DNA of 64,000 nucleotides, from the NCBI RefSeq assembly GCF_000743535.1, contig NZ_AVCJ01000034.1:1-64000 (forward strand), read 5' to 3'. This DNA comes from Arenimonas donghaensis DSM 18148 = HO3-R19 (GTDB taxonomy: Bacteria > Pseudomonadota > Gammaproteobacteria > Xanthomonadales > Xanthomonadaceae). Both the position numbers and the translations under genes were made by a program. The notes under the pieces were generated by a model, which did not search any database, was not told where the DNA came from, and worked only from the letters and a program-made list of their open reading frames with translations. Shown here piece after piece: positions 1-64,000 of the stretch (position 1 is its first letter; each line of letters starts with the position of its first letter).

Positions 1-358
1 AGAGCCGGCCACCCCGGCGCCGACCCGGCCCGCGACCCCGCCGCCGAGCCAGCCGGCCACGCCGCCGCCGGCGCCGGTCCAGCCTGCCCAGCCGGCCCTG
101 GCCAGCAGCAGCAATCCGGTCGCCGTGCGCGCGCCGCAGCCCTCCTACCCGCGTGCGGCCTACCGTAGCGGCGTGTCGGGTGAAGTGACGGTGGAGATTT
201 CCATCGCCGCCAGCGGCGAGGTCACCAACGTCAACGTCACCCGCTCGCAGCCGCGTGGCACCTTCGACCGCGAAGTGGTGAACACCGTGCGCGAATGGCG
301 CTTCGAGCCGATGGATGGCCCGGCGACGCTCACCCGCACCTTCACCTTCCGACCCTGA
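1..358 (+). CDS. TonB-family energy transducer, C-terminal part
   Basis: This is the 3' end of a TonB-type protein; its start lies outside the window. TonB proteins span the inner membrane and periplasm and pass proton-motive energy to outer-membrane receptors. The reading frame is open from base 2. It starts with a Pro/Ala-rich stretch of about 40 residues, typical of the periplasmic spanner. A TonB C-terminal domain follows: a YPRAAYRSG motif, then VTVEISIAASGEV, then the final VREWRFEP motif. The gene ends at TGA and is followed by a strong hairpin terminator. Whether it pairs with ExbBD cannot be seen here. Confidence 0.9.
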   Translation, partial: EPATPAPTRPATPPPSQPATPPPAPVQPAQPALASSSNPVAVRAPQPSYPRAAYRSGVSGEVTVEISIAASGEVTNVNVTRSQPRGTFDREVVNTVREWRFEPMDGPATLTRTFTFRP

Positions 359-374
359 CCCGGCGGCAGGCACG

Positions 375-403
375 AAAAAGGCCCGGCATCGCCGGGCCTT
401 TTT
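375..403. terminator. Bidirectional rho-independent terminator
   Basis: A perfect 13-bp stem (AAAAAGGCCCGGC / GCCGGGCCTTTTT) with a 3-base loop ends in T residues on both strands. It lies between the tonB-type gene and the convergent natB-type gene, so it can stop transcription from either side. Confidence 0.93.
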
Positions 404-423
404 CTTTGCGCATGTTCCGGCGG

Positions 424-1595
424 TCAGGCTGACACGGCGAGACTTTCGCGGTGGTAGATGCGTACCGCCAGCCAGGCAACGATCACGCCGAGCAGCAGGG
501 TGCAGCCGAAGCTGAGCGCGAAGTCCAGCAGCGCCACCGATTCGCCGCGGGCCAGTTCCATGATCAGCAGGTTCTGGGACAACAGCGGCGTCGCCGACAT
601 CCACAGCTCGCCCTTCATCGGCGACACCATCAGCAGCACCGACGGGATCATCGGCAGCAACATCAGCAACGACAGGTAGGTCTGCGCCTCGCGATAGCTC
701 TTGGCATAGGCCGCGACCACCGTCTGCAGCGCCGCGAACACCATGGCCAGCGGAACCATCAACAGGCCGGCGCGCAGGATCAGCGATGCGCCGAAATCCA
801 CCTTCATGCCCAGCCGGTCCAGGGGGATGTACTGGAAGGCCACCGCGAAAGCGACCAGGCTGAGCATCATGCTCACCATCGCGAACCCGAAGGTCGCCCC
901 CAGCTTTCCCAGCACGATCTGGGCGCGCGAGGCCGGGCTCGCCAGCAGCGGCTCGAGCGACTGCCGCTCGCGTTCGCCGGCGGTGGTGTCGATGGCCAGG
1001 TACATGCCGCCCAGGAAGGCACCGAGGATGAGCAGGTAGGGCAGGAAGCTCATCAGCTGGCCCGCGCGCTGCTGCACGCTGGCCAGGTCACGCTGGGCGA
1101 CCACCACCGGCGAGAGGATCGCGGTATGGATACCCCGGGCGCTGACCCGCAGCGCCGACTGCTGCCGGGAATAGGCTTCGAGCAGGCCGGTCAGGCGCGA
1201 CACCGGGGCGCGCGCATCCTGGTCGGAGCTGTCGTGCAGCACGAGCAGCTGCGCGGTCTCACCGGCCAGCCAGCGCGTCGGGTAATCCGCCGGGATCACC
1301 AGCACCGCCTGCGATTCACGGTCGCGGATGACCGCTTCCGAATCGGCCGGTGCCGGCTGCACCTGCACGTCCTGCCGACGCAGCCAGTCGACCAGGTTGG
1401 GAGCGTGTTCGGCGCCCACGACCGGGATCTCCAGCGGCTTTTCGGCGCTTGAGAGCTGCTTGTTGATCATGAAGCTCATCATCATCACGAAAAAGACCGG
1501 ACCCAGCAGCGGGCCCATCACCAGCGCGTTGAAGACCGTCTTGCGGTCGCGCAGGTTCTCGGTGACTTCCTTCAGGAAAACAGTGATCGCGGCGC

Positions 1596-1599
<4 letters not shown>
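424..1599 (-). CDS. natB: ABC transporter permease, NatB/ABC-2 type
   Basis: This is the membrane subunit of an ABC-2 family exporter; NatB proteins extrude sodium with NatA in Bacillus, but the substrate here is unproven. The protein has 391 residues. A first membrane segment at about 25-45 is followed by a large external loop to about residue 180, and then by five or so hydrophobic segments in the C-terminal half. The segment TTAGERERQSLEPLL, typical of this family, precedes the second membrane span. The start codon overlaps the stop of the ATPase gene upstream by four bases (ATGA), which implies translational coupling. It is last in a three-gene minus-strand operon. Confidence 0.85.
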
Positions 1600-2326
<727 letters not shown>

Positions 2327-2330
<4 letters not shown>

Positions 2331-3781
2331 GGCGCGGCTCCGTTGTAGTCCAGGAAGAAGGGCGAGGCGCCGAGTACCTCCAGGCAGTCGGCCTCGAGCC
2401 CCTCGGGGTCGAGCGCATCGACGAACTCGGCCGCCAGCCGCGGCGTGCAGCCGCGGGCCAGCAGGATGTGGCCCTGGCCCTTGCCGACGAGGTGGCGCGA
2501 GCGCGGCAGCGAGGCGGCCACCTGGTCTGCGTAGCGCGGTGGGGTCACCGGGTCGAGTTCGCCCGACAGCAGCAAGGTGGGGACATCGCTGCGCAGCGGC
2601 TCGTTGAATCCTTCCGACACCGGACCCCTGGGCCAGACGCTGCACTGGTTGAGCGTGACGCCGACGATGGCGTTGCCGAGGATCAGGTCGGCATCCTGTT
2701 CACGCGTAGCCAGGCGCGCTGCGTCTTCGGCACAGATCACCGACAGTTGCATGCCGTGGTTGATCTGGCCGGCCAGCGAGTCGTACACCAGCGCCGCCTG
2801 CGCCAGCAGCGATTCCGGCCGGCCCTTGGCGGCCTGGTCGAGCAGCAGCGGCAACAGTGCGGCGGTCTCCGGCGAATAGGCGAACAGTCGGGCGATGATC
2901 GCCACCGCCGGCTCGTCCAGCTTGAGTTCGCGCTTCTCGAACGTGCGCGGGTCCGCAACCTGCACGGTCAGCGGCTGCGAACGCGCCTGGTCGCGCAGCG
3001 CGTAGAGCGTGCGGTACGGATCGCCGAAGGCTTCGCTGCAAGCGGGTTCGTCGGCACAGCGGCCCAGGATGGCCTTGAGCGAATCCTCGAGGTTGATGCT
3101 GTGTTCGCTGCCCAGGGCGAGCTCCGGCGGCACGACGCCGTCGAGCAGCAGGCTGCGCACGCCATCGGGATATTGCCGCGCGTATTCCTGTGCCACCCGC
3201 GTGCCGTAGGAGCCACCGTAGACATTGAGCCTGGGCGCGCCCAGGGCCTGGCGCAGCGCTTCGAGATCGGTCACGGCGACCGAGGTCGTGTACTGCGCAA
3301 CGTCGGCATCGAAACCGGCCAGGCAGTCGCGCGCCATCGTCACCAGCTGTTCGTCGGAGGCGGCCCCTTCGGCCATCTCGTCCGGGAAATCGCAGGCCAG
3401 GCGATGGCCTTCGCCGGTGCCGCGCTGGTCGACGAAAATGACGTGGCGCTTTTCCCTCAGGCGCGAGAAACCGCCTGCGATGGACGGATAACTCTCGGTC
3501 GCGGACTGGCCCGGACCGCCGGCGATGAAAAGCACCGGGTCGGCTTCCGGTTCGGACGACCGCGCCGGCGCCAGCCCCACCTTCAGCCGAAGCTTGCGGC
3601 CATCGGGTTTGCCGGGATCTTCGGGAACCTCAAGGGTGGCGCACTCCAGGCGGGTGGTGGCGCCCGTGCCGGGCTGCGACAGGTCGCAGGGCGTGAATTC
3701 GAGTTGGCCCAGGTCGCGGGCAGGCGCCAGGGGCGATGCCAGCAGTGTTCCCAGGACCAGGGGCATAAACAGCGCTTTCAT
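2327..3781 (-). CDS. Secreted alpha/beta hydrolase with TAP-like C-terminal domain
   Basis: This is a serine hydrolase of the tripeptidyl aminopeptidase / proline iminopeptidase-like group. A signal peptide is visible (MKALFMPLVLGTLLASPLAPA). The oxyanion segment GGPGQS lies near residue 88. The nucleophile elbow GGSYG puts the catalytic Ser near residue 191, and the C-terminal half has SGELDPVTPP (Asp) and KGQGH (His). The start was set at the ATG preceded by GGGAGAG, four codons inside the longest frame. It is first in the operon with natAB. Peptidase activity is a family expectation; the substrate is unknown. Confidence 0.85.
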
Positions 3782-3860
3782 GGACTCTCCCATCCGGGCC
3801 GGATCGGCCCACAGGATGACAGACGTCCCGGGACGCCGAAACGTGACGAAAAATCGCCGA

Positions 3861-4613
3861 TTACTTCGAACTGACGTATTTCTCGCGACGGATGTGCGGC
3901 ACCGGCAGGCCGGCGGCCTTGAGCGCCTCGAAGCTGGCGTCGACCATGTTCGGGTTGCCGCACAGGTAGGCGATGTCGCCCTCGGCCGAAGGCGCGAAAT
4001 CGGGCAGGGCGTCCTGCACGTAGCCGCGGCGGTCGTCGGGACCGGGTTCGGCCGGCAGCTCGCGGCTGAAGCAGGGCACGAAACGGAAGTTCGGGTGGCG
4101 GGCGGCGAAGGCGCGGAAGTCGTCGCCGTAAAGCAGCTCCGCCGGCGTGCGACAGCCGAACAGCAGCACCACTTCGACGCCCCGCTCCTTCATCAGGGCT
4201 TCGAGCCGCGGCAGCATCGCCCGGTAGGGCGTGACGCCGGTGCCGGTGCCGACCAGCAGGTAGCGCCGGTTGCTGTCGCCGGGCATCAGGCAGAAACGGC
4301 CGTAGGGTCCCGAGGCCTGGATCTGCTGGCCTTCGTCGAGGGCTTCGAACAGCGCCGTGGCGGCGCCGCCGGCGACGTAGCTGACGGCGATCTCGACCGC
4401 TTCGCCCGGCCCCAAGGCATGGTCGTGCATGGTCGCCAGCGAATAACTGCGTTTGGTCGGCGTACCGTCCGCGTAGTTGAAATGCACCTGGATGAACTGC
4501 CCCGGGATGAAGTCCAGCGGCTGCCCGTCGTCGCGGGCGAATTCGAGATGGCGCACGCTGGGGGCAAGCATGCGGCTGCCGACCACGCGAAGCGGGAAGT
4601 GAACGATGGCCAA
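3861..4613 (-). CDS. fpr: Ferredoxin-NADP reductase
   Basis: This flavoprotein moves electrons between NADPH and ferredoxin or flavodoxin in the cytoplasm. The protein has 250 residues, the usual length for bacterial Fpr. The FAD-binding motif RSYSLA is at about 55-60. The NADP-binding GTGTGVTP is at about 122-129 and the CGNP motif near 218. It is transcribed divergently from the yadGH-type ABC genes across a 116-bp gap. The C-terminus ends KYVSSK. A role in oxidative stress or Fe-S assembly is plausible but not shown. Confidence 0.9.
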   Translation of the reverse strand: MAIVHFPLRVVGSRMLAPSVRHLEFARDDGQPLDFIPGQFIQVHFNYADGTPTKRSYSLATMHDHALGPGEAVEIAVSYVAGGAATALFEALDEGQQIQASGPYGRFCLMPGDSNRRYLLVGTGTGVTPYRAMLPRLEALMKERGVEVVLLFGCRTPAELLYGDDFRAFAARHPNFRFVPCFSRELPAEPGPDDRRGYVQDALPDFAPSAEGDIAYLCGNPNMVDASFEALKAAGLPVPHIRREKYVSSK

Positions 4614-4677
4614 TACGGACTCCGGTAATGGGAAACACCGTACCGCCGTCGGCGCGGGGCCGGGGCGGCAAGGCGCC

Positions 4678-4683
4678 TATAAT
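4678..4683 (+). promoter_or_regulatory. Candidate -10 element for the yadGH-type operon
   Basis: A perfect TATAAT lies 46 bases upstream of the ABC ATPase start, inside the gap shared with fpr. No convincing -35 hexamer is visible at 16-18 bases upstream, so this is a partial promoter call. Confidence 0.5.
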
Positions 4684-4729
4684 ACGGCCCCATTGCCTGC
4701 CGGCGCAGCGCCGCAGGCCCAGGAGCCCT

Positions 4730-5665
4730 ATGCAAACCACCCCCGCGCTGGAGATCCGCGATCTCCGCAAGACCTACGACAATGGCGTTGAAGCGCTCAA
4801 GGGCGTTTCGCTGCGGGTCGAAGAAGGCGATTTCTACGCCCTGCTCGGCCCCAACGGCGCCGGCAAGTCCACCCTGATCGGCGTCGTCAGTTCACTGGTC
4901 AACAAAACTGAAGGCGAAGTCCGGGTGTTCGGCGTCGACCTTCACGCCGAGCGTTCACGCGCCATGCGCCTGATCGGCCTGGTGCCCCAGGAGATCAACT
5001 TCAACATGTTCGAGCAGCCGCTCGACATCCTGGTCAACTACGCCGGCTTCTACGGCATCCCGCGCGCCGAGGCGCTGGTGCGCGCCGAGCAGGAGCTCAA
5101 GAACGCCCAGCTCTGGGACAAGGCGCGCAAGATGTCGCGCACGCTGTCGGGCGGCATGAAGCGCCGGCTGATGATCGCTCGCGCGATGATGACCCGGCCC
5201 AGGCTGCTGATCCTCGACGAACCCACCGCCGGCGTCGACATCGAGATCCGCCGCGGCATGTGGAAGACGCTCAAGGAGGTCAACGCCGCCGGCACCACGG
5301 TCATCCTCACCACGCACTACCTGGAGGAAGCCGAGAGCCTGTGCCGGAACCTGGCGATCATCGACCACGGCCGCATCATCGAAGAGGGCCCGATGAAGAC
5401 GCTGCTGGCCAAGCTCGACGTCGAAGGTTTCATCATCGACGTCGAAGGCAAGCTGCCCGCCGGCCTGCCGCACATCGAAGGCGCCACGCTGCTGGCCGAG
5501 GACGACCACACCATCGACCTGGAAATGCCCCGCGAGATGGACCTCAACCGCGTGTTCGCCGCGCTCGACGGCGCCGGGATCCGGGTGCGTTCGATGCGCA
5601 CCAAGTCCAACCGCCTCGAGGAGCTGTTCGTCCGGCTCACCGGCAAGCAGGAGGTGCAGCCGTGA
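4730..5665 (+). CDS. yadG: ABC transporter ATP-binding protein, YadG type
   Basis: This is the ATPase subunit of an ABC-2 exporter. The protein has 311 residues. Walker A GPNGAGKST is at about 40-48, the signature LSGGMKRRL near 140, and Walker B LILDEPTAGVD near 160. A C-terminal extension of about 90 residues resembles the regulatory tail of YadG/CcmA-like ATPases. The start is the ATG four bases after AGGAG. Its stop overlaps the GTG start of the permease gene. The substrate is unknown. Confidence 0.92.
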   Translation: MQTTPALEIRDLRKTYDNGVEALKGVSLRVEEGDFYALLGPNGAGKSTLIGVVSSLVNKTEGEVRVFGVDLHAERSRAMRLIGLVPQEINFNMFEQPLDILVNYAGFYGIPRAEALVRAEQELKNAQLWDKARKMSRTLSGGMKRRLMIARAMMTRPRLLILDEPTAGVDIEIRRGMWKTLKEVNAAGTTVILTTHYLEEAESLCRNLAIIDHGRIIEEGPMKTLLAKLDVEGFIIDVEGKLPAGLPHIEGATLLAEDDHTIDLEMPREMDLNRVFAALDGAGIRVRSMRTKSNRLEELFVRLTGKQEVQP

Positions 5666-6438
5666 GCCGCGTCCACCCCAACCTCACCGCCATCCGCACC
5701 ATCGCGCGCCGCGAGGTGTCGCGCATCCTGCGCATCTGGGGCCAGACGATCGTGCCGCCGGCGATCACCATGACCCTGTACTTCCTGATCTTCGGCAGCC
5801 TGATCGGTTCGCGCATCGGCACCATGGACGGCATCAGCTACATGGATTTCATCGTGCCGGGCCTGGTGATGATGGCGATCATCCAGAACGCCTACGGCAA
5901 CCTCAGCTCGAGCTTCTTCGGGGCCAAGTTCGGTCGCCACGTCGAGGAGTTGCTGGTCAGCCCGATGCCGAACTGGGTCATCCTGGGCGGCTACGTCGCC
6001 GGCGGCGTGCTGCGCGGCCTGATGGTCGGCGCGATCGTGCTGGGCATCGCGATGCTGTTCACCACCGTGCGCATCCCGCATCCGCTGGTCACGCTGTCGA
6101 CCGTGGTGCTGGGCGCGGTGATCTTCTCGCTGGCGGGCTTCGTCAACGCGGTGTACGCGAAGAAGTTCGACGACATCGCCATCGTGCCCACCTTCATCCT
6201 GACCCCGCTCACCTACCTGGGCGGCGTGTTCTATTCGGTGAAGCTGCTGCCGGCCTGGGCCGAGACCGCCACCCACCTCAACCCGATCTTCTACATGGTC
6301 AACGCCTTCCGCTACGGGCTGCTGGGCCAGTCGGATGTATCGATGGGCGTGGCTTTCGGGCTGATGCTCGTCTTCGTGCTCGGGCTGGGCGCGCTGGCGC
6401 TGTGGTTGCTCAAGCGCGGCGTCGGGCTGCGCAGCTGA
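5662..6438 (+). CDS. yadH: ABC-2 type permease, YadH type
   Basis: This is the membrane partner of the preceding ATPase. The 258-residue protein has about six hydrophobic segments and the ABC-2 layout (RREVSRILRIWGQTIVPP at the N-terminus, PLTYLGGVFYSV in the last third). Translation starts at GTG, which overlaps the upstream TGA (GTGA) and sits six bases after AGGAGGT. The strong ribosome-binding site and the overlap indicate coupled synthesis of the two subunits. Transported substrate unknown. Confidence 0.92.
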   Translation: MSRVHPNLTAIRTIARREVSRILRIWGQTIVPPAITMTLYFLIFGSLIGSRIGTMDGISYMDFIVPGLVMMAIIQNAYGNLSSSFFGAKFGRHVEELLVSPMPNWVILGGYVAGGVLRGLMVGAIVLGIAMLFTTVRIPHPLVTLSTVVLGAVIFSLAGFVNAVYAKKFDDIAIVPTFILTPLTYLGGVFYSVKLLPAWAETATHLNPIFYMVNAFRYGLLGQSDVSMGVAFGLMLVFVLGLGALALWLLKRGVGLRS

Positions 6439-6447
6439 CCAGCGGCG

Positions 6448-7251
6448 TCACGGATTCCCGGCGGGCGGCAGCCTGAAGAAAGCCTCGGCCGTCGCGGCGG
6501 TCGCGGCCGCGACGGTGGCCACCGGCTCACCGCGGTCGCGCGCCAGCTCTTCGACGATATGCGCCAGGTACATCGGCTCGTTGCGCCGGTGGCTGGGCAT
6601 GGGCCGCACGGTGCGCGGCAGCAGGTAGGGCGCGTCGGTTTCGATCATCAGCCGGTTCGCCGGGATGTCCTTGACGAACTCGCGCAGGTGCCGGCCGCGA
6701 CGTTCGTCGCACAGCCAGCCGGTGATGCCGATATGCCAGTCCTGGTCGAGGTAGTCGAAACATTCTTCGCGCGTGCCGGTGAAGCAGTGCACCACCAGCG
6801 GTCCGAGCCGGCCCTCGAAGTCCTTCAGGATGGCCATGAAGTCGCCGTGCGCATCGCGCTGGTGCAGGAACACCGGCAGGCCGGTTTCCGCGGCCAGCTC
6901 CAGCTGGCGTTCGAAGGCCGTGCGCTGCGCCGGACGCGGCGAGAAGTCCCGGTGGTAGTCCAGTCCGCATTCGCCGGCGGCCACTACTTCGGGTTCGGCC
7001 TGCAGGGCGCGCAGCTCGGCGATGGCCTCGGCGGTGCATTCGACCGCGTGGTGCGGATGCACGCCGGCGGTCGCCCAGAGCAGGCCGGGGTGGGCCCGCG
7101 CCAATTCCAGCGCACGTACCGAGCCGGCGCGGCTGGCACCGGTGACCACCATGCGCGAAACCCCGGCCTCGCGGGCGCGCGCCAGCACGGCGTCGAGGTC
7201 GTGGTCGAAACTTTCGTGGCCCAGGTTGGCGCCGATGTCGATCAGGTCCAT
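6448..7251 (-). CDS. tatD: TatD family 3'-5' DNA exonuclease
   Basis: This is a metal-dependent hydrolase of the TatD group, whose E. coli member is a 3'-5' exonuclease linked to DNA repair. The 267-residue protein opens with MDLIDIGANL, as E. coli TatD does, rather than with the HxH-containing start of the YcfH and YjjV paralogues. Other metal or active-site motifs are present: AGVHPH, GECGLDY, FLHQRDAH, HCFTGT and ETDAPYLLPR. The start is the ATG after GGGAACCGGC; longer upstream frames run over hrpB antisense and were not used. It is divergent from hrpB. Confidence 0.93.
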   Translation of the reverse strand: MDLIDIGANLGHESFDHDLDAVLARAREAGVSRMVVTGASRAGSVRALELARAHPGLLWATAGVHPHHAVECTAEAIAELRALQAEPEVVAAGECGLDYHRDFSPRPAQRTAFERQLELAAETGLPVFLHQRDAHGDFMAILKDFEGRLGPLVVHCFTGTREECFDYLDQDWHIGITGWLCDERRGRHLREFVKDIPANRLMIETDAPYLLPRTVRPMPSHRRNEPMYLAHIVEELARDRGEPVATVAAATAATAEAFFRLPPAGNP

Positions 7252-7329
7252 GCCGGTTCCCGCGTCAAAGGCCGCCGATTCTAGCGGGACGCGACCGGCC
7301 CTGCCCGGCGCGCCGGTACACTGCGCGCC

Positions 7330-9813
7330 GTGGACCCCGCCGACTTTCCCATCCGTGAACTGCTGCCAGGCCTGTTGAGCAGCCTTCAGGCACATCCGCG
7401 CCTGGTGCTCGAAGCGCCGCCCGGCGCGGGCAAGACCACCCAGGTGCCGCTGGCGCTGCTGGACGCGCCCTGGCGCGGCGACGGCCGGATCCTGATGCTC
7501 GAGCCCCGCCGCGTGGCGGCGCGCGCGGCGGCCGGCTTCATGGCCCGGCAGTGCGGCGAGGCGCCGGGCGAAACCGTCGGCTACCGCATCCGCTTCGAGT
7601 CGAAGGTTTCGACGCGCACGCGCGTCGAAGTGGTCACCGAAGGCATCCTCACCCGCCTGGTCCAGGACGACCCCACGCTCGAGGGCGTGGCGGCGATCGT
7701 TTTCGACGAATTCCACGAGCGCCACCTGGCCGGCGACCTCGGCCTGGCGCTGGCGCTGGACGTGCAATCGCAGCTTCGCCCGGACCTGCGCATCGTCGTG
7801 ATGTCGGCCACGCTCGACGGCGCCGGCCTGGCGAGTTTCCTGGACGCGCCGCGGCTGACCAGCGCCGGGCGCAGCTTCCCGGTCAACGTCGCCCACTTCC
7901 CGGCGCGGCGCGATGAGGCCTGGAACGTCCAGCTGCGCCGCTGCGTCGCCGAGGCCATGGAAAAACATCCGGGTGACCTGCTCGTGTTCCTGCCCGGGCG
8001 CCGGGAAATCGACCTGGCGCAAGCCGCGTTGACCGCCTTGCCCGGTGATATCGCGGTGCTGCCGCTGCACGGCGACCTGTCGGTGGACCAGCAGTCCGCC
8101 GCGCTGGCTTCCGATCCCGCCGGACGCCGCCGCATCGTGCTGGCGACCAACGTCGCCGAGAGTTCGGTGACGCTGCCCGGGGTTCGCGTGGTGATCGACC
8201 TGGGCCAGGCGCGCGAGCCGCGCTACGACCCCAACTCGGGATTCTCCCGGCTCGAGACCGTGGCCATTTCCCAGGCATCGGCCGACCAGCGCGCCGGACG
8301 CGCCGGTCGTGTCGCCGAGGGCTGGGCCTACCGGCTATGGCCGCAGTCGCAGCGGCTCGAACCCATGCGCACGCCGGAGATCGCCCAGGTCGAACTGGCC
8401 GGCCTGGCGCTGGAACTTGCCGTCTGGGGCAGCGACGCCCTGCGCTTCCCGGACGCGCCACCCGTCGGCGCACTCGCGGCCGCGCGCGAATTGCTCCGGC
8501 GCCTGGGCGCGCTCGACGACAGCCACCGCATCACGCCCTTCGGTCGCAAACTGCTGGCCCTGGGCACCCACCCGCGCCTGGCGGCGATGCTGCTCGCGGC
8601 GCCGACGCCGGACGCCGCCGCCCTGGCCTGCGACCTTGCTGCCCTGGTCGAGGCCCGCGACCCCCTGCGCGAACGCAGCGATGCCCTGGCGACGCGCTGG
8701 CAGGCGCTGGCGGCCTTCCGTGCCGGCCGGCCACCGGGCGCCGCCCATCGCGGCGCCCTGGCGGCCATCGATGCGGCCGCGCGCCAATGGCGCCGCCGCC
8801 TGCGCTGCGACGCCTCGCCGCCGGCGCAAGTGCCGCCGCATCGCCTGGGCGACCTGCTGGCGCACGCCTTTCCCGACCGCATCGCCCGCCAGCATCCGGG
8901 CGACCCCCGTCGCTACCAGCTCGCCAACGGACGCATGGCGCGGCTGTTCGACGACAGCGCGGTGTTCGGCGAACCCTGGCTGGTGGTCACCGAACTGCGC
9001 TTCGAGGCGCGGGATTCACTGCTGATGCGCGCGGCGCCGGTGGACGAGGCAGGACTGGCGCGCGACTTCCCCGACCGGTTCTTCGAAGGCGACGTGGTGC
9101 GCTGGGACGCCCAGTCCCGGGCCCTGGTGAGCCGCCGCGAACGCCGCTTCGATGCCATCACGCTCGGCTCGCGACCCGCCGGGCGGCCCGATCCCGCCGT
9201 CGCCGCGCAGGCGCTCACCGACGCGGTCGGCGAGCTCGGCCTGGACGCCTTGCCCTGGACCGATGCGCTGCGGCAGTGGCGTGAACGCGTTCGCTGCCTG
9301 CGCGAATGGATGCCCGAACTGGGCCTGCCCGACTTGTCCGACGCCGCCTTGCTGGAAAGCCGGGCGCAGTGGCTGCTGCCGGCCTTCGCCGGCAAGACCC
9401 GGCTCGACGCCCTGGACGAACAGGCGCTGGGCGAGGCGCTCAAGTCCGGGCTGGACTGGTCGCTGCGCCAGCGCATAGACAGCCTGGCGCCGCGACGGAT
9501 AACGGTGCCTTCGGGGCAGGAACGGCCGGTCAGCTACGCCCTGGGCAGTCCGCCGGTGCTGGCGGTGAAGCTGCAGGAACTGTTCGGCCTGGCCGACACC
9601 CCGCGGGTCGCCGACGGCCGGGTGCCGGTGCTGCTGCACCTGCTGTCGCCGGGCGGCAAGCCGCTGCAGGTCACGCAGGACCTGCGCAGCTTCTGGCAGG
9701 CCACCTATCCGGAAGTGCGCAAGGAAATGAAGGGGCGATACCCGCGCCATCCGTGGCCCGACGACCCCTGGACCGCCACCGCCACCCACCGCGCCAAACC
9801 CCGGGGAACCTAG
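7330..9813 (+). CDS. hrpB: ATP-dependent RNA helicase HrpB
   Basis: This is a DEAH-box helicase of the HrpB family. The protein has 827 residues, the usual HrpB length. Walker A PPGAGKTTQVP is near residue 37, the DEFHER box near 130, and SAT near 158; the helicase C-terminal arginine motif QRAGRAGR and the long HrpB-specific C-terminal region follow. The start is a GTG (first residues read as MDPADFPIRELLP). The cellular RNA substrate of HrpB is not well defined. It is divergent from tatD, with 78 bases between them. Confidence 0.93.
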   Translation: MDPADFPIRELLPGLLSSLQAHPRLVLEAPPGAGKTTQVPLALLDAPWRGDGRILMLEPRRVAARAAAGFMARQCGEAPGETVGYRIRFESKVSTRTRVEVVTEGILTRLVQDDPTLEGVAAIVFDEFHERHLAGDLGLALALDVQSQLRPDLRIVVMSATLDGAGLASFLDAPRLTSAGRSFPVNVAHFPARRDEAWNVQLRRCVAEAMEKHPGDLLVFLPGRREIDLAQAALTALPGDIAVLPLHGDLSVDQQSAALASDPAGRRRIVLATNVAESSVTLPGVRVVIDLGQAREPRYDPNSGFSRLETVAISQASADQRAGRAGRVAEGWAYRLWPQSQRLEPMRTPEIAQVELAGLALELAVWGSDALRFPDAPPVGALAAARELLRRLGALDDSHRITPFGRKLLALGTHPRLAAMLLAAPTPDAAALACDLAALVEARDPLRERSDALATRWQALAAFRAGRPPGAAHRGALAAIDAAARQWRRRLRCDASPPAQVPPHRLGDLLAHAFPDRIARQHPGDPRRYQLANGRMARLFDDSAVFGEPWLVVTELRFEARDSLLMRAAPVDEAGLARDFPDRFFEGDVVRWDAQSRALVSRRERRFDAITLGSRPAGRPDPAVAAQALTDAVGELGLDALPWTDALRQWRERVRCLREWMPELGLPDLSDAALLESRAQWLLPAFAGKTRLDALDEQALGEALKSGLDWSLRQRIDSLAPRRITVPSGQERPVSYALGSPPVLAVKLQELFGLADTPRVADGRVPVLLHLLSPGGKPLQVTQDLRSFWQATYPEVRKEMKGRYPRHPWPDDPWTATATHRAKPRGT

Positions 9814-9906
9814 CCGTCCGCAGGTCTCGCTGCGTTACGTTCATGCTTTTGGAGTTAGGCTGTATGGGCAATCCCGTCGCTACACCCCGAATCCCGGAGA
9901 CAAGAC

Positions 9907-10407
9907 ATGAGCAAGAAGAACAAAATTGTTTCGACCGCCATGGCCAAGCTGGGTGATGCCGGCGCCATCGCGAAGCACAAACTCGGCGATGCCGGTGCGC
10001 TTGCGAAGAAATCGTGGAACAAGGCCGACCTGGCCAAGAAGGCCGGCGCCATCGCCAGCGTTGGCGCCGGTGCCGCCGCCGTCAAGCGCGGTTCGAGCGC
10101 GGCCATCAAGGCCGTTCGCAAGCATCCGGTCGGCGCCGCCGCCACCGCCGCAGCGCTGGCTGCCGTCGGCGCCGCGGTTTACGCCGTCAACAAGCGCAAG
10201 AAGGCCGCCGCCGCAGGTGGCGCCGCCAAGAAGTCGACGCAGGTGACCGCCAAGAAGGCCACGGCCAAGAAGTCCACGGCCAAGAAGGCTACTGCGAAGA
10301 AAGCCACTGCGAAGAAGGCGCCCGCCAGGAAGGCGGCTGCGAAGAAGTCCACGGCCAGGAAGGCACCGGCCAAGAAGACCGGCGCGCGCAAGAAGGCCAC
10401 GAAGTAA
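9907..10407 (+). CDS. Histone H1-like Lys/Ala-rich protein
   Basis: The 166-residue basic protein has two parts. The N-terminal half (about 1-95) has an imperfect repeat KLGDAGAIAK / KLGDAGALAK and an Ala-rich hydrophobic stretch near 78-92. The C-terminal half (about 96-166) is made almost wholly of KKATAKK / KKSTAKK-type repeats, like eukaryotic H1 tails and bacterial AlgP/Hc-type proteins. This suggests DNA binding or nucleoid compaction. The hydrophobic stretch could instead anchor it at the membrane. It is followed directly by a GTGGGAGGG-type palindrome. Confidence 0.75.
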   Translation: MSKKNKIVSTAMAKLGDAGAIAKHKLGDAGALAKKSWNKADLAKKAGAIASVGAGAAAVKRGSSAAIKAVRKHPVGAAATAAALAAVGAAVYAVNKRKKAAAAGGAAKKSTQVTAKKATAKKSTAKKATAKKATAKKAPARKAAAKKSTARKAPAKKTGARKKATK

Positions 10408-10416
10408 AGATTTTCT

Positions 10417-10442
10417 GTGGGAGGGACTGAAGTCCCTCCCAC
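10417..10442. repeat. REP-like palindrome, GTGGGAGGG family
   Basis: A 12-bp perfect stem (GTGGGAGGGACT / AGTCCCTCCCAC) with a 2-base loop lies between the convergent H1-like and methyltransferase genes. The same core recurs at 50383-50444 and 51117-51177. It may also act as a terminator, although no T-tract follows. Confidence 0.8.
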
Positions 10443-10452
10443 GTTCTCCTGC

Positions 10453-11214
10453 CTAGAGGTCCGCGGGTGGGGCGCGGCCCGCGCGGATCGACAGCGGCCA
10501 GCTGACCTCGCGCACTGAACCCGGATCGCCCCAGGCCTCGGCAAAACGCAGCTCGAGCTCGGTGACCGCATCGCGGCCGGTTTCCGCCAGATAGCGCTGG
10601 CTCGCCGACCAACTGCGCAGGTAGGCCAGGTACTGGGCCTGGGTCCAGGGCTGGCGCATCCGAAAGCGGGGGATGTCGCCCACGGCCTCGAAAGGGAAGG
10701 GCAAGTGCCGGTAGCCGTCTTCGACATGGCGGCGCTCGGGCGGCCAGTACGCGCCGAGGCGGTCGTCGTAGAGCACGTCGAACACCGTGTCCACGTCCGG
10801 GTCCACGCGCGAGCGGCCGTAGCACCACAGCGCGCAAAGCCCCCCGGGTTTGAGCACCCGCAGGGCTTCGAGGCAGAAGCGTTCCTGGTCGAACCAGTGG
10901 TAACACTGCGCGGCCGTCACCAGGTCGGCCGTGTGCGTTTGCAGCGAGCAGCGTTCGGCGCTCTCCACGTGCCAGGTCACGCGCGGGTGTTCGGGCGCCG
11001 CGGCGACCTGGGCGGCGCTGGCATCGGAGGCATGCACCTGGTCGAACCATTGCGCCAGCGCCAGGCTGGCCTGGCCGTTGCCGCAGCCCACGTCGCAGGC
11101 CAGCCCGTGCTGCCGGGACTGGTCGGCCAGCCACTGGAAAAGTTCGCGCGGATACGTCGGACGTGCCGAGGCGTAGTCGGTCGCATGGCCGGAAAAATGA
11201 TCCTTGAATTCCAT
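10453..11214 (-). CDS. Class I SAM-dependent methyltransferase
   Basis: This is a small-molecule-type methyltransferase; the substrate is unknown. The 253-residue protein has SAM motif I CDVGCGNGQAS near residues 40-50. A post-I acidic residue in VHASDAS, the motif AAQCYHWFD and the motif VLKPGGLCALW follow in order. The start at MEFKDHFSGHA was chosen because this N-terminus is typical of the family and GAGG lies upstream; longer frames exist. It is followed downstream by the REP palindrome and convergent with the H1-like gene. Confidence 0.85.
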   Translation of the reverse strand: MEFKDHFSGHATDYASARPTYPRELFQWLADQSRQHGLACDVGCGNGQASLALAQWFDQVHASDASAAQVAAAPEHPRVTWHVESAERCSLQTHTADLVTAAQCYHWFDQERFCLEALRVLKPGGLCALWCYGRSRVDPDVDTVFDVLYDDRLGAYWPPERRHVEDGYRHLPFPFEAVGDIPRFRMRQPWTQAQYLAYLRSWSASQRYLAETGRDAVTELELRFAEAWGDPGSVREVSWPLSIRAGRAPPADL

Positions 11215-11240
11215 GCCTCGTCCCCTGCCTGGTGCCTGGC

Positions 11241-11786
11241 TTAAAGCGGTTCCTCGCGCCACTGCCCCGGGCGCAGGCCCTCGAGACGGTGCGGGCCCAC
11301 CGCGATGCGCAGCAGGCGCAGGGTGGGCAGGCCAATGGCGGCGGTCATGCGCCGCACCTGGCGGTTGCGGCCTTCGGTGATGGTGAGCTCGATCCAGCTG
11401 TCGGCCACCGTCTTGCGCTGGCGCACCGGCGGTTCGCGCTTCCAGAGCCAGTCCGGGGCACCGACCAGCTTCTGGGCCTTGGCCGGCCGGGTGGTGCCGT
11501 CCTTGAGCTCGACGCCCTGGCGGATGGCCGCGAGCTGTTCCTCGGTGGCATCACCCTCGACCTGGGCCAGGTAGGTCTTGGGCCAGTGGAACTTGGGCGA
11601 GCTGATGCGGGCGATCAGCGGGCCGTCGTCCGACAGCAGCAGCAGGCCTTCGGAGTCCTGGTCGAGTCGTCCGGCGGCGTAAACCCCCTCGGGCAGGTCG
11701 AAGCCCGCCAGCGTGGGCCGCGGCGGCACCGTCTTGTCCGTGAACTGGCTCAGTACACCGTAGGGCTTATTGAAGGCGATCAGCAT
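11241..11786 (-). CDS. rluE: 23S rRNA pseudouridine synthase, RluE type
   Basis: This is an RsuA/RluE-family pseudouridine synthase; RluE modifies U2457 of 23S rRNA. The 181-residue protein lacks the N-terminal S4 domain seen in RsuA and RluB, which fits RluE. The catalytic motif GRLDQDSEGLLLL carries the active Asp near residue 43. KTYLAQVEG and EGRNRQVRRM follow. It is divergent from the ABC exporter with 67 bases between starts. Confidence 0.9.
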   Translation of the reverse strand: MLIAFNKPYGVLSQFTDKTVPPRPTLAGFDLPEGVYAAGRLDQDSEGLLLLSDDGPLIARISSPKFHWPKTYLAQVEGDATEEQLAAIRQGVELKDGTTRPAKAQKLVGAPDWLWKREPPVRQRKTVADSWIELTITEGRNRQVRRMTAAIGLPTLRLLRIAVGPHRLEGLRPGQWREEPL

Positions 11787-11853
11787 CCGCCCATTCTACG
11801 CCGCATGGGAAAATGCTGCCGGGGCCAGGACCGGCCCCGCACAGGGAACCCCC

Positions 11854-13620
11854 ATGACCCGCGAACACCCACTGCGCCGGCTCGCCGGATTCGCCCGCCC
11901 CCACCGCGCAAGCGCCGTGGCCGCCACGGTCTACTCGGTGCTCAACAAGTTCTTCGACGTGCTTCCCGAGCTGCTGATCGGCGTGGCGGTGGACGTCGTG
12001 GTGAACCAGCAGGACTCCTTCCTGGCCGGCCTGGGCGTGCCCGACCCGCTGCACCAGCTCTACCTGCTGGTGGCGCTGTCGATCCTGGTCTGGGGCCTCG
12101 AGTCGCTGTTCGAATACCTGCTGGCGGTGAGGTGGCGTGGACTGGCGCAGGAGCTGCAGCACGCCCTGCGCCAGGCGGCCTACGGCCACCTCCAGCGGCT
12201 GCCGCCGGCGGTGATCGAACGCGAACGCAGCGGCCGGCTGATGGCGCTGATGAACGAAGACGTCAACCAGATCGAACGCTTCCTCAACACCGGCGCCAAC
12301 GACCTGATCCAGGTCGTGGTCTCCTCGCTGCTGGTCGGCGCGGTGTTCTTCGCGCTCACCGCCAGCCTGGCGGCGCTGGCGATGCTGCCGATCCCGCTGA
12401 TCCTGATCGGCGCGTTCTGGTTCCAGAAGCGGCTGGCCCCGCGCTACGCGGCGGCCCGGGAAGCCGCCGCCACGGTGTCGGCGCGGCTGAACAACAACCT
12501 GGCCGGCATGGCCACCATCCAGGCCTATACGGCCGAGGACTTCGAGGCCGAACACCTGCGCCAGGCCTCCGACGGTTTCCGGGCCCGCAATGCCGACGCC
12601 ATCCGTTTCTCGGCGGCGATCACGCCGGTGATCCGCATGGCGATCCTGGCGGGTTTCGTGGCGACCCTGCTTTACGGCGGCATGCTCACCCTGCGCGGCG
12701 ACCTTGGCGTCGGCAGCTATTCGGCCCTGGTCTACCTGACCCAGCGCCTGCTCTGGCCGCTGACGCGGCTGGCCGACATGGTCGACCTCTACCAACGCGC
12801 CATGGCCTCGGTGAACCGGGTGATGGACCTGCTCGACACGCCCGTGCCCGTGCGCGGCACCGACCCGGTGCCGGCCAACGCCCGCGGCGAACTGGTTTTC
12901 GAGGGCGTCGGCTTCGACTACGGTGGCCGGGTCGCGGTGCGCGACATCAACCTGCACGTTCCCGCCGGTTCCACCGTGGCCCTGGTCGGGGGCACCGGCG
13001 CCGGCAAGTCCACGCTGCTCAAACTGCTGCTGCGATTCCTGGACCCCAAGCAGGGGCGGCTGCTGCTGGACCAGGCCGACGTGGCCGCCATCGCGCCGGC
13101 GGCGCTGCGCCGGACGGTGGGCTACGTCGCCCAGGAGCCTTTCCTGACCGACGGCACGGTCGCCGACAACATCGCCTACGGCGAGCGCCAGCCCGACCGC
13201 GAACGCGTCGAAGCCGCAGCCCGCGCCGCCGAGGCGCACGCCTTCATCGCCGCGATGCCGCGCGGGTATGACAGCGAAGTGGGTGAGCGCGGCGGCAATC
13301 TCAGCGGCGGCCAGCGCCAGCGCATCGCACTCGCGCGCGCCTTGTACCGCGACCCGAAGGTGCTGGTACTCGACGAAGCGACGTCGGCGGTGGACAACGA
13401 AACCGAAGCCGCCATCCAGCGCTCGCTGGCGCGTGCCGCCCAAGGCCGCACCACCCTGGTGGTGGCGCACCGGCTGAGCACCGTGCGCCATGCCGACGTG
13501 ATCCACGTGATGGACGCCGGCCGCATCGTCGAGTCCGGCAGCCACGACGAGCTGCTGGCCCGCAACGGGGCCTACGCCGCGCTGTGGCGGCTGCAGACCG
13601 GCGAGGTCATCGAACTGTAG
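11854..13620 (+). CDS. ABC transporter, fused permease and ATPase
   Basis: This is a half-size ABC exporter of the MsbA/lipid A-exporter-like type. The 588-residue protein has six membrane segments in the first 330 residues. The ATPase domain has Walker A GGTGAGKST near 380, the signature LSGGQRQRIALARAL, and Walker B VLDEATSAVD. The start is the ATG at MTREHPLRRLAGFARPH, the first residue of a typical family N-terminus. The TAG stop lies inside the REP element that follows. Substrate unknown. Confidence 0.9.
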   Translation: MTREHPLRRLAGFARPHRASAVAATVYSVLNKFFDVLPELLIGVAVDVVVNQQDSFLAGLGVPDPLHQLYLLVALSILVWGLESLFEYLLAVRWRGLAQELQHALRQAAYGHLQRLPPAVIERERSGRLMALMNEDVNQIERFLNTGANDLIQVVVSSLLVGAVFFALTASLAALAMLPIPLILIGAFWFQKRLAPRYAAAREAAATVSARLNNNLAGMATIQAYTAEDFEAEHLRQASDGFRARNADAIRFSAAITPVIRMAILAGFVATLLYGGMLTLRGDLGVGSYSALVYLTQRLLWPLTRLADMVDLYQRAMASVNRVMDLLDTPVPVRGTDPVPANARGELVFEGVGFDYGGRVAVRDINLHVPAGSTVALVGGTGAGKSTLLKLLLRFLDPKQGRLLLDQADVAAIAPAALRRTVGYVAQEPFLTDGTVADNIAYGERQPDRERVEAAARAAEAHAFIAAMPRGYDSEVGERGGNLSGGQRQRIALARALYRDPKVLVLDEATSAVDNETEAAIQRSLARAAQGRTTLVVAHRLSTVRHADVIHVMDAGRIVESGSHDELLARNGAYAALWRLQTGEVIEL

Positions 13621-13694
13621 GAGCGCCTTCAGGCGCGAAGCCCTGCTTTGCCAAAGGCAAAGTCAACGGATTCGCGGCTAAAGCCGCTCCTACA
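13616..13694. repeat. REPIN, GTAGGAGCG family
   Basis: Two inverted arms, TGTAGGAGCGCC... (13616-13640) and ...GCCGCTCCTACA (13671-13694), flank a small internal hairpin (CTTTGCC-AAA-GGCAAAG, 13646-13662). The first arm supplies the TAG stop of the ABC exporter. Related elements are at 38161, 49526 and 54102. Confidence 0.88.
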
Positions 13695-13706
13695 GCGGGT
13701 CGGCGG

Positions 13707-14615
13707 TTACTCCGCGGCGGGCTTCACGAAGCGCAGCGTCATGCGGTCGCTCTCGCCGATCGCGGCGTACTTGGCGCGGTCGGCTTCATCGTGGTTGTTG
13801 CCCGGCGGCAGCGTCCAGACGCCATTGGGGTGGTCCTTGGTGTCGGCCGGGTTGGCGTTGATCTCGCTCTTTTCCTCGAGCACGAAGCCGGCGGCTTCGG
13901 CCAGGCCGATCACGTAGTCCTCGGGCAGGTAGCCGGAGGTCTTCACCTCGGCCAGGGACTTGCCGGCGGCGGCGCGGTGTTCGACCACGCCCAAGACGCC
14001 ACCTGGTGCCAGCACGTCGTAAAAGGACTGGAACATCGCCGCCTCGTTGCCGGCCATCACCCAGTTGTGCACGTTGCGGAAGGTGAGCACGACGTCGGCC
14101 GAACCCGGCTCGCCGATGACCGGCGCCTTCGGGTCGACCTCCACCAGCGTCGCCTCGCCGTAGACGTCCGCGCGCGCCGCCAGCTTCTCGCGCAGCTTGG
14201 TGTTGGCATTGGTGTAGTACTCCTGCGCACGCTCGTTGCCGGACTGCGCGGGGTCGTTGATCACACCGATGTAGCTGCCCTTTTCGCCCGGCAGTGCGGC
14301 CAGGATTTCGGTGTACCAGCCACCGCCCGGGGAGATCTCGACGATGGTCTGGCTGGGGCCGACCCCGAAGAAGGCCAGGGTTTCCCGCGGGTGGCGCCAG
14401 TCGTCGCGGGCGACGTTGGCCGGATCGCGCCAGTCGCCGGCCAGCACGGCGTCCATCGGATCGGTCTGGGCGTCGCGGTCGGTGTGGGCGCCCATCTCGG
14501 CGGTTTCGGCGGGCTCAGCTTCCGGTGCCGGAGCAGGGGCCGGTTCGGAGCCGCAGGCGGACAAAAGCAGGCCGGCAGACAGGGCGAGGGCAAGCGACGA
14601 CATCAACGGACGCAT
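13707..14615 (-). CDS. Methyltransferase-like lipoprotein (COG4798 type)
   Basis: The 302-residue protein begins with a lipoprotein signal peptide ending LLLSACG, so it should be anchored in the periplasm. A Pro/Ala/Glu-rich linker of about 30 residues follows. The rest resembles a class I methyltransferase fold, with VEISPGGGWYTEIL in the SAM-motif position near residue 92 and VLTFRNVHNWV and VLAPGGVLGVVEH further on. An exported SAM-type domain is puzzling because SAM is cytoplasmic. Whether it is an active enzyme is not known. Confidence 0.75.
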   Translation of the reverse strand: MRPLMSSLALALSAGLLLSACGSEPAPAPAPEAEPAETAEMGAHTDRDAQTDPMDAVLAGDWRDPANVARDDWRHPRETLAFFGVGPSQTIVEISPGGGWYTEILAALPGEKGSYIGVINDPAQSGNERAQEYYTNANTKLREKLAARADVYGEATLVEVDPKAPVIGEPGSADVVLTFRNVHNWVMAGNEAAMFQSFYDVLAPGGVLGVVEHRAAAGKSLAEVKTSGYLPEDYVIGLAEAAGFVLEEKSEINANPADTKDHPNGVWTLPPGNNHDEADRAKYAAIGESDRMTLRFVKPAAE

Positions 14616-14707
14616 GGTGGACTCCGGAGTGATAGACGAGCCGCGAGGCTAGCACGGCCCGCCGTTAACGACCCGTCGTGGCGGGCCCAGTCACCCTCCC
14701 GTGTGGT

Positions 14708-17674
14708 CTAGAGCTCGCATCCCTGGATTTCACCAAGTGGCTGAACCTGATCGAAGCTGGTCCAACTGCCTTCCACATTGCCCACGAATCCAATGTCGGA
14801 GAAAACCGATCCCAACGTTCCCGAGCTGAAATCGAACTCGGTGACGCCGGCCGATCTCACCTGCAGAAGGGGGGCCAGTTTGGGTTGCGCCAGGCACAAT
14901 GGGCACGGACCGGCAGTTTGCCGCACCCCGGAATCGATCGTCGCGAGATAGGGTGTCAGGGTCTCCGCACTTGCGAAGCGCGGAAATCCCTTGGCGTCGT
15001 AGATGAAGGACGCGACATACACGTAGCCATTCTCCCAAGTCTGGACCGAATAGCCGGAGCCTGACCGTTCAGGGTCGAACCAGTTTCCGCTGGAATCGAG
15101 AATCCCGCCCGAACTCTCCAGGCAGCCCCGGCCGAGGGACTGCATGGGCTCCGAGCCGGTGTCGCCTTCCAGATTGAAGGTCCAGGTGAAGGCGTCCCGC
15201 CCCGTCGGCGTCAGGATGACGTTGCCTACCTCGTGCAAGGTGCTCGTGCCCTGGCTCCAATGAGAACGGTAGAGAGGAGCGCTCCAAATGCCATCGGCCC
15301 CGGGGGCTGGCCCTTGCGCGTAGTACCAGGTCGGCGAGAAGTCGCGGAAATAGGTATACCAAAGCGCGGACCACTGGTCGCCCGCCGGATAGACGAATAC
15401 ACCGTGACCGCTACGGGAAGGATTGAAGTAACTTCCGGACCTGACCTCGGGCGCAGCCGCCGTGACGGTGGCCATGAGGGTCAGGTCGGCGGCCATCGCG
15501 CCCTGGTTGTTCGCGACCACGTACCATCGACCCGGCTCAAGAGTTGGGCCGACGATGAGCGCCCCCTGCTGGTCACCGTTCCTGGTGGTGAAGCGGTGTG
15601 AAGCGAGAACGGGGTCCGGACTGATGGCGATATTGGCGTCCGGCCAGGGCGTGGCCGGTGCTGGCACACGCACGAGCCGCACTTCCATTTCACCCGCGCT
15701 TTGACCCGTCACCAGCAGGGACTGGGCACCGACAGGAACATCGACGAAGAGCTTTCGAAGTTCCTGTCCGGCATCCAGGCGAAAGGTCTCCGCCGTGCCG
15801 TTGGATAGCGCGTAACTGGGCCGGTTGACGGTCAGGGGGAACGACGGCTCGCCAATGGGCATCTCGTCGCGCCAAAGCTGGGCGCGCACTTGAACGGGGT
15901 AAGACGGGTTCGACAGCAATTCTTCGGGAATCGGAGGAGAGATCAGCGCCTCCGGGTCCGAGAGAGGCCGGTCGCCAATCAGCCCCGCCCCGCTGGCAAA
16001 CCAGCGGACCTGGATCGACTCCGGTTCAGAATCAAGCCGGGATGCGTCGACGATGCCCTGGACGGTATCGCCCCGGTACTCCAGATGGAGAGCCCGGGTG
16101 CTCAGCATGGTGCGTTCACGATGTTTGACCAGCCTCAACGTATAACTTCCGTGAGACCCCGCCTGCCCTCGAACCCCGAATGCGGACATGGGGTTGGCAT
16201 TGCTCATGGAGAGGCATCCGCCGGCAGGTATCGAATAGTCGTTCGTGTATTCACCACCGTGCGCATACACGCTGAAAAAGACGAGCGGCCCTCCTTGGGA
16301 GCAGATGAAGCCAGTAAGGGCCGCGGGAACGTGCAGGCCGATGGTGTCAACGTCGGTTTCGCCGGAGAGGGTTCCGCTCGCATGGAAGGGCACGTCAACC
16401 AGATTCGGCGGATCAAACACCGCATCGGAGAAGTCACCGCCGGCCTGGTCGAGCTCCGCGATCGAGACGTCGTCCACGAGAACATTGCAGTTGTCGTCCA
16501 GTCCGTTCACACGTTCGATCGCGAGTGGGTTCACGTCTGCACGGGAGTCATCGCAGTCGTCGCGCCGGATGAAGCCATCTCCGTCTTCGTCCCGACAGGG
16601 CCGGAAAGCCAGTTCAAACCGCCCATTGGCGTGTACGCCCGGACCCGCGCCCCATGGGAATATCTGGTTAAGGCAGCTGGGATCGCTCCGGGTGGCTGCT
16701 GCAAGCCCGGCCAACATCGCGTCGTTCCTCGCTTCCGATGTATTCGCGACGAGCAGACCCTGGCGGGACTCTTGCACACCCTGGCGGACCCAGTCCCGAA
16801 CTTCAGTAGGCTTCATGTAGCTCGAGAGCGAAACCATGAAACTTCCGATGTGGTGAAAATGAGCCCACACGTATCCACAATCCCATTGCGGAATCGGATT
16901 GGCCAGGCAGCGCGACCAACTGAACGTCGGCAAGGCCACCAATGATTCCCATTGGTCTATCGCCTGCTGGTAATAGTGGCTCCAGTGCCAGTCGCTCGTC
17001 ACCGTGTAGCGCGACTGCTTCCGAAGAAACCACGAATCGATGAACGTCGTCCAGGCATGGAGTTCGTCGTAGCCGTAGTCCCAGTGGTCGATCGGATCAA
17101 AGTTGTGGGCGAGCTCGTGACTCCAGACGTAGGGGAGAATGTCTACGTCCAGCTCCGGATCTTCGAGAACGCTGTTGGAATACTCGCTGGAGTCCCCTGC
17201 AATCCGACCCATCCCGATGAAGTTCGGGTCGTTCGGGAGGATCGCGAACACCTGCTTTCCAGCCGGGTCACGCGACTGCACCGGTTCCCAGCCCATCAGG
17301 TCGCGATAGGCGAGATAGAGGATGTCGAGGCGATCCACCAAGGCGCGCAGGTGGCGATCAGTGACTAGGTGCTCACGCGGGTTCTCCACCGGCAGAAGCA
17401 CGGTGACGTAGAAGCCATCAAACCGCTTCGCGCGGTAGCTCTGTACGGGCTTGGTGAACGTCGTGTAGTCGACCAACGCACCCCAACAGGGTGAGCATGG
17501 CGCGTCCCTGTGGACGATCGACAACGCCTTCGCGACCTTCCGGTGGTCGATGGCATCGTTGAGCAAGGCGGGAGGTTGCGCATCGGGATCGACCGGGGTG
17601 TATGCGTCTGTGGGTGCTGTCCACAGGACCAGCCCGGTCAGAGCGAGGCCAATCATAAGAATGCGACGGATCAA
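14708..17674 (-). CDS. Large secreted HExxH protein with MopE-type metal-binding motif
   Basis: The 988-residue protein starts at TTG, seven bases after GGGGGA, giving a good signal peptide (MIRRILMIGLALTGLVLW...TDA). HELAHNFDP at 186-194 is a zinc-metallopeptidase-like HExxH. An Asp-rich stretch near 360-398 (DEDGDGFIRRDDCDD, then NGLDDNCN) is the MopE-type putative metal-binding motif. Two C-terminal modules begin YFNPSRSGHG (about 747) and WFDPERSGSG (about 860), each with aromatic beta-rich sequence. GC content looks lower and codon use less biased than in its neighbours, which suggests transfer. Proteolytic activity is inferred from the motif only. Confidence 0.7.
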   Translation of the reverse strand: MIRRILMIGLALTGLVLWTAPTDAYTPVDPDAQPPALLNDAIDHRKVAKALSIVHRDAPCSPCWGALVDYTTFTKPVQSYRAKRFDGFYVTVLLPVENPREHLVTDRHLRALVDRLDILYLAYRDLMGWEPVQSRDPAGKQVFAILPNDPNFIGMGRIAGDSSEYSNSVLEDPELDVDILPYVWSHELAHNFDPIDHWDYGYDELHAWTTFIDSWFLRKQSRYTVTSDWHWSHYYQQAIDQWESLVALPTFSWSRCLANPIPQWDCGYVWAHFHHIGSFMVSLSSYMKPTEVRDWVRQGVQESRQGLLVANTSEARNDAMLAGLAAATRSDPSCLNQIFPWGAGPGVHANGRFELAFRPCRDEDGDGFIRRDDCDDSRADVNPLAIERVNGLDDNCNVLVDDVSIAELDQAGGDFSDAVFDPPNLVDVPFHASGTLSGETDVDTIGLHVPAALTGFICSQGGPLVFFSVYAHGGEYTNDYSIPAGGCLSMSNANPMSAFGVRGQAGSHGSYTLRLVKHRERTMLSTRALHLEYRGDTVQGIVDASRLDSEPESIQVRWFASGAGLIGDRPLSDPEALISPPIPEELLSNPSYPVQVRAQLWRDEMPIGEPSFPLTVNRPSYALSNGTAETFRLDAGQELRKLFVDVPVGAQSLLVTGQSAGEMEVRLVRVPAPATPWPDANIAISPDPVLASHRFTTRNGDQQGALIVGPTLEPGRWYVVANNQGAMAADLTLMATVTAAAPEVRSGSYFNPSRSGHGVFVYPAGDQWSALWYTYFRDFSPTWYYAQGPAPGADGIWSAPLYRSHWSQGTSTLHEVGNVILTPTGRDAFTWTFNLEGDTGSEPMQSLGRGCLESSGGILDSSGNWFDPERSGSGYSVQTWENGYVYVASFIYDAKGFPRFASAETLTPYLATIDSGVRQTAGPCPLCLAQPKLAPLLQVRSAGVTEFDFSSGTLGSVFSDIGFVGNVEGSWTSFDQVQPLGEIQGCEL

Positions 17675-17729
17675 GCGTGTTCCCCCAGGAGATTTCAACG
17701 TTCGGCGCTCGCGAGCCCGCCACAAGCCG

Positions 17730-20053
<2,324 letters not shown>

Positions 20054-20074
20054 GCGGCCAGGGGTGGACGCCCG

Positions 20075-21001
20075 CTAGTCGGCGTCCACCCAGCGGGCCC
20101 GCCCGGCGTCCTTCGCGCGGTAAAGCCGTTGGTCGGCAAGCGTCATCAAGGCGGCCAGGTCACCGCCGGTGGCCGGCTCTACCGAAGCAAGACCCGCACT
20201 CAGGCTCAGGTAGCCCAGCGGGGAGGAAGCGTGGGGCTCCTGCAGGGAGTGCACGGCCTCCAGCAGGCGGGCAATCAGCGTCCGGGCGCCCTCGGCGTTG
20301 GTATTGGGCATCAGCAGGGCAAACTCCTCGCCGCCCAGCCTCGCCACGGTATCGCCAGCGCGCGTACACAGCTTTCGAAAGGTGTCGGCGAGCAGCCGCA
20401 GGGCACGATCACCGCCGTCATGCCCGTAGTAGTCGTTGAAGGCCTTGAACCAGTCCACGTCCAGGATCGCCACCGACAGGGGCAGGCGCAAGCGACGGCA
20501 GCGGCGCCATTCGCGCGAAGCATGGGCATCGAACGTGCGCCGATTCGCCAGGCCGGTCAGCGCGTCGGTGCCGGCCAGTTCACGCAGGCGATCTGCCTGT
20601 TGTTTGAACTTGATGTGCACGGCGACGCGGCGCGCAAGCGTAACGGGGTGCACGGGCTTGCTGACGAAATCGACGCCGCCGGCGTCCCAGCACGCCAGCT
20701 CATCGTCTTCGGAAGATCCGCTCGTGATGAAGATCACGGGAATGTCGGCCGTGCCCGGGTCCTGGGCCAGGCGACGGCAGGCTTCCAGTCCGCTCATGCC
20801 CGGCAGCACCACGTCCATCAGGATCAGGTCCGGATGCTGGCTGGCCGCGATTTTCAGTGCGGCTTCGGCCCGGGTGGCCAGGCGAAGGTCGTAGGACTCG
20901 CCCAACAGTCCGGCAAGCAAGCGCAGGTTGCCGGGATCGTCATCCACCACGAGCAGCACCGGGCGGCCATTCGACGGCGGGGGCGGAGCCGTGGGGATCA
21001 T
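20075..21001 (-). CDS. Response regulator diguanylate cyclase (REC-GGDEF)
   Basis: This is a two-domain output protein that should make c-di-GMP when phosphorylated. The receiver domain (about 10-130) has VVDDDPGN and the phospho-acceptor Asp in LILMDVVLPG. The GGDEF domain (about 150-308) has an intact active site, RLGGEEF. A product-inhibition I-site RAGD lies exactly five residues before GGEEF. The start overlaps the hybrid kinase stop by four bases (ATGA), so the two are translationally coupled. The kinase ends in an HPt domain, which makes this the natural phosphorelay target. Confidence 0.92.
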   Translation of the reverse strand: MIPTAPPPPSNGRPVLLVVDDDPGNLRLLAGLLGESYDLRLATRAEAALKIAASQHPDLILMDVVLPGMSGLEACRRLAQDPGTADIPVIFITSGSSEDDELACWDAGGVDFVSKPVHPVTLARRVAVHIKFKQQADRLRELAGTDALTGLANRRTFDAHASREWRRCRRLRLPLSVAILDVDWFKAFNDYYGHDGGDRALRLLADTFRKLCTRAGDTVARLGGEEFALLMPNTNAEGARTLIARLLEAVHSLQEPHASSPLGYLSLSAGLASVEPATGGDLAALMTLADQRLYRAKDAGRARWVDAD

Positions 21002-24000
21002 TGACCGTCGCTCCCCAGGGTGGTCAGCAACACCTCGCATCGCTGCAGGGCGCCCTCGAAGTCAAAATCCCGGGTCCGGGTCAGCAGCTCTGTCGCCAGT
21101 GCCGGGGCCACGCCCGGCCAGCGGGCGATCAGGTCCTCGGCTTCCACCACGGCCCGAAAATTGCACTCCACCAGCAGGCCATGCAGCACCTGCAGCTTGG
21201 CTTGCACTTCCCCGGCCTGGATCCCTCCCGATGCCGGGGGTGTCTGCGGTGGCTGTCCGGGGGAATGGGCCAGGTGGTCGCGAACGTCCTGCAAAGCCTG
21301 GGAAAGGCCGGCTTGCAGCGCCTGTTCCCCGGCAGGGTCCAGGCCATCCGCGGTGCGCAGGCGCTCCTCGGCCCGGGCTGCAAGATCAGCGAGCCCATCG
21401 CAGCCCGCCGTCGCGGCATTGCCCTTGAGGGTATGCGCCGCCCGACGCCGGTCTTCGGTGGACGATGAGGCGTTGAGCAGTTCCGCCACCAGCACGGGTG
21501 CGTTTTCCAGAAAACTTCGCAGTGCTCCCTGGAAGGCCGACGGATGCTGCTGGAAGCGGCGTTTCGCCGCGGCCAGTCCGGTAGGCTTTTGGCGATCCGC
21601 ATGCTCCGGAGCGATGGCGCCGCCCCCCTGGCCGAGGCAACGAAGGATCTGACTTCGCAGTTCGGCGACGTTGATGGGTTTTCCCACATGTCCGCTCATG
21701 CCGGCGGCGAGGCAGGCCGCCCGGTCCGAGTCGGTCACGTGCGCCGTCAGCGCCAGGATGGCCAGGCTGGCGAACCGCGGGTCCTGGCGAACCCGGCGCG
21801 ACAGGGCATAACCATCCAGGCCGGGCATCTGGATGTCGGTCAGCAGCAACACCGGCCAGTCCGGCGCCTCGTCCAGGCGATCAAGCGCTTCCTGGCCGCT
21901 GGTGCACAGGCGCACCTCGGCGCCTTCGGCTTCCAGCACGTCACGTGCGACGTCCCGGTTCATCGGGTTGTCATCGACCACCAGGACGCGGACCCCCGCC
22001 AGCGCAGAGCTTGCAACCGTGGCCTGGTCCTGCGGGCGCTCGCCGGATTCACCGCTTTGCAGGGAGGAAAGACCGGTGGCCAGTGAAGACAACAACGCCG
22101 GCTTGGAGAGATAGCGAACCCGCTGCAGTCCCTTCGTACTGACCTCGAGCAACAACCGGTGGCGCGAACCCGAAGCGGCGAAGAGAACGCCATGGTGGAT
22201 GTTCCCGTTGAGCTCCAGCGCCAGGTTCACCAGCTCGTCCAGGGGCTGCTCGTCGTATTCCGACCAGGCGAGCAGCAACACATCCACCGGCTGTCCAGCC
22301 AGCAGGCGACGCGCCTGGGCGCGGTCACAGGTCGCCTGCACCTGGCAGCCCAGCTGGCGACACAGGCCTTGCAGGATGTCGCGCGCCACCTCATTGGGTT
22401 CGACGACCAGTACGCTTTGCGATGACCGCGGCGCCGAGCCGTCCGCCTGCTCGCCAGGCAACTGCGGCAAGGCGAGGGAGAAAAAGAACGTGCTGCCGTG
22501 CCCCGGCACGCTGCGCAGGTTCATCCGGCCGCCCATCATCGACACCAGGCGATCGCAGATCGACAGTCCCAGCCCCGTGCCGCCGTATCGCCGGGCGGTG
22601 CTGGCCTCGGCCTGGGCGAAGCTGGAGAAGATGTGCGCCTGCAGGTTCTCGGGAATGCCGATGCCGGTGTCCTTGACCGAGAACTCCATTGTCCAACAGT
22701 CCGCTTCCGCACTCACCGGCTTGATGGACAGGATGATGTGGCCCGCGTCGGTGAACTTGATCGCATTGCCAAGCAGGTTCGTCAGCACCTGCTTGATGCG
22801 CAACGCATCGCCCACGAACCGATCGGGAAGCCGGGCATCGACGTCGAAGGCGATTTCGACGCCGGGCTTGGCGCCAAGGCCTTCGCAGATGATGGAAAGT
22901 TCGGACAGCAGCATCTGCAGGGAGAACGGCTGGTTCTCGGTCGACATCATGCCGGCCTCGATCTTCGAGAAGTCGAGCACGTCATTGAGGATCGCGAGCA
23001 GCGAATGCGCCGCACCTTCCGACTTGCGCACGAACTCCTGCTGCCGTGAGTCGAGGGACGTCGTCGCCAGCAGCTGCATCATGCCCAGGATGGCGTTCAT
23101 CGGGGTCCGGATTTCGTGACTGACGTTGGCCAGGAACTCCGACTTGGCGCGGGTGGCGCTTTCGGAACGCTCGACGGCGCGGCGCAGTGCCTCGGCTTGT
23201 TCGCGCTGGGCCCGCATGTCCACGGCGACGCCCAGATAGCCCAGCACGGTGCCGTCGTCGTCCTGAAGCTGGGAGATGCCCAACAGGACGGGGATGCGCG
23301 TACCGGAGACATGCAGGTAGGTCCAGTCCCGACTGGTGCTGGTGTCCTGGTCGACCCCGTGGACGAATACTTCGAACCCCGGCGGGAAAGGCCGCCCCAG
23401 GGCCCTGGAGATCTCCTGCGCGCGCTGCTCGACCTCGGCCGGGTCATGGAAGACGGCCGGCGTGGACTTGCCGACGAGATCGGCGGCGCGACGTCCCAGC
23501 AGCGATTCCGCGGCCGGGTTGAACAGGGTGATCACGCCCTCCTGATCGGTGGCGATCAGGGCGACTCCCGCACCTTCGACGATCTTTTCCTGAAGGATGA
23601 GGGTATGGCGAAGCTGCCGGGTGCGCTCGGCCGCCTGGCGCTCGAGCGACTCATTGAGGTCCCTGAGCCGGGATTCGGCGGTGAGGCGTTCCTGCTCGGC
23701 CAGCATGCGGCGCATCTCCGCTTCGACGCGGTGGCTGAACAGTCGGGCCACCTCGAAGGCACGGTCGAAGTCGGCCGGCATGATCCGGCGCCCATGGAAC
23801 ACGGAGAGATGACCGAAGACCCGGTCCTGGGTGTCGAACAGGGGAAGCGAAATGCAGCTGGCTGCCGTGAGGCCGGGCAAAGGCGTCGGCAGGCCCCCGG
23901 CCGCATCCACCCGCACCCGGGAGCCACGTTGCCGGTCGCCGGTCGGCACCGCCATTCCCAGCGTGGGCTCGGCCTGGCTGTTGATGGCAGCCTCGAGTTC

Positions 24001-25575
24001 GTAGCGCCACCGGGAAACGTCAAGCCCCTCGCGATAAGCCGCCAGCACGATGGCCTGGTCGGGACTGTCCGGCGCGATGCGATCAATGGTGACCAGGTCG
24101 GCGCGAAGCAGGCGTCCGAGCGCATTGGCCGCCGCGTCCATGAAGTCCTCGCCCAGCTGCGCCGAAGTGAGCACGGAGATCTCACTGAGCGTTGCCTCCA
24201 TCGCGCGCTGGCGGGAAACGTCGCGCAAGGTGATCGACAGGCTCGATGTCTTGCCATCGGCCCCGCGGACGGCGGAAACGATCGCGACGCTATGGCTGTC
24301 GTCGCGGCCATTGCCGCGAAGGCTGAGTTCCGTGGTCGCACGCGGCATCCCCTTGGCGACCGATTCCAGTGCACGGCGCAGGGCGACTTCTCCCTCCACG
24401 ATGGCCAGCGCATCGATGGCCGAGCGGTCCTCCGCCACATCCAGGCGATCGCCCAGCAAGGCGGCGGCCGCCTTGTTTGCGTTGATCAGGCGCATGTCCA
24501 GGTCCAGGTCCAGGATGGCGTCCTGGGACTGGTTGAACAGGGCGGCCGTCCTTGCCCGGTCCGCCTGCAGGTGCTGCCGCATGCGCGCCGTGCTCAGGTA
24601 ATACCGCGCCGACAGGGCCGTCAGTATGCCGATGGCCAGCAGCAGCCCGGCTGGCAAGCCCGGGCTGACCAGGCCCAGGCTCTCGGAAAAAGCCCGCGAA
24701 GCCGTGAACTCCAGGTCCCATTGGCGACCGAAAAGCGACAGCCGACGCCGCGCGCTGGGCGCATCCTCGTTGGTTTCCCGCTCCGAGCGATAGAACGGCA
24801 GGGTCACGTCGTCCGAGTCCGGGTCGCGGATCGAAAGCGTGAAATCGTCAAGCGTCGCACCGATGTGGCGCAGGACGTCATCCACGACCAGGGGCGCATA
24901 GGACCAGCCCACCAGGGCCGTGCGCCGCTGTTCCGGCGTGGATTGGGGTTGCGACGGATCGTAAACCGGCAGTAGCAGCAGGAAGCCGCGGGCCGGTTTG
25001 CCCGTGGCCTGTACCAGGGTAATGGGCTCGGTCAGGGTTGCCTTGCCCGACAGCATGGCCCGATCCGCGGCCAGCCGCCGATTGGCCTCCGAACCGATAT
25101 CCAGGCCTATGGCTTCGTAGTTGGCGCCACTGGGCTCGATGTATTGGATGATGTAGTGGTCGCCGGCGTGGGCATTGAGTTCACGCAGCGAGAATCCGGG
25201 AAATCCGTCGTCCCTGGCTTCGTCCAGGAAGGATGCAAGGCCACCGCGGGATACGCGACGGATATAACCAAAGCCAAGCGCCCCGGGGAACTCCGTCGGC
25301 AGGTCCCGTGTGTTCATGTAGGTGATGAAACGCGCGCGGGACGGCGCGTCCACGCCAGCGGCCACGATCGCGCCCCGGGCGCCCCGGGCGCCAAACTCAT
25401 AGCTGGAAACGCGCAGTCGGACGTCTTCGGCGGCGGAAGTAGCCACGCGATCGAACTCTTCCTGGGCGCGTTGCTGGTTGTATTCGCCGACGTAGTAGTA
25501 GGTGCCTGCCGACAACCCGGCGCTGAGCAAGACAACGGCCAGCGACACCTTGTTTTCCCGAAGGACTGCAGACAT
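20998..25575 (-). CDS. CHASE-domain hybrid sensor kinase with C-terminal HPt
   Basis: The 1525-residue inner-membrane sensor has, in order: a membrane segment (about 10-28), a periplasmic CHASE domain (about 60-270), a second membrane segment (about 305-328), PAS (340-455), GAF-like (465-625), a short coiled coil, PAS (665-790), HisKA with His820 in NVSHEIRTP, HATPase (about 925-1045), a degenerate receiver (about 1060-1175), an intact receiver with Asp1247 in TDIQMPGLDG, and HPt with His1381 in AHTLKGN. The expected relay is His820 to Asp1247 to His1381 and then to an external receiver. The signal is unknown; CHASE domains sense extracellular small molecules. It is coupled to the REC-GGDEF gene downstream. 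Confidence 0.93.
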   Translation of the reverse strand: MSAVLRENKVSLAVVLLSAGLSAGTYYYVGEYNQQRAQEEFDRVATSAAEDVRLRVSSYEFGARGARGAIVAAGVDAPSRARFITYMNTRDLPTEFPGALGFGYIRRVSRGGLASFLDEARDDGFPGFSLRELNAHAGDHYIIQYIEPSGANYEAIGLDIGSEANRRLAADRAMLSGKATLTEPITLVQATGKPARGFLLLLPVYDPSQPQSTPEQRRTALVGWSYAPLVVDDVLRHIGATLDDFTLSIRDPDSDDVTLPFYRSERETNEDAPSARRRLSLFGRQWDLEFTASRAFSESLGLVSPGLPAGLLLAIGILTALSARYYLSTARMRQHLQADRARTAALFNQSQDAILDLDLDMRLINANKAAAALLGDRLDVAEDRSAIDALAIVEGEVALRRALESVAKGMPRATTELSLRGNGRDDSHSVAIVSAVRGADGKTSSLSITLRDVSRQRAMEATLSEISVLTSAQLGEDFMDAAANALGRLLRADLVTIDRIAPDSPDQAIVLAAYREGLDVSRWRYELEAAINSQAEPTLGMAVPTGDRQRGSRVRVDAAGGLPTPLPGLTAASCISLPLFDTQDRVFGHLSVFHGRRIMPADFDRAFEVARLFSHRVEAEMRRMLAEQERLTAESRLRDLNESLERQAAERTRQLRHTLILQEKIVEGAGVALIATDQEGVITLFNPAAESLLGRRAADLVGKSTPAVFHDPAEVEQRAQEISRALGRPFPPGFEVFVHGVDQDTSTSRDWTYLHVSGTRIPVLLGISQLQDDDGTVLGYLGVAVDMRAQREQAEALRRAVERSESATRAKSEFLANVSHEIRTPMNAILGMMQLLATTSLDSRQQEFVRKSEGAAHSLLAILNDVLDFSKIEAGMMSTENQPFSLQMLLSELSIICEGLGAKPGVEIAFDVDARLPDRFVGDALRIKQVLTNLLGNAIKFTDAGHIILSIKPVSAEADCWTMEFSVKDTGIGIPENLQAHIFSSFAQAEASTARRYGGTGLGLSICDRLVSMMGGRMNLRSVPGHGSTFFFSLALPQLPGEQADGSAPRSSQSVLVVEPNEVARDILQGLCRQLGCQVQATCDRAQARRLLAGQPVDVLLLAWSEYDEQPLDELVNLALELNGNIHHGVLFAASGSRHRLLLEVSTKGLQRVRYLSKPALLSSLATGLSSLQSGESGERPQDQATVASSALAGVRVLVVDDNPMNRDVARDVLEAEGAEVRLCTSGQEALDRLDEAPDWPVLLLTDIQMPGLDGYALSRRVRQDPRFASLAILALTAHVTDSDRAACLAAGMSGHVGKPINVAELRSQILRCLGQGGGAIAPEHADRQKPTGLAAAKRRFQQHPSAFQGALRSFLENAPVLVAELLNASSSTEDRRRAAHTLKGNAATAGCDGLADLAARAEERLRTADGLDPAGEQALQAGLSQALQDVRDHLAHSPGQPPQTPPASGGIQAGEVQAKLQVLHGLLVECNFRAVVEAEDLIARWPGVAPALATELLTRTRDFDFEGALQRCEVLLTTLGSDGQ

Positions 25576-25626
25576 CCCGGCCCTACCTCCAGCTACCCGT
25601 GCTTCAGGAGAGACGATTTCTCAGCG

Positions 25627-25644
25627 TGCAACTGGCAAGTTGCA
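25627..25644. promoter_or_regulatory. Palindrome in divergent c-di-GMP gene promoter region
   Basis: A perfect inverted repeat TGCAACT-N4-AGTTGCA lies in the 109-bp gap between the hybrid kinase and the divergent REC-GGDEF-EAL gene. Its right arm overlaps a possible -35 (TTGCAA, 25641-25646) for the plus-strand gene. It has the size and symmetry of a dimeric regulator operator; the regulator is unknown. Confidence 0.5.
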
Positions 25645-25684
25645 ATCGTGCCCCTTTCGGCGATACATACAAGCGGGATTCCGT

Positions 25685-28144
25685 ATGAGCCATATAAGCA
25701 TGGATTCGGTGACGTCGCCAGATAGACCCGGCAGGCTTTTGATTGTCGATGACTCCCCGGACAGCGCCAAGATACTGGCGCAGGCCGTGGACGGTCTGGG
25801 CGAGGTGTTCGTGTGCACCAGCGCCACGCGTGCCCTGGAATTGGCCCGCAGTCACTGTCCCGACGTCGTCATCCTGGACATCGAGATGCCGGGGATGTCG
25901 GGCTTCGAACTGGCGCGCGCCTTGCGCGAAGAACCCGCGACGGCGACATGCTCGCTGATCTTCGTCACCGGCCACGACCCCCACCACTTCGAGCCTGCCT
26001 CGTTCCGGGAAGGCGCGGTCGATTTTCTTGCCAAGCCCATCAATCTCACTACCTGTCGCCTGCGGGTGGGCAACCATCTCCTGCTCAAGCGGCGATCGGA
26101 CGCGCTCTTGCTCGCACGCGCCGAGATGGACCAGCTGATGCGCGGGCTGCCTGCCCGCGTGGTCTGCATGGATCTCAATGGCGAGGTCAGGTACGTCAAT
26201 GGGTCCGAATCGCCCTCCTTTTCCATGCTCAACACGATAGAGCCGGGACGGCGGCTGGACGCCTGCCTCGACGGGGCCTTCATGGCCCAGGTCGAACCGC
26301 TGGTCGCGCGGGCCCGGGGCGGGTACTCGGCCGAAGGGGAACTCCAGGTGCACGCGCCCGGGCAGCCGGACCGTGTGGTTCGCCTGTCGGCCGTGCCGGC
26401 GGGCCGGGGTCTTCCGGAAGGCTTCGTCCTGCTGTTGTTCACCGACATCAGTCGGCTAAAGCAAGCCGAGCGCGCGCTGTTCGAAGAAAAGGAACTGCTC
26501 CGGGTCACGCTGTCGTCGATCGGCGATGCGGTCATCGCGGTCGACACCATCGGGCGCGTGACCTTCATGAATCCGATCGCGGAGCAGATGACGGGCTGGA
26601 CCGTGGCACAAGCCCGGGACCAGCCCATCGAAATCGTCATGCCGCTGACCGAGGGCGAGTCTGGCCGGCAACTGCAGAACCCGGTTTATCTGGCCCTGTC
26701 GGAGCGCCGGACGGTGGCGATGGCTCTCAATTGCCGGCTCAATGCCCTTGGCGGCATTACCTACCACGTCGAAGACTCGGCGGCCCCCATCCGGGATGCC
26801 CGGGGCGAAATCCGCGGCGCGATCATCGTATTCCACGATGTCAGCGAGGCGCGGGCCATGGCCATCAAGATGTCCCACCTGGCCAATCATGATCCGTTGA
26901 CGGACCTTCCCAACCGGGTCCTGTTGCAGGACCGCATCAACCTGGCCATCCGCCGCGCCGCGCAGATGAATTCACGGGTCGGGTTGATCCTGTTCGACAT
27001 CGACAATTTCAAGCTCACCAACAACACCGCCGGCCATGCGATCGGCGACCGGGTGATCCAGTTGCTGGCCTCGCGCTTGCAGCGTCTCCTGCCCGGTGGC
27101 GCCACCCTGGCGCGACTTGGTGGCGACGAGTTCGTGGTGCTTTTGCCGGAGACGGAGTCGCCGGAGAGTATTGCCGAGCTTTCGATGCTGCTGTCGGCCG
27201 AGGCGCGCCAACCGTTCGTCTTCGACGAACACCAGGTGGAAGTCACGCTCAGTGGCGGGATCAGCATCTTCCCGGACGACTGCCCGGACCAGGAAGGGCT
27301 GCTGCGCAATGCGGACGTGGCGATGTACCGCGCGAAAGAGGATGGCCGCAACCAGACCTGTTTCTACTCCGCGGAGTACGAGCAGCGCCTGGTCGAACGC
27401 ACCCGCGCCGAGCGCGAGCTGAGGGACGCACTGCAGGAGAGTCGGCTGGAGGTTCATTACCAGGCGATGTACGACGCGTCCCAACGGCACGTCGTCGGCG
27501 CCGAGGCCCTGGTGCGACTGCGCAGCCGCGACGGCCAGCTCGTGCCGCCCCTGACCTTCATTCCCCTGGCCGAAGAAACCGGCCTGATCGTGCCGATCGG
27601 CGAGTACGTGCTGCGCAAGGCCTGCCTGGCTGCCGGCAAGTGGTGCAAGCAGTGGCCGAATTTCCGCATCAGCGTCAACATTTCGGCCGTGCAGTTTGCC
27701 GAGCCCTCGCTGCTCAAGACCGTGCAAGCCGCCCTGGACGAGGGCGGGTTGTCCCCGCAACAGCTCGAGCTGGAGATCACCGAGAACACGCTGATGGCCA
27801 ACGTCGGCGCAGCGCGCGAGCTGATGCAGCGCTTTCGTGCCCTCGGCATCCGCCTGTCGATTGACGATTTCGGAACCGGCTACTCGAGCCTGACCTACCT
27901 CAGGAGCTTCCCTGCCCAGACGCTCAAGCTCGACCAGGCGTTCGTGAGGGGCCATCTTGATGACCAGGGCGACCTGGCCATCGTGCGCACCATCATCTCG
28001 CTGGGCCAGGCCCTGGGCATGGAACTGGTGGCGGAGGGCGTGGAAACCAACGATCAAGCGAGCAACCTGGCCGGGATGGGATGCCAGACCTTGCAGGGGT
28101 ATCTCTTCTCGCGACCGGTCCCCGAAGGCGAATTTCCGGGCTAG
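25685..28144 (+). CDS. REC-PAS-GGDEF-EAL c-di-GMP turnover protein
   Basis: The 819-residue cytoplasmic protein has a receiver (about 15-135, phospho-Asp in VVILDIEMPG), a PAS-like region (about 150-260), a second PAS (about 275-390), GGDEF (about 400-560) and EAL (about 570-815). GGDEF is intact (RLGGDEF) but lacks an RxxD I-site. The EAL domain keeps the catalytic and metal-binding motifs: EALVR, NISAVQF, EITEN, DDFGTGYSS, LKLD, AEGVET and LQGYLFSRP. It could make or degrade c-di-GMP, with the phosphodiesterase likely dominant. It is divergent from the hybrid kinase and may be a second relay target. Confidence 0.92.
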   Translation: MSHISMDSVTSPDRPGRLLIVDDSPDSAKILAQAVDGLGEVFVCTSATRALELARSHCPDVVILDIEMPGMSGFELARALREEPATATCSLIFVTGHDPHHFEPASFREGAVDFLAKPINLTTCRLRVGNHLLLKRRSDALLLARAEMDQLMRGLPARVVCMDLNGEVRYVNGSESPSFSMLNTIEPGRRLDACLDGAFMAQVEPLVARARGGYSAEGELQVHAPGQPDRVVRLSAVPAGRGLPEGFVLLLFTDISRLKQAERALFEEKELLRVTLSSIGDAVIAVDTIGRVTFMNPIAEQMTGWTVAQARDQPIEIVMPLTEGESGRQLQNPVYLALSERRTVAMALNCRLNALGGITYHVEDSAAPIRDARGEIRGAIIVFHDVSEARAMAIKMSHLANHDPLTDLPNRVLLQDRINLAIRRAAQMNSRVGLILFDIDNFKLTNNTAGHAIGDRVIQLLASRLQRLLPGGATLARLGGDEFVVLLPETESPESIAELSMLLSAEARQPFVFDEHQVEVTLSGGISIFPDDCPDQEGLLRNADVAMYRAKEDGRNQTCFYSAEYEQRLVERTRAERELRDALQESRLEVHYQAMYDASQRHVVGAEALVRLRSRDGQLVPPLTFIPLAEETGLIVPIGEYVLRKACLAAGKWCKQWPNFRISVNISAVQFAEPSLLKTVQAALDEGGLSPQQLELEITENTLMANVGAARELMQRFRALGIRLSIDDFGTGYSSLTYLRSFPAQTLKLDQAFVRGHLDDQGDLAIVRTIISLGQALGMELVAEGVETNDQASNLAGMGCQTLQGYLFSRPVPEGEFPG

Positions 28145-28153
28145 GGGTTCCCG

Positions 28154-28179
28154 GGGCAGGCACCCAAGGGTGCCTGCCC
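28154..28179. terminator. Hairpin between convergent genes
   Basis: A perfect 12-bp stem (GGGCAGGCACCC / GGGTGCCTGCCC) with a 2-base loop lies between the GGDEF-EAL gene and the convergent icd gene. No T-tract follows on either strand, so its terminator role is tentative. Confidence 0.55.
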
Positions 28180-28188
28180 TCCAAAACG

Positions 28189-30525
<2,337 letters not shown>

Positions 30526-30527
30526 TC

Positions 30528-31115
30528 ATGGCTGCTTCCTGGCTGCTCGTTTTTTCCCTGGCCGCGTCCGCCGTACCGCCGGTCGCCGAGCCTGCCGTGA
30601 CGCCGGCGTCAGCACCGGCCTGCAGCGCCACCGAACACCGGCAGTTCGATTTCTGGGCAGGCGACTGGGTCGTGACGCGCCCCGACACCGGCGCCGAACT
30701 GGGCCGCAACACCATCAGCCACGCCGCCGGTGCATGCCTGTTGCGCGAACACTGGCGCGGCGGCTCTGGTTTCGAAGGGCACAGCCTCAACGCCTACGAC
30801 CGCCGGCGCGGTGCCTGGATGCAGGTCTGGGTCGGCGCCGACGGCGTGGTGCTGCGGCTCGAAGGCGGCCTGCGCGACGGCGCCATGGTGCTCGAAGGCG
30901 AACTGCCCCAGGCCAGTGGTGGCGTGCAGCGCCAGCGCATCACCTGGACGCCCGCGGCGGACGGGAGCGTTACCCAGCACTGGCAGGTGTCGGACGACGA
31001 CGGCGGCAGCTGGAGGACCAGCTTCCTGGGCGTGTACCGCCGTGCCGGCGCGGCGGGGGAAGCCGATCAGGCCAGGGGCGAACCGGGTTCCGGCGAGGGC
31101 GCGCCGAAGCCGTAG
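30528..31115 (+). CDS. Secreted DUF1579-like protein
   Basis: The 195-residue protein has an N-terminal signal peptide (MAASWLLVFSLAASA). The motif HRQFDFWAGDWVV near residue 37 is typical of the DUF1579-like beta-barrel family of unknown function. It starts at the ATG after GGAGGATCGTC. The last 16 codons overlap the 3' end of the convergent ykgJ-type gene. The C-terminal tail from about residue 175 is low-complexity (Gly/Glu/Pro), so the overlap probably reaches only a disordered tail. Confidence 0.75.
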   Translation: MAASWLLVFSLAASAVPPVAEPAVTPASAPACSATEHRQFDFWAGDWVVTRPDTGAELGRNTISHAAGACLLREHWRGGSGFEGHSLNAYDRRRGAWMQVWVGADGVVLRLEGGLRDGAMVLEGELPQASGGVQRQRITWTPAADGSVTQHWQVSDDDGGSWRTSFLGVYRRAGAAGEADQARGEPGSGEGAPKP

Positions 31116-31540
31116 GCCGGCGGCAGGTCGTCCACTTCCGGCAGCGGCGCCGTCTCCACCGCCACCTGGTCCACGCCCGGCAGCGACACCGGTTGCATCG
31201 CCCAGTCCTCGGGCGTCAGCGGCTTGAGGCCATGCCGGATGCGACCCTTGTCGCACTGGGCGCTGTGGCGGCCAAATTCCCAGCTCGGTTCGACCTCCCG
31301 GCACACCGAAGGGCGGTTGGGATAGATGCCGCAGTGGCCATCCACGCCGATGCTGCCGCGCAGGCCGACGCAGCGCGGATGGCTGCCTTCGGTGCCGCGC
31401 ATGGCCAGTTCGTGCCGGCGCAGGGGCATCACCAGTTCGGCGGCGGGGCCGTCGGGGTTGTGTGGCTGGGCTTCCGACCAGTGGAACGACACGCGGAAGG
31501 TGGCGCAGCAGGCGCCGCAGCGCAGGCAGGGATGGCTCAT
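31067..31540 (-). CDS. YkgJ-family cysteine cluster protein
   Basis: The 157-residue protein carries a Cys cluster: CLRCGACC at residues 5-12, then Cys at about 57, 69, 80 and 95 (PRCVGLRG, GHCGIYPNRPSVC and AQCDKG). The family is thought to bind zinc or an Fe-S cluster, and its function is not established. Its 3' end overlaps the convergent DUF1579-like gene by 49 bases. A small lipoprotein gene lies 33 bases upstream on the same strand. Confidence 0.85.
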   Translation of the reverse strand: MSHPCLRCGACCATFRVSFHWSEAQPHNPDGPAAELVMPLRRHELAMRGTEGSHPRCVGLRGSIGVDGHCGIYPNRPSVCREVEPSWEFGRHSAQCDKGRIRHGLKPLTPEDWAMQPVSLPGVDQVAVETAPLPEVDDLPPAYGFGAPSPEPGSPLA

Positions 31541-31573
31541 GGGCCGGTCTCGGGCGGCGTGGCCGCGGCAGGG

Positions 31574-32065
31574 TTATTCGATGCGGAAACTGCGGGTTTC
31601 GACGACCCGTTCGTTGATCGCCACTTCCACCCGGTAGGCCCCGGCCGGCCAGGGCTCGGGCTGGGTGATGGAAAAAGTGGTGACCGTCGGTGCGTCGGGC
31701 ACCAGGGCCTGGCCGGCCTTGGCCACCGGCGTGCCGTCCTCGAGCAGCCAGCGGGCCGACAGCGTGAGGCCGGGGCTGCTGCCGACGCCGACGACCGCGG
31801 CGTGGATGGTGTCCACGGTGGTGAAGACATCCTGCGGGCGCGGCACCCGGCCTTCTTCGTCGAGTTCGGTGCCCAGCTCCACGGCGACCACGCGGAAGTC
31901 GCCGCCGGGCATCGGCGGCTCTTCGGGCGTGGCGGCCTGCGCGGCGACCTCGGCCGTGGCCTGGGCCGGCGATGCGCCGTCTTCGGCGGGCGCGGGCGCT
32001 TCGTCGCCACAGGCGACGAGCAGCAGGGAAAGCGACAGGGCGAGAAGCGTCAGGGTCGGGCGCAT
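31574..32065 (-). CDS. Small lipoprotein of unknown function
   Basis: The 163-residue protein has a clear lipoprotein signal (MRPTLTLLALSLSLLLVACGD), an Ala/Pro/Glu linker to about residue 52, and one beta-rich domain ending RVVETRSFRIE. The domain looks immunoglobulin-like, but I do not recognise a family. It lies between queF and ykgJ, all on the minus strand with short gaps, so co-transcription is possible. Confidence 0.7.
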   Translation of the reverse strand: MRPTLTLLALSLSLLLVACGDEAPAPAEDGASPAQATAEVAAQAATPEEPPMPGGDFRVVAVELGTELDEEGRVPRPQDVFTTVDTIHAAVVGVGSSPGLTLSARWLLEDGTPVAKAGQALVPDAPTVTTFSITQPEPWPAGAYRVEVAINERVVETRSFRIE

Positions 32066-32090
32066 GGTCGGTGTCGGTCGTGGGCGGGCG

Positions 32091-32918
32091 TTACTGGCGA
32101 TTGGTGCGCGGGTTGCCCGGCAGGGGCAGGCCCGGGGTGGCCCGGAACGGGTTGATGTCCAGGCCGCCGCGGCGGGTGTAACGAGCGTACACCGCCAGCC
32201 GGGTTGGCGCGCAGTGCTGCATCAGGTCCATGAAGATGCGCTCGACGCAGCTTTCGTGGAAATCGCTGTGCTGGCGGTAGGACACCAAATAGCGCAGCAG
32301 GCCATCGCGGGCGATGCGCGGGCCGGCATAGCGGATCTGCACGCTGGCCCAGTCGGGCTGGCCGGTGACCGGGCAATTGGACTTGAGCAGGTGCGAAACC
32401 AGGATTTCGTCGGCGCGAGTCTCTTCGTCGCAGGCCAGGAAATCCGGGCGGGGCGGACCGTAATGGCTGATGTCGATCGGCAGGTCGTCGATCAGGTCGC
32501 CCTCGAGGTTTTCGATCAGGGCGACGTTGTTCGAACCTGCTGGCGTCAGCACCACGCTGACGGTGGCACCCGAGGCCGCCGACAGGTCGGCCACCAGCTG
32601 CGCGCGCAGGCTGTCGGTGTCGCTGAAGCGCGCCATGGCATAGCTGCCCAGGTAAAGCTTGAGGCTCTTGGATTCGATGATGTTCGGCGACGCCGCCGGC
32701 ACCCGCAGCTCGGCCAGGGCGACGCGCGGCTTGCCGCGACCGTCGAGCCAGCTCAGTTCGTAGGCATTCCAGAAATCGACGCCACCGAAAGGCAGGTCGT
32801 TGCCCAGGCCCAGGGTCGCCCGCGACTGGGCGCGGGCGATCGGGAACAGCAGCGAAGGATCGTAGTCACCGCCATAGGCGACGGCTTTGCCCAGGGGGCT
32901 CAGTTCGGGGGACGTCAT
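32091..32918 (-). CDS. queF: NADPH-dependent 7-cyano-7-deazaguanine reductase
   Basis: QueF reduces preQ0 to preQ1 in queuosine biosynthesis. The 275-residue length matches the long (YqcD/E. coli-type) form with two T-fold halves. The QueF motif ESKSLKLYL is present. The active-site Cys is in SNCPVTGQPDW and the conserved FHE in DFHESCVERI. It is transcribed toward the small lipoprotein gene. No preQ1 riboswitch is visible in the 104 bases upstream. Confidence 0.95.
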   Translation of the reverse strand: MTSPELSPLGKAVAYGGDYDPSLLFPIARAQSRATLGLGNDLPFGGVDFWNAYELSWLDGRGKPRVALAELRVPAASPNIIESKSLKLYLGSYAMARFSDTDSLRAQLVADLSAASGATVSVVLTPAGSNNVALIENLEGDLIDDLPIDISHYGPPRPDFLACDEETRADEILVSHLLKSNCPVTGQPDWASVQIRYAGPRIARDGLLRYLVSYRQHSDFHESCVERIFMDLMQHCAPTRLAVYARYTRRGGLDINPFRATPGLPLPGNPRTNRQ

Positions 32919-33022
32919 GGGGCCATTGTCTCACGGGGGCGGGCTTTACAAGGGCAATACGCGACACGGCACGACCGGCGGCCGTGCGGGACGGCTTGCC
33001 GGTCGGTGCGGCCTGGGTTCCT

Positions 33023-34033
33023 TCAGAACGCCGCGTCGAAGGCGACTTCGCCCTGGACGCCCACCTGGTAGGCAGATACGCGGCGTTCGAAGAAGTTCGT
33101 CAGTTCCTGGACGTCCTGCAGGTCCATGAAGGGGAAGGGGTTGCGGGACCCGAAATGCCGGGGCAGGCCCAGCTGGGCCAGGCGTTGGTCGGCGCAATAT
33201 TCCAGGTACTGGCGCATGTCCCGCGGCGACAGCCCGGCGACGCCGCCCGACAGGACGTCCTCGGAGAAGGCGCATTCACAGTCCACGGCTTCGCACAGCA
33301 TGGTCACGACCTGCTTCTTGAAGTCCTCGTCGAACAGATCGGGTTCTTCTTCACGCGCCGTTCGGATGACCTCGAACGCGAAGGCCATGTGCCCGCTTTC
33401 ATCCCTGAACACCCAGTTGGTGCCGCCGGCCAGGCCGTGCAGCAGCCCGCGCGAACGCAGGTAATAGACGTAGGCGAAGGCACCGAAGAAAAACAGGCCT
33501 TCGATGCAGGCCGCGAAACACACCAGGTTGAGCAGGAACTGCCGGCGCTGGGCCGGGTTCTCCAGCCGCCGCAGGTCCTGCACGCTGTCCATCCAGCGGA
33601 AGCAGAATTCGGCCTTCTTCCGGATCGAGGGGATGTTCTCGACCGCCGCGAAGGCGCGCGCGCGCGCGGCCGGATCGGGCAGGTAGGTGTCGAGCAGGGT
33701 CAGGTAGAACTGCACGTGCAGGGCTTCTTCGTACAGCTGGCGCGACAGGAACATGCGCGCCTCGGGGGCGTTGATGTGCTGGTAGAGGTTGAGCACCAGG
33801 TTGTTGGCGACGATCGAGTCGCCGGTGGCGAAAAACGCCACCAGGCGCTCGATCAGGTGCCGCTCGGCCGGCCCGACCTTGTTCTTGAGGTCGTTGGTGT
33901 CGAGCGAGAAGTCGACTTCCTCCACCGTCCAGGTATTGCGGATGGCGTCGCGGTACATCTCGTAGAACCGTGGGTAACGCATCGGCCGCAGCGTCAGGTC
34001 GTAGCCCGGGTCCAGCAGTTTGCTCGTTTGCAT
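33023..34033 (-). CDS. nrdB: Class Ia ribonucleotide reductase, beta subunit
   Basis: NrdB holds the diiron-tyrosyl radical cofactor needed by NrdA. The 336-residue protein has the iron ligands Asp72, Glu103 and His106 and the radical Tyr110 in the E-x-x-H-x3-Y arrangement (EALHVQFY). The second ligand set lies in ACIEGLFFFG and RDESGHMAF. Its ATG shares one base with the nrdA stop (TAATG), so the subunits are translationally coupled. It should be under the cobalamin riboswitch upstream of nrdA. Confidence 0.95.
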   Translation of the reverse strand: MQTSKLLDPGYDLTLRPMRYPRFYEMYRDAIRNTWTVEEVDFSLDTNDLKNKVGPAERHLIERLVAFFATGDSIVANNLVLNLYQHINAPEARMFLSRQLYEEALHVQFYLTLLDTYLPDPAARARAFAAVENIPSIRKKAEFCFRWMDSVQDLRRLENPAQRRQFLLNLVCFAACIEGLFFFGAFAYVYYLRSRGLLHGLAGGTNWVFRDESGHMAFAFEVIRTAREEEPDLFDEDFKKQVVTMLCEAVDCECAFSEDVLSGGVAGLSPRDMRQYLEYCADQRLAQLGLPRHFGSRNPFPFMDLQDVQELTNFFERRVSAYQVGVQGEVAFDAAF

Positions 34034-36411
34034 TATTGGCAGGCCTCGCAGGATTCGGGGTTCTCCAGGGAACAGGCCACGGCATCGGTGGAATCCACCG
34101 TGGCCTTGGCGATGCGCGTGGCGGGCCGGGAGCGCAGGTAGTAGGTGGTCTTGATGCCCCGCTTCCAGGCGTGCATGTACATGGACGAAAGCGCGCCGAT
34201 GTTCGGGCTTTCCATGAACAGGTTCAGCGACTGGCTCTGGTCGATGAAGGCGCCGCGGTCGGCGGCCATGTCGATCAGCGAACGCATCGGGACTTCCCAG
34301 ACGGTGCGGTAAACCGCGCGCAGTTCTTCGGGGATCTGGGTGATGCCCTGCACCGAGCCTTCCGCCATCTTGATGCGGTCACGCAGCTCGGGCGTCCACA
34401 GCCCCAGCTGCTTGAGTTCGCGCACCAGGTGTTTGTTCACCTGCAGGAAGTCACCCGACAGCGTCTCGCGCTTGAACAGGTTGCTCACCTGCGGCTCGAT
34501 GCATTCGTAACAGCCGGCGATCGAGGCAATGGTCGCCGTGGGGGCGATGGCGACCAGCAACGAGTTGCGCAAGCCGTGTTCGCGGATACGTTCGCGCAGG
34601 GCGTCCCAGCGCTCGGGCTGCGATGGCTGGACGCCCCAGGCATCGAACTGCAGCTCGCCGGTGGCCGCGCGGGTGTCCGCGAAGTTGGGATGCCGGCCAC
34701 GCTCCTGCGCCAGCTCGCAGCTGGCTTCGAGCGCGTGGAAATAGATGGCCTCGGCGATGCGCGCCGACAGCGTCCGTGCCGGGGCCGAGTCGAAGGGCAG
34801 GCGCAACCGGAAGAACACATCCTGCAGGCCCATGCAGCCCAGGCCCACGGGCCGCCAGCGAAGGTTGCCCCGGCGGGCGGATTCGATCGGGTAGAAATTA
34901 AGGTCGATGACCCGGTCGAGCTGGCGCACCGCCAGGCGCACGGTGTCGGCCAGCTTGTCGAAATCAAAGCCGTGCTCGCCCAGGTGCTGGCCCAGGTTGA
35001 TCGAGCCCAGGTTGCATACCGCCGTTTCCTCGGCGCTGGTGACTTCCAGGATCTCGGTGCACAGGTTCGACAGGTGGATGACGTTGCCGGTTTTCGCCGT
35101 CTGGTTGCTGGCGCGGTTGCACTTGTCCTTGAAGGTCATCCAGCCATTGCCGGTCTGGGCAAGGGTGCGCATCATCTTTGCGTACAGCTCGCGAGCTCGC
35201 AGCGTGCGCACGGCCAGGCCGTTCTGCTCGGCCTGCACGTAGGCGGCCTCGAAGGCTTCGCCGAACAGGTCGACCAGGGCGGGAACGGCCTTGGGATCAA
35301 ACAGCGACCAGGCCTCGTCGGCCTCGACCCGGCGCATGAACAGGTCGGGGATCCAGTTCGCGAGGTTGAGGTTATGCGTGCGCCGGGCGTCGTCGCCGGT
35401 GTTGTCGCGCAGTTCCAGGAATTCCTCGATGTCGGCGTGCCAGGGCTCGAGATAGACGCAGGCCGCGCCCTTCCGCTTGCCACCCTGGTTCACCGCCGCC
35501 ACGGACGAATCGAGCGTCTTGAGCCAGGGCACGATGCCGTTGGAATGTCCGTTCGTGGAGCGGATCAGCGAGCCGCGCGACCGCACCCGCGAGTAGCTGA
35601 CGCCGATGCCACCGCTGAACTTGGACAGCTGGGCGATGTCGCCGTACTTCTGGTAGATCGACTCAAGCGAGTCGCGCGGGGAATCGAGCAGGAAGCAGCT
35701 CGAGAGCTGTTCGTGCGTGGTGCCGGCGTTGAAAAGCGTCGGCGAGCTGGGCAGGTAGTCCAGCGATGCCATGCGCTGGTACAGCGCCAGCGCCTCGGGC
35801 ACGTCCTGGCTGAGTGCGCAGGCGATGCGCAGGAAAAACTGCTGCGGGGTTTCGATGACCGTGCGCGCGGTGGGATGGCGCAGCAGGTAGCGGTCGTAGA
35901 GCGTGCGCAGGCCGAAATAGTCGAAGCGACGGTCGTTCGAGGCATCGAGCGCATCGTTGAGCTTGCGGGCATTGGCCTGCACGAAGTCGAGCAGGCGGGC
36001 ATTGACCAGGCCCAGCTCGTGTCCGCGCGCCACCGACTGCGAAAAGGCGTGGATTTCCTGGCCGGTGACTTCCTTGGCGATGCACTCGGCCAGCAGGCGC
36101 GCGGCCAGGCGGCCGTACTCGGGCTCCTCGGCGGTGAGCAGCGCGGCGGTGCGGATGGAAAGCTCGTCCAGTTCGCGCGTGGTCGCGCCGTCGTACAGGC
36201 CGGAAATGGTGCGCGTGGCGACCCGCATCGGGTCGACGGCGTAGAGGTCGTCGCACTGGCGCATCACGGCGCGCACGATCTTGTTGAGGTCGACCGGTTC
36301 GCGGCGGCCGTTGCGCTTGGTGACGGTCATGCCCAGCGTCGCCGCGGGCGGGGTGAGGGCGAACTGCGGCGCGTCGGCGTCGACGGGCGCGTCCAGGACT
36401 TCGTGGTTCAT
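34033..36411 (-). CDS. nrdA: Class Ia ribonucleotide reductase, alpha subunit
   Basis: This is the catalytic subunit that reduces ribonucleoside diphosphates. The 792-residue protein has an N-terminal ATP-cone (about 28-120, TVTKRNGRREPVDLNKIV). The active site has SSCFLL, NLCTEIL and CNLGSINL, which give the redox Cys pair plus the radical Cys and Glu; the TTYYLRS tyrosines and a C-terminal CEAC redox pair complete it. The start was set at MNHEVL after CCGGAGAAG rather than eight codons earlier. A cobalamin riboswitch lies in the leader. This class does not itself use B12. Confidence 0.95.
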   Translation of the reverse strand: MNHEVLDAPVDADAPQFALTPPAATLGMTVTKRNGRREPVDLNKIVRAVMRQCDDLYAVDPMRVATRTISGLYDGATTRELDELSIRTAALLTAEEPEYGRLAARLLAECIAKEVTGQEIHAFSQSVARGHELGLVNARLLDFVQANARKLNDALDASNDRRFDYFGLRTLYDRYLLRHPTARTVIETPQQFFLRIACALSQDVPEALALYQRMASLDYLPSSPTLFNAGTTHEQLSSCFLLDSPRDSLESIYQKYGDIAQLSKFSGGIGVSYSRVRSRGSLIRSTNGHSNGIVPWLKTLDSSVAAVNQGGKRKGAACVYLEPWHADIEEFLELRDNTGDDARRTHNLNLANWIPDLFMRRVEADEAWSLFDPKAVPALVDLFGEAFEAAYVQAEQNGLAVRTLRARELYAKMMRTLAQTGNGWMTFKDKCNRASNQTAKTGNVIHLSNLCTEILEVTSAEETAVCNLGSINLGQHLGEHGFDFDKLADTVRLAVRQLDRVIDLNFYPIESARRGNLRWRPVGLGCMGLQDVFFRLRLPFDSAPARTLSARIAEAIYFHALEASCELAQERGRHPNFADTRAATGELQFDAWGVQPSQPERWDALRERIREHGLRNSLLVAIAPTATIASIAGCYECIEPQVSNLFKRETLSGDFLQVNKHLVRELKQLGLWTPELRDRIKMAEGSVQGITQIPEELRAVYRTVWEVPMRSLIDMAADRGAFIDQSQSLNLFMESPNIGALSSMYMHAWKRGIKTTYYLRSRPATRIAKATVDSTDAVACSLENPESCEACQ

Positions 36412-36591
36412 GGGCTTCTCCGGTGCATGGCGCACGGCCGCCGCCCTTCCCTCGGAAGACGACGCGGGCGTTCAAGGCACCGGGAGAATGGAATACGGGT
36501 GTCGCAGGGACCGAGACGCGCCGCCACGACACCGGCGCCGTCTCCCCCCGGAGACCTCTGGGCCGGTCACCGCGCGTCGTGCTTCGCGCGG
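36412..36591 (-). promoter_or_regulatory. nrdA leader between aptamer and start codon
   Basis: This is the gene-free stretch between the riboswitch and nrdA. On the minus strand it holds a 7-bp-stem hairpin (CCGCGCG / CGCGCGG, 36570-36591) directly next to aptamer P1, and a second (GTCTCC / GGAGAC, 36540-36555). No T-tract follows either, so I cannot tell whether control is by termination or by translation. No NrdR box was seen. Confidence 0.5.
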
Positions 36592-36776
36592 CTGTCGGCA
36601 GGTCTTCGGACTCGTGGACGCGAGGCGGGCGCCTCTCCTACTGGCCGTCGCTTCCCGGGACCCCAGGTCCCAGTGCTCTATGACGGCGGTCGTTTCCACA
36701 TACCGCTGCGGGGCAGTGCCGGATTCGAACCGGCTTCCCTATTAACCCAAGCACTTGTGGCACCCGGGACCGACAG
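36592..36776 (-). promoter_or_regulatory. Cobalamin (AdoCbl) riboswitch
   Basis: Read on the minus strand, the element has all the class hallmarks. P1 is formed by CTGTCGG (36776-36770) pairing with CCGACAG (36598-36592). The core AATAGGGAAGCCGGT continues through TGCCCCGCAGCGGTA (36747-36701). The B12 box GTCCGAAGACCTGCC lies at 36611-36597. In this family, binding of the cofactor represses the downstream gene. Here that is nrdAB. Confidence 0.95.
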
Positions 36777-36780
36777 CCAC

Positions 36781-36809
36781 AAGATAGTGGGGTCGGCGGA
36801 AACCGTCAA
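36781..36809 (-). promoter_or_regulatory. Sigma-70-type promoter for nrdAB leader
   Basis: TTGACG (36809-36804) and TATCTT (36786-36781) are separated by exactly 17 bases on the minus strand. The expected start near 36774-36776 coincides with the first bases of riboswitch helix P1. The -35 contains the TGA stop of the upstream amidohydrolase gene. Confidence 0.7.
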
Positions 36810-38107
36810 TCCATCTCGTGCAGGTAGTCCAGGGTCAGCTGCAACAGGGCCCGGGTGCCCACCTTCAGCGCGCTCTCGTCCAGGAAGAACTCCGGCGAGT
36901 GGTTCGAGGGGGCCTTGAGCGGGTCCTGGTCGGGCGGGGTGGCACCGACGAAGAAGAAGAAGCCGGGCACCTCGTTGGCGTAGAAGCTGAAGTCCTCGGC
37001 GCCCATGGTCAGGTCCATTTCGATCACGTCGTCGGCACCCACGACCTTCTCCAGGCTCGGCACCATGCGCGTGGTCAGCGCCGGATGGTTCACCGTCACC
37101 GGGTTGCCCTTGGTGTCGGGCACCTGGGCAACGGCGGTGGCGCCGTGGGCATGGGCAACCGACTCGGAGACGTTGATCAGGTCCGCGAACACCTGCTGGC
37201 GCATGTCTTCGTCGAAGGTGCGGATGGTGCCCACCAGCTCCACTTCGTCGGGGATGATGTTGTAGCGGATGCCGCCCTTGATCGCGCCGAAGCTGACCAC
37301 GACCGGCTGCTTGGAGATGTTCTGGCGCCGGCTGACGATGGTCTGCGCGGTGCCGATGACGTCGGCCGCGGCCACGATCGGATCCACGCCGCCCCAGGGC
37401 CGCGAGCCATGCGTCTGCCGGCCCTTGATGACGATGTTGAAGCGGTCGGAGGCCGCCATCAGCGGACCACTGCGATAGCCGACGGTGCCGGCCTTGAGCG
37501 TGCTGAATACGTGCAGGCCAAACACGGCCTCGGGCTTGAAGCGATCGAAGATGCCCTGCTTGAGCATTTCCTCGGCGCCACCTTCCTCGCCGTCCGGCGG
37601 ACCCTCTTCGGCCGGCTGGAAGATGAAGAGCACTTCGCCGGCCAGCTCGTCCTTCACCGAGGCCAGCGCCTCGGCCACGCCCATCAGGATGCCGGTGTGG
37701 GCGTCATGGCCGCAGGCGTGCATCACGCCGGTGGTTTCGCCGCGGAAGGTCGTGGTGACCTTGGACGCGAAGGGCAGGCCGGTGCGTTCGGTCACCGGCA
37801 GCGCATCCATGTCGGCGCGCAGGGCGATGCGCGGGCCGGGCTTGCCGCCGCGCAGCACGGCGGTGACGCCGGTGGTGGCGATGCCGGTGCGCACGTCCTC
37901 GAAACCCAGTGCCGTCAGGTGGTCGGCGACGAGTTTGGCGGTGCGTGTTTCGCGGTTGCCCAACTCCGGATGCTGGTGGATGTCGCGGCGCCAGGCCTGC
38001 ACTTTCGCGTCCACCGAGGCAGCCAGCGCCTCGACCTCGGGCGCCTGGGCGAAAGCGGGGCCGCAGAGGGCGGCGGCGAGGGCGGAAACAAGCAAAAGCT
38101 GGCGCAT
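36806..38107 (-). CDS. Secreted M20-family amidohydrolase
   Basis: This is a metal-dependent aminoacylase/hippurate hydrolase-like enzyme (M20D). The 433-residue protein has a signal peptide (MRQLLLVSALAAALCGPAFA), so it acts in the periplasm. The metal-binding motifs are HQHPELG near residue 45, ADMDALPV, HACGHDAHT and PAEEGPPDGEEGG. The dimerisation domain lies between about 205 and 320. The start is the ATG after GGGGACCCGCC, 12 codons inside the longest frame. Its stop codon lies within the -35 of the nrdAB promoter. Confidence 0.9.
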   Translation of the reverse strand: MRQLLLVSALAAALCGPAFAQAPEVEALAASVDAKVQAWRRDIHQHPELGNRETRTAKLVADHLTALGFEDVRTGIATTGVTAVLRGGKPGPRIALRADMDALPVTERTGLPFASKVTTTFRGETTGVMHACGHDAHTGILMGVAEALASVKDELAGEVLFIFQPAEEGPPDGEEGGAEEMLKQGIFDRFKPEAVFGLHVFSTLKAGTVGYRSGPLMAASDRFNIVIKGRQTHGSRPWGGVDPIVAAADVIGTAQTIVSRRQNISKQPVVVSFGAIKGGIRYNIIPDEVELVGTIRTFDEDMRQQVFADLINVSESVAHAHGATAVAQVPDTKGNPVTVNHPALTTRMVPSLEKVVGADDVIEMDLTMGAEDFSFYANEVPGFFFFVGATPPDQDPLKAPSNHSPEFFLDESALKVGTRALLQLTLDYLHEMD

Positions 38108-38160
38108 GGCGGGTCCCCTGGATGTTTCGCCGGATGCTAGCACGCAGCCAGTGCGCCCCC

Positions 38161-38238
38161 TGTAGGAGCGCCTTCAGGCGCGAAGCTTTTGGCTTTGCCT
38201 GCGGCAACGAACGAATTCGCGCCTGAAGGCGCTCCTAC
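38161..38238. repeat. REPIN, GTAGGAGCG family
   Basis: The inverted arms TGTAGGAGCGCC... (38161-38185) and ...GGCGCTCCTA (38216-38237) flank a central GGCTTTGCCTGCGG. The right arm, read on the minus strand, supplies the TAG stop of the membrane-protein gene. It fills the gap between that gene and the amidohydrolase start. Confidence 0.88.
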
Positions 38239-39530
38239 TGGTTGGCGCGGCGTGTGGTCAGCGCGAAGGCCATCAGGCTCGCCGCGACCAGCCAGGCCAG
38301 GTAGCGGAAATCGGCGGACGGAGCGAGCAGCAACAGCGGCAGCGCGATCAGCAGGCCGGAAGTGGCGACGATGGCGGCCAGTCCGTCGCCGGCGTCGCGG
38401 CGTCGAAGCACGCACATCGCCAGCACGCCGGCCGCCAGCACGAGGTAGATCCACCCGGCGAACAGCGGGGTGTCCACCAGCGCGTCGAGCCGCGGCTGCA
38501 AGCTGCGATGCAGGAAGCCCGACGGCGGCGCCAGCGCCGGGTTGTCGCGCAGCGGCACGATCGCCGGCTGCAGCACCTGGAAGTCGGGCTGCGCCGCCTG
38601 CCGCAGGCCCAGCAGGTAGGCCGAGACTTCGGCGCGATGGCCGAAGTAGGCGCGTGGATGTCCGACAGGCAGCGACAGCCAGGCGTCGCGCAGCTGCGCG
38701 TACTGCGCCGGCGTGTAGTCGTAGTAGAAATTGAGGCGCAGCTGCCCGGATTCGAAGCTGGGGACGTTGACGTAGGGCACGAAGTCGCGGCGCAGGTCGT
38801 TCACGGTCAGCCCGGGCTCGACCCAGTCGGGCGGGAACAGCACGCGGTCTTCGGCGATCGACACCGCGGCGATGTCCCACATCGCCACCACCGGCCAGAC
38901 CGGCGTGTCGCGCGCGCCCGGCGCCAGGTTGGCCAGCAGGGCCGCCAGGTGGACGCCGCCGGCCAGCACTAGGCTGGCCAGCGCCACGCGCAGCGGCCGG
39001 CCGGGCCATTCGCGCCAGGCGATCCAGGCCAGCAGCGGCAAGGCGGCCGGCAAGGCGTTGTGGCGGAAGGCACAGCCACCGGCCAGCAGCGCCAGCGCGG
39101 CCAGGCGCCAGCGCCGTCGTGGCATGCGCAGTTCGGCTGCCAGGCAGGCCACCGCGCCGGCGAACAGGGCCAGCATCCAGACGTCCTTCCAAAGATGCGG
39201 CAGCAGGGCCAGCAGCGCGGGCCAGGCGCCCACGGCCCACACCGTGAGCACGCGGCGCCAGGCACCGCCGCCCCGGGCCTGCGCGAAGCCCGCCATCGCC
39301 GCCCACCAGGCCAGGTTTTGCAGCAGCAACATGCCGCCGGGATCGGGCAGCACCAGGCGCGCGAGCTGCCACACCCGCACCATCACCGGCGGATGCCCGG
39401 GATCGAGTTCACCCGTGCGCGCCTGCCACCACTGCCAGGCCGAATCCCAGCTCAGGTAACCCGGCCAGAACGCCGCCAGCACCAGCGCCAGGCCCAGCGA
39501 TGCCGCCAGCCAGGGCGCGGCCCGCTTCAT
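38235..39530 (-). CDS. Multi-pass membrane protein, GT-C-like
   Basis: The 431-residue protein has about ten hydrophobic segments. Charged or aromatic motifs in the first periplasmic loop (SWDSAWQWWQARTG, then GHPPVMVRVW) recall GT-C glycosyltransferases, where an acidic loop binds the lipid-linked donor. I do not recognise a named family. The ATG overlaps the zapE stop by four bases (ATGA), and the TAG stop lies in the REP element. Confidence 0.65.
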   Translation of the reverse strand: MKRAAPWLAASLGLALVLAAFWPGYLSWDSAWQWWQARTGELDPGHPPVMVRVWQLARLVLPDPGGMLLLQNLAWWAAMAGFAQARGGGAWRRVLTVWAVGAWPALLALLPHLWKDVWMLALFAGAVACLAAELRMPRRRWRLAALALLAGGCAFRHNALPAALPLLAWIAWREWPGRPLRVALASLVLAGGVHLAALLANLAPGARDTPVWPVVAMWDIAAVSIAEDRVLFPPDWVEPGLTVNDLRRDFVPYVNVPSFESGQLRLNFYYDYTPAQYAQLRDAWLSLPVGHPRAYFGHRAEVSAYLLGLRQAAQPDFQVLQPAIVPLRDNPALAPPSGFLHRSLQPRLDALVDTPLFAGWIYLVLAAGVLAMCVLRRRDAGDGLAAIVATSGLLIALPLLLLAPSADFRYLAWLVAASLMAFALTTRRANQ

Positions 39531-40630
39531 GGCCGGTGTTCGCGCGCCAGGTATTCGGCGCTGCGCATCTCGACCAGGCGCGAGGCGGTGCGCTCGAAGT
39601 CCTGCTGCAGCTTGTCGCCGGTGTAGAGCCACATCGGTTCGGCGGCGGCGCTGAGCAGCAGGTTGACGTTGCGGTCGTAGAGCTCGTCCACCAGGTGCAC
39701 GAAGCGACGTGCGGCGTTGTCGCGGGGCGTATCCATCACCGGCACGTTCGACAGCAGCACGGTGTGGAAGTCGCGTGCCACCTCGATGTAGTCGGCCGCG
39801 GCGCGCGCGCCTTCGCACAGCGCCGGGAAATCGAACCAGGCGATGCCTTCGGCCAGCGCCCGCACCGGGATGGACCGCCCGTTGACGTGCAGCGGCCCCT
39901 GTTCGCGTGGGGCGTCGGCGGCCAGGCGTTCGTAGTGCGCCGACAGCGCGGCGTCGGCCGCCTCGCCCAGGGGCGTGAGATAGGTTTCCGCCCGGGTGAG
40001 CTGGCGCAGCCGGTAGTCCTGGTCGCTGGCGAGGTGATGCACGACGTTGTGTTTTTCCAGCAGCGCGATCGCCGGCAGGAAGCGCGCACGCTGCAGGCCG
40101 TCCTTGTAGAGGTTCTTCGGCTCGGTGTTGGACGTGGTGACCAGCACCACGCCGCGTTCGAACAGACGGTCGAGCAGCCGGCCCAGGATCATCGCGTCGG
40201 CGATGTCCGAGACGATGAATTCGTCGAGCACCAGCAGGCGCATTTCATCGGCCAGGCCGTCGGCGACCACGGCCACGGTGTCGGCGGTGTCCTCGGGCAG
40301 GGCCTGGATGCGGCCGTGCATTTCCACCATGAAACGATGGAAATGCCAGCGCCGGCGCGGCAGGTCGCCGAGCTGGTCGAACAGCAGGTCGTTGAGGAAG
40401 GTCTTGCCGCGGCCGACGCCGCCCCACAGGTACAGGCCCTGCACCGGTGCCGCCCCGCGGCCGAACCAGCGTTTCCACGCGGGCGTGGATTCACGCGCCC
40501 GCAATTGGCCATGGATGCGGTCGAGCTGCGCCAGCGCCGGCCGCTGCGCGGGGTCGTCCTGCCAGCGGCCGCTGGCCACGCCGTCGGCGTAGGCGGCCGA
40601 CGGCGGGCGCACCGTGGACGATTCAGCCAT
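39527..40630 (-). CDS. zapE: Cell division protein ZapE, AFG1-like ATPase
   Basis: ZapE is a cytoplasmic ATPase that destabilises FtsZ polymers late in division and under stress. The 367-residue protein has Walker A GGVGRGKTF at about 70-78 and Walker B LLVLDEFIVSD near 130. The sensor region VLVTTSNTEPKNLY and the C-terminal DELYDRN motif follow. Its start overlaps the upstream hydrolase gene by eight bases. The hydrolase, zapE and membrane-protein genes form a tight minus-strand operon. Confidence 0.93.
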   Translation of the reverse strand: MAESSTVRPPSAAYADGVASGRWQDDPAQRPALAQLDRIHGQLRARESTPAWKRWFGRGAAPVQGLYLWGGVGRGKTFLNDLLFDQLGDLPRRRWHFHRFMVEMHGRIQALPEDTADTVAVVADGLADEMRLLVLDEFIVSDIADAMILGRLLDRLFERGVVLVTTSNTEPKNLYKDGLQRARFLPAIALLEKHNVVHHLASDQDYRLRQLTRAETYLTPLGEAADAALSAHYERLAADAPREQGPLHVNGRSIPVRALAEGIAWFDFPALCEGARAAADYIEVARDFHTVLLSNVPVMDTPRDNAARRFVHLVDELYDRNVNLLLSAAAEPMWLYTGDKLQQDFERTASRLVEMRSAEYLAREHRP

Positions 40631-41294
40631 GGCGCGGCGGCGGCAGGTTCTTGCGCACGCCGTTCTTGACCGCGCCGCGCAGGTCCATCAGCCGGCGATG
40701 GAAGAAGTGGCTGGTGTCGGGCATCTTCACCAGGGTCGGCGACTCATCCAGACCGTCGATCCATTCGTAGACCTTCTGCGGGTCCACCACTTCGTCGGCG
40801 TCGGGCATGATCACAAGCCACGGACAAGCCGGCGGCTGCACGCCCGAGAAGTCGCGGAAGCCCACCGGCGGCGCCAGCGAGATCATCTGCTTCACCGGAA
40901 GCTGGCGCGCGCCCTGCAGGGCCACCCAGCTGCCGAACGAGAAGCCGGCCAGCCAAAGCGCGTCGTCCGGACGCGACTTGCGCACCCAGTCGGCGACGGC
41001 CAGCAGGTCCAGGATTTCACCGCGGCCTTCGTCCCACTCGCCTTCGGACTTGCCGACGCCGCGGAAATTGAAGCGCACCGCCGCCAGGCCCAGCTCGCTG
41101 ATCGCCCGGGCGGTCATCGTGACCACCTTGTTGTGCAGGGTGCCGCCCTCGGGCGGATTGGGATGGCAGATGATGGCCACGCCGGCCCGTTCCTGCCCTT
41201 CTTCGGGCAGGTCCACCATCAGCTCAAGCTGGCCGGCGGGGCCGGGAACCAGCAGCGGGCCGGATTCGGTCGGGAAGTCGGGCAAGGCGTCCAT
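40623..41294 (-). CDS. Alpha/beta hydrolase (COG2945-like)
   Basis: The 223-residue cytoplasmic serine hydrolase has the elements ICHPNPPEGGTLHN, FNFRGVGKSEG, the nucleophile elbow GFSFGS and the acid residue in MPDADEVVD, with His in DTSHFF. The fold is that of a dienelactone hydrolase-like group of unknown substrate. The ATG follows a weak ribosome-binding site. It is first in the operon with zapE. Confidence 0.82.
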   Translation of the reverse strand: MDALPDFPTESGPLLVPGPAGQLELMVDLPEEGQERAGVAIICHPNPPEGGTLHNKVVTMTARAISELGLAAVRFNFRGVGKSEGEWDEGRGEILDLLAVADWVRKSRPDDALWLAGFSFGSWVALQGARQLPVKQMISLAPPVGFRDFSGVQPPACPWLVIMPDADEVVDPQKVYEWIDGLDESPTLVKMPDTSHFFHRRLMDLRGAVKNGVRKNLPPPRHG

Positions 41295-41310
41295 GCGCGG
41301 ATGATAGCCC

Positions 41311-43092
41311 CTAGCGCGCCAGGTCCAAGCCCAGCAGCAGCGGGTCGTGGTCGGACGCCCGCCAGGGGTCGCTGCCGCCCCGCCCGCCGCGGTCCTTCCG
41401 GTAATCGAAGGCCTCGGACTCGTCGGCATTGGCGTGCCACTCGGCGGCACCGCGCAGGCGCGAGGCCAGGCCGGCGTCCAGCAGGGCATGGTCGAGCCGG
41501 CCGGACTGGCCCTGGAAGACGAAGGAATAGGGCCGTTCGAGCTTGGTCTGGGCGAAGGCGTCCTGCCAGCCCTGCGAGCGCAGCAGGCGCATCGGGTCTT
41601 CCTGGGCATAGGCGTTGAAGTCGCCGATGAGCAGGTGGCCGGCCGGGTCGGTGCCCGTGGGGTCGTTGCGGAGCCAGCTGTGCAGCAGCTGGGCCGATTT
41701 CACCCGGGTGGCGTTGAAACAGGCCTGCCCGTCCCGGCGGTCGACGTCGCCGTCGAGCGCCTCCTCGCAGCCACCCTTGGACTTGAAGTGGTTGGCCACG
41801 ACCACGAAGACCGGACCGGTGCCGGCCCGGAAGGCCTGGGCCAGCGGCACCCGGCTGCGGTCGCCGAAGGGACCTTCGGACAACATCAGCGGCTTGCCGA
41901 CCGGCTGCATGCGCTCGGCGCGGTAGATCATCCCGACCCGGATCGGGTTGTCGCCCGGGCCGTGGCCGGCGTCGACGAAGCGCCAGTCGCGATGCGGGCC
42001 GGCGGCGTTGAGCGCGTCCACGAACTGCGCCAGCGACGACTCGGGCCCGAAGCCGTCGTTTTCCAGTTCCATCAGCGCCACCAGGTCGGGGGCCATGGCG
42101 CGCACCGTCGCCACCAGCTTGGCCTGCTGGCGCTCGTAGTCGGCGCGGGTGGCGGCGCCGCGCGCGGTCGGGAAACCGCCGCCCCGGCCGTCGCCGTTGA
42201 ACAGGTTGAGCAGGTTGAAGCCGGCGATGCGACGGTCGCCGCCGACCTCGGGGGCTTCCGGGCGCGGCGCCTGTTCGATGTTGGCGAGCGGTTCGACCAG
42301 CTGCAGCCGGTGGCTGCCAAAACGCTGGTCCAGGATGCCGGTGACGTCGTGCAGCACGCTGCCCACGCGCAGCGGCTGGCCTGGCCCCAGGCCGTCGCCG
42401 GGCAGGAACCACAGGCGGTCGGGGTCGCGGGCGCTGCGGCCATCGTCGATGCGCAGCATCAGGCGCGCGTTCTCGGCGGCAATGGCCTGGGCGGCGGGAC
42501 CCGGCGGCGCCATTTCGGTGGGCGTGAACAGCCGGCCGTCGAAGCTGATCCGCAGTTCGCCGTAGCGCGCCAGGTCTTCGTTGCCGGTGACGGTGAGCGG
42601 ACCGCGCAGGGTCAGCAGCATGCCCTCGTAGCGCTCCCAGTCGCTGGCACTGGCCGGGGCGGCCGACACCACCAGGGGTTCGACCGCGGCCTGGCCCAGG
42701 ACCTCGAGCGCCGACGCCTCGATCGCCGTAAGAGTGGTGCCGTCGTCGCCGGTCTCGACGACGGTGCCGGTGATGCGCAGGTGGTCGCCGGCCCGGAGCC
42801 TTGGCCGGGCGTCGCGCGCGCGCGGCAGGAACAGGCCTTCGGACGTCGCCGGGTCCGCGTCGGGCGCCAGCGACTGCACGAACACGCCGCCCAGGCCGCC
42901 CATCGGCGCCACCACCACCGCTTCGACCGTCACCTCGCGGCCTTCGAGCGGACTGCGTTCGCCGCTGCCCTGGATGCGCGAGACCGTCATCGGGCCGGTC
43001 TCGGGGCTGGGCACCTTGCCCAGGGTATCCGGGCCGGGTGGGGTGCAGGCGGCCAGCAGCAGCGGGGCGACCAGGAAGCGGCGAAGGGTCAT
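41311..43092 (-). CDS. ExeM-like secreted endonuclease/exonuclease/phosphatase
   Basis: The 593-residue lipoprotein-type protein begins MTLRRFLVAPLLLAACTPPG, with Cys after LLAA. An N-terminal OB-like region (about 30-250) is typical of extracellular nucleases of the ExeM group. The C-terminal endonuclease/exonuclease/phosphatase domain has FNLLNLFNGDG, DLVALMELENDG, VVANHFKSKGG, LLIGDFNAY and the closing SDHDPLLL. Its likely role is to degrade extracellular DNA. Its start is 17 bases after the cytochrome c5 terminator. Confidence 0.88.
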   Translation of the reverse strand: MTLRRFLVAPLLLAACTPPGPDTLGKVPSPETGPMTVSRIQGSGERSPLEGREVTVEAVVVAPMGGLGGVFVQSLAPDADPATSEGLFLPRARDARPRLRAGDHLRITGTVVETGDDGTTLTAIEASALEVLGQAAVEPLVVSAAPASASDWERYEGMLLTLRGPLTVTGNEDLARYGELRISFDGRLFTPTEMAPPGPAAQAIAAENARLMLRIDDGRSARDPDRLWFLPGDGLGPGQPLRVGSVLHDVTGILDQRFGSHRLQLVEPLANIEQAPRPEAPEVGGDRRIAGFNLLNLFNGDGRGGGFPTARGAATRADYERQQAKLVATVRAMAPDLVALMELENDGFGPESSLAQFVDALNAAGPHRDWRFVDAGHGPGDNPIRVGMIYRAERMQPVGKPLMLSEGPFGDRSRVPLAQAFRAGTGPVFVVVANHFKSKGGCEEALDGDVDRRDGQACFNATRVKSAQLLHSWLRNDPTGTDPAGHLLIGDFNAYAQEDPMRLLRSQGWQDAFAQTKLERPYSFVFQGQSGRLDHALLDAGLASRLRGAAEWHANADESEAFDYRKDRGGRGGSDPWRASDHDPLLLGLDLAR

Positions 43093-43113
43093 GCGGGGAC
43101 TCCGGAAACGAAA

Positions 43114-43133
43114 ACGCCGCCCGGGGGCGGCGT
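43114..43133 (-). terminator. Rho-independent terminator of cytochrome c5 gene
   Basis: On the minus strand a 9-bp stem ACGCCGCCC / GGGCGGCGT with a 2-base loop is followed by TTTCGTTT. It closes the cytochrome gene and separates it from the nuclease gene. Confidence 0.88.
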
Positions 43134-43160
43134 CTTGGCGCAAGGGCGGTGGCCGCCAGC

Positions 43161-43676
43161 TTACTGCAGGTTGTCGAGCATCCAATCGACGGCGGCGATG
43201 ACCTGCTCGTCCGTGAGGTTGGGGTTGCCGCCCTTGGCCGGCATGATGCCCGCCGAGCCCTGGAAACCCTCGATGGCGTGCTTGTGGACGGTGTCCATGC
43301 CCTGGGCGATGCGCGCGGTCCATTCGGCCCGTACCAGCTTCGGCGCGCCGCCGGCACCCGAGGTGTGGCAGGCGCCGCACAGGTTGTCGTAGATGACCTT
43401 GCCGTCGAGCGTGCCGTCGTAGGCCACCTGGCCGGCCGACGCCGCGGCCGCGGCCGCTGCCGCAGCGGCCTGCGCCGCCGCGCCCGTGGAACCGGCGTAG
43501 ACGCCACCCGCGGGCTGCAGGCGCTGGACCATCGCGGCCTGGGCCACCGGGTTGGGTTCGGGCTGGAGCTGGCTGTTGAAGTACAGGCCGAGCAGGATCA
43601 GCACGCCCGTGACCGCCACCAGGAAAACAATGACCATCGAGAAGTGCTTGAGGAAAACCAGATCGTGATTGCGCAC
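43161..43676 (-). CDS. Membrane-anchored cytochrome c5
   Basis: The 171-residue c-type cytochrome has an N-terminal membrane anchor (about 13-33), an Ala-rich linker (67-79, near-uninterrupted Ala) and one heme domain. The heme motif CGACH is at 100-104 and the distal Met is in GIMPAKGG near 145. The start was set at GTG, because AGGA lies six bases before it; a TTG five codons earlier is the alternative. It should carry electrons in the periplasm. Confidence 0.87.
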   Translation of the reverse strand: MRNHDLVFLKHFSMVIVFLVAVTGVLILLGLYFNSQLQPEPNPVAQAAMVQRLQPAGGVYAGSTGAAAQAAAAAAAAAASAGQVAYDGTLDGKVIYDNLCGACHTSGAGGAPKLVRAEWTARIAQGMDTVHKHAIEGFQGSAGIMPAKGGNPNLTDEQVIAAVDWMLDNLQ

Positions 43677-43723
43677 GGGGTGTCCTGACAAAGGGCCGGG
43701 GCCCTGTGGATAAGAAGGCCGCG

Positions 43724-43752
43724 ATTATATCGGCCCCGTCCCCGGCAAGGAA
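43724..43752 (-). promoter_or_regulatory. Candidate promoter of cytochrome c5 gene
   Basis: TATAAT lies on the minus strand at 43729-43724, 48 bases before the chosen GTG. The -35 position (43752-43747, TTCCTT) matches poorly, so only the -10 is well supported. Confidence 0.5.
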
Positions 43753-43840
43753 GGCGGCCGTGCGTTTACGGCGCGGCCGCCCGGCTCGGTTAGCATGGCC
43801 GGGAGCCGGGAGTATCGGCCAACAGGGGGATTCACCAGGC

Positions 43841-45424
43841 ATGACCGGACGCGCGCTGGCGCTGTTGCAGGATGCAGGTCCGGGCCGCAATGGCCGCTGG
43901 GCCCTGCTGGCGCTGTGCGTGCTGGCGGCCTGGCTGGGCCTGGAGCAGCTTTCGGCGCAGGTGTGGTTCCTGCCCGCCGGGCTGCGCCTGGCGATGCTGT
44001 GGCTCACCCCGACCCGCCGCTGGGGCTGGCTGGGCGCCGCCGAAATACTGGCCCAGGCCACCAAGTCGGCGGTGCTGGGCTATCCCCTGGTCACCTTCAC
44101 CTTCCTGGCGGTCTGCGTGGCGCCCTGGCTGATCTACGCGGCCGTGGTGTACCTGCTGCGCGGCCCCCGGCCGGCGCCGCCGCCGGATTCACCCACCCGC
44201 ATGCTGCTGCTGTTGCTGGCGGGCCTGCTGGGCGCGGCCGGTGTTTCGCCGCTGCTGTGGATGTTCCTGGTTACGTACCCGATGTCCACGGCCGATTCGC
44301 TGGCGAGCATGTTCGCCTTCATGTACGGCGACCTGATCGGGCAGATCGTGCTGGCGCCGCTGTTGGTCGCGGCCGTGCATGGCAGCTTCCGGCGGCCGCA
44401 GCGCGCCAGCCTGCTGCGCGACCTGGGACTGGTGCTGATTGGCGCACTGGGTGTTTTCCTGGTGCTGCAGGCTTACGAAGACCTGGCGATGTACGTGCTG
44501 TTGCTGGCCTTCGCGCCGCTGTTCTTCCTGAGCTTCCGGCACGGCTGGGAAGGCGGGGCGCTGGCGACGGCCTTGCTGGCCGCGGTGATGCAGGCCCTGG
44601 TGCAAACCGGCCTGTTGACGGTCAACGTCACCATGCTCCAGCTCGTGCTGGCGGTCGTGGGCGGCGGCGCGCTGGTGCTGGGCGCGGCCAGCACGGCGCT
44701 GCGGCGCAGCCACGAGGTGCTGGCCGAGCGTCACCAGGAACTGGCCGCCAAGACCACAGAACTGGAAATGCTGGCGGCGGAGCTGGGCCAGGTCGGCCAG
44801 CGCCTGGCGCGCTTGGAAGAGCAGGGCCAGCGCGAGCTCGCCAGTGAGCTCGAATACGAACTGGGCCACGCCATCCATGCGTTGGGGACCCGCATCAGCC
44901 TGGCTTTCCGCGACGTGCGCGACGAACAGGGCACCCGCCTGCTCGAGTCCCTGCGCGAACAGGTACGCGAGATCCAGGACAGCCTGCGCCGCGCGCTGCG
45001 GCAGCTGCGGCCGCCCCAGCTCGACACCCACGGCCTGCAGCAGGCCCTGGAGTCGGGCCCGCTGCACGAGATGCTCGACGACAGCGGCGTGGTCTTCGAG
45101 CCGACGTTCGACGGCCCGGTGGACGGCCTGGACGAAGACGCCCGCACCACCGTCTACCGCATCTGCCAGGCCGCCGTGCGCGAAGCCGTGCGCCTGGAGA
45201 TGGTGCGGCGCTTCGCCTTGCACCTGGAAGTGAAGCCACGGGACGACGGCACCCGGGTGGTGGCGCTGGCCCTGGACCTGGAGTTCTCACCCTACGTGCA
45301 GCACGTGCCCCCGCTGCAGCTGGTGCCGGCGATCAAGGACCGCGCGCTGGCGATGCAGGGCCAGTACCTGCTCGAGCCGCTCGTGCACGGCCACCGCCAC
45401 TCAGTGCGCTTCGTCGCGGCCTGA
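43841..45424 (+). CDS. MASE1-type sensor with degenerate histidine kinase region
   Basis: The 527-residue protein has eight or so membrane segments in a MASE1-like sensor (about 10-285), a coiled coil (about 290-335) and a C-terminal region shaped like a NarL-family histidine kinase. The phospho-His segment, normally RELHD, reads SELEYELGH (about 330-338). The ATPase N-box Asn is replaced in YRICQAAVREAV, and the glycine-rich G1/G2 boxes are absent. It is therefore probably a pseudokinase or signalling scaffold. Its 3' end overlaps the convergent RES gene by 24 bases. No response regulator gene is adjacent. Confidence 0.8.
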   Translation: MTGRALALLQDAGPGRNGRWALLALCVLAAWLGLEQLSAQVWFLPAGLRLAMLWLTPTRRWGWLGAAEILAQATKSAVLGYPLVTFTFLAVCVAPWLIYAAVVYLLRGPRPAPPPDSPTRMLLLLLAGLLGAAGVSPLLWMFLVTYPMSTADSLASMFAFMYGDLIGQIVLAPLLVAAVHGSFRRPQRASLLRDLGLVLIGALGVFLVLQAYEDLAMYVLLLAFAPLFFLSFRHGWEGGALATALLAAVMQALVQTGLLTVNVTMLQLVLAVVGGGALVLGAASTALRRSHEVLAERHQELAAKTTELEMLAAELGQVGQRLARLEEQGQRELASELEYELGHAIHALGTRISLAFRDVRDEQGTRLLESLREQVREIQDSLRRALRQLRPPQLDTHGLQQALESGPLHEMLDDSGVVFEPTFDGPVDGLDEDARTTVYRICQAAVREAVRLEMVRRFALHLEVKPRDDGTRVVALALDLEFSPYVQHVPPLQLVPAIKDRALAMQGQYLLEPLVHGHRHSVRFVAA

Positions 45425-46105
45425 GCCCATCTTGCGCAGGGTCGCCTGCGCGTAGTCGGGCAGGATGCGCTGGCCGTCCCAGCTGTAGACCAGGTGCCGG
45501 GCCTGGACGCAGGGATCGACCAGGTCGGGATAGAACACACCCACGCATTCCCCGCCGGCGTGCCGCACGCTGGGGTACACCACGCCGTTCGAGCCCGCTG
45601 CGCGCAGTTGGCGCGCCAGGGCCTGGGGCGGGCCGTAATCGTCCGGGTCGAGCATCTGTGGCCAGCCGCGGCGCAGGTCGTGCAGGTGGCCGCGGATCGC
45701 CGTGCGATAGCAGCGCATCTCGATGCGCATCGCCGGTTCGGCGGTGGCGGCCATGAAGCGCGCCCGGTGGTGCATGGTTTCGGCGACCGCGGTTTCCAGG
45801 GCGCGGGCCGCGTAGAACACGCCATGGCTCCCGTCGCTGAAGCGGCTGCCGGCGGGATTGAGGTGGGTGAAGGCGGCCATGACCGGTTGCGTGCCGGGCC
45901 CGCTGACGCGGCGTTCGCGCGGCACCAGCTGCAGTTCGCCCAGCTCCTCGCGCAGGCGCGGGTTGGTCAGCGACTCCAGCGCGAACAGGGCCTCGAGGTC
46001 CTCGGGACGGGCGATGCGGTCGAACACGCCCTGCGGCGGGAAACGGCTGGGCACCAGCCGCCAGGCCTGGGTCCAGCTGACCCGGGTGACGCGCGGCAGG
46101 CTCAT
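45401..46105 (-). CDS. RES-domain toxin
   Basis: RES toxins deplete NAD+ in the cytoplasm. The 234-residue protein has the family landmarks: AWRLVPSRFPPQGVF near the N-terminus, the RES segment HGVFYAARALETAVAET with its Tyr and Glu near 97-105, and a C-terminal SNGVVYPSVRHAGG. Its ATG overlaps the antitoxin stop by four bases (ATGA). The antitoxin-first order is the usual arrangement for Xre-RES operons. Confidence 0.92.
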   Translation of the reverse strand: MSLPRVTRVSWTQAWRLVPSRFPPQGVFDRIARPEDLEALFALESLTNPRLREELGELQLVPRERRVSGPGTQPVMAAFTHLNPAGSRFSDGSHGVFYAARALETAVAETMHHRARFMAATAEPAMRIEMRCYRTAIRGHLHDLRRGWPQMLDPDDYGPPQALARQLRAAGSNGVVYPSVRHAGGECVGVFYPDLVDPCVQARHLVYSWDGQRILPDYAQATLRKMGSGRDEAH

Positions 46106-46506
46106 TGCCAGCCGCGCTGGGCGTCGAGATAGCTGCGCACGACGAACAGGTCGGCGACGTTGCCCGACAACATGCGCTCAAGCGCCGAGCCGCCGCCGAA
46201 CGGCAGTGCGGCATTGGGCTTGCGAAGCCAGGCATCGGCACGGGTCGGGTCGGGGAACAGCACCTGCAGCGCCTTGAAGATGCCCAGCACGTAGCTGATG
46301 CGCTCGAGGACGTCGCGCCCGGGGCTGCCGTCCTGCTGCTTTTTCCACTTGTACCAGGTCGATTCCGGCGGATCGCCCAGCAGGCGCCGGGCTTCGGCGT
46401 TTTTCAGGTCCCAGGCCCGGGCGATGGCGAAATAGGCGCGAAGGGCCGGCCCGCCCAGGTCGGGAAGGGGCCGGCTGGCGGGAATCGGGGCGGCACGCGG
46501 TGACAT
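46102..46506 (-). CDS. Xre-MbcA-ParS-type antitoxin (DUF2384)
   Basis: The 134-residue protein neutralises the RES toxin and should repress its own operon. A helix-turn-helix region (about 25-70) includes STWYKWKKQQ. The C-terminal DUF2384-like domain has ISYVLGIFKALQVLF and DAWLRKPNAALPFGG, ending in the toxin-covering helix. It is coupled to the toxin by a four-base overlap. Two palindromes lie directly upstream. Confidence 0.92.
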   Translation of the reverse strand: MSPRAAPIPASRPLPDLGGPALRAYFAIARAWDLKNAEARRLLGDPPESTWYKWKKQQDGSPGRDVLERISYVLGIFKALQVLFPDPTRADAWLRKPNAALPFGGGSALERMLSGNVADLFVVRSYLDAQRGWQ

Positions 46507-46509
46507 GAC

Positions 46510-46554
46510 ACTCTCCTCGTGGAGTCAGAGGAGATACTACTCCCTGTGGAGAGT
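46510..46554. promoter_or_regulatory. Doubled palindromic operator of the toxin-antitoxin operon
   Basis: Two related inverted repeats lie upstream of the antitoxin start: ACTCTCC-N4-GGAGT (46510-46525) and ACTCC-N4-GGAGAGT (46539-46554), centres 29 bases apart. A minus-strand TAGTAT (46539-46534) between them could be the -10. The position fits autorepression by the antitoxin. Confidence 0.65.
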
Positions 46555-46810
46555 AAATCCAGTGGCCGGAGAGGCCTTGCGAACCGCGGGTCCCGACCCG
46601 TTCAGGTTCTGCAAGTGGATGAATCACCGACAAAAACAGGCGAATTCCGGCGATCCCATAACAAAAAACGAATATTTGCTTCAGTTTCGATTTCGGCGCC
46701 GGCCGCCAGTCTCTGCCCCACGCTCGACGGACGTGCTGGTGGATCCCCCGATCCCAACCGCGAGCGAGGCCCCCCGGCCGTCCAACCACATGTTGTTAAG
46801 GAGAAACGCC
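46555..46810. other. Gene-free stretch between toxin-antitoxin and BON genes
   Basis: The gene gap is 304 bases, including the operator. The rest contains an A-rich patch (about 46660-46680) unusual for this genome and the ribosome-binding site AAGGAG of the BON gene. I see no convincing promoter, small gene or structured RNA. Confidence 0.4.
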
Positions 46811-47515
46811 ATGAACGCTCTCAAGACTTCCCTGCTCGCTTCCGCCATTGCCCTGGGTTTCGGCGTCACCGCCGCCCACGCCGACCACCACACCGGCGAA
46901 GACATGGCCGACAAGGTCAAGCACCAGAACGACATGAAGCCGGCGCGCACCGCCGCCCAGGCCACCGCCGACGCCGCCACCACGGCGTCCGTGAAGACCC
47001 GCCTGCTGGCCGACGAGCGCACCAAGGGCTTCGACATCAACGTCGACACCCACAACGGCGTGGTCACCCTGACCGGCGGCGCCGACTCGATGGCCGACAA
47101 GATGGCCGCCACCGAAGTGGTGGGCCAGGTCGATGACGTGCTGCGCGTCGAGAACAAGCTGATCGTGGCCGGCGAAGACACCGAGGCCCGCGAGGACGCC
47201 AACACCGCCACGGCCTCCGGCCAGGTGCGCGAGGCCGCCGACGAGGCCGGCGACGAGATCGATGACGCCTGGATCACCTCCAAGGTGAAGACCCAGCTGC
47301 TCGCCGACGACCAGGTCCACGGCACCGACATCAACGTCGACACCGAGGACAACGTGGTCACCCTGACCGGTACCGCCCCGACCCTGGCGGCCCGCACCAA
47401 GGCGGTCGAGATCGCCCAGGGCACCAAGGGCGTGCGCAGCGTCGTGGCCACCAACCTCATCGTCGGCCCGGACGAGGCCATGGACGAAGACGATGTCGAG
47501 GACATGAACGACTAA
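46811..47515 (+). CDS. Periplasmic protein with two BON domains (OsmY-like)
   Basis: The 234-residue protein has a signal peptide (MNALKTSLLASAIALGFGVTAAHA). Two BON domains follow: about 55-120, with TASVKTRLLADERTKGFDIN, and about 155-220, with ITSKVKTQLLADDQVHGTDIN. BON domains bind phospholipid, and OsmY-like proteins act in envelope stress. A very acidic tail (DEDDVEDMND) ends it. The ATG is seven bases after AAGGAG. Confidence 0.9.
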   Translation: MNALKTSLLASAIALGFGVTAAHADHHTGEDMADKVKHQNDMKPARTAAQATADAATTASVKTRLLADERTKGFDINVDTHNGVVTLTGGADSMADKMAATEVVGQVDDVLRVENKLIVAGEDTEAREDANTATASGQVREAADEAGDEIDDAWITSKVKTQLLADDQVHGTDINVDTEDNVVTLTGTAPTLAARTKAVEIAQGTKGVRSVVATNLIVGPDEAMDEDDVEDMND

Positions 47516-47549
47516 GCGAGAACGCCTATCCATGTCAGAGTGGATGGTA

Positions 47550-47574
47550 GCGGCCGGGCTGGACGCCCGGCCGC
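47550..47574 (+). terminator. Rho-independent terminator of BON gene
   Basis: A 10-bp perfect stem GCGGCCGGGC / GCCCGGCCGC with a 5-base loop is followed by TTTCGTT, 35 bases after the BON gene stop. Confidence 0.85.
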
Positions 47575-47604
47575 TTTCGTTGGTGACCCTGGAGAAGCCT
47601 CGCC

Positions 47605-48069
47605 ATGAACCCCAAATCTGAAAATCGCAGCGTCTTCGCCGTCGAGAACCTGGCCCAGCTCGAAGATGCGCTCACCGCCGCCCGCGACGCCGGCATCGCC
47701 GACGAGGACATCGCCCTGGTCGCGCGCCACGACATCGAGCTCGAACTCGACCCCGAAGCCAGCGAGCCCGACGAACACGGCCGCGTGCGCGGCCTGCTGG
47801 CCGGCCTGAGCGCCGTCACCGTGCCGACCCTGGGCGTCAGCCTGGCCGGCGCCGGCATGCTCAACCTGCTGGGCAGCAACCTGGCCGGCTGGACCCGGCC
47901 CGTGGCCGGCGACCACGCCGACGACGACGTCCGCAAGCGCTACGAGGCCCTGGTCGAAACCGGCGTGCTGCTGGTCGTGGTGCACGCGGAGTCCGCCGAG
48001 CGCCACGCCGCCGCCCACGCGGCCATGGTGACCGCCGGCGCACGCCCGCTCGACGACGGCCAGGCCTGA
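47605..48069 (+). CDS. Uncharacterised protein, stress-associated context
   Basis: The 154-residue protein has no signal peptide. An N-terminal acidic alpha/beta part (about 1-60, FAVENLAQLEDALTAARDAG) is followed by a hydrophobic Gly/Leu/Ala segment (about 65-95) and a C-terminal part ending VLLVVVHAESAERHAAAH. The layout recalls general-stress GsiB/17M-type proteins, in which a ferredoxin-like fold surrounds a glycine-rich hairpin, but I cannot assign a family. It follows the BON gene terminator, so it has its own transcript. Confidence 0.6.
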   Translation: MNPKSENRSVFAVENLAQLEDALTAARDAGIADEDIALVARHDIELELDPEASEPDEHGRVRGLLAGLSAVTVPTLGVSLAGAGMLNLLGSNLAGWTRPVAGDHADDDVRKRYEALVETGVLLVVVHAESAERHAAAHAAMVTAGARPLDDGQA

Positions 48070-48126
48070 ACTGGACTCCCCGCCCCGCCCCCTGAATGAT
48101 GGGGGGCGAGACCCGGGAGATGGCCC

Positions 48127-49530
48127 ATGTTCCGCTTCGCGCTAGCCTGCCTGCTTGCCCTGCCCGCCTTTGCGGCGGAGCCCCCCGCGACCCTGCGCAT
48201 CGACCTCCAGCACGGCGGCGACGCGCAAACCGAACACTTCGCGCTCGAACGGGTGGTGGTGGAACCGCTGCCCTGGCCCGGCAACCCGGCGCGACCGATC
48301 GACACCAGCAATCGCGGCATGAACCTGCTGCGCGTACTCGACCCCGACACCGGCGAGGTCCTGTACTCCCGCGGCTACAGCACGATCTTCGGCGAATGGC
48401 AGTCCACCGCCGAGGCCGGAAACATCCAGCGCAGTTTCCAGGAATCGCTGCGCATCCCGATGCCCGGCAAACCGGTCACCGTGCAGGTGATGAAGCGCGA
48501 CGCCGGCAACGCGTTCGTGCCCGCCTGGCAGGTCCGCATCGACCCGGCGGGGCTGGACGTCGAGCGTGCCGTCGCCAAAGCCCCGGCCACGCCGATCGCC
48601 ATCCGCGACAACGGCGACCCGGCCGACAAGGTCGACCTGCTGATCCTGGGCGACGGCTACGCCGCCGACGAACTGGGCAAGTTCGAGTCCGACGCCCGCC
48701 GCCTGGCCGACCACCTCTTCAGCGTCTCGCCGTTCAAGGAGCGCGAAGCCGACTTCAATGTCTGGGCGCTCACCGTGCCGCTGCCGGAAAGCGGCGTTTC
48801 GCGGCCATCCACCGGCGTGCACAAGGCCAGCGCCACCGGCCTGCGCTACGACATCTTCGGTTCCGAACGTTACGCGCTGAGCGTCGACAACCGTGCCTGG
48901 CGCGAACTGGCCCAGCACGCGCCCTACGACGTGGTCGAGATCATCTTCAACAGCGAAACCTACGGCGGCGGCGGCATCTTCGGCCAGTTCAGCACCGCGG
49001 CGGCCGGCAACGACTGGGCCGATTACCTGTTCGTGCACGAATTTGGCCACCACTTCGCCGGCCTGGCCGACGAGTACTACACCTCCTCCGTGGCCTACCA
49101 GAGCGGCGGCGAACGGCCGGAACCCTGGGAGCCCAATGCCACCGCCGACCCACGGGCGGACAAGTGGAAGCACCTTGTCAGCCCGGCCTCGCCGCTGCCC
49201 ACGCCCTGGCCGAAGACGCAGTTCGAAGCCTTCCAGCGCGAGAACCAGGCCCGCCGCGCCCAGCTGCGCGCCGACCAGCGCCCCGAGTCGGAAATGAGCC
49301 AGCTCTTCCATGACGAGCAGGCCTTCATCACCGACCTGTTCGACGGCCACCCGCACGCCAACGCCGTAGGCGCCTTCGAAGGCGCCAACTACCAGGCCAC
49401 GGGCTATTACCGCCCGCAGCTCAACTGCCTGATGTTCACCCGCACCGACCACTTCTGCGACGTCTGCAGCGATGCCGTCGAAGCCATCATCGACCTCTAC
49501 TCGCGCCGCGACCCGGAAAAACCTCTGTAG
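48127..49530 (+). CDS. Secreted M64-family metallopeptidase
   Basis: This is an IgA-peptidase-like (M64) zinc peptidase. The 467-residue protein has a short signal peptide (MFRFALACLLALPAFA). A beta-rich N-terminal domain spans about 20-160. The catalytic domain begins VDLLILGDGYAADE near 175. The zinc motif HEFGHHFAGLADEYY starts at His304, with Glu305 and His308. A C-terminal pair of Cys in HFCDVCSD ends it. The TAG stop lies inside the following REP element. Confidence 0.9.
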   Translation: MFRFALACLLALPAFAAEPPATLRIDLQHGGDAQTEHFALERVVVEPLPWPGNPARPIDTSNRGMNLLRVLDPDTGEVLYSRGYSTIFGEWQSTAEAGNIQRSFQESLRIPMPGKPVTVQVMKRDAGNAFVPAWQVRIDPAGLDVERAVAKAPATPIAIRDNGDPADKVDLLILGDGYAADELGKFESDARRLADHLFSVSPFKEREADFNVWALTVPLPESGVSRPSTGVHKASATGLRYDIFGSERYALSVDNRAWRELAQHAPYDVVEIIFNSETYGGGGIFGQFSTAAAGNDWADYLFVHEFGHHFAGLADEYYTSSVAYQSGGERPEPWEPNATADPRADKWKHLVSPASPLPTPWPKTQFEAFQRENQARRAQLRADQRPESEMSQLFHDEQAFITDLFDGHPHANAVGAFEGANYQATGYYRPQLNCLMFTRTDHFCDVCSDAVEAIIDLYSRRDPEKPL

Positions 49531-49550
49531 GAGCGGCTTCAGCCGCGAAG
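49526..49550. repeat. Single REP element, GTAGGAGCG family
   Basis: One 25-base arm beginning TGTAGGAGCGGCTTC lies between the M64 peptidase and NYN genes. It has an imperfect internal hairpin but no inverted partner nearby, unlike the other members. Its TAG is the peptidase stop codon. Confidence 0.85.
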
Positions 49551-49557
49551 GACCCCC

Positions 49558-50376
49558 ATGCCATCCCGAGACCGCAACACCCCCACGCCTGCCGAAGACG
49601 CCCAGCACCTGGCCGTGCTGATCGACGCCGACAACGCGCAGCCCTCGGTCATCGAAGGCCTGCTGGCCGAAGTCGCGAAGTTCGGCGTCGCCAGCGTCAA
49701 GCGCATCTACGGCGACTTCACCTCGCAGCGCCTGCAGGGCTGGAAGCAGGCGTTGCTCAAACACTCCATCCACCCGGTGCAGCAGTTCGCCTACACCACC
49801 GGCAAGAACGCCACCGACAGTTCATTGATCATCGACGCGATGGACCTGATGTACACCGGGCGCTTCGACGGCTTCTGCCTGGTGTCGAGCGACAGCGACT
49901 TCACCCGCCTGGCCCAGCGGCTGCGCGAAGCGGGCCTCACCGTGTACGGCTTCGGGGAGCGCAAGACGCCAGATCCCTTCGTGCAAGCCTGCGACAAGTT
50001 CACCTATGTCGAAGTGCTGCGCCAGGACGCCGGCGAGGCGGAGAAACCGGAGCCGGCCAAGTCGAACGCTCGTGGGGCGAAAAAGGCCACCAAGGCCACG
50101 GCCTCCTCCGCGACCGCTGCGGAGAAGCCCAAGCAGCCGCAGCAGGCGCCGCGCAAACTGCTCAACCAGGCGATCGAGGAAGCCAGCGACGAAGAAGGCT
50201 GGGCCCAGCTGGGCGCGGTGGGCAGCTACCTCAACAAGCTGCGGTCGGATTTCGATCCGCGCCTGTTCGGCCACCGGAAACTGAGCGACCTGTTCAAGGC
50301 GTATCCCAAGTGGTTCGAGTTCAAGGAGCTCGCCAGCCCGGCGGGGGGCAAGGACCTGTACGTCCGCGCGAAGTAA
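49558..50376 (+). CDS. NYN-domain RNase with C-terminal OST-HTH domain
   Basis: The 272-residue protein has a PIN-like NYN nuclease domain (about 15-155). Its acidic residues are Asp23 and Asp25 (LIDADN), Asp87 (TDSSLIIDAMD), and Asp112 and Asp114 (SSDSDF). A Lys/Ala/Pro linker (about 160-195) and a LOTUS/OST-HTH RNA-binding domain (about 198-272, KLLNQAIEEASDEEGWAQLG) follow. It resembles bacterial LabA/MARF1-type proteins and probably cuts RNA. The start lies eight bases after the REP. Confidence 0.88.
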   Translation: MPSRDRNTPTPAEDAQHLAVLIDADNAQPSVIEGLLAEVAKFGVASVKRIYGDFTSQRLQGWKQALLKHSIHPVQQFAYTTGKNATDSSLIIDAMDLMYTGRFDGFCLVSSDSDFTRLAQRLREAGLTVYGFGERKTPDPFVQACDKFTYVEVLRQDAGEAEKPEPAKSNARGAKKATKATASSATAAEKPKQPQQAPRKLLNQAIEEASDEEGWAQLGAVGSYLNKLRSDFDPRLFGHRKLSDLFKAYPKWFEFKELASPAGGKDLYVRAK

Positions 50377-50382
50377 GCGCAC

Positions 50383-50444
50383 GGCCCTGTGGGAGGGACT
50401 TCAGTCCCGAAAGGCATCGGGACTGAAGTCCCTCCCACAGGGCC
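50383..50444. repeat. REPIN, GTGGGAGGG family
   Basis: Two perfect 28-base arms, GGCCCTGTGGGAGGGACTTC... (50383-50410) and its exact complement (50417-50444), are separated by six bases. It lies between convergent genes and could form a long hairpin in either transcript. Confidence 0.85.
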
Positions 50445-50449
50445 AATCG

Positions 50450-51001
50450 TCAGCCCTTCGGGGACTCGGCGGGGCGCCAGAGGTCGACGGCAAAGTCCGT
50501 TTCATAGGGCGGCACGTTGCATTCAATGACGTCCTCGGGCGCGATTTTCAGCGCCAGGCCGACGATGTCCGCGCGCACCGGCATGCGGTGGCGCTGTCGG
50601 TCCACCAGCACCGCCGCGTGCACGTGCGCCGGCTTCTGGGTGGAAAGCCACTCGAACACGCGCATCAACGAGTAGCCCTGGTAGAGCACGTCGTCGACGA
50701 CGATGACGCGGCGGTTCATCAGGTCGGCGCCCTGCGGGGCCTCCAGCGACGTGTCCGGATGCAGCAGCTCGAGGTTGTCGGCGTAGCGCTTCACCTTCAG
50801 GTCGATGCGTTCGACCTCGGCCCAGGGCGCATGCACGCGGATACGGGCCAGCAGCTTGTCCGCCAGCGGCGCGCCGCGGCGCAGCACGCCCAGCAGCACC
50901 GTTGGCGTGGCGTCGAGCAGGGCGGCGGCCTGGCGGGCCATGTCGTCCACCACGATTTCCAGGTCCACTTCGGAATACAGGCGGAAGCGATCGGCTTGCA
51001 T
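50450..51001 (-). CDS. PyrR-like phosphoribosyltransferase
   Basis: The 183-residue protein is a type I phosphoribosyltransferase. The PRPP-binding motif VIVVDDVLYQGYS is near 98-111, and the C-terminal part LVDRQRHRMPVRADIVGL resembles PyrR. PyrR binds pyrimidine-operon mRNA and has uracil phosphoribosyltransferase activity in Gram-positive bacteria. No pyrimidine gene is adjacent, so a regulatory role is unproven. A hypoxanthine/guanine transferase role is the alternative. It is divergent from the endonuclease I gene. Confidence 0.82.
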   Translation of the reverse strand: MQADRFRLYSEVDLEIVVDDMARQAAALLDATPTVLLGVLRRGAPLADKLLARIRVHAPWAEVERIDLKVKRYADNLELLHPDTSLEAPQGADLMNRRVIVVDDVLYQGYSLMRVFEWLSTQKPAHVHAAVLVDRQRHRMPVRADIVGLALKIAPEDVIECNVPPYETDFAVDLWRPAESPKG

Positions 51002-51116
51002 GCGGGTCTCCGGCGTCGGGGCCGGCCTAGCCTAGCCGGTTTGCGCGCGGTTTCCACGTGCGAAGCCGCGCCGCACCCAAGCCGGGTCCAGGCCCATGCG
51101 ACGGCAGGTGGGCGGC

Positions 51117-51177
51117 CCCCTGTGGGAGGGACTTCAGTCCCGAAGGCAGCCCGGGACTGAAATCCCTCCCACAGGGG
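51117..51177. repeat. REPIN, GTGGGAGGG family
   Basis: Two 26-base arms, CCCCTGTGGGAGGGACTTCA... (51117-51142) and ...CTCCCACAGGGG (51152-51177), are complementary except for one base and separated by nine bases. It lies in the divergent promoter region, 66 bases before the endonuclease start. Confidence 0.85.
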
Positions 51178-51242
51178 CGCCAGCCACGGTACTGTCACGC
51201 ACGCAGGGGAGTATCCGACGGTACTTCGGGGAGATCATTCAG

Positions 51243-52910
51243 ATGGACACCAGAAAGATCGGGCTGCTGCCCGCGCTGTTGCTGTGCCCTGCCTTCGCCC
51301 AGGCGGGGGTCTGGATCAACGAAATCCACTACGACAATGACGGCACGGACACCGGTGAACGCATCGAAGTGGCCGGTGACGCGGGGACGTCGCTGGCCGG
51401 ATGGTCGCTGCACTTCTACAACGGCTCGGACCGGCGCGTGTACATGACGCGCAGCTTGTCGGGCACCCTGGGCGATACCTGCGGCGGCTACGGCTTCGTG
51501 TCGGTGGCCGCGGCGGGCATGCAGAACGGGGCACCCGACGGCGTGGCCCTGGTCGATGCCTCCGGGGCGGCGGTGCAGTTCCTCAGCTACGAAGGCCAGT
51601 TCAAGGCGGCCAACGGGCCGGCGCTGAACCAGACCTCGGTGGACATCGGCGTCTCGGAAGCCGCGTCGACGCCTGCCGGCTACTCGCTGCAGCTCAAGGG
51701 CAGCGGCAACGCCTATGCCGACTTCAGCTGGCACGCGCCCGCCTCGAGCAGCTTCGGTACCTGCAATGCCGGCCAGTCCTTCCCGCCGCCGGACGTCGCG
51801 CCCACGGTCACGGCCACCACGCCGGCGGACGGCAGCGCGGCCGTGCCCCTGGACACCCAGGTCACCGTGAGCTTCTCGGAACCGGTGAGCCTGCAGGCCG
51901 GCGCCATCGTGCTGGGCTGCGACACCAGCGGCAACGTGCCGGTGGTGGTGAGCGGCGGCCCGACGGTGTTCACCGCCGACCCACAGTCGAACCTGGCGGG
52001 ACTGGAAGACTGCCTGGTGGACGTGCTGGCCAACAAGGTCAGCGACCTCGACGGCGCGCCCACGCCGATGGCGGCGAACCACAGCTTCGTCTTCACCACG
52101 GCTTCGGTGCCGGGCAACGATTACTACCAGGGCGTCAACCAGGCCAGCGCCAGCGCCCTGCGCGCCAGCCTGCACGCGATCATCGACGACCACCAGCGTT
52201 TCCCGTACAGCGCCACGGCCACCGACACCTGGGACGTGCTGGAGTTCGCCGACGAAGACCCGCTCAACCCGGGCCGCATCCTGGACGTCTACCGCAACGC
52301 CAGCTACCAGAAGTACGGTGCCGGCAACACGGAATACAACCGCGAACACACCTGGCCCAAGAGCTACGGCTTCACCAACGACGGCAGCACCAACTACCCG
52401 TACACCGACACCCACATGCTGTTCCTGTCCGATTCGGGCTACAACAGTTCGCGCGGCAACAAGCCCTACGCCAACTGCCTGTCGGGCTGCACCGAGCGCA
52501 CCACCCTCGCGCACAACGGCAAGGGCGGCGGCAGCGGCGTGTTCCCGGGCAATTCGAACTGGTACTCGACGACGTACTGGCAGACCTGGGGCGACCGCAA
52601 GGGCGACGTCGCCCGCGCGCTGCTGTACATGGACGTTCGCTACGAGGGCGGCACGCATGGCGTCACCGGCGCCGCCGAGCCCGACCTCATCCTCACCGAC
52701 GACCCGGGCCTGATCCAGGCGTCCGGCAGCAACCTCAGCGTCGCCTACATGGGACGCCTGGCCGACCTGCTGCAGTGGCACGCCGAGGACCCGGTGGACG
52801 ACAAGGAACGCCTGCGCAACGAGGCGGTGTATTCCTACCAGGGCAACCGCAACCCGTTCATCGACCATCCGGAATGGGCGGCGTGCGTGTTCCAGAACCA
52901 GTGCAACTGA
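51243..52910 (+). CDS. Secreted endonuclease I with lamin-tail and Ig-like domains
   Basis: The 555-residue protein has a signal peptide (MDTRKIGLLPALLLCPAFAQA). A lamin-tail-like domain (about 22-175, GVWINEIHYDNDGTDTGE) comes first. A Big_5-type Ig-like domain follows (about 190-295, ATTPADGSAAVPLDTQVTVS). The endonuclease I domain (about 300-550) has EHTWPKSYG, RGNKPYANC, GDVARALLYMDVRYEGG and a closing NRNPFIDHPEW. It should degrade extracellular nucleic acids. The start is the ATG 10 bases after GGGGAG. Confidence 0.92.
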   Translation: MDTRKIGLLPALLLCPAFAQAGVWINEIHYDNDGTDTGERIEVAGDAGTSLAGWSLHFYNGSDRRVYMTRSLSGTLGDTCGGYGFVSVAAAGMQNGAPDGVALVDASGAAVQFLSYEGQFKAANGPALNQTSVDIGVSEAASTPAGYSLQLKGSGNAYADFSWHAPASSSFGTCNAGQSFPPPDVAPTVTATTPADGSAAVPLDTQVTVSFSEPVSLQAGAIVLGCDTSGNVPVVVSGGPTVFTADPQSNLAGLEDCLVDVLANKVSDLDGAPTPMAANHSFVFTTASVPGNDYYQGVNQASASALRASLHAIIDDHQRFPYSATATDTWDVLEFADEDPLNPGRILDVYRNASYQKYGAGNTEYNREHTWPKSYGFTNDGSTNYPYTDTHMLFLSDSGYNSSRGNKPYANCLSGCTERTTLAHNGKGGGSGVFPGNSNWYSTTYWQTWGDRKGDVARALLYMDVRYEGGTHGVTGAAEPDLILTDDPGLIQASGSNLSVAYMGRLADLLQWHAEDPVDDKERLRNEAVYSYQGNRNPFIDHPEWAACVFQNQCN

Positions 52911-52922
52911 TGTGACGCGGGG

Positions 52923-52945
52923 ACAGGTCCGCCTTGCGGACCTGT
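52923..52945. terminator. Terminator between convergent endonuclease and alkC genes
   Basis: A 10-bp stem ACAGGTCCGC / GCGGACCTGT with a 3-base loop is followed by a T/C-rich run (TCCCTTCCGTTTCTT) on the plus strand. Confidence 0.8.
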
Positions 52946-52959
52946 TCCCTTCCGTTTCT

Positions 52960-54087
52960 TCAGGCGCGGAGCGTGAAAGCGGCTTCCGCCACCACGCTGC
53001 CATTGACCTGCAGTTCGATGCGGTGCACGCCGGGGTAGTAGCGTCGCGTGGTGATGGGTCGCAGGGAGTGGGACTTCTCCAGCCGCCGCGTTTCGCCCGG
53101 GGCAAGCGTCAGCGACCAACCCTTGAACACCTTGGGCGAGCTCCCGCCGTTCGCCTTGACGTGGTGGACCACGTAGTCGACGGCCAGGGCCTGCGGGCTC
53201 CGCGCCGACGACACCAGGGTCGCCACCAGCGTCAGTGCGTCGCCCACGGCCACCCGTCCGGGCGACGCCGCCAGCCGGGCTTCGCCGCGGAACCTGCTGC
53301 CCAGGCCCCAGGCCTTCAACACCCGCCGGTCGCCACGCTTGACCAGGGTGCGGCTGGCATGGCGCAGCAGGGCCTTGCGCCCGGCGTCGGCGCCGGGAAG
53401 GTGCTGTTCGAGCCAGTCGGCGACGACGCCCGGGTGGTCCTTGGCGATGTCGTTGAGGTGGTTGGCGACGCTGCGGCGCACGTAGGGGCTGGGGTCGTCC
53501 TGCAAGGAACGCAGCAGCGGCAGCGTCGGCGACGGGTCTTCGATCAAGGATCTGATCTGCAGGCCCCAGGGCAGGCGCGGGCGACTGCCTTCGCTCACCC
53601 AGCGGCGTACGTGCGGGCTGGGGTCGTGCTGCCAGCGGACGAAGTGCGCCAGCGTCAGCGCGAAGTGATGGACCAGGAAGGGCCGCACCGCGAATTCGCT
53701 GGTGAAGCGCTGGGTGAGTTCGCGCAGGGCGCGCAGTGCGCGTTGGGGTTCGGCCTGGCCGCGGCGGGCGATGAACTCGCCCAGCGGCCAGCCGATCCAG
53801 CCGGCCAGGCCGGCGTCGGTGGTCTTGAAGTCGAGCTCGTCGCTGCGGGCGGGCGGTGCGAGTGCGGCTTCGATAATGCCGGCGGCGCGATCGAAGTCGT
53901 CGGGCAGGCTGGCTTCCAGCGCGTCGGCGATTTGCATCGCGCGGGCCTTCATTTCGAGGGCGTCGAGGCCGGCCAAGGCCCGGGCTTCGAAACCGCGGCG
54001 GTCGAAGTCGTGCCAATGGCGATGCAGGTGGTTGCCGCAGGCGCGCACGAGGGCGGCATTGATGAGGTTCTTGAACGGCTCGGGCAT
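52960..54087 (-). CDS. alkC: DNA alkylation repair enzyme AlkC
   Basis: AlkC-type HEAT-repeat DNA glycosylases remove alkylated bases such as 3-methyladenine. The 375-residue protein has HEAT-like repeats (about 1-265) with the conserved DDPSPYVRRSVANHLNDIAKDHP segment. A C-terminal Ig-like domain (about 280-375) is the feature that separates AlkC from AlkD. It lies beside the MrfAB-like genes on the same strand, but the REPIN between them makes joint transcription uncertain. Confidence 0.88.
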   Translation of the reverse strand: MPEPFKNLINAALVRACGNHLHRHWHDFDRRGFEARALAGLDALEMKARAMQIADALEASLPDDFDRAAGIIEAALAPPARSDELDFKTTDAGLAGWIGWPLGEFIARRGQAEPQRALRALRELTQRFTSEFAVRPFLVHHFALTLAHFVRWQHDPSPHVRRWVSEGSRPRLPWGLQIRSLIEDPSPTLPLLRSLQDDPSPYVRRSVANHLNDIAKDHPGVVADWLEQHLPGADAGRKALLRHASRTLVKRGDRRVLKAWGLGSRFRGEARLAASPGRVAVGDALTLVATLVSSARSPQALAVDYVVHHVKANGGSSPKVFKGWSLTLAPGETRRLEKSHSLRPITTRRYYPGVHRIELQVNGSVVAEAAFTLRA

Positions 54088-54101
54088 GGGTGTCGTAAAC
54101 C

Positions 54102-54180
54102 TGTAGGAGCGGCTTCAGCCGCGAAGTTCTTCTTTGCCATAGGCAAAGTCAAAAGATTCGCGGCTGAAGCCGCTCCTACA
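54102..54180. repeat. REPIN, GTAGGAGCG family
   Basis: The inverted arms TGTAGGAGCGGC... (54102-54126) and ...GCCGCTCCTACA (54157-54180) enclose a hairpin CTTTGCC-ATA-GGCAAAG (54132-54148), as at 13616. The right arm, read on the minus strand, supplies the TAG stop of the MrfB-like exonuclease. Confidence 0.9.
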
Positions 54181-55042
54181 GGGTAGGTGTCGCCAGGTGG
54201 GCGAGCAGTTGCATCAGGCTGCGCACGTCGGTGTGGTTGTGGGCCAGCACGCGGCGCAGGTGGGTGGCCGGGCCGCCTAGCAGGTAGTCGCGCCAGGCGC
54301 GCGGGGCTTCGCTGCCGGGCAGGTCGTCTTCGCGAAGCACCTTCAGCAGCTGCCGTTCGACGGTGGCGAGGCGGCAGTTTTCCCAGTGGCCGCGGTAGCG
54401 GCGGCGGACGGGGTGCAGCAGGTCGAGATGGGCCAGCGGGGTAATCGGGCAGGGCAGGCGCGCCAGGCGGTAGCGGGTCTTGAGCAGCGGCGCGTCGTAG
54501 CTGCGGCCGTTGTAGCTCACCAGCACCGTGTCCGGGCGAAGCCAGCGCGCGAAGGTTTCAAGCATGGCCCGCTCGGCGGCCAGGGTGGTGGTCATCAGCT
54601 GGCGGATGCGCAGCTGGCCGTCGACGCGATCGGCGGCGCCGATCATGAAGGCGCGGGTGCCGGTGCCGCCGGCCAGGCCGGTGGTTTCGGTGTCGAAGCA
54701 CAGCAGCTGTGCGGGTTCGACGGTATCGAAGTCCTTGGCGAAGCTGGCGTCGATAGCCTCGGGCATCGGCGGGGCTTCGTGCCGGGACTCGATGTAGCGC
54801 AAGCCGGGTGCGATCTCATCGCCCGGCAGGTGGCGGTCGGGTGGGCGCAAGGGCGTCACAGGCCGACTGGAAGCACGGCTGCGCAGGCCCAGCAGGCGGC
54901 GGATGTTCTCGGGCACTTCGGGTCGGACGGCACCTGGCGGGGTCTGATCGCGCTCCCGCCCTGCGGGCAGGCCGGCCAGGGCTGGCGTTCTTCCCGCTTC
55001 CCGCTGCAACTGCCGCAGCCGCTGCGACAACACCGCGCTCAT
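54176..55042 (-). CDS. mrfB: MrfB-like (YprB) DEDD exonuclease
   Basis: MrfB works with MrfA in mitomycin C lesion repair in Bacillus subtilis. The 288-residue protein has a DEDD nuclease fold. CFDTETTGLAGGTGTRAF carries the Asp/Glu pair near residue 116, SYNGRSYDAPLL the third acid, and HNHTDVRSL the last. An unstructured N-terminal region (about 1-75) precedes it. The start overlaps the helicase stop by four bases (ATGA), in the same mrfA-mrfB order as in Bacillus. TAG stop in the REP. Confidence 0.87.
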   Translation of the reverse strand: MSAVLSQRLRQLQREAGRTPALAGLPAGRERDQTPPGAVRPEVPENIRRLLGLRSRASSRPVTPLRPPDRHLPGDEIAPGLRYIESRHEAPPMPEAIDASFAKDFDTVEPAQLLCFDTETTGLAGGTGTRAFMIGAADRVDGQLRIRQLMTTTLAAERAMLETFARWLRPDTVLVSYNGRSYDAPLLKTRYRLARLPCPITPLAHLDLLHPVRRRYRGHWENCRLATVERQLLKVLREDDLPGSEAPRAWRDYLLGGPATHLRRVLAHNHTDVRSLMQLLAHLATPTL

Positions 55043-57501
55043 GCCGCGCTTTCCAGCAGGCCCAGCACCCGCAGCGCCAGCGCCCGCGGCGTATTGCCGG
55101 TCTTGCCTTCGTCGGCGGCCAACACCGGGCCGACGCAGGCCGGGCAACCAGCGGCGCAATCGCAGGCCGCCACCAGTTCGCGGGCACGCGCCACCAATTC
55201 CGCCTGGCGTCGCCACAGCGGTTCGCTCAGGCCGATGCCGCCGGGGTAGTTGTCGTAGAGGTAAACCGTGGGCGTGAAGCGCTCGGCGGCGTCGGGGCTG
55301 CCCGGCTGGCCGTCGGCCCCGCGCAGCTGGCCGCGGCCGCGGCCGTCGGTGTGGGCGAACCAGGCCCCGTCGCCGCTGCCCACGGCCTGGCGCAGGTCGC
55401 GGCCTTCGGCCATCACCGCGACGGTGGCGACCACGTGCAGCGCGTAGGCCGCGCCCAGGAAACCATCGAGCGCGTCCTGCCGCGAAGAAAACGCCAGCGC
55501 CAGTGCGTCCTGCGGCAGCTGCCACCACAGCGCGGTGGTGTGGATTTCCTGGTCGGGCAGGTTGACCGGGCCGTAGCCGATGTTTTCGTGGGTGTAGTAG
55601 CGGATCTTCTTGTAGCCCGGGACCCGCCGCACCACGTGTACCTCGCCGTGCTGGGCGCTGCCGTCGCCGGCGCGCACGCCGTCGAAGCGTTCGAGCACCT
55701 TGAGCTTGGTGTAGTCGATGGCGTCGGTGTAGTAATCGACGTGGGTGCGGGTGACGTAGGCCTTGCGGCCTTCCCAGTCCAGGCGTTCGACCTGGAACGG
55801 CACCGACTGGATCATGTGGATCGCGCCTTCGTACAGCGTAAGCGCGGCGGCGGAATAATCGACCTCGGCGATGATCTTCTGGCGGCCGTCGGTGCGGTCG
55901 ACAACCACGAAATTGCCGTCGGCCACCGAACGCAGCGACACCGCATTGGCCGGGTAGCTGTCGGCAATCCAGTCCCAGCGTTCGCCCTCGGCGTGCAGCA
56001 CGCCGGTTTCGGCCAGCACGTCCAGCCAGGGCGAGGGATCCATCGGCCCGTAGGTTTCGCCGCGCAGGAAGGGCAGCTCGAAGGCGGCGCAGCGCAGGTG
56101 GTCGAGCAGGATCAGCGGCTGGTCGGGCGCGATGCGGGCGTGCTCGGGATTGGCTTGCTCGAAGAAGCCGGGGTGGCGCACCAGGTACTGGTCGAGCGGG
56201 TCGGACGAGGCCACCAGTACGCCCAGCGAAGGCTGTTGCCGGCGGCCGGCGCGACCCACGCGCTGCCAGGTGGCCGCCACCGAACCGGGATAGCCGTTGA
56301 GCACCACGACGTCGAGCGCACCGATGTCCACGCCCAGCTCCAGCGCCGAGGTGCTGACGATGCCGTCGACGGTGCCGGCGCGCATGGCGCGTTCGGCCTC
56401 GCGGCGTTCGTTGGGCAGATAACCCCCGCGGTAGGCGCGGATGCGCGGCGGCTTGCGCGGGTCGTGGTCGAAGACATCCTTGAGGTACTTGGTGAGCACC
56501 TCGACCATCGTGCGCGACTGCGCGAACACCAGGGTCTTGAGCCCCGCGCGGATCGCCAGCCGGGCGATGCGGTTCGATTGCGAACGCGCCGACGCGCGCA
56601 GGCCCAGGTCGGGATTGACCACCGGCGGGTTCCACAGCAGCAGGTGTTTTTCGCCGACCGGCGCGCCGGATTCGGTGATGGCCTCGACCGGCGCCTCCAC
56701 CAGCGCCTGCGCATGCTGCTGCGGGTTGCCGATGGTGGCCGAGCACAGGATGAACTGCGGATTGGCGCCGTAGAACGCGCAGACCCGCTTGAGTCGCCGC
56801 ACGACGTTGGCCAGGTGCGAACCGAACACCCCGCGATAGGTGTGCACTTCGTCGATGACCACGTAACGCAGGTTCTCGAAGAACTGCGCCCACTTGGTGT
56901 GGTGGGGCAGGATCGCCTGGTGCAGCATGTCCGGGTTGGACACCACCAGGTCGGCGTGCAGGCGGATGGCCTGGCGGGCATCGCCGGGCGTGTCGCCGTC
57001 GAAGGTGTGGCAGCGCAGACCGAGGTCGCCGGCGCGATTGAGTTCCAGCAGGTCGGCCACCTGGTCCTGCGACAGTGCCTTGGTCGGGAACAGGAACAGC
57101 GCCTTGGCTTGTTCCTGCATCGCCGCCGACACCACCGGCAGCGTGTAACAAAGGCTCTTGCCCGAGGCGGTGGGCGTGACCACCACGAAGTGCTTGCCGG
57201 CCTGCGCCGTATCCCAGGCTTGGGCCTGGTGGCTGTAGAGCTGGCCGATGCCGCGCGCCTGCAGGGCCTGCGCCAGCGCCGGCGGCAGGCTGGCGGGCAG
57301 GGGCGCGTAGGCCCCCTCGCGGGCGGGCTGGACGAAATGCCCGGTCACCCGGTCGCGGTACTTCGCCTGCAGGCGGCTGGCCAGCTGGCGGGGGTCCTGC
57401 ACGCGCGGTGCCAGCGGGGCATCGGCCGGGCCGGCGGGCAGGGCCGCGGAGGGCAGGGCCAGGTCGCGGGCGTCGCGGCGGGCCAGGGCATTGGAAGGCA
57501 T
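55039..57501 (-). CDS. mrfA: MrfA-like DEVH helicase with DUF1998 Cys cluster
   Basis: This is a superfamily 2 helicase that remodels DNA at crosslink-type lesions. The 820-residue protein has Walker A TPTASGKS near 122, the DEVH box VIDEVHTYRGVFGSH, CSATIGNP, and WQRVGRAGR in the second RecA domain. The C-terminal DUF1998/MZB zinc-binding region has the four-Cys cluster CDCAAGCPACVGP near 782-795. The start MPSNALARRDARDL was chosen as the first residue before the conserved region; a frame of 29 more codons exists. It is translationally coupled to mrfB. Confidence 0.9.
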   Translation of the reverse strand: MPSNALARRDARDLALPSAALPAGPADAPLAPRVQDPRQLASRLQAKYRDRVTGHFVQPAREGAYAPLPASLPPALAQALQARGIGQLYSHQAQAWDTAQAGKHFVVVTPTASGKSLCYTLPVVSAAMQEQAKALFLFPTKALSQDQVADLLELNRAGDLGLRCHTFDGDTPGDARQAIRLHADLVVSNPDMLHQAILPHHTKWAQFFENLRYVVIDEVHTYRGVFGSHLANVVRRLKRVCAFYGANPQFILCSATIGNPQQHAQALVEAPVEAITESGAPVGEKHLLLWNPPVVNPDLGLRASARSQSNRIARLAIRAGLKTLVFAQSRTMVEVLTKYLKDVFDHDPRKPPRIRAYRGGYLPNERREAERAMRAGTVDGIVSTSALELGVDIGALDVVVLNGYPGSVAATWQRVGRAGRRQQPSLGVLVASSDPLDQYLVRHPGFFEQANPEHARIAPDQPLILLDHLRCAAFELPFLRGETYGPMDPSPWLDVLAETGVLHAEGERWDWIADSYPANAVSLRSVADGNFVVVDRTDGRQKIIAEVDYSAAALTLYEGAIHMIQSVPFQVERLDWEGRKAYVTRTHVDYYTDAIDYTKLKVLERFDGVRAGDGSAQHGEVHVVRRVPGYKKIRYYTHENIGYGPVNLPDQEIHTTALWWQLPQDALALAFSSRQDALDGFLGAAYALHVVATVAVMAEGRDLRQAVGSGDGAWFAHTDGRGRGQLRGADGQPGSPDAAERFTPTVYLYDNYPGGIGLSEPLWRRQAELVARARELVAACDCAAGCPACVGPVLAADEGKTGNTPRALALRVLGLLESAA

Positions 57502-57656
57502 GGCGGTCTGTCCAGGGCAGGGGTCCTGCATTAGCGGCCAGGGCCGTCTCACTGGGTGAGACTTGCCAGGGGCGCGGGCTTGACCCACGTCAACGCCGCC
57601 CGGTGCGGCGGGCGTAGGCTGGCCTGGCCACCACCGTTTTTCCGAGGAGCCTGGCC

Positions 57657-58496
57657 ATGATCCGCGACCTGTTCGTTTTCCTGCAGGGCACCCGCGCCGA
57701 CACCGCCGCCCTGGACGCCGCCATCGCCCTGGCCCAGGCGCATGACGCCCACGTCGCCGCGCTGGCGGTGGCGCACGCGCCGGTGCCCTTCGCCAGCGAG
57801 TGGGGGGTCACCGCCGTGGGCCTGGACCAGGCCGGCTTCGACGCCCTGCGCAAGGTGGCGGAAGAGGCCGCCGGCCGTGCCCGCGAGCGACTGGAAGCCG
57901 CCGGCGTGGCGCACGAAGTCCGGGTCGTCGACTCGCCGCTGGCCTGGCCCGAGGAAGTGGCCGCCCTGCACGCCCGGCATGCCGACCTGTGCGTATTCGG
58001 CGGGGCGTCGTCCGAGGGACCCGGCCAGCGCTTCGGCACCAGCTTCGACGCGCTGCTGATGCACTCGGGGCGGCCGGTGCTGCTGGTGCCCGAAGACACC
58101 CGGCTGATGGTGCCGCCGCGCCGGGTGGTGATCGCCTGGCAGCCGCGTCGCGAGGCCAGCCGCGCCGTACACGACGCCCTGCCCTGGTTGCCGCGCGACG
58201 CCCGCGTCGACGTGCTGGTGGTCAATCCGCAGTCGACCGCGCTGGGCCACGGCGAGGCGCCGGGCTCCGACATCGCCCGGCACCTGGCGCGCCACGGTTG
58301 CCAGGCCCAGGTGGTGGAAGTCGAGCGGGCGGGACAAAGCACCGGCCAGGCGATCCTGGCGCATGCTGGTTCCTGCGTCGCCGACCTGGTGGTGATGGGC
58401 GGCTTCAGCCATTCGCGCTGGCGCGAACAGGTCTTCGGTGGCGTCACCCGCACGGTGCTTGAAGGCACGCGCACGCCGGTGTTGTTCTCGCACTGA
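57657..58496 (+). CDS. Tandem universal stress protein
   Basis: The 279-residue protein contains two Usp domains (about 1-145 and 155-279). The second ends with a GG-x9-GG-type ATP-binding signature (GGFSHSRWREQVFGG). The first has the degenerate FGGASSEGPGQRFG. It is cytoplasmic. Usp proteins help cells survive starvation and other stress by mechanisms that are not settled. The ATG lies 9 bases after GAGG. Confidence 0.88.
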   Translation: MIRDLFVFLQGTRADTAALDAAIALAQAHDAHVAALAVAHAPVPFASEWGVTAVGLDQAGFDALRKVAEEAAGRARERLEAAGVAHEVRVVDSPLAWPEEVAALHARHADLCVFGGASSEGPGQRFGTSFDALLMHSGRPVLLVPEDTRLMVPPRRVVIAWQPRREASRAVHDALPWLPRDARVDVLVVNPQSTALGHGEAPGSDIARHLARHGCQAQVVEVERAGQSTGQAILAHAGSCVADLVVMGGFSHSRWREQVFGGVTRTVLEGTRTPVLFSH

Positions 58497-58505
58497 CGCC
58501 CGGTT

Positions 58506-60374
58506 TCAGCCGATCGCGATGCGGTTCCTGCCGCTGGCCTTGGCGGCGTAGAGCTGGCGGTCCGCCGCACGCACCAGGGTGGCGGCGTCGATGTCGGGGT
58601 CGTAGCTCTTGGCCAGGCCGGCGCTGACCGTCACCACGCCCAGCGGGCTCGCGCCGTGTTCGATGGCCAGCGCGGCGATGTCCTCCAGGATGCGCCGCAG
58701 GATGCGTTCGGCGTGCGGCACCGCGATCGAGGTGAACACCACCGCGAACTCCTCGCCGCCGTAGCGATAGCAGCGCACGTCGCGACGGATCTGGCCGGCC
58801 AGCACGTCGGCCACCCTGCGCAGCGCCTGGTCGCCGGCTTCATGGCCCAGGGTGTCGTTGAACGGCTTGAAGTAATCGACGTCCACCATGCCCAGGGCCA
58901 GGCCCGCCATCGGCTCGGGGTTGGCCAGCAGCTGCGCCAGGTCGTCGTCGAAGGCGCGGCGGTTGGGCAGGGCGGTGAGGCTGTCGGTGCGGGTCAGCTG
59001 TTCCAGGCGCTGGTTGGCCTCGGCCAGTTCGCGGGTGCGGACCTCGACGGTACCCTCGAGTTCGCCCTGGCGGTGTTCGACCTGCCGGGCCAGCTCGCGG
59101 AAGCTGCGCGACAGGCTGCCGATCTCGTTTTCCTCGGCCAGCGGCAGCTCGGCCACGGCGGCTTCGGTCTGCTCGCCGCGGGTGATGCGGTCGGCGGCGT
59201 CACGCAGCTGCTGGACCGGCTGGCTGACCCGGCGGCTGAGCACGGTGCCCACCACCACCAGCAGGATCAGCTGGAGCCCCAGGCCCAGCGCCAGCATGAT
59301 CGCCGCGCCGCGGTGCGCGGCGCCGGCGACCTGTCGGCCCGGGTAGACCGTCGCCAGGCGCCAGTCCGGCCCTTCGACGCGGGTGAACACCACGTAGGCG
59401 CCGCTTTGCTCGTCCTGCATCACATGGGCGGCGTGGCCCTCGTCGGTGTGTTGCATGGCCAGGCGATGGATGCGCGCCGGAAACGGATCGTCGAGGGCAT
59501 CCACGTGCAGGATGCCGCGCGATTGGTCGGTTTCGGACATCACGCCCGGTCCCGCGATCAGGTGGCCGTCGGGACTCAACAACAGGGTCTGCGCGCCGAC
59601 CAGCCGGTTGCGGCCCAGGCGCGCGAGGATGTCGTCGAGCAGGATGTCGTGGCTGGGGTTGACCAGGTGCCGGCCATCGTCGCCGTCGACGGGCAACTGC
59701 ACGGTGACCGTCCATTGCCCGGCGGTCTTGTCGAAGTACAGGCCCGACCACACGGCGTTGCGTTCGGGATTGTTCTCCTGGCGGGTGCCGGCGATGACGG
59801 CGCCTTCGGAAACATCCAGGTCCGCGGCGGCCTGCAGGCCCCAGGGCACGCCCGGCCAGTGGATCACCAGGCCATTGTCCGGCAACGAGGCATGCAGGTT
59901 GGCGAATGGCCCGCGCCAGGCCGGGCCGAGCTCGGACACCAGGTCGGTGATGATGACGGCGCGGCGGCGGAACTCTTCGTCGGGCGGCGTCGCGCGGCGC
60001 CCGAGGAAACCGGTGGTGTGGATCACGTAGCGCCCGTCGTCGGTGCGCGCGCCGCGGAAGTACTCAGGCTTGAGCCTGAGCGCGCCGCCGTCGCCGGGGG
60101 CGTACAGGCTGTCGAAACGCGCGCCGTAGTCGATCGCCTGGTCGCGGTAGCGGCGCAGGAACTCGGCGCGGAAATATTCCAGATGCGCTTCGGCGTCCCG
60201 GAAGGCCTGTTCTTCCTGTAGGCCCTGCAGTTCGGCATGCTGGCGCAGCTGGTCCAGGGCACGGTCGCGCGAAAGCTCGAACGCGTAGCCGTAGCCCAGG
60301 GCGGTGGCGCCCACCACCGCCAGGGTCGACCACAGCGCTACGCGCCCGAGGACCTGGTGGGCCAGCAGGCGCAT
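58506..60374 (-). CDS. Membrane diguanylate cyclase with periplasmic sensor and HAMP
   Basis: The 622-residue protein has a first membrane segment (about 10-32), a large periplasmic sensor (about 35-345, dCache-like), a second membrane segment (about 355-377), HAMP (about 378-430), a short coiled coil and GGDEF (about 455-622). The active site is intact (YGGEEF). The I-site position reads RRDV, so product inhibition by this route is probably absent. The start is four bases after the I78-type gene, suggesting an operon. Confidence 0.92.
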   Translation of the reverse strand: MRLLAHQVLGRVALWSTLAVVGATALGYGYAFELSRDRALDQLRQHAELQGLQEEQAFRDAEAHLEYFRAEFLRRYRDQAIDYGARFDSLYAPGDGGALRLKPEYFRGARTDDGRYVIHTTGFLGRRATPPDEEFRRRAVIITDLVSELGPAWRGPFANLHASLPDNGLVIHWPGVPWGLQAAADLDVSEGAVIAGTRQENNPERNAVWSGLYFDKTAGQWTVTVQLPVDGDDGRHLVNPSHDILLDDILARLGRNRLVGAQTLLLSPDGHLIAGPGVMSETDQSRGILHVDALDDPFPARIHRLAMQHTDEGHAAHVMQDEQSGAYVVFTRVEGPDWRLATVYPGRQVAGAAHRGAAIMLALGLGLQLILLVVVGTVLSRRVSQPVQQLRDAADRITRGEQTEAAVAELPLAEENEIGSLSRSFRELARQVEHRQGELEGTVEVRTRELAEANQRLEQLTRTDSLTALPNRRAFDDDLAQLLANPEPMAGLALGMVDVDYFKPFNDTLGHEAGDQALRRVADVLAGQIRRDVRCYRYGGEEFAVVFTSIAVPHAERILRRILEDIAALAIEHGASPLGVVTVSAGLAKSYDPDIDAATLVRAADRQLYAAKASGRNRIAIG

Positions 60375-60378
60375 CGGT

Positions 60379-60771
60379 TCAGCCGCAGCGCACGGTCAGC
60401 ACGCGGTTGTCTGCGTCCACGTCCAGGTTCACCCGGTCCTCGCGGTAATCCATGGTGACCATCATTCCCGGGCGGATCACCCGTACCCGGTCCGAACCCG
60501 TGTCTGCCTTGACCTTGGCGACCAGGGCCTCGTCGGCGATCTGGCCGACGGCCCATTTGCCTGGCTTGTCTTCGCATGTCATGTCGGCCTCCTCGGTGAC
60601 CTCCTGGTTGGCCGCGGGGTCTTCCATCGGCGGCGGCGGCGGCGCCGCCGCGAAGCCGTCGGCGCTGTCGGCGCTGTCGTTGGCCGGCGTCGGCTCCTGG
60701 GACGGGGTCGCGCAGGCGGACAGCGCGAACAGGGCGGCCAGGGCCATCGACAGGGGTCGGAACAGGCGCAT
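60379..60771 (-). CDS. I78-family peptidase-inhibitor lipoprotein
   Basis: The 130-residue protein has a lipoprotein signal (MRLFRPLSMALAALFALSACA) and a Pro/Ala/Glu linker to about 60. An I78-type inhibitor domain follows (about 66-130): TCEDKPGKWAVGQ, then VRVIRPGMMVTMDYREDRVN, and a C-terminal VRCG. I78 members inhibit elastase-type serine peptidases. It is four bases upstream of the diguanylate cyclase gene on the same strand. Confidence 0.85.
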   Translation of the reverse strand: MRLFRPLSMALAALFALSACATPSQEPTPANDSADSADGFAAAPPPPPMEDPAANQEVTEEADMTCEDKPGKWAVGQIADEALVAKVKADTGSDRVRVIRPGMMVTMDYREDRVNLDVDADNRVLTVRCG

Positions 60772-60946
60772 CGGGTCTCTCCGCTTGGGCAAGGCCCCGA
60801 GCGTAGCGCAGGGCGTGCCGGCACGGTATCCGGCGCCCCGCGCGGGCATGAATGAACTCACCAGCGCAACGATACGTGCCAGCTGTACGGGTTTGTTCCA
60901 AATCTGTGGACCCCCATGCTTGGGCCATCCCACCGGAGACCCCCTC

Positions 60947-62032
<1,086 letters not shown>

Positions 62033-62094
62033 TCCCCACCAGGACTTCCGGCGGTGCCCGCGTTCATGCATGGCGTGCAAAAATCGCGCCCCTC

Positions 62095-63465
62095 ATGAAG
62101 ACCTTCCTACGACGGCTGCCCTGGCTGCTGCTCGCCAGCCTTGTGCTGGCGGGCTGCGGCGGTGCGCCCACGCGCCCCGACCTGGCGCGCCTGTACGAAC
62201 AGGACACCCGCAACCCGGCCCAGCCGCCGGTCATCCTCATCCACGGGCTGATGGGGTCGACCCTGGTCGAACGCGACACCGGCAAGGAGTACTGGCCGGG
62301 CGGGCTGGGCACCCTGGCCTTCAGCGACTACCGCGAGCTCGCGCGCGTGCGCGACGTCGAACAGCGCGGCGGGGGCCTGGTGCCGGGCGACCTGTTCTAT
62401 GGCGTCGCGCGGACCGACTACTACGAAGCGCTGATCCGGACCCTGGAAGACGTCGGCCGTTTCCGTCGGGCCGAGCCCGGCGAGCCGGTGGAAGGCAGCG
62501 ACGACCGCCGCCGCTACTACGTGCTGCTGTACGACTGGCGCCGCGAGAACATCCACGCCGTGCGGCAGCTGCACGAACTGATCGAACAGGTCCGGCGCGA
62601 CTACGGCGACCCCGACCTGCCGGTGGACGTGCTGGCGCACAGCAACGGCGGCCTGATCGCCAGCTATTACCTGCGCTACGGCCCCCAGGACATCCTCGAC
62701 CGCAATGAGTTCACGCCCTGGGACGAGGGCGCGCACCGCATCCGCCGCATGGTGCTGCTGGGCACGCCCAACCTGGGTTCGGTGATCAGCCTCGAACGAT
62801 TGCAGAAGGGCGTCAAGATCGCCCTGCGCACGGTGCCGGTGGAAGTGCTGGCGACCTTCGCCACGCCCTTCGAAACCCTGCCGCATCCCGACCTCAAGCT
62901 CATCCTCGACCGCGAAGGCAAGCCCGTCGACCTGGACATCTACGACATCGCCACCTGGCGCGAGAACCGCTGGGGCATCTTCGCGCCCGAGGTCGAAGCC
63001 CGGGTGGTCGCCTCCGCCTACGGGCCGGAAACCGGCGCGCTGCAGTTCGCCGCGCTGCAGGCCACCTTTGCGCGCCACCTCGAACGCGCCCGCAAGCTGC
63101 AGCTGGCCCTGGGCGAACCCGTGCCGAGCCACGGCGTCGAAGTAGCCGTGTTCGGCGGCGACTGCACGCTAACCCCCGCCCGCGCGGTGCTCGAAGAGAA
63201 GGACGGCGTCCGTAGCCTGGTGGTCCGGCCTGAAGACATCCGCGACGGGATCGAGGGCGTGGACTACGGCCGCCTGCTGCTGCAGCCGGGCGACGGCCTG
63301 GTGACGCGCGACTCGCAGCTGGGCCGCGGCCGCGTCCCCGGCCAGGGTGCCGCCTACGACAGCTACCCCTTCGCGCAGAGCTTCTTCCTGTGCGAACGGC
63401 ACGACCAGTTGTCGGTCAATCCCTACTTCCAGAACAACCTGCTGCACTTCCTGCTGGCGCGTTGA
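62095..63465 (+). CDS. LCAT-like alpha/beta hydrolase lipoprotein
   Basis: The 456-residue protein has a lipoprotein signal (MKTFLRRLPWLLLASLVLAGC) and a serine hydrolase fold. The oxyanion region HGLMGSTLVERD starts near residue 50. The nucleophile elbow is LAHSNGGLIA near residue 183, with LYDWRREN earlier. It resembles lecithin:cholesterol acyltransferase / phospholipase-like proteins and probably acts on lipids at the periplasmic face of a membrane. Two Cys (about 360 and 443) could pair. Confidence 0.83.
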   Translation: MKTFLRRLPWLLLASLVLAGCGGAPTRPDLARLYEQDTRNPAQPPVILIHGLMGSTLVERDTGKEYWPGGLGTLAFSDYRELARVRDVEQRGGGLVPGDLFYGVARTDYYEALIRTLEDVGRFRRAEPGEPVEGSDDRRRYYVLLYDWRRENIHAVRQLHELIEQVRRDYGDPDLPVDVLAHSNGGLIASYYLRYGPQDILDRNEFTPWDEGAHRIRRMVLLGTPNLGSVISLERLQKGVKIALRTVPVEVLATFATPFETLPHPDLKLILDREGKPVDLDIYDIATWRENRWGIFAPEVEARVVASAYGPETGALQFAALQATFARHLERARKLQLALGEPVPSHGVEVAVFGGDCTLTPARAVLEEKDGVRSLVVRPEDIRDGIEGVDYGRLLLQPGDGLVTRDSQLGRGRVPGQGAAYDSYPFAQSFFLCERHDQLSVNPYFQNNLLHFLLAR

Positions 63466-63490
63466 TGCCCGGCCGGCCCCGGCCGGGCAT
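63465..63490 (+). terminator. Hairpin after LCAT-like gene
   Basis: A 10-bp stem ATGCCCGGCC / GGCCGGGCAT with a 6-base loop starts at the last base of the stop codon. It has no T-tract, so a terminator or mRNA-stabilising role is uncertain. Confidence 0.55.
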
Positions 63491-63501
63491 AGAATGGCGC
63501 C

Positions 63502-64000
63502 ATGAAGGACCTTCGCGCCCTGCTGATCGACTGCCGCATCGAGCTGCGCAAGCTCGCCCGCGATTTCCAGAAGAGCGAACTGTGCGAACGCCTGGACCTG
63601 GCGATCCAGCAGGCGTCCAACGCCACCCTGCCGCCGCCACCGGGCGAAACCGCCATCGAGGCTACCCATGCGCCGCCGTCGGAGAAGGCGCAGACGGTGA
63701 GCCAGGTGGCGCTGGCCTGGCAGACCGCCGCCCGCGACCTGAAATTCTCGGACCCGGCCATCCATGCCCGCCTGGGTGAAAAGGTGATGCGCCTGCTGGG
63801 CGCCAAGACCCTGGCCGACCCGGCCAACGAAATCCTCCAGCTCGAAGGCATGGTCAAGGCGGCCGAAGCACGGATCGCCGAACTGGAAAAGGCCATCAAG
63901 TCCCAGGAGGTCGAGCGCGACGCCCTGCTGGGTGCGCTCGCCCAGGCCGCGCCCAAGCTCAAGGATGGCGGCGACCGGCTGGCCGTGGGCCTGGCCCGGG
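63502..64000 (+). CDS. Uncharacterised coiled-coil protein, 5' part
   Basis: An open frame begins at the ATG 12 bases after the hairpin and runs to the window end (166 codons, no stop). The protein is Ala/Leu/Glu-rich. A helical N-terminal part (ALLIDCRIELRKLARDF), a Pro-rich spacer near 48-60 and a long Glu/Lys/Ala coiled coil from about 105 are visible. I do not recognise a family. The frame is complete in-window except for its 3' end. Confidence 0.55.
   Translation, partial: MKDLRALLIDCRIELRKLARDFQKSELCERLDLAIQQASNATLPPPPGETAIEATHAPPSEKAQTVSQVALAWQTAARDLKFSDPAIHARLGEKVMRLLGAKTLADPANEILQLEGMVKAAEARIAELEKAIKSQEVERDALLGALAQAAPKLKDGGDRLAVGLAR

Follow-up and report, generated by a model that had tools for sequence, protein, structure and literature searches.

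Why should a ribonucleotide reductase that does without vitamin B12 be placed behind a B12 sensor? The question is raised by the nrdAB operon of Arenimonas donghaensis, which lies within the first 64,000 nucleotides of contig NZ_AVCJ01000034.1 (the window, throughout this article). A sequence-only reading of the window had proposed that a cobalamin riboswitch controls these genes and that B12 is the switch between two routes to deoxynucleotides, the other being the B12-dependent class II reductase NrdJ, predicted to be encoded elsewhere in the genome. We argue here, on the strength of sequence comparisons, that a cis-acting cobalamin riboswitch very probably keeps nrdAB expression low while adenosylcobalamin (AdoCbl) is plentiful.

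A full-length cobalamin riboswitch upstream of nrdAB

At the gathering thresholds, cmscan detected a single RNA family in the whole 64-kb window, Cobalamin (RF00174), with a match on the minus strand at positions 36789-36580 (117.5 bits against a gathering threshold of 31.5, E 8.1e-29) that covers model positions 1-189 of 189 and is thus full length. The core is closed by the P1 helix, delineated from the Rfam match and the comparison of leaders, in which GGCTGTCGG (36778-36770) faces CCGACAGCC (36598-36590) with nine complementary bases per side, the final two bases of the 3' strand doubling as the first two of P13. The proposal of a complete riboswitch on the nrdAB strand, originally placed at 36592-36776, is thus borne out by the Infernal search, and its boundaries were nearly exact, P1 spanning 36778-36590. 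By its membership in RF00174, apparent from the score and P1, the aptamer is predicted to sense AdoCbl. Riboswitches of this family feature a kissing loop between L5 and L13; in the window, only about three bases in the loops of P5 and P13 appear, by eye, able to pair.

Between the end of the aptamer and the ATG taken as the nrdA start (36411; the longest open frame begins with GTG at 36435) lie 168 nt. On the same strand follow nrdA (36411-34033, 792 aa), nrdB (34033-33023, 336 aa), which overlaps the end of nrdA, and then queF. The large subunit scores 728.7 bits against the NrdE/NrdA equivalog TIGR02506 (cut-off 341.05) and contains an ATP-cone domain, while the small subunit stays under every NCBIfam cut-off in the profile search (best 254.5 versus 309); its Tyr110, which we take to be the radical tyrosine, occupies the position of the HSEMYS/HSETYS tyrosine when aligned with two eukaryotic R2 chains from the PDB. 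The equivalog match, the ATP cone and the aligned tyrosine fit the class Ia, B12-independent label that NrdAB had been given.

Promoter and putative expression platform

The leader contains one promoter-like site on the minus strand, compared with a mean of 0.0 in shuffles: a predicted -35 box TTGACG (36804-36809), overlapping the stop codon of the upstream amidohydrolase gene, and, after a spacer of 17, a predicted -10 box TATCTT (36781-36786) inside the Rfam match, the pair matching at 9 of 12 positions. TTGACN is kept as the -35 box in most relatives. In a comparison of 58 loci, made without a shuffle control of its own, a site matching at 8 or more of 12 positions is found in 56 (the exceptions being L088 with 7 and L128 with 6), and the -10 box ends 6-9 nt into the Rfam match, again in 56 (L107 and L128 deviate). 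Since the -10 box lies inside the match, transcription should begin within or next to the 5' strand of P1.

Past the aptamer, comparison of leaders delineates, on the same strand, a P13-like hairpin CCGCGCG/CGCGCGG (36570-36591), helix A (CCGGC...GCCGG, 36532-36566) enclosing hairpin H1 (GTCTCC-GGGG-GGAGAC, 36540-36555), hairpin H3 (CTTCC-GAGG-GAAGG, 36445-36458) ahead of the ribosome-binding site, and CCGGAGA (36417-36423), which contains the likely Shine-Dalgarno GGAG of nrdA. Alignments comprising the window and 46 of the 57 riboswitch-bearing named loci described below (L101, L103, L115, L118, L119, L123, L128, L129, L132, L139 and L145 were left out as members of other clades or as misfits to either pattern) show pairing in 97.6% of cells for 26 Lysobacteraceae-type sequences and in 92.4% for 21 Rhodanobacteraceae-type sequences, with both sides changed in 7 of 18 pairs, including all six of H1, and in 11 of 20 pairs, respectively. 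None of 500 shuffles reached these values, apart from the count of further pair types (55/500 and 19/500), in a comparison that favours the structure because it was drawn from the very sequences tested.

In the window, the 5' arm and loop of H1 contain TCTCCGG, a stretch exactly complementary to CCGGAGA at the ribosome-binding site of nrdA. Moreover, the five inner pairs of H1 carry a pyrimidine on the 5' side and a purine on the 3' side in 128 of 130 cells of the Lysobacteraceae type and in 101 of 105 cells of the Rhodanobacteraceae type, compared with P13 of the latter group, in which both orientations occur. The bias and the complementarity match the needs of an anti-Shine-Dalgarno arm, a role that we infer for the 5' arm of H1, with the proviso that common descent could give an equal pattern. 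P13, helix A and H1 together likely make up the expression platform, and the same elements (AGTCTCCGGGGGGAGAT) are present in the leader of G027, whose NrdA is 30% identical to that of the window. Downstream of cobalamin riboswitches, an H1-like hairpin accompanies 11 of the 15 that precede reductase genes (it was missed in L007, which has a shortened loop, L009, L018 and L031), as opposed to 1 of 15 others, the single case being L010, whose gene is lost to the contig end and was not identified. These proportions speak against H1 as the platform of all B12 riboswitches in Lysobacterales.

Two further candidates were discarded. A Rho-independent terminator as the switch is disfavoured by the lack of any terminator-like site (hairpin plus T-run) in the leader, and the global fold of the leader (z -0.91, with 21 of 100 shuffles as stable) was not used as evidence of structure. 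The 5' end of the leader also offers a possible helix, CTTGTGG/CCACAAG. As a separate observation, the motif GCGG[A/T]GGGC occurs soon after the aptamer in 9 of the 15 cobalamin riboswitches not known to precede reductase genes (L002, L013, L014, L020, L028, L029, L030, L032 and L033), where an alternative hairpin with a G-rich loop is possible.

B12 genes of the same genome

The predicted nrdJ gene exists: in the 2.98-Mb, 51-contig genome, it is found on contig 15 (573.5 bits against a cut-off of 399.95; product read as 720 aa), separate from the window. A genome devoid of nrdJ would have refuted the sequence-only reading, and this refutation fails. The genome has two cobalamin riboswitches, the one in the nrdA leader and another on contig 48, behind which lies the gene for a TonB-dependent receptor whose best family is the B12 receptor, at 427.8 bits, below the cut-off of 599.7. 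Profile searches of this genome for CobI/CbiL, a corrin-ring step, and for a CobA/CobO-type adenosyltransferase found neither; apart from this BtuB-like receptor, a PduO-type adenosyltransferase (PF01923, 208.1 bits) and the methionine synthase MetH (1706.3 bits) are present. Given that CobI/CbiL was not found while MetH and the PduO-type enzyme were, the simplest reading is that the organism is likely a B12 scavenger with NrdAB in reserve, its two B12 switches governing uptake and the B12-free reductase.

The riboswitch and nrdJ among relatives

So is the association between the riboswitch and nrdJ a peculiarity of this genome? Among 61 genomes of relatives, including that of A. donghaensis itself, 30 have a class I match, recognised by hits to the nrdJ model that fall below its cut-off (the weak ones in G047, G049 and G050 being left out of the count), and 28 are testable, the contig ending within the gene in G041 and a gene piece lying on a small contig in G051. 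A riboswitch is located on the same strand no more than about 1 kb upstream at 26 of the 28 loci, and 25 of these 26 genomes encode nrdJ (in G003 as two pieces), the exception being G033, which is 72% complete. The two class I loci that lack a riboswitch, also when their regions were rescanned, belong to G043 and G053, in which there is no nrdJ match over the cut-off.

Within the genus, a class I match occurs in 11 of 27 genomes; of the other 16, some of them incomplete, 15 have nrdJ matches only and G016 (81% complete) has none. Class II is thus near-constant here and class I optional, such that the effect of B12 would be to turn a reserve enzyme on or off instead of choosing between equals. 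The comparison of relatives supports the logic of the sequence-only reading, with this one refinement. In G009, a riboswitch with an H1 hairpin lies at a contig end, and the gene is cut off.

The riboswitch fronts three NrdA lineages that are 28-33% identical: the one in the window; a second in G027 and G032, whose proteins share 85% identity with each other and 30-33% with the window; and a third in G042, with 33% identity to the window and 28% to G027/G032. In a phylum sample of 110 genomes, of which G145, G159, G174, G195, G197, G201, G209 and G221 went unscored, a riboswitch is found, among the matches listed, upstream of a class I gene at a distance of at most about 1 kb in G000, G036, G229 and G230 and of 1.3 kb in G182; each of these five genomes encodes nrdJ. 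Five other genomes possess both nrdJ and class I, with all riboswitches listed and none near class I (G156, G163, G189, G214 and G225). Among the nrdJ-less genomes with class I, none of the 15 that could be scored has a riboswitch at the class I gene; in G143, G164, G178, G181, G185, G205, G217, G226, G233 and G237 all riboswitches are listed, and G151, G177, G213, G218 and G245 have no riboswitch at all. From these counts, nrdJ looks close to necessary for an nrdA riboswitch, and not sufficient.

A search with NrdA in species genomes yielded 80 named loci, the nearest being those of Arenimonas, of which 74 were scored (L120, L134, L135, L140, L142 and L143 have less than 350 nt upstream; L076 and L138, with about 656 nt, were kept). 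This sample overlaps with that of the relatives; for example, the genome of L068 has the nrdA and nrdJ coordinates of G008. The riboswitch is present at 57 of the 74 loci, with aptamer scores of 78-123 bits, and absent at 17. The nrdJ gene is encoded in the genomes of 54 of the 57 riboswitch-bearing loci compared with 6 of the 17 others (11 lack it), counting as present the nrdJ of L093, in two overlapping pieces, and of L144, also in pieces, each piece being below the cut-off. The riboswitch occurs without detected nrdJ in L095, filed under a cyanobacterium, and in the draft metagenome-assembled genomes (MAGs) L117 and L118; nrdJ occurs without the riboswitch in L078 (Stenotrophomonas sp. ISL-67) and in the myxobacterial or myxobacteria-like L136, L137, L138, L141 and L144. 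Restricted to Lysobacterales, 11 of 12 riboswitch-less loci are in genomes without nrdJ. Thus, the riboswitch and nrdJ mostly occur together among relatives. On the NrdA protein tree, with the doubtful nrdJ states of L095, L120, L132 and L142 set aside, the riboswitch state changes three times and the nrdJ state five times, and a sign test on the 4-5 independent pairs has no power (p = 1): the table is large, and the independent events are few. In two nrdJ-less clades of this tree, the aptamer is absent or decayed.

Several loci in this sample deserve separate mention. L118 has back-to-back cobalamin riboswitches, at 1093-1334 (minus strand) and 1448-1695 (plus strand), one directed to metE, whose N-terminal part scores 331.7 bits against TIGR01371, and the other to nrdA, so that a single control region serves two B12-free isozymes. 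L103 has a similar back-to-back pair, at 960-1256 (minus strand) and 1360-1600 (plus strand), belonging to a partial B12-receptor-like gene (284.1 bits to TIGR01779) and to nrdA. The tree groups L095 (a Tolypothrix record), L120 (a Nitrospira MAG), L132 (an Acidobacteriota MAG) and L141 (a Comamonas record) with Lysobacterales or myxobacteria; these contigs are probable cases of contamination or mislabelling. L089 and L090, with neither riboswitch nor nrdJ, instead carry NrdR-box-like sites roughly 200 nt ahead of nrdA, ACACTAGATATTGTGC in L089 being an example.

Aptamer remnants in Stenotrophomonas

Ten riboswitch-less Stenotrophomonas loci keep TTGAC[GA] and CACTATCTTGTGG, which represent the promoter and the beginning of P1, at a distance of 236-316 nt upstream of the point where the NrdA match begins. 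The aptamer core is gone from these loci, and even a permissive scan (E up to 10) lists nothing for cobalamin at any of them. A mutated B12 box, P13 and H1 persist in L070 and L071, and H1 persists in L078 and L085; in the other six, little is discernible by eye beyond one later helix. The nrdJ gene is missing from nine of the ten genomes, L078 (ISL-67) being the one that keeps it. One of these genomes, G079 (S. sepilia), has an additional class I operon (L146) that belongs to the G027/G032 lineage, at 81-82% identity. The operon bears a riboswitch in the nrdJ-containing genomes G027 and G032; in G079, Rfam detects none, and the stub TTGACG-17 nt-TATGTTGTGGCCGTC is retained, so two operons of one nrdJ-less genome share the remnant. 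These Stenotrophomonas loci show that an aptamer no longer needed decays.

The single genome of ISL-67 suggests that the aptamer died before nrdJ was lost. On the NrdA tree, ISL-67 nests within the aptamer-less clade; its nrdJ falls within the family and has the longest end branch (0.23) of the 22-row NrdJ tree, with an insert that carries a LAGLIDADG domain and an intein-splicing match below the Pfam cut-off. Intein-like inserts at about the same site of nrdJ (profile position 281/282) are scattered across species: L154 (2387-5872, minus strand), L170 and L175, each of which, when checked against Pfam, has a LAGLIDADG domain and a sub-cut-off intein-splicing match, as well as G013, G058, G101, G117, G119, G140, G153, G189 and G223.

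A tentative generalisation, one that we consider possible and still doubtful, is that Lysobacterales possess a cassette, consisting of a promoter with its -10 box in the first helix, an aptamer and a hairpin that, with its pyrimidine 5' arm and its loop of the GNGG type, would act as a switchable anti-Shine-Dalgarno, which stands before NrdA lineages about 30% identical; when dependence on B12 ends, death of the aptamer would come first and loss of nrdJ would follow, with ISL-67 as a surviving intermediate that combines a dead aptamer with a fast-evolving nrdJ.

A proposed mechanism and its rivals

How, then, might the switch work? Imported B12 would be adenosylated and would serve NrdJ and also, once methylated, MetH. 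AdoCbl would bind the nascent leader and block nrdAB, most likely at the start of translation, with or without the help of Rho; a translation-level block is favoured because no terminator-like hairpin with a T-run was found. Once B12 is exhausted, the aptamer would be empty, BtuB and NrdAB would be made, and DNA precursors would then come from the iron/oxygen enzyme NrdAB.

Could the aptamer, instead, be a relic that is intact by descent and no longer controls nrdAB, this task having passed to NrdR or another factor? The five scorable nrdJ-bearing genomes of the phylum sample with class I and no riboswitch, together with the NrdR-box-like sites that stand in place of the riboswitch in L089 and L090, would agree with such a view, but the decay in Stenotrophomonas and the 78-123 bits retained across the 57 riboswitch-bearing loci make it very unlikely. 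Hardly more attractive, if slightly less improbable, is the notion that the riboswitch responds to B12 for a reason other than NrdJ, B12 being a proxy for a different cue, for instance oxygen or oxidative stress: L117 and L118 carry the riboswitch in genomes without detected nrdJ, and the Streptomyces nrdABS operon is described as responding to oxidative stress too (PMC4991794), whereas the near-strict co-occurrence with nrdJ in two overlapping samples and the absent or decayed aptamer in two nrdJ-less clades are at odds with it. The least probable of these alternatives is that the leader is transcribed mostly as an extension of the amidohydrolase gene, whose end lies 16 nt short of the Rfam match and on the same strand, the aptamer then controlling this longer readthrough transcript; against this, the promoter-like site holds a fixed place in 56 of 58 loci and is kept in the ten aptamer-less Stenotrophomonas loci. 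Control of nrdAB by AdoCbl through its own leader is the reading that we prefer.

Known systems and implications

The logic of B12 riboswitches at reductase operons is already known from Streptomyces, Propionibacterium acnes and delta-proteobacteria, and Arenimonas adds a member. For Streptomyces coelicolor, published accounts describe an AdoCbl riboswitch before the class Ia operon nrdABS, an nrdJ gene in the genome, as here, and NrdJ as the primary enzyme in vegetative growth (Borovok et al., 2006, via PMC4991794 and PMC5962746); the differences are that the Streptomyces operon includes nrdS and is said to be controlled transcriptionally, whereas here nrdAB is followed by queF and there is no terminator-like site. 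For P. acnes, a member of another phylum, cobalamin riboswitches are reported before nrdAB and nrdDG, with none before nrdRJ, most reductase then being supplied via nrdJ and much nrdAB transcription stopping ahead of the first gene (PMC3848588); the riboswitch before nrdAB is the likeness, and a single nrd-box overlapping the P. acnes nrdAB promoter sets that system apart. B12 elements before nrdDG in delta-proteobacteria with NrdJ (Desulfovibrio vulgaris and Desulfuromonas) concern the anaerobic class and not class Ia, with an equal proposed logic that, according to the same text, had already been described for reductase and methionine synthase isozymes (PMC545781). The isozyme-B12 principle has been put to test for MetE/MetH (PMC9600662), and in Pseudomonas aeruginosa effects of B12 on nrd genes are described as independent of B12-riboswitch regulation (PMC5962746); general background is given in PMC2667541, PMC8123684, PMC12013260 and PMC6461909. 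By title and the start of the abstract, we found no report of the Lysobacterales arrangement or of aptamer remnants in a literature search that covered few subscription journals. Such cases may be listed in the B12-element surveys of 2003.

These observations add an order of gammaproteobacteria to the groups in which a B12-free reductase is placed under B12 control, here in an organism that likely scavenges the vitamin. They also provide an evolutionary test: lineages that have lost the B12-dependent enzyme have usually lost the B12 sensor too, with the promoter and hairpins sometimes left behind. If the cassette reading is true, decay of the riboswitch would be the step that lets a lineage drop its class II reductase. 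The arrangement would permit prediction, from sequence, of which relatives need outside B12 for their DNA precursors, having nrdJ only, and which have a reserve.
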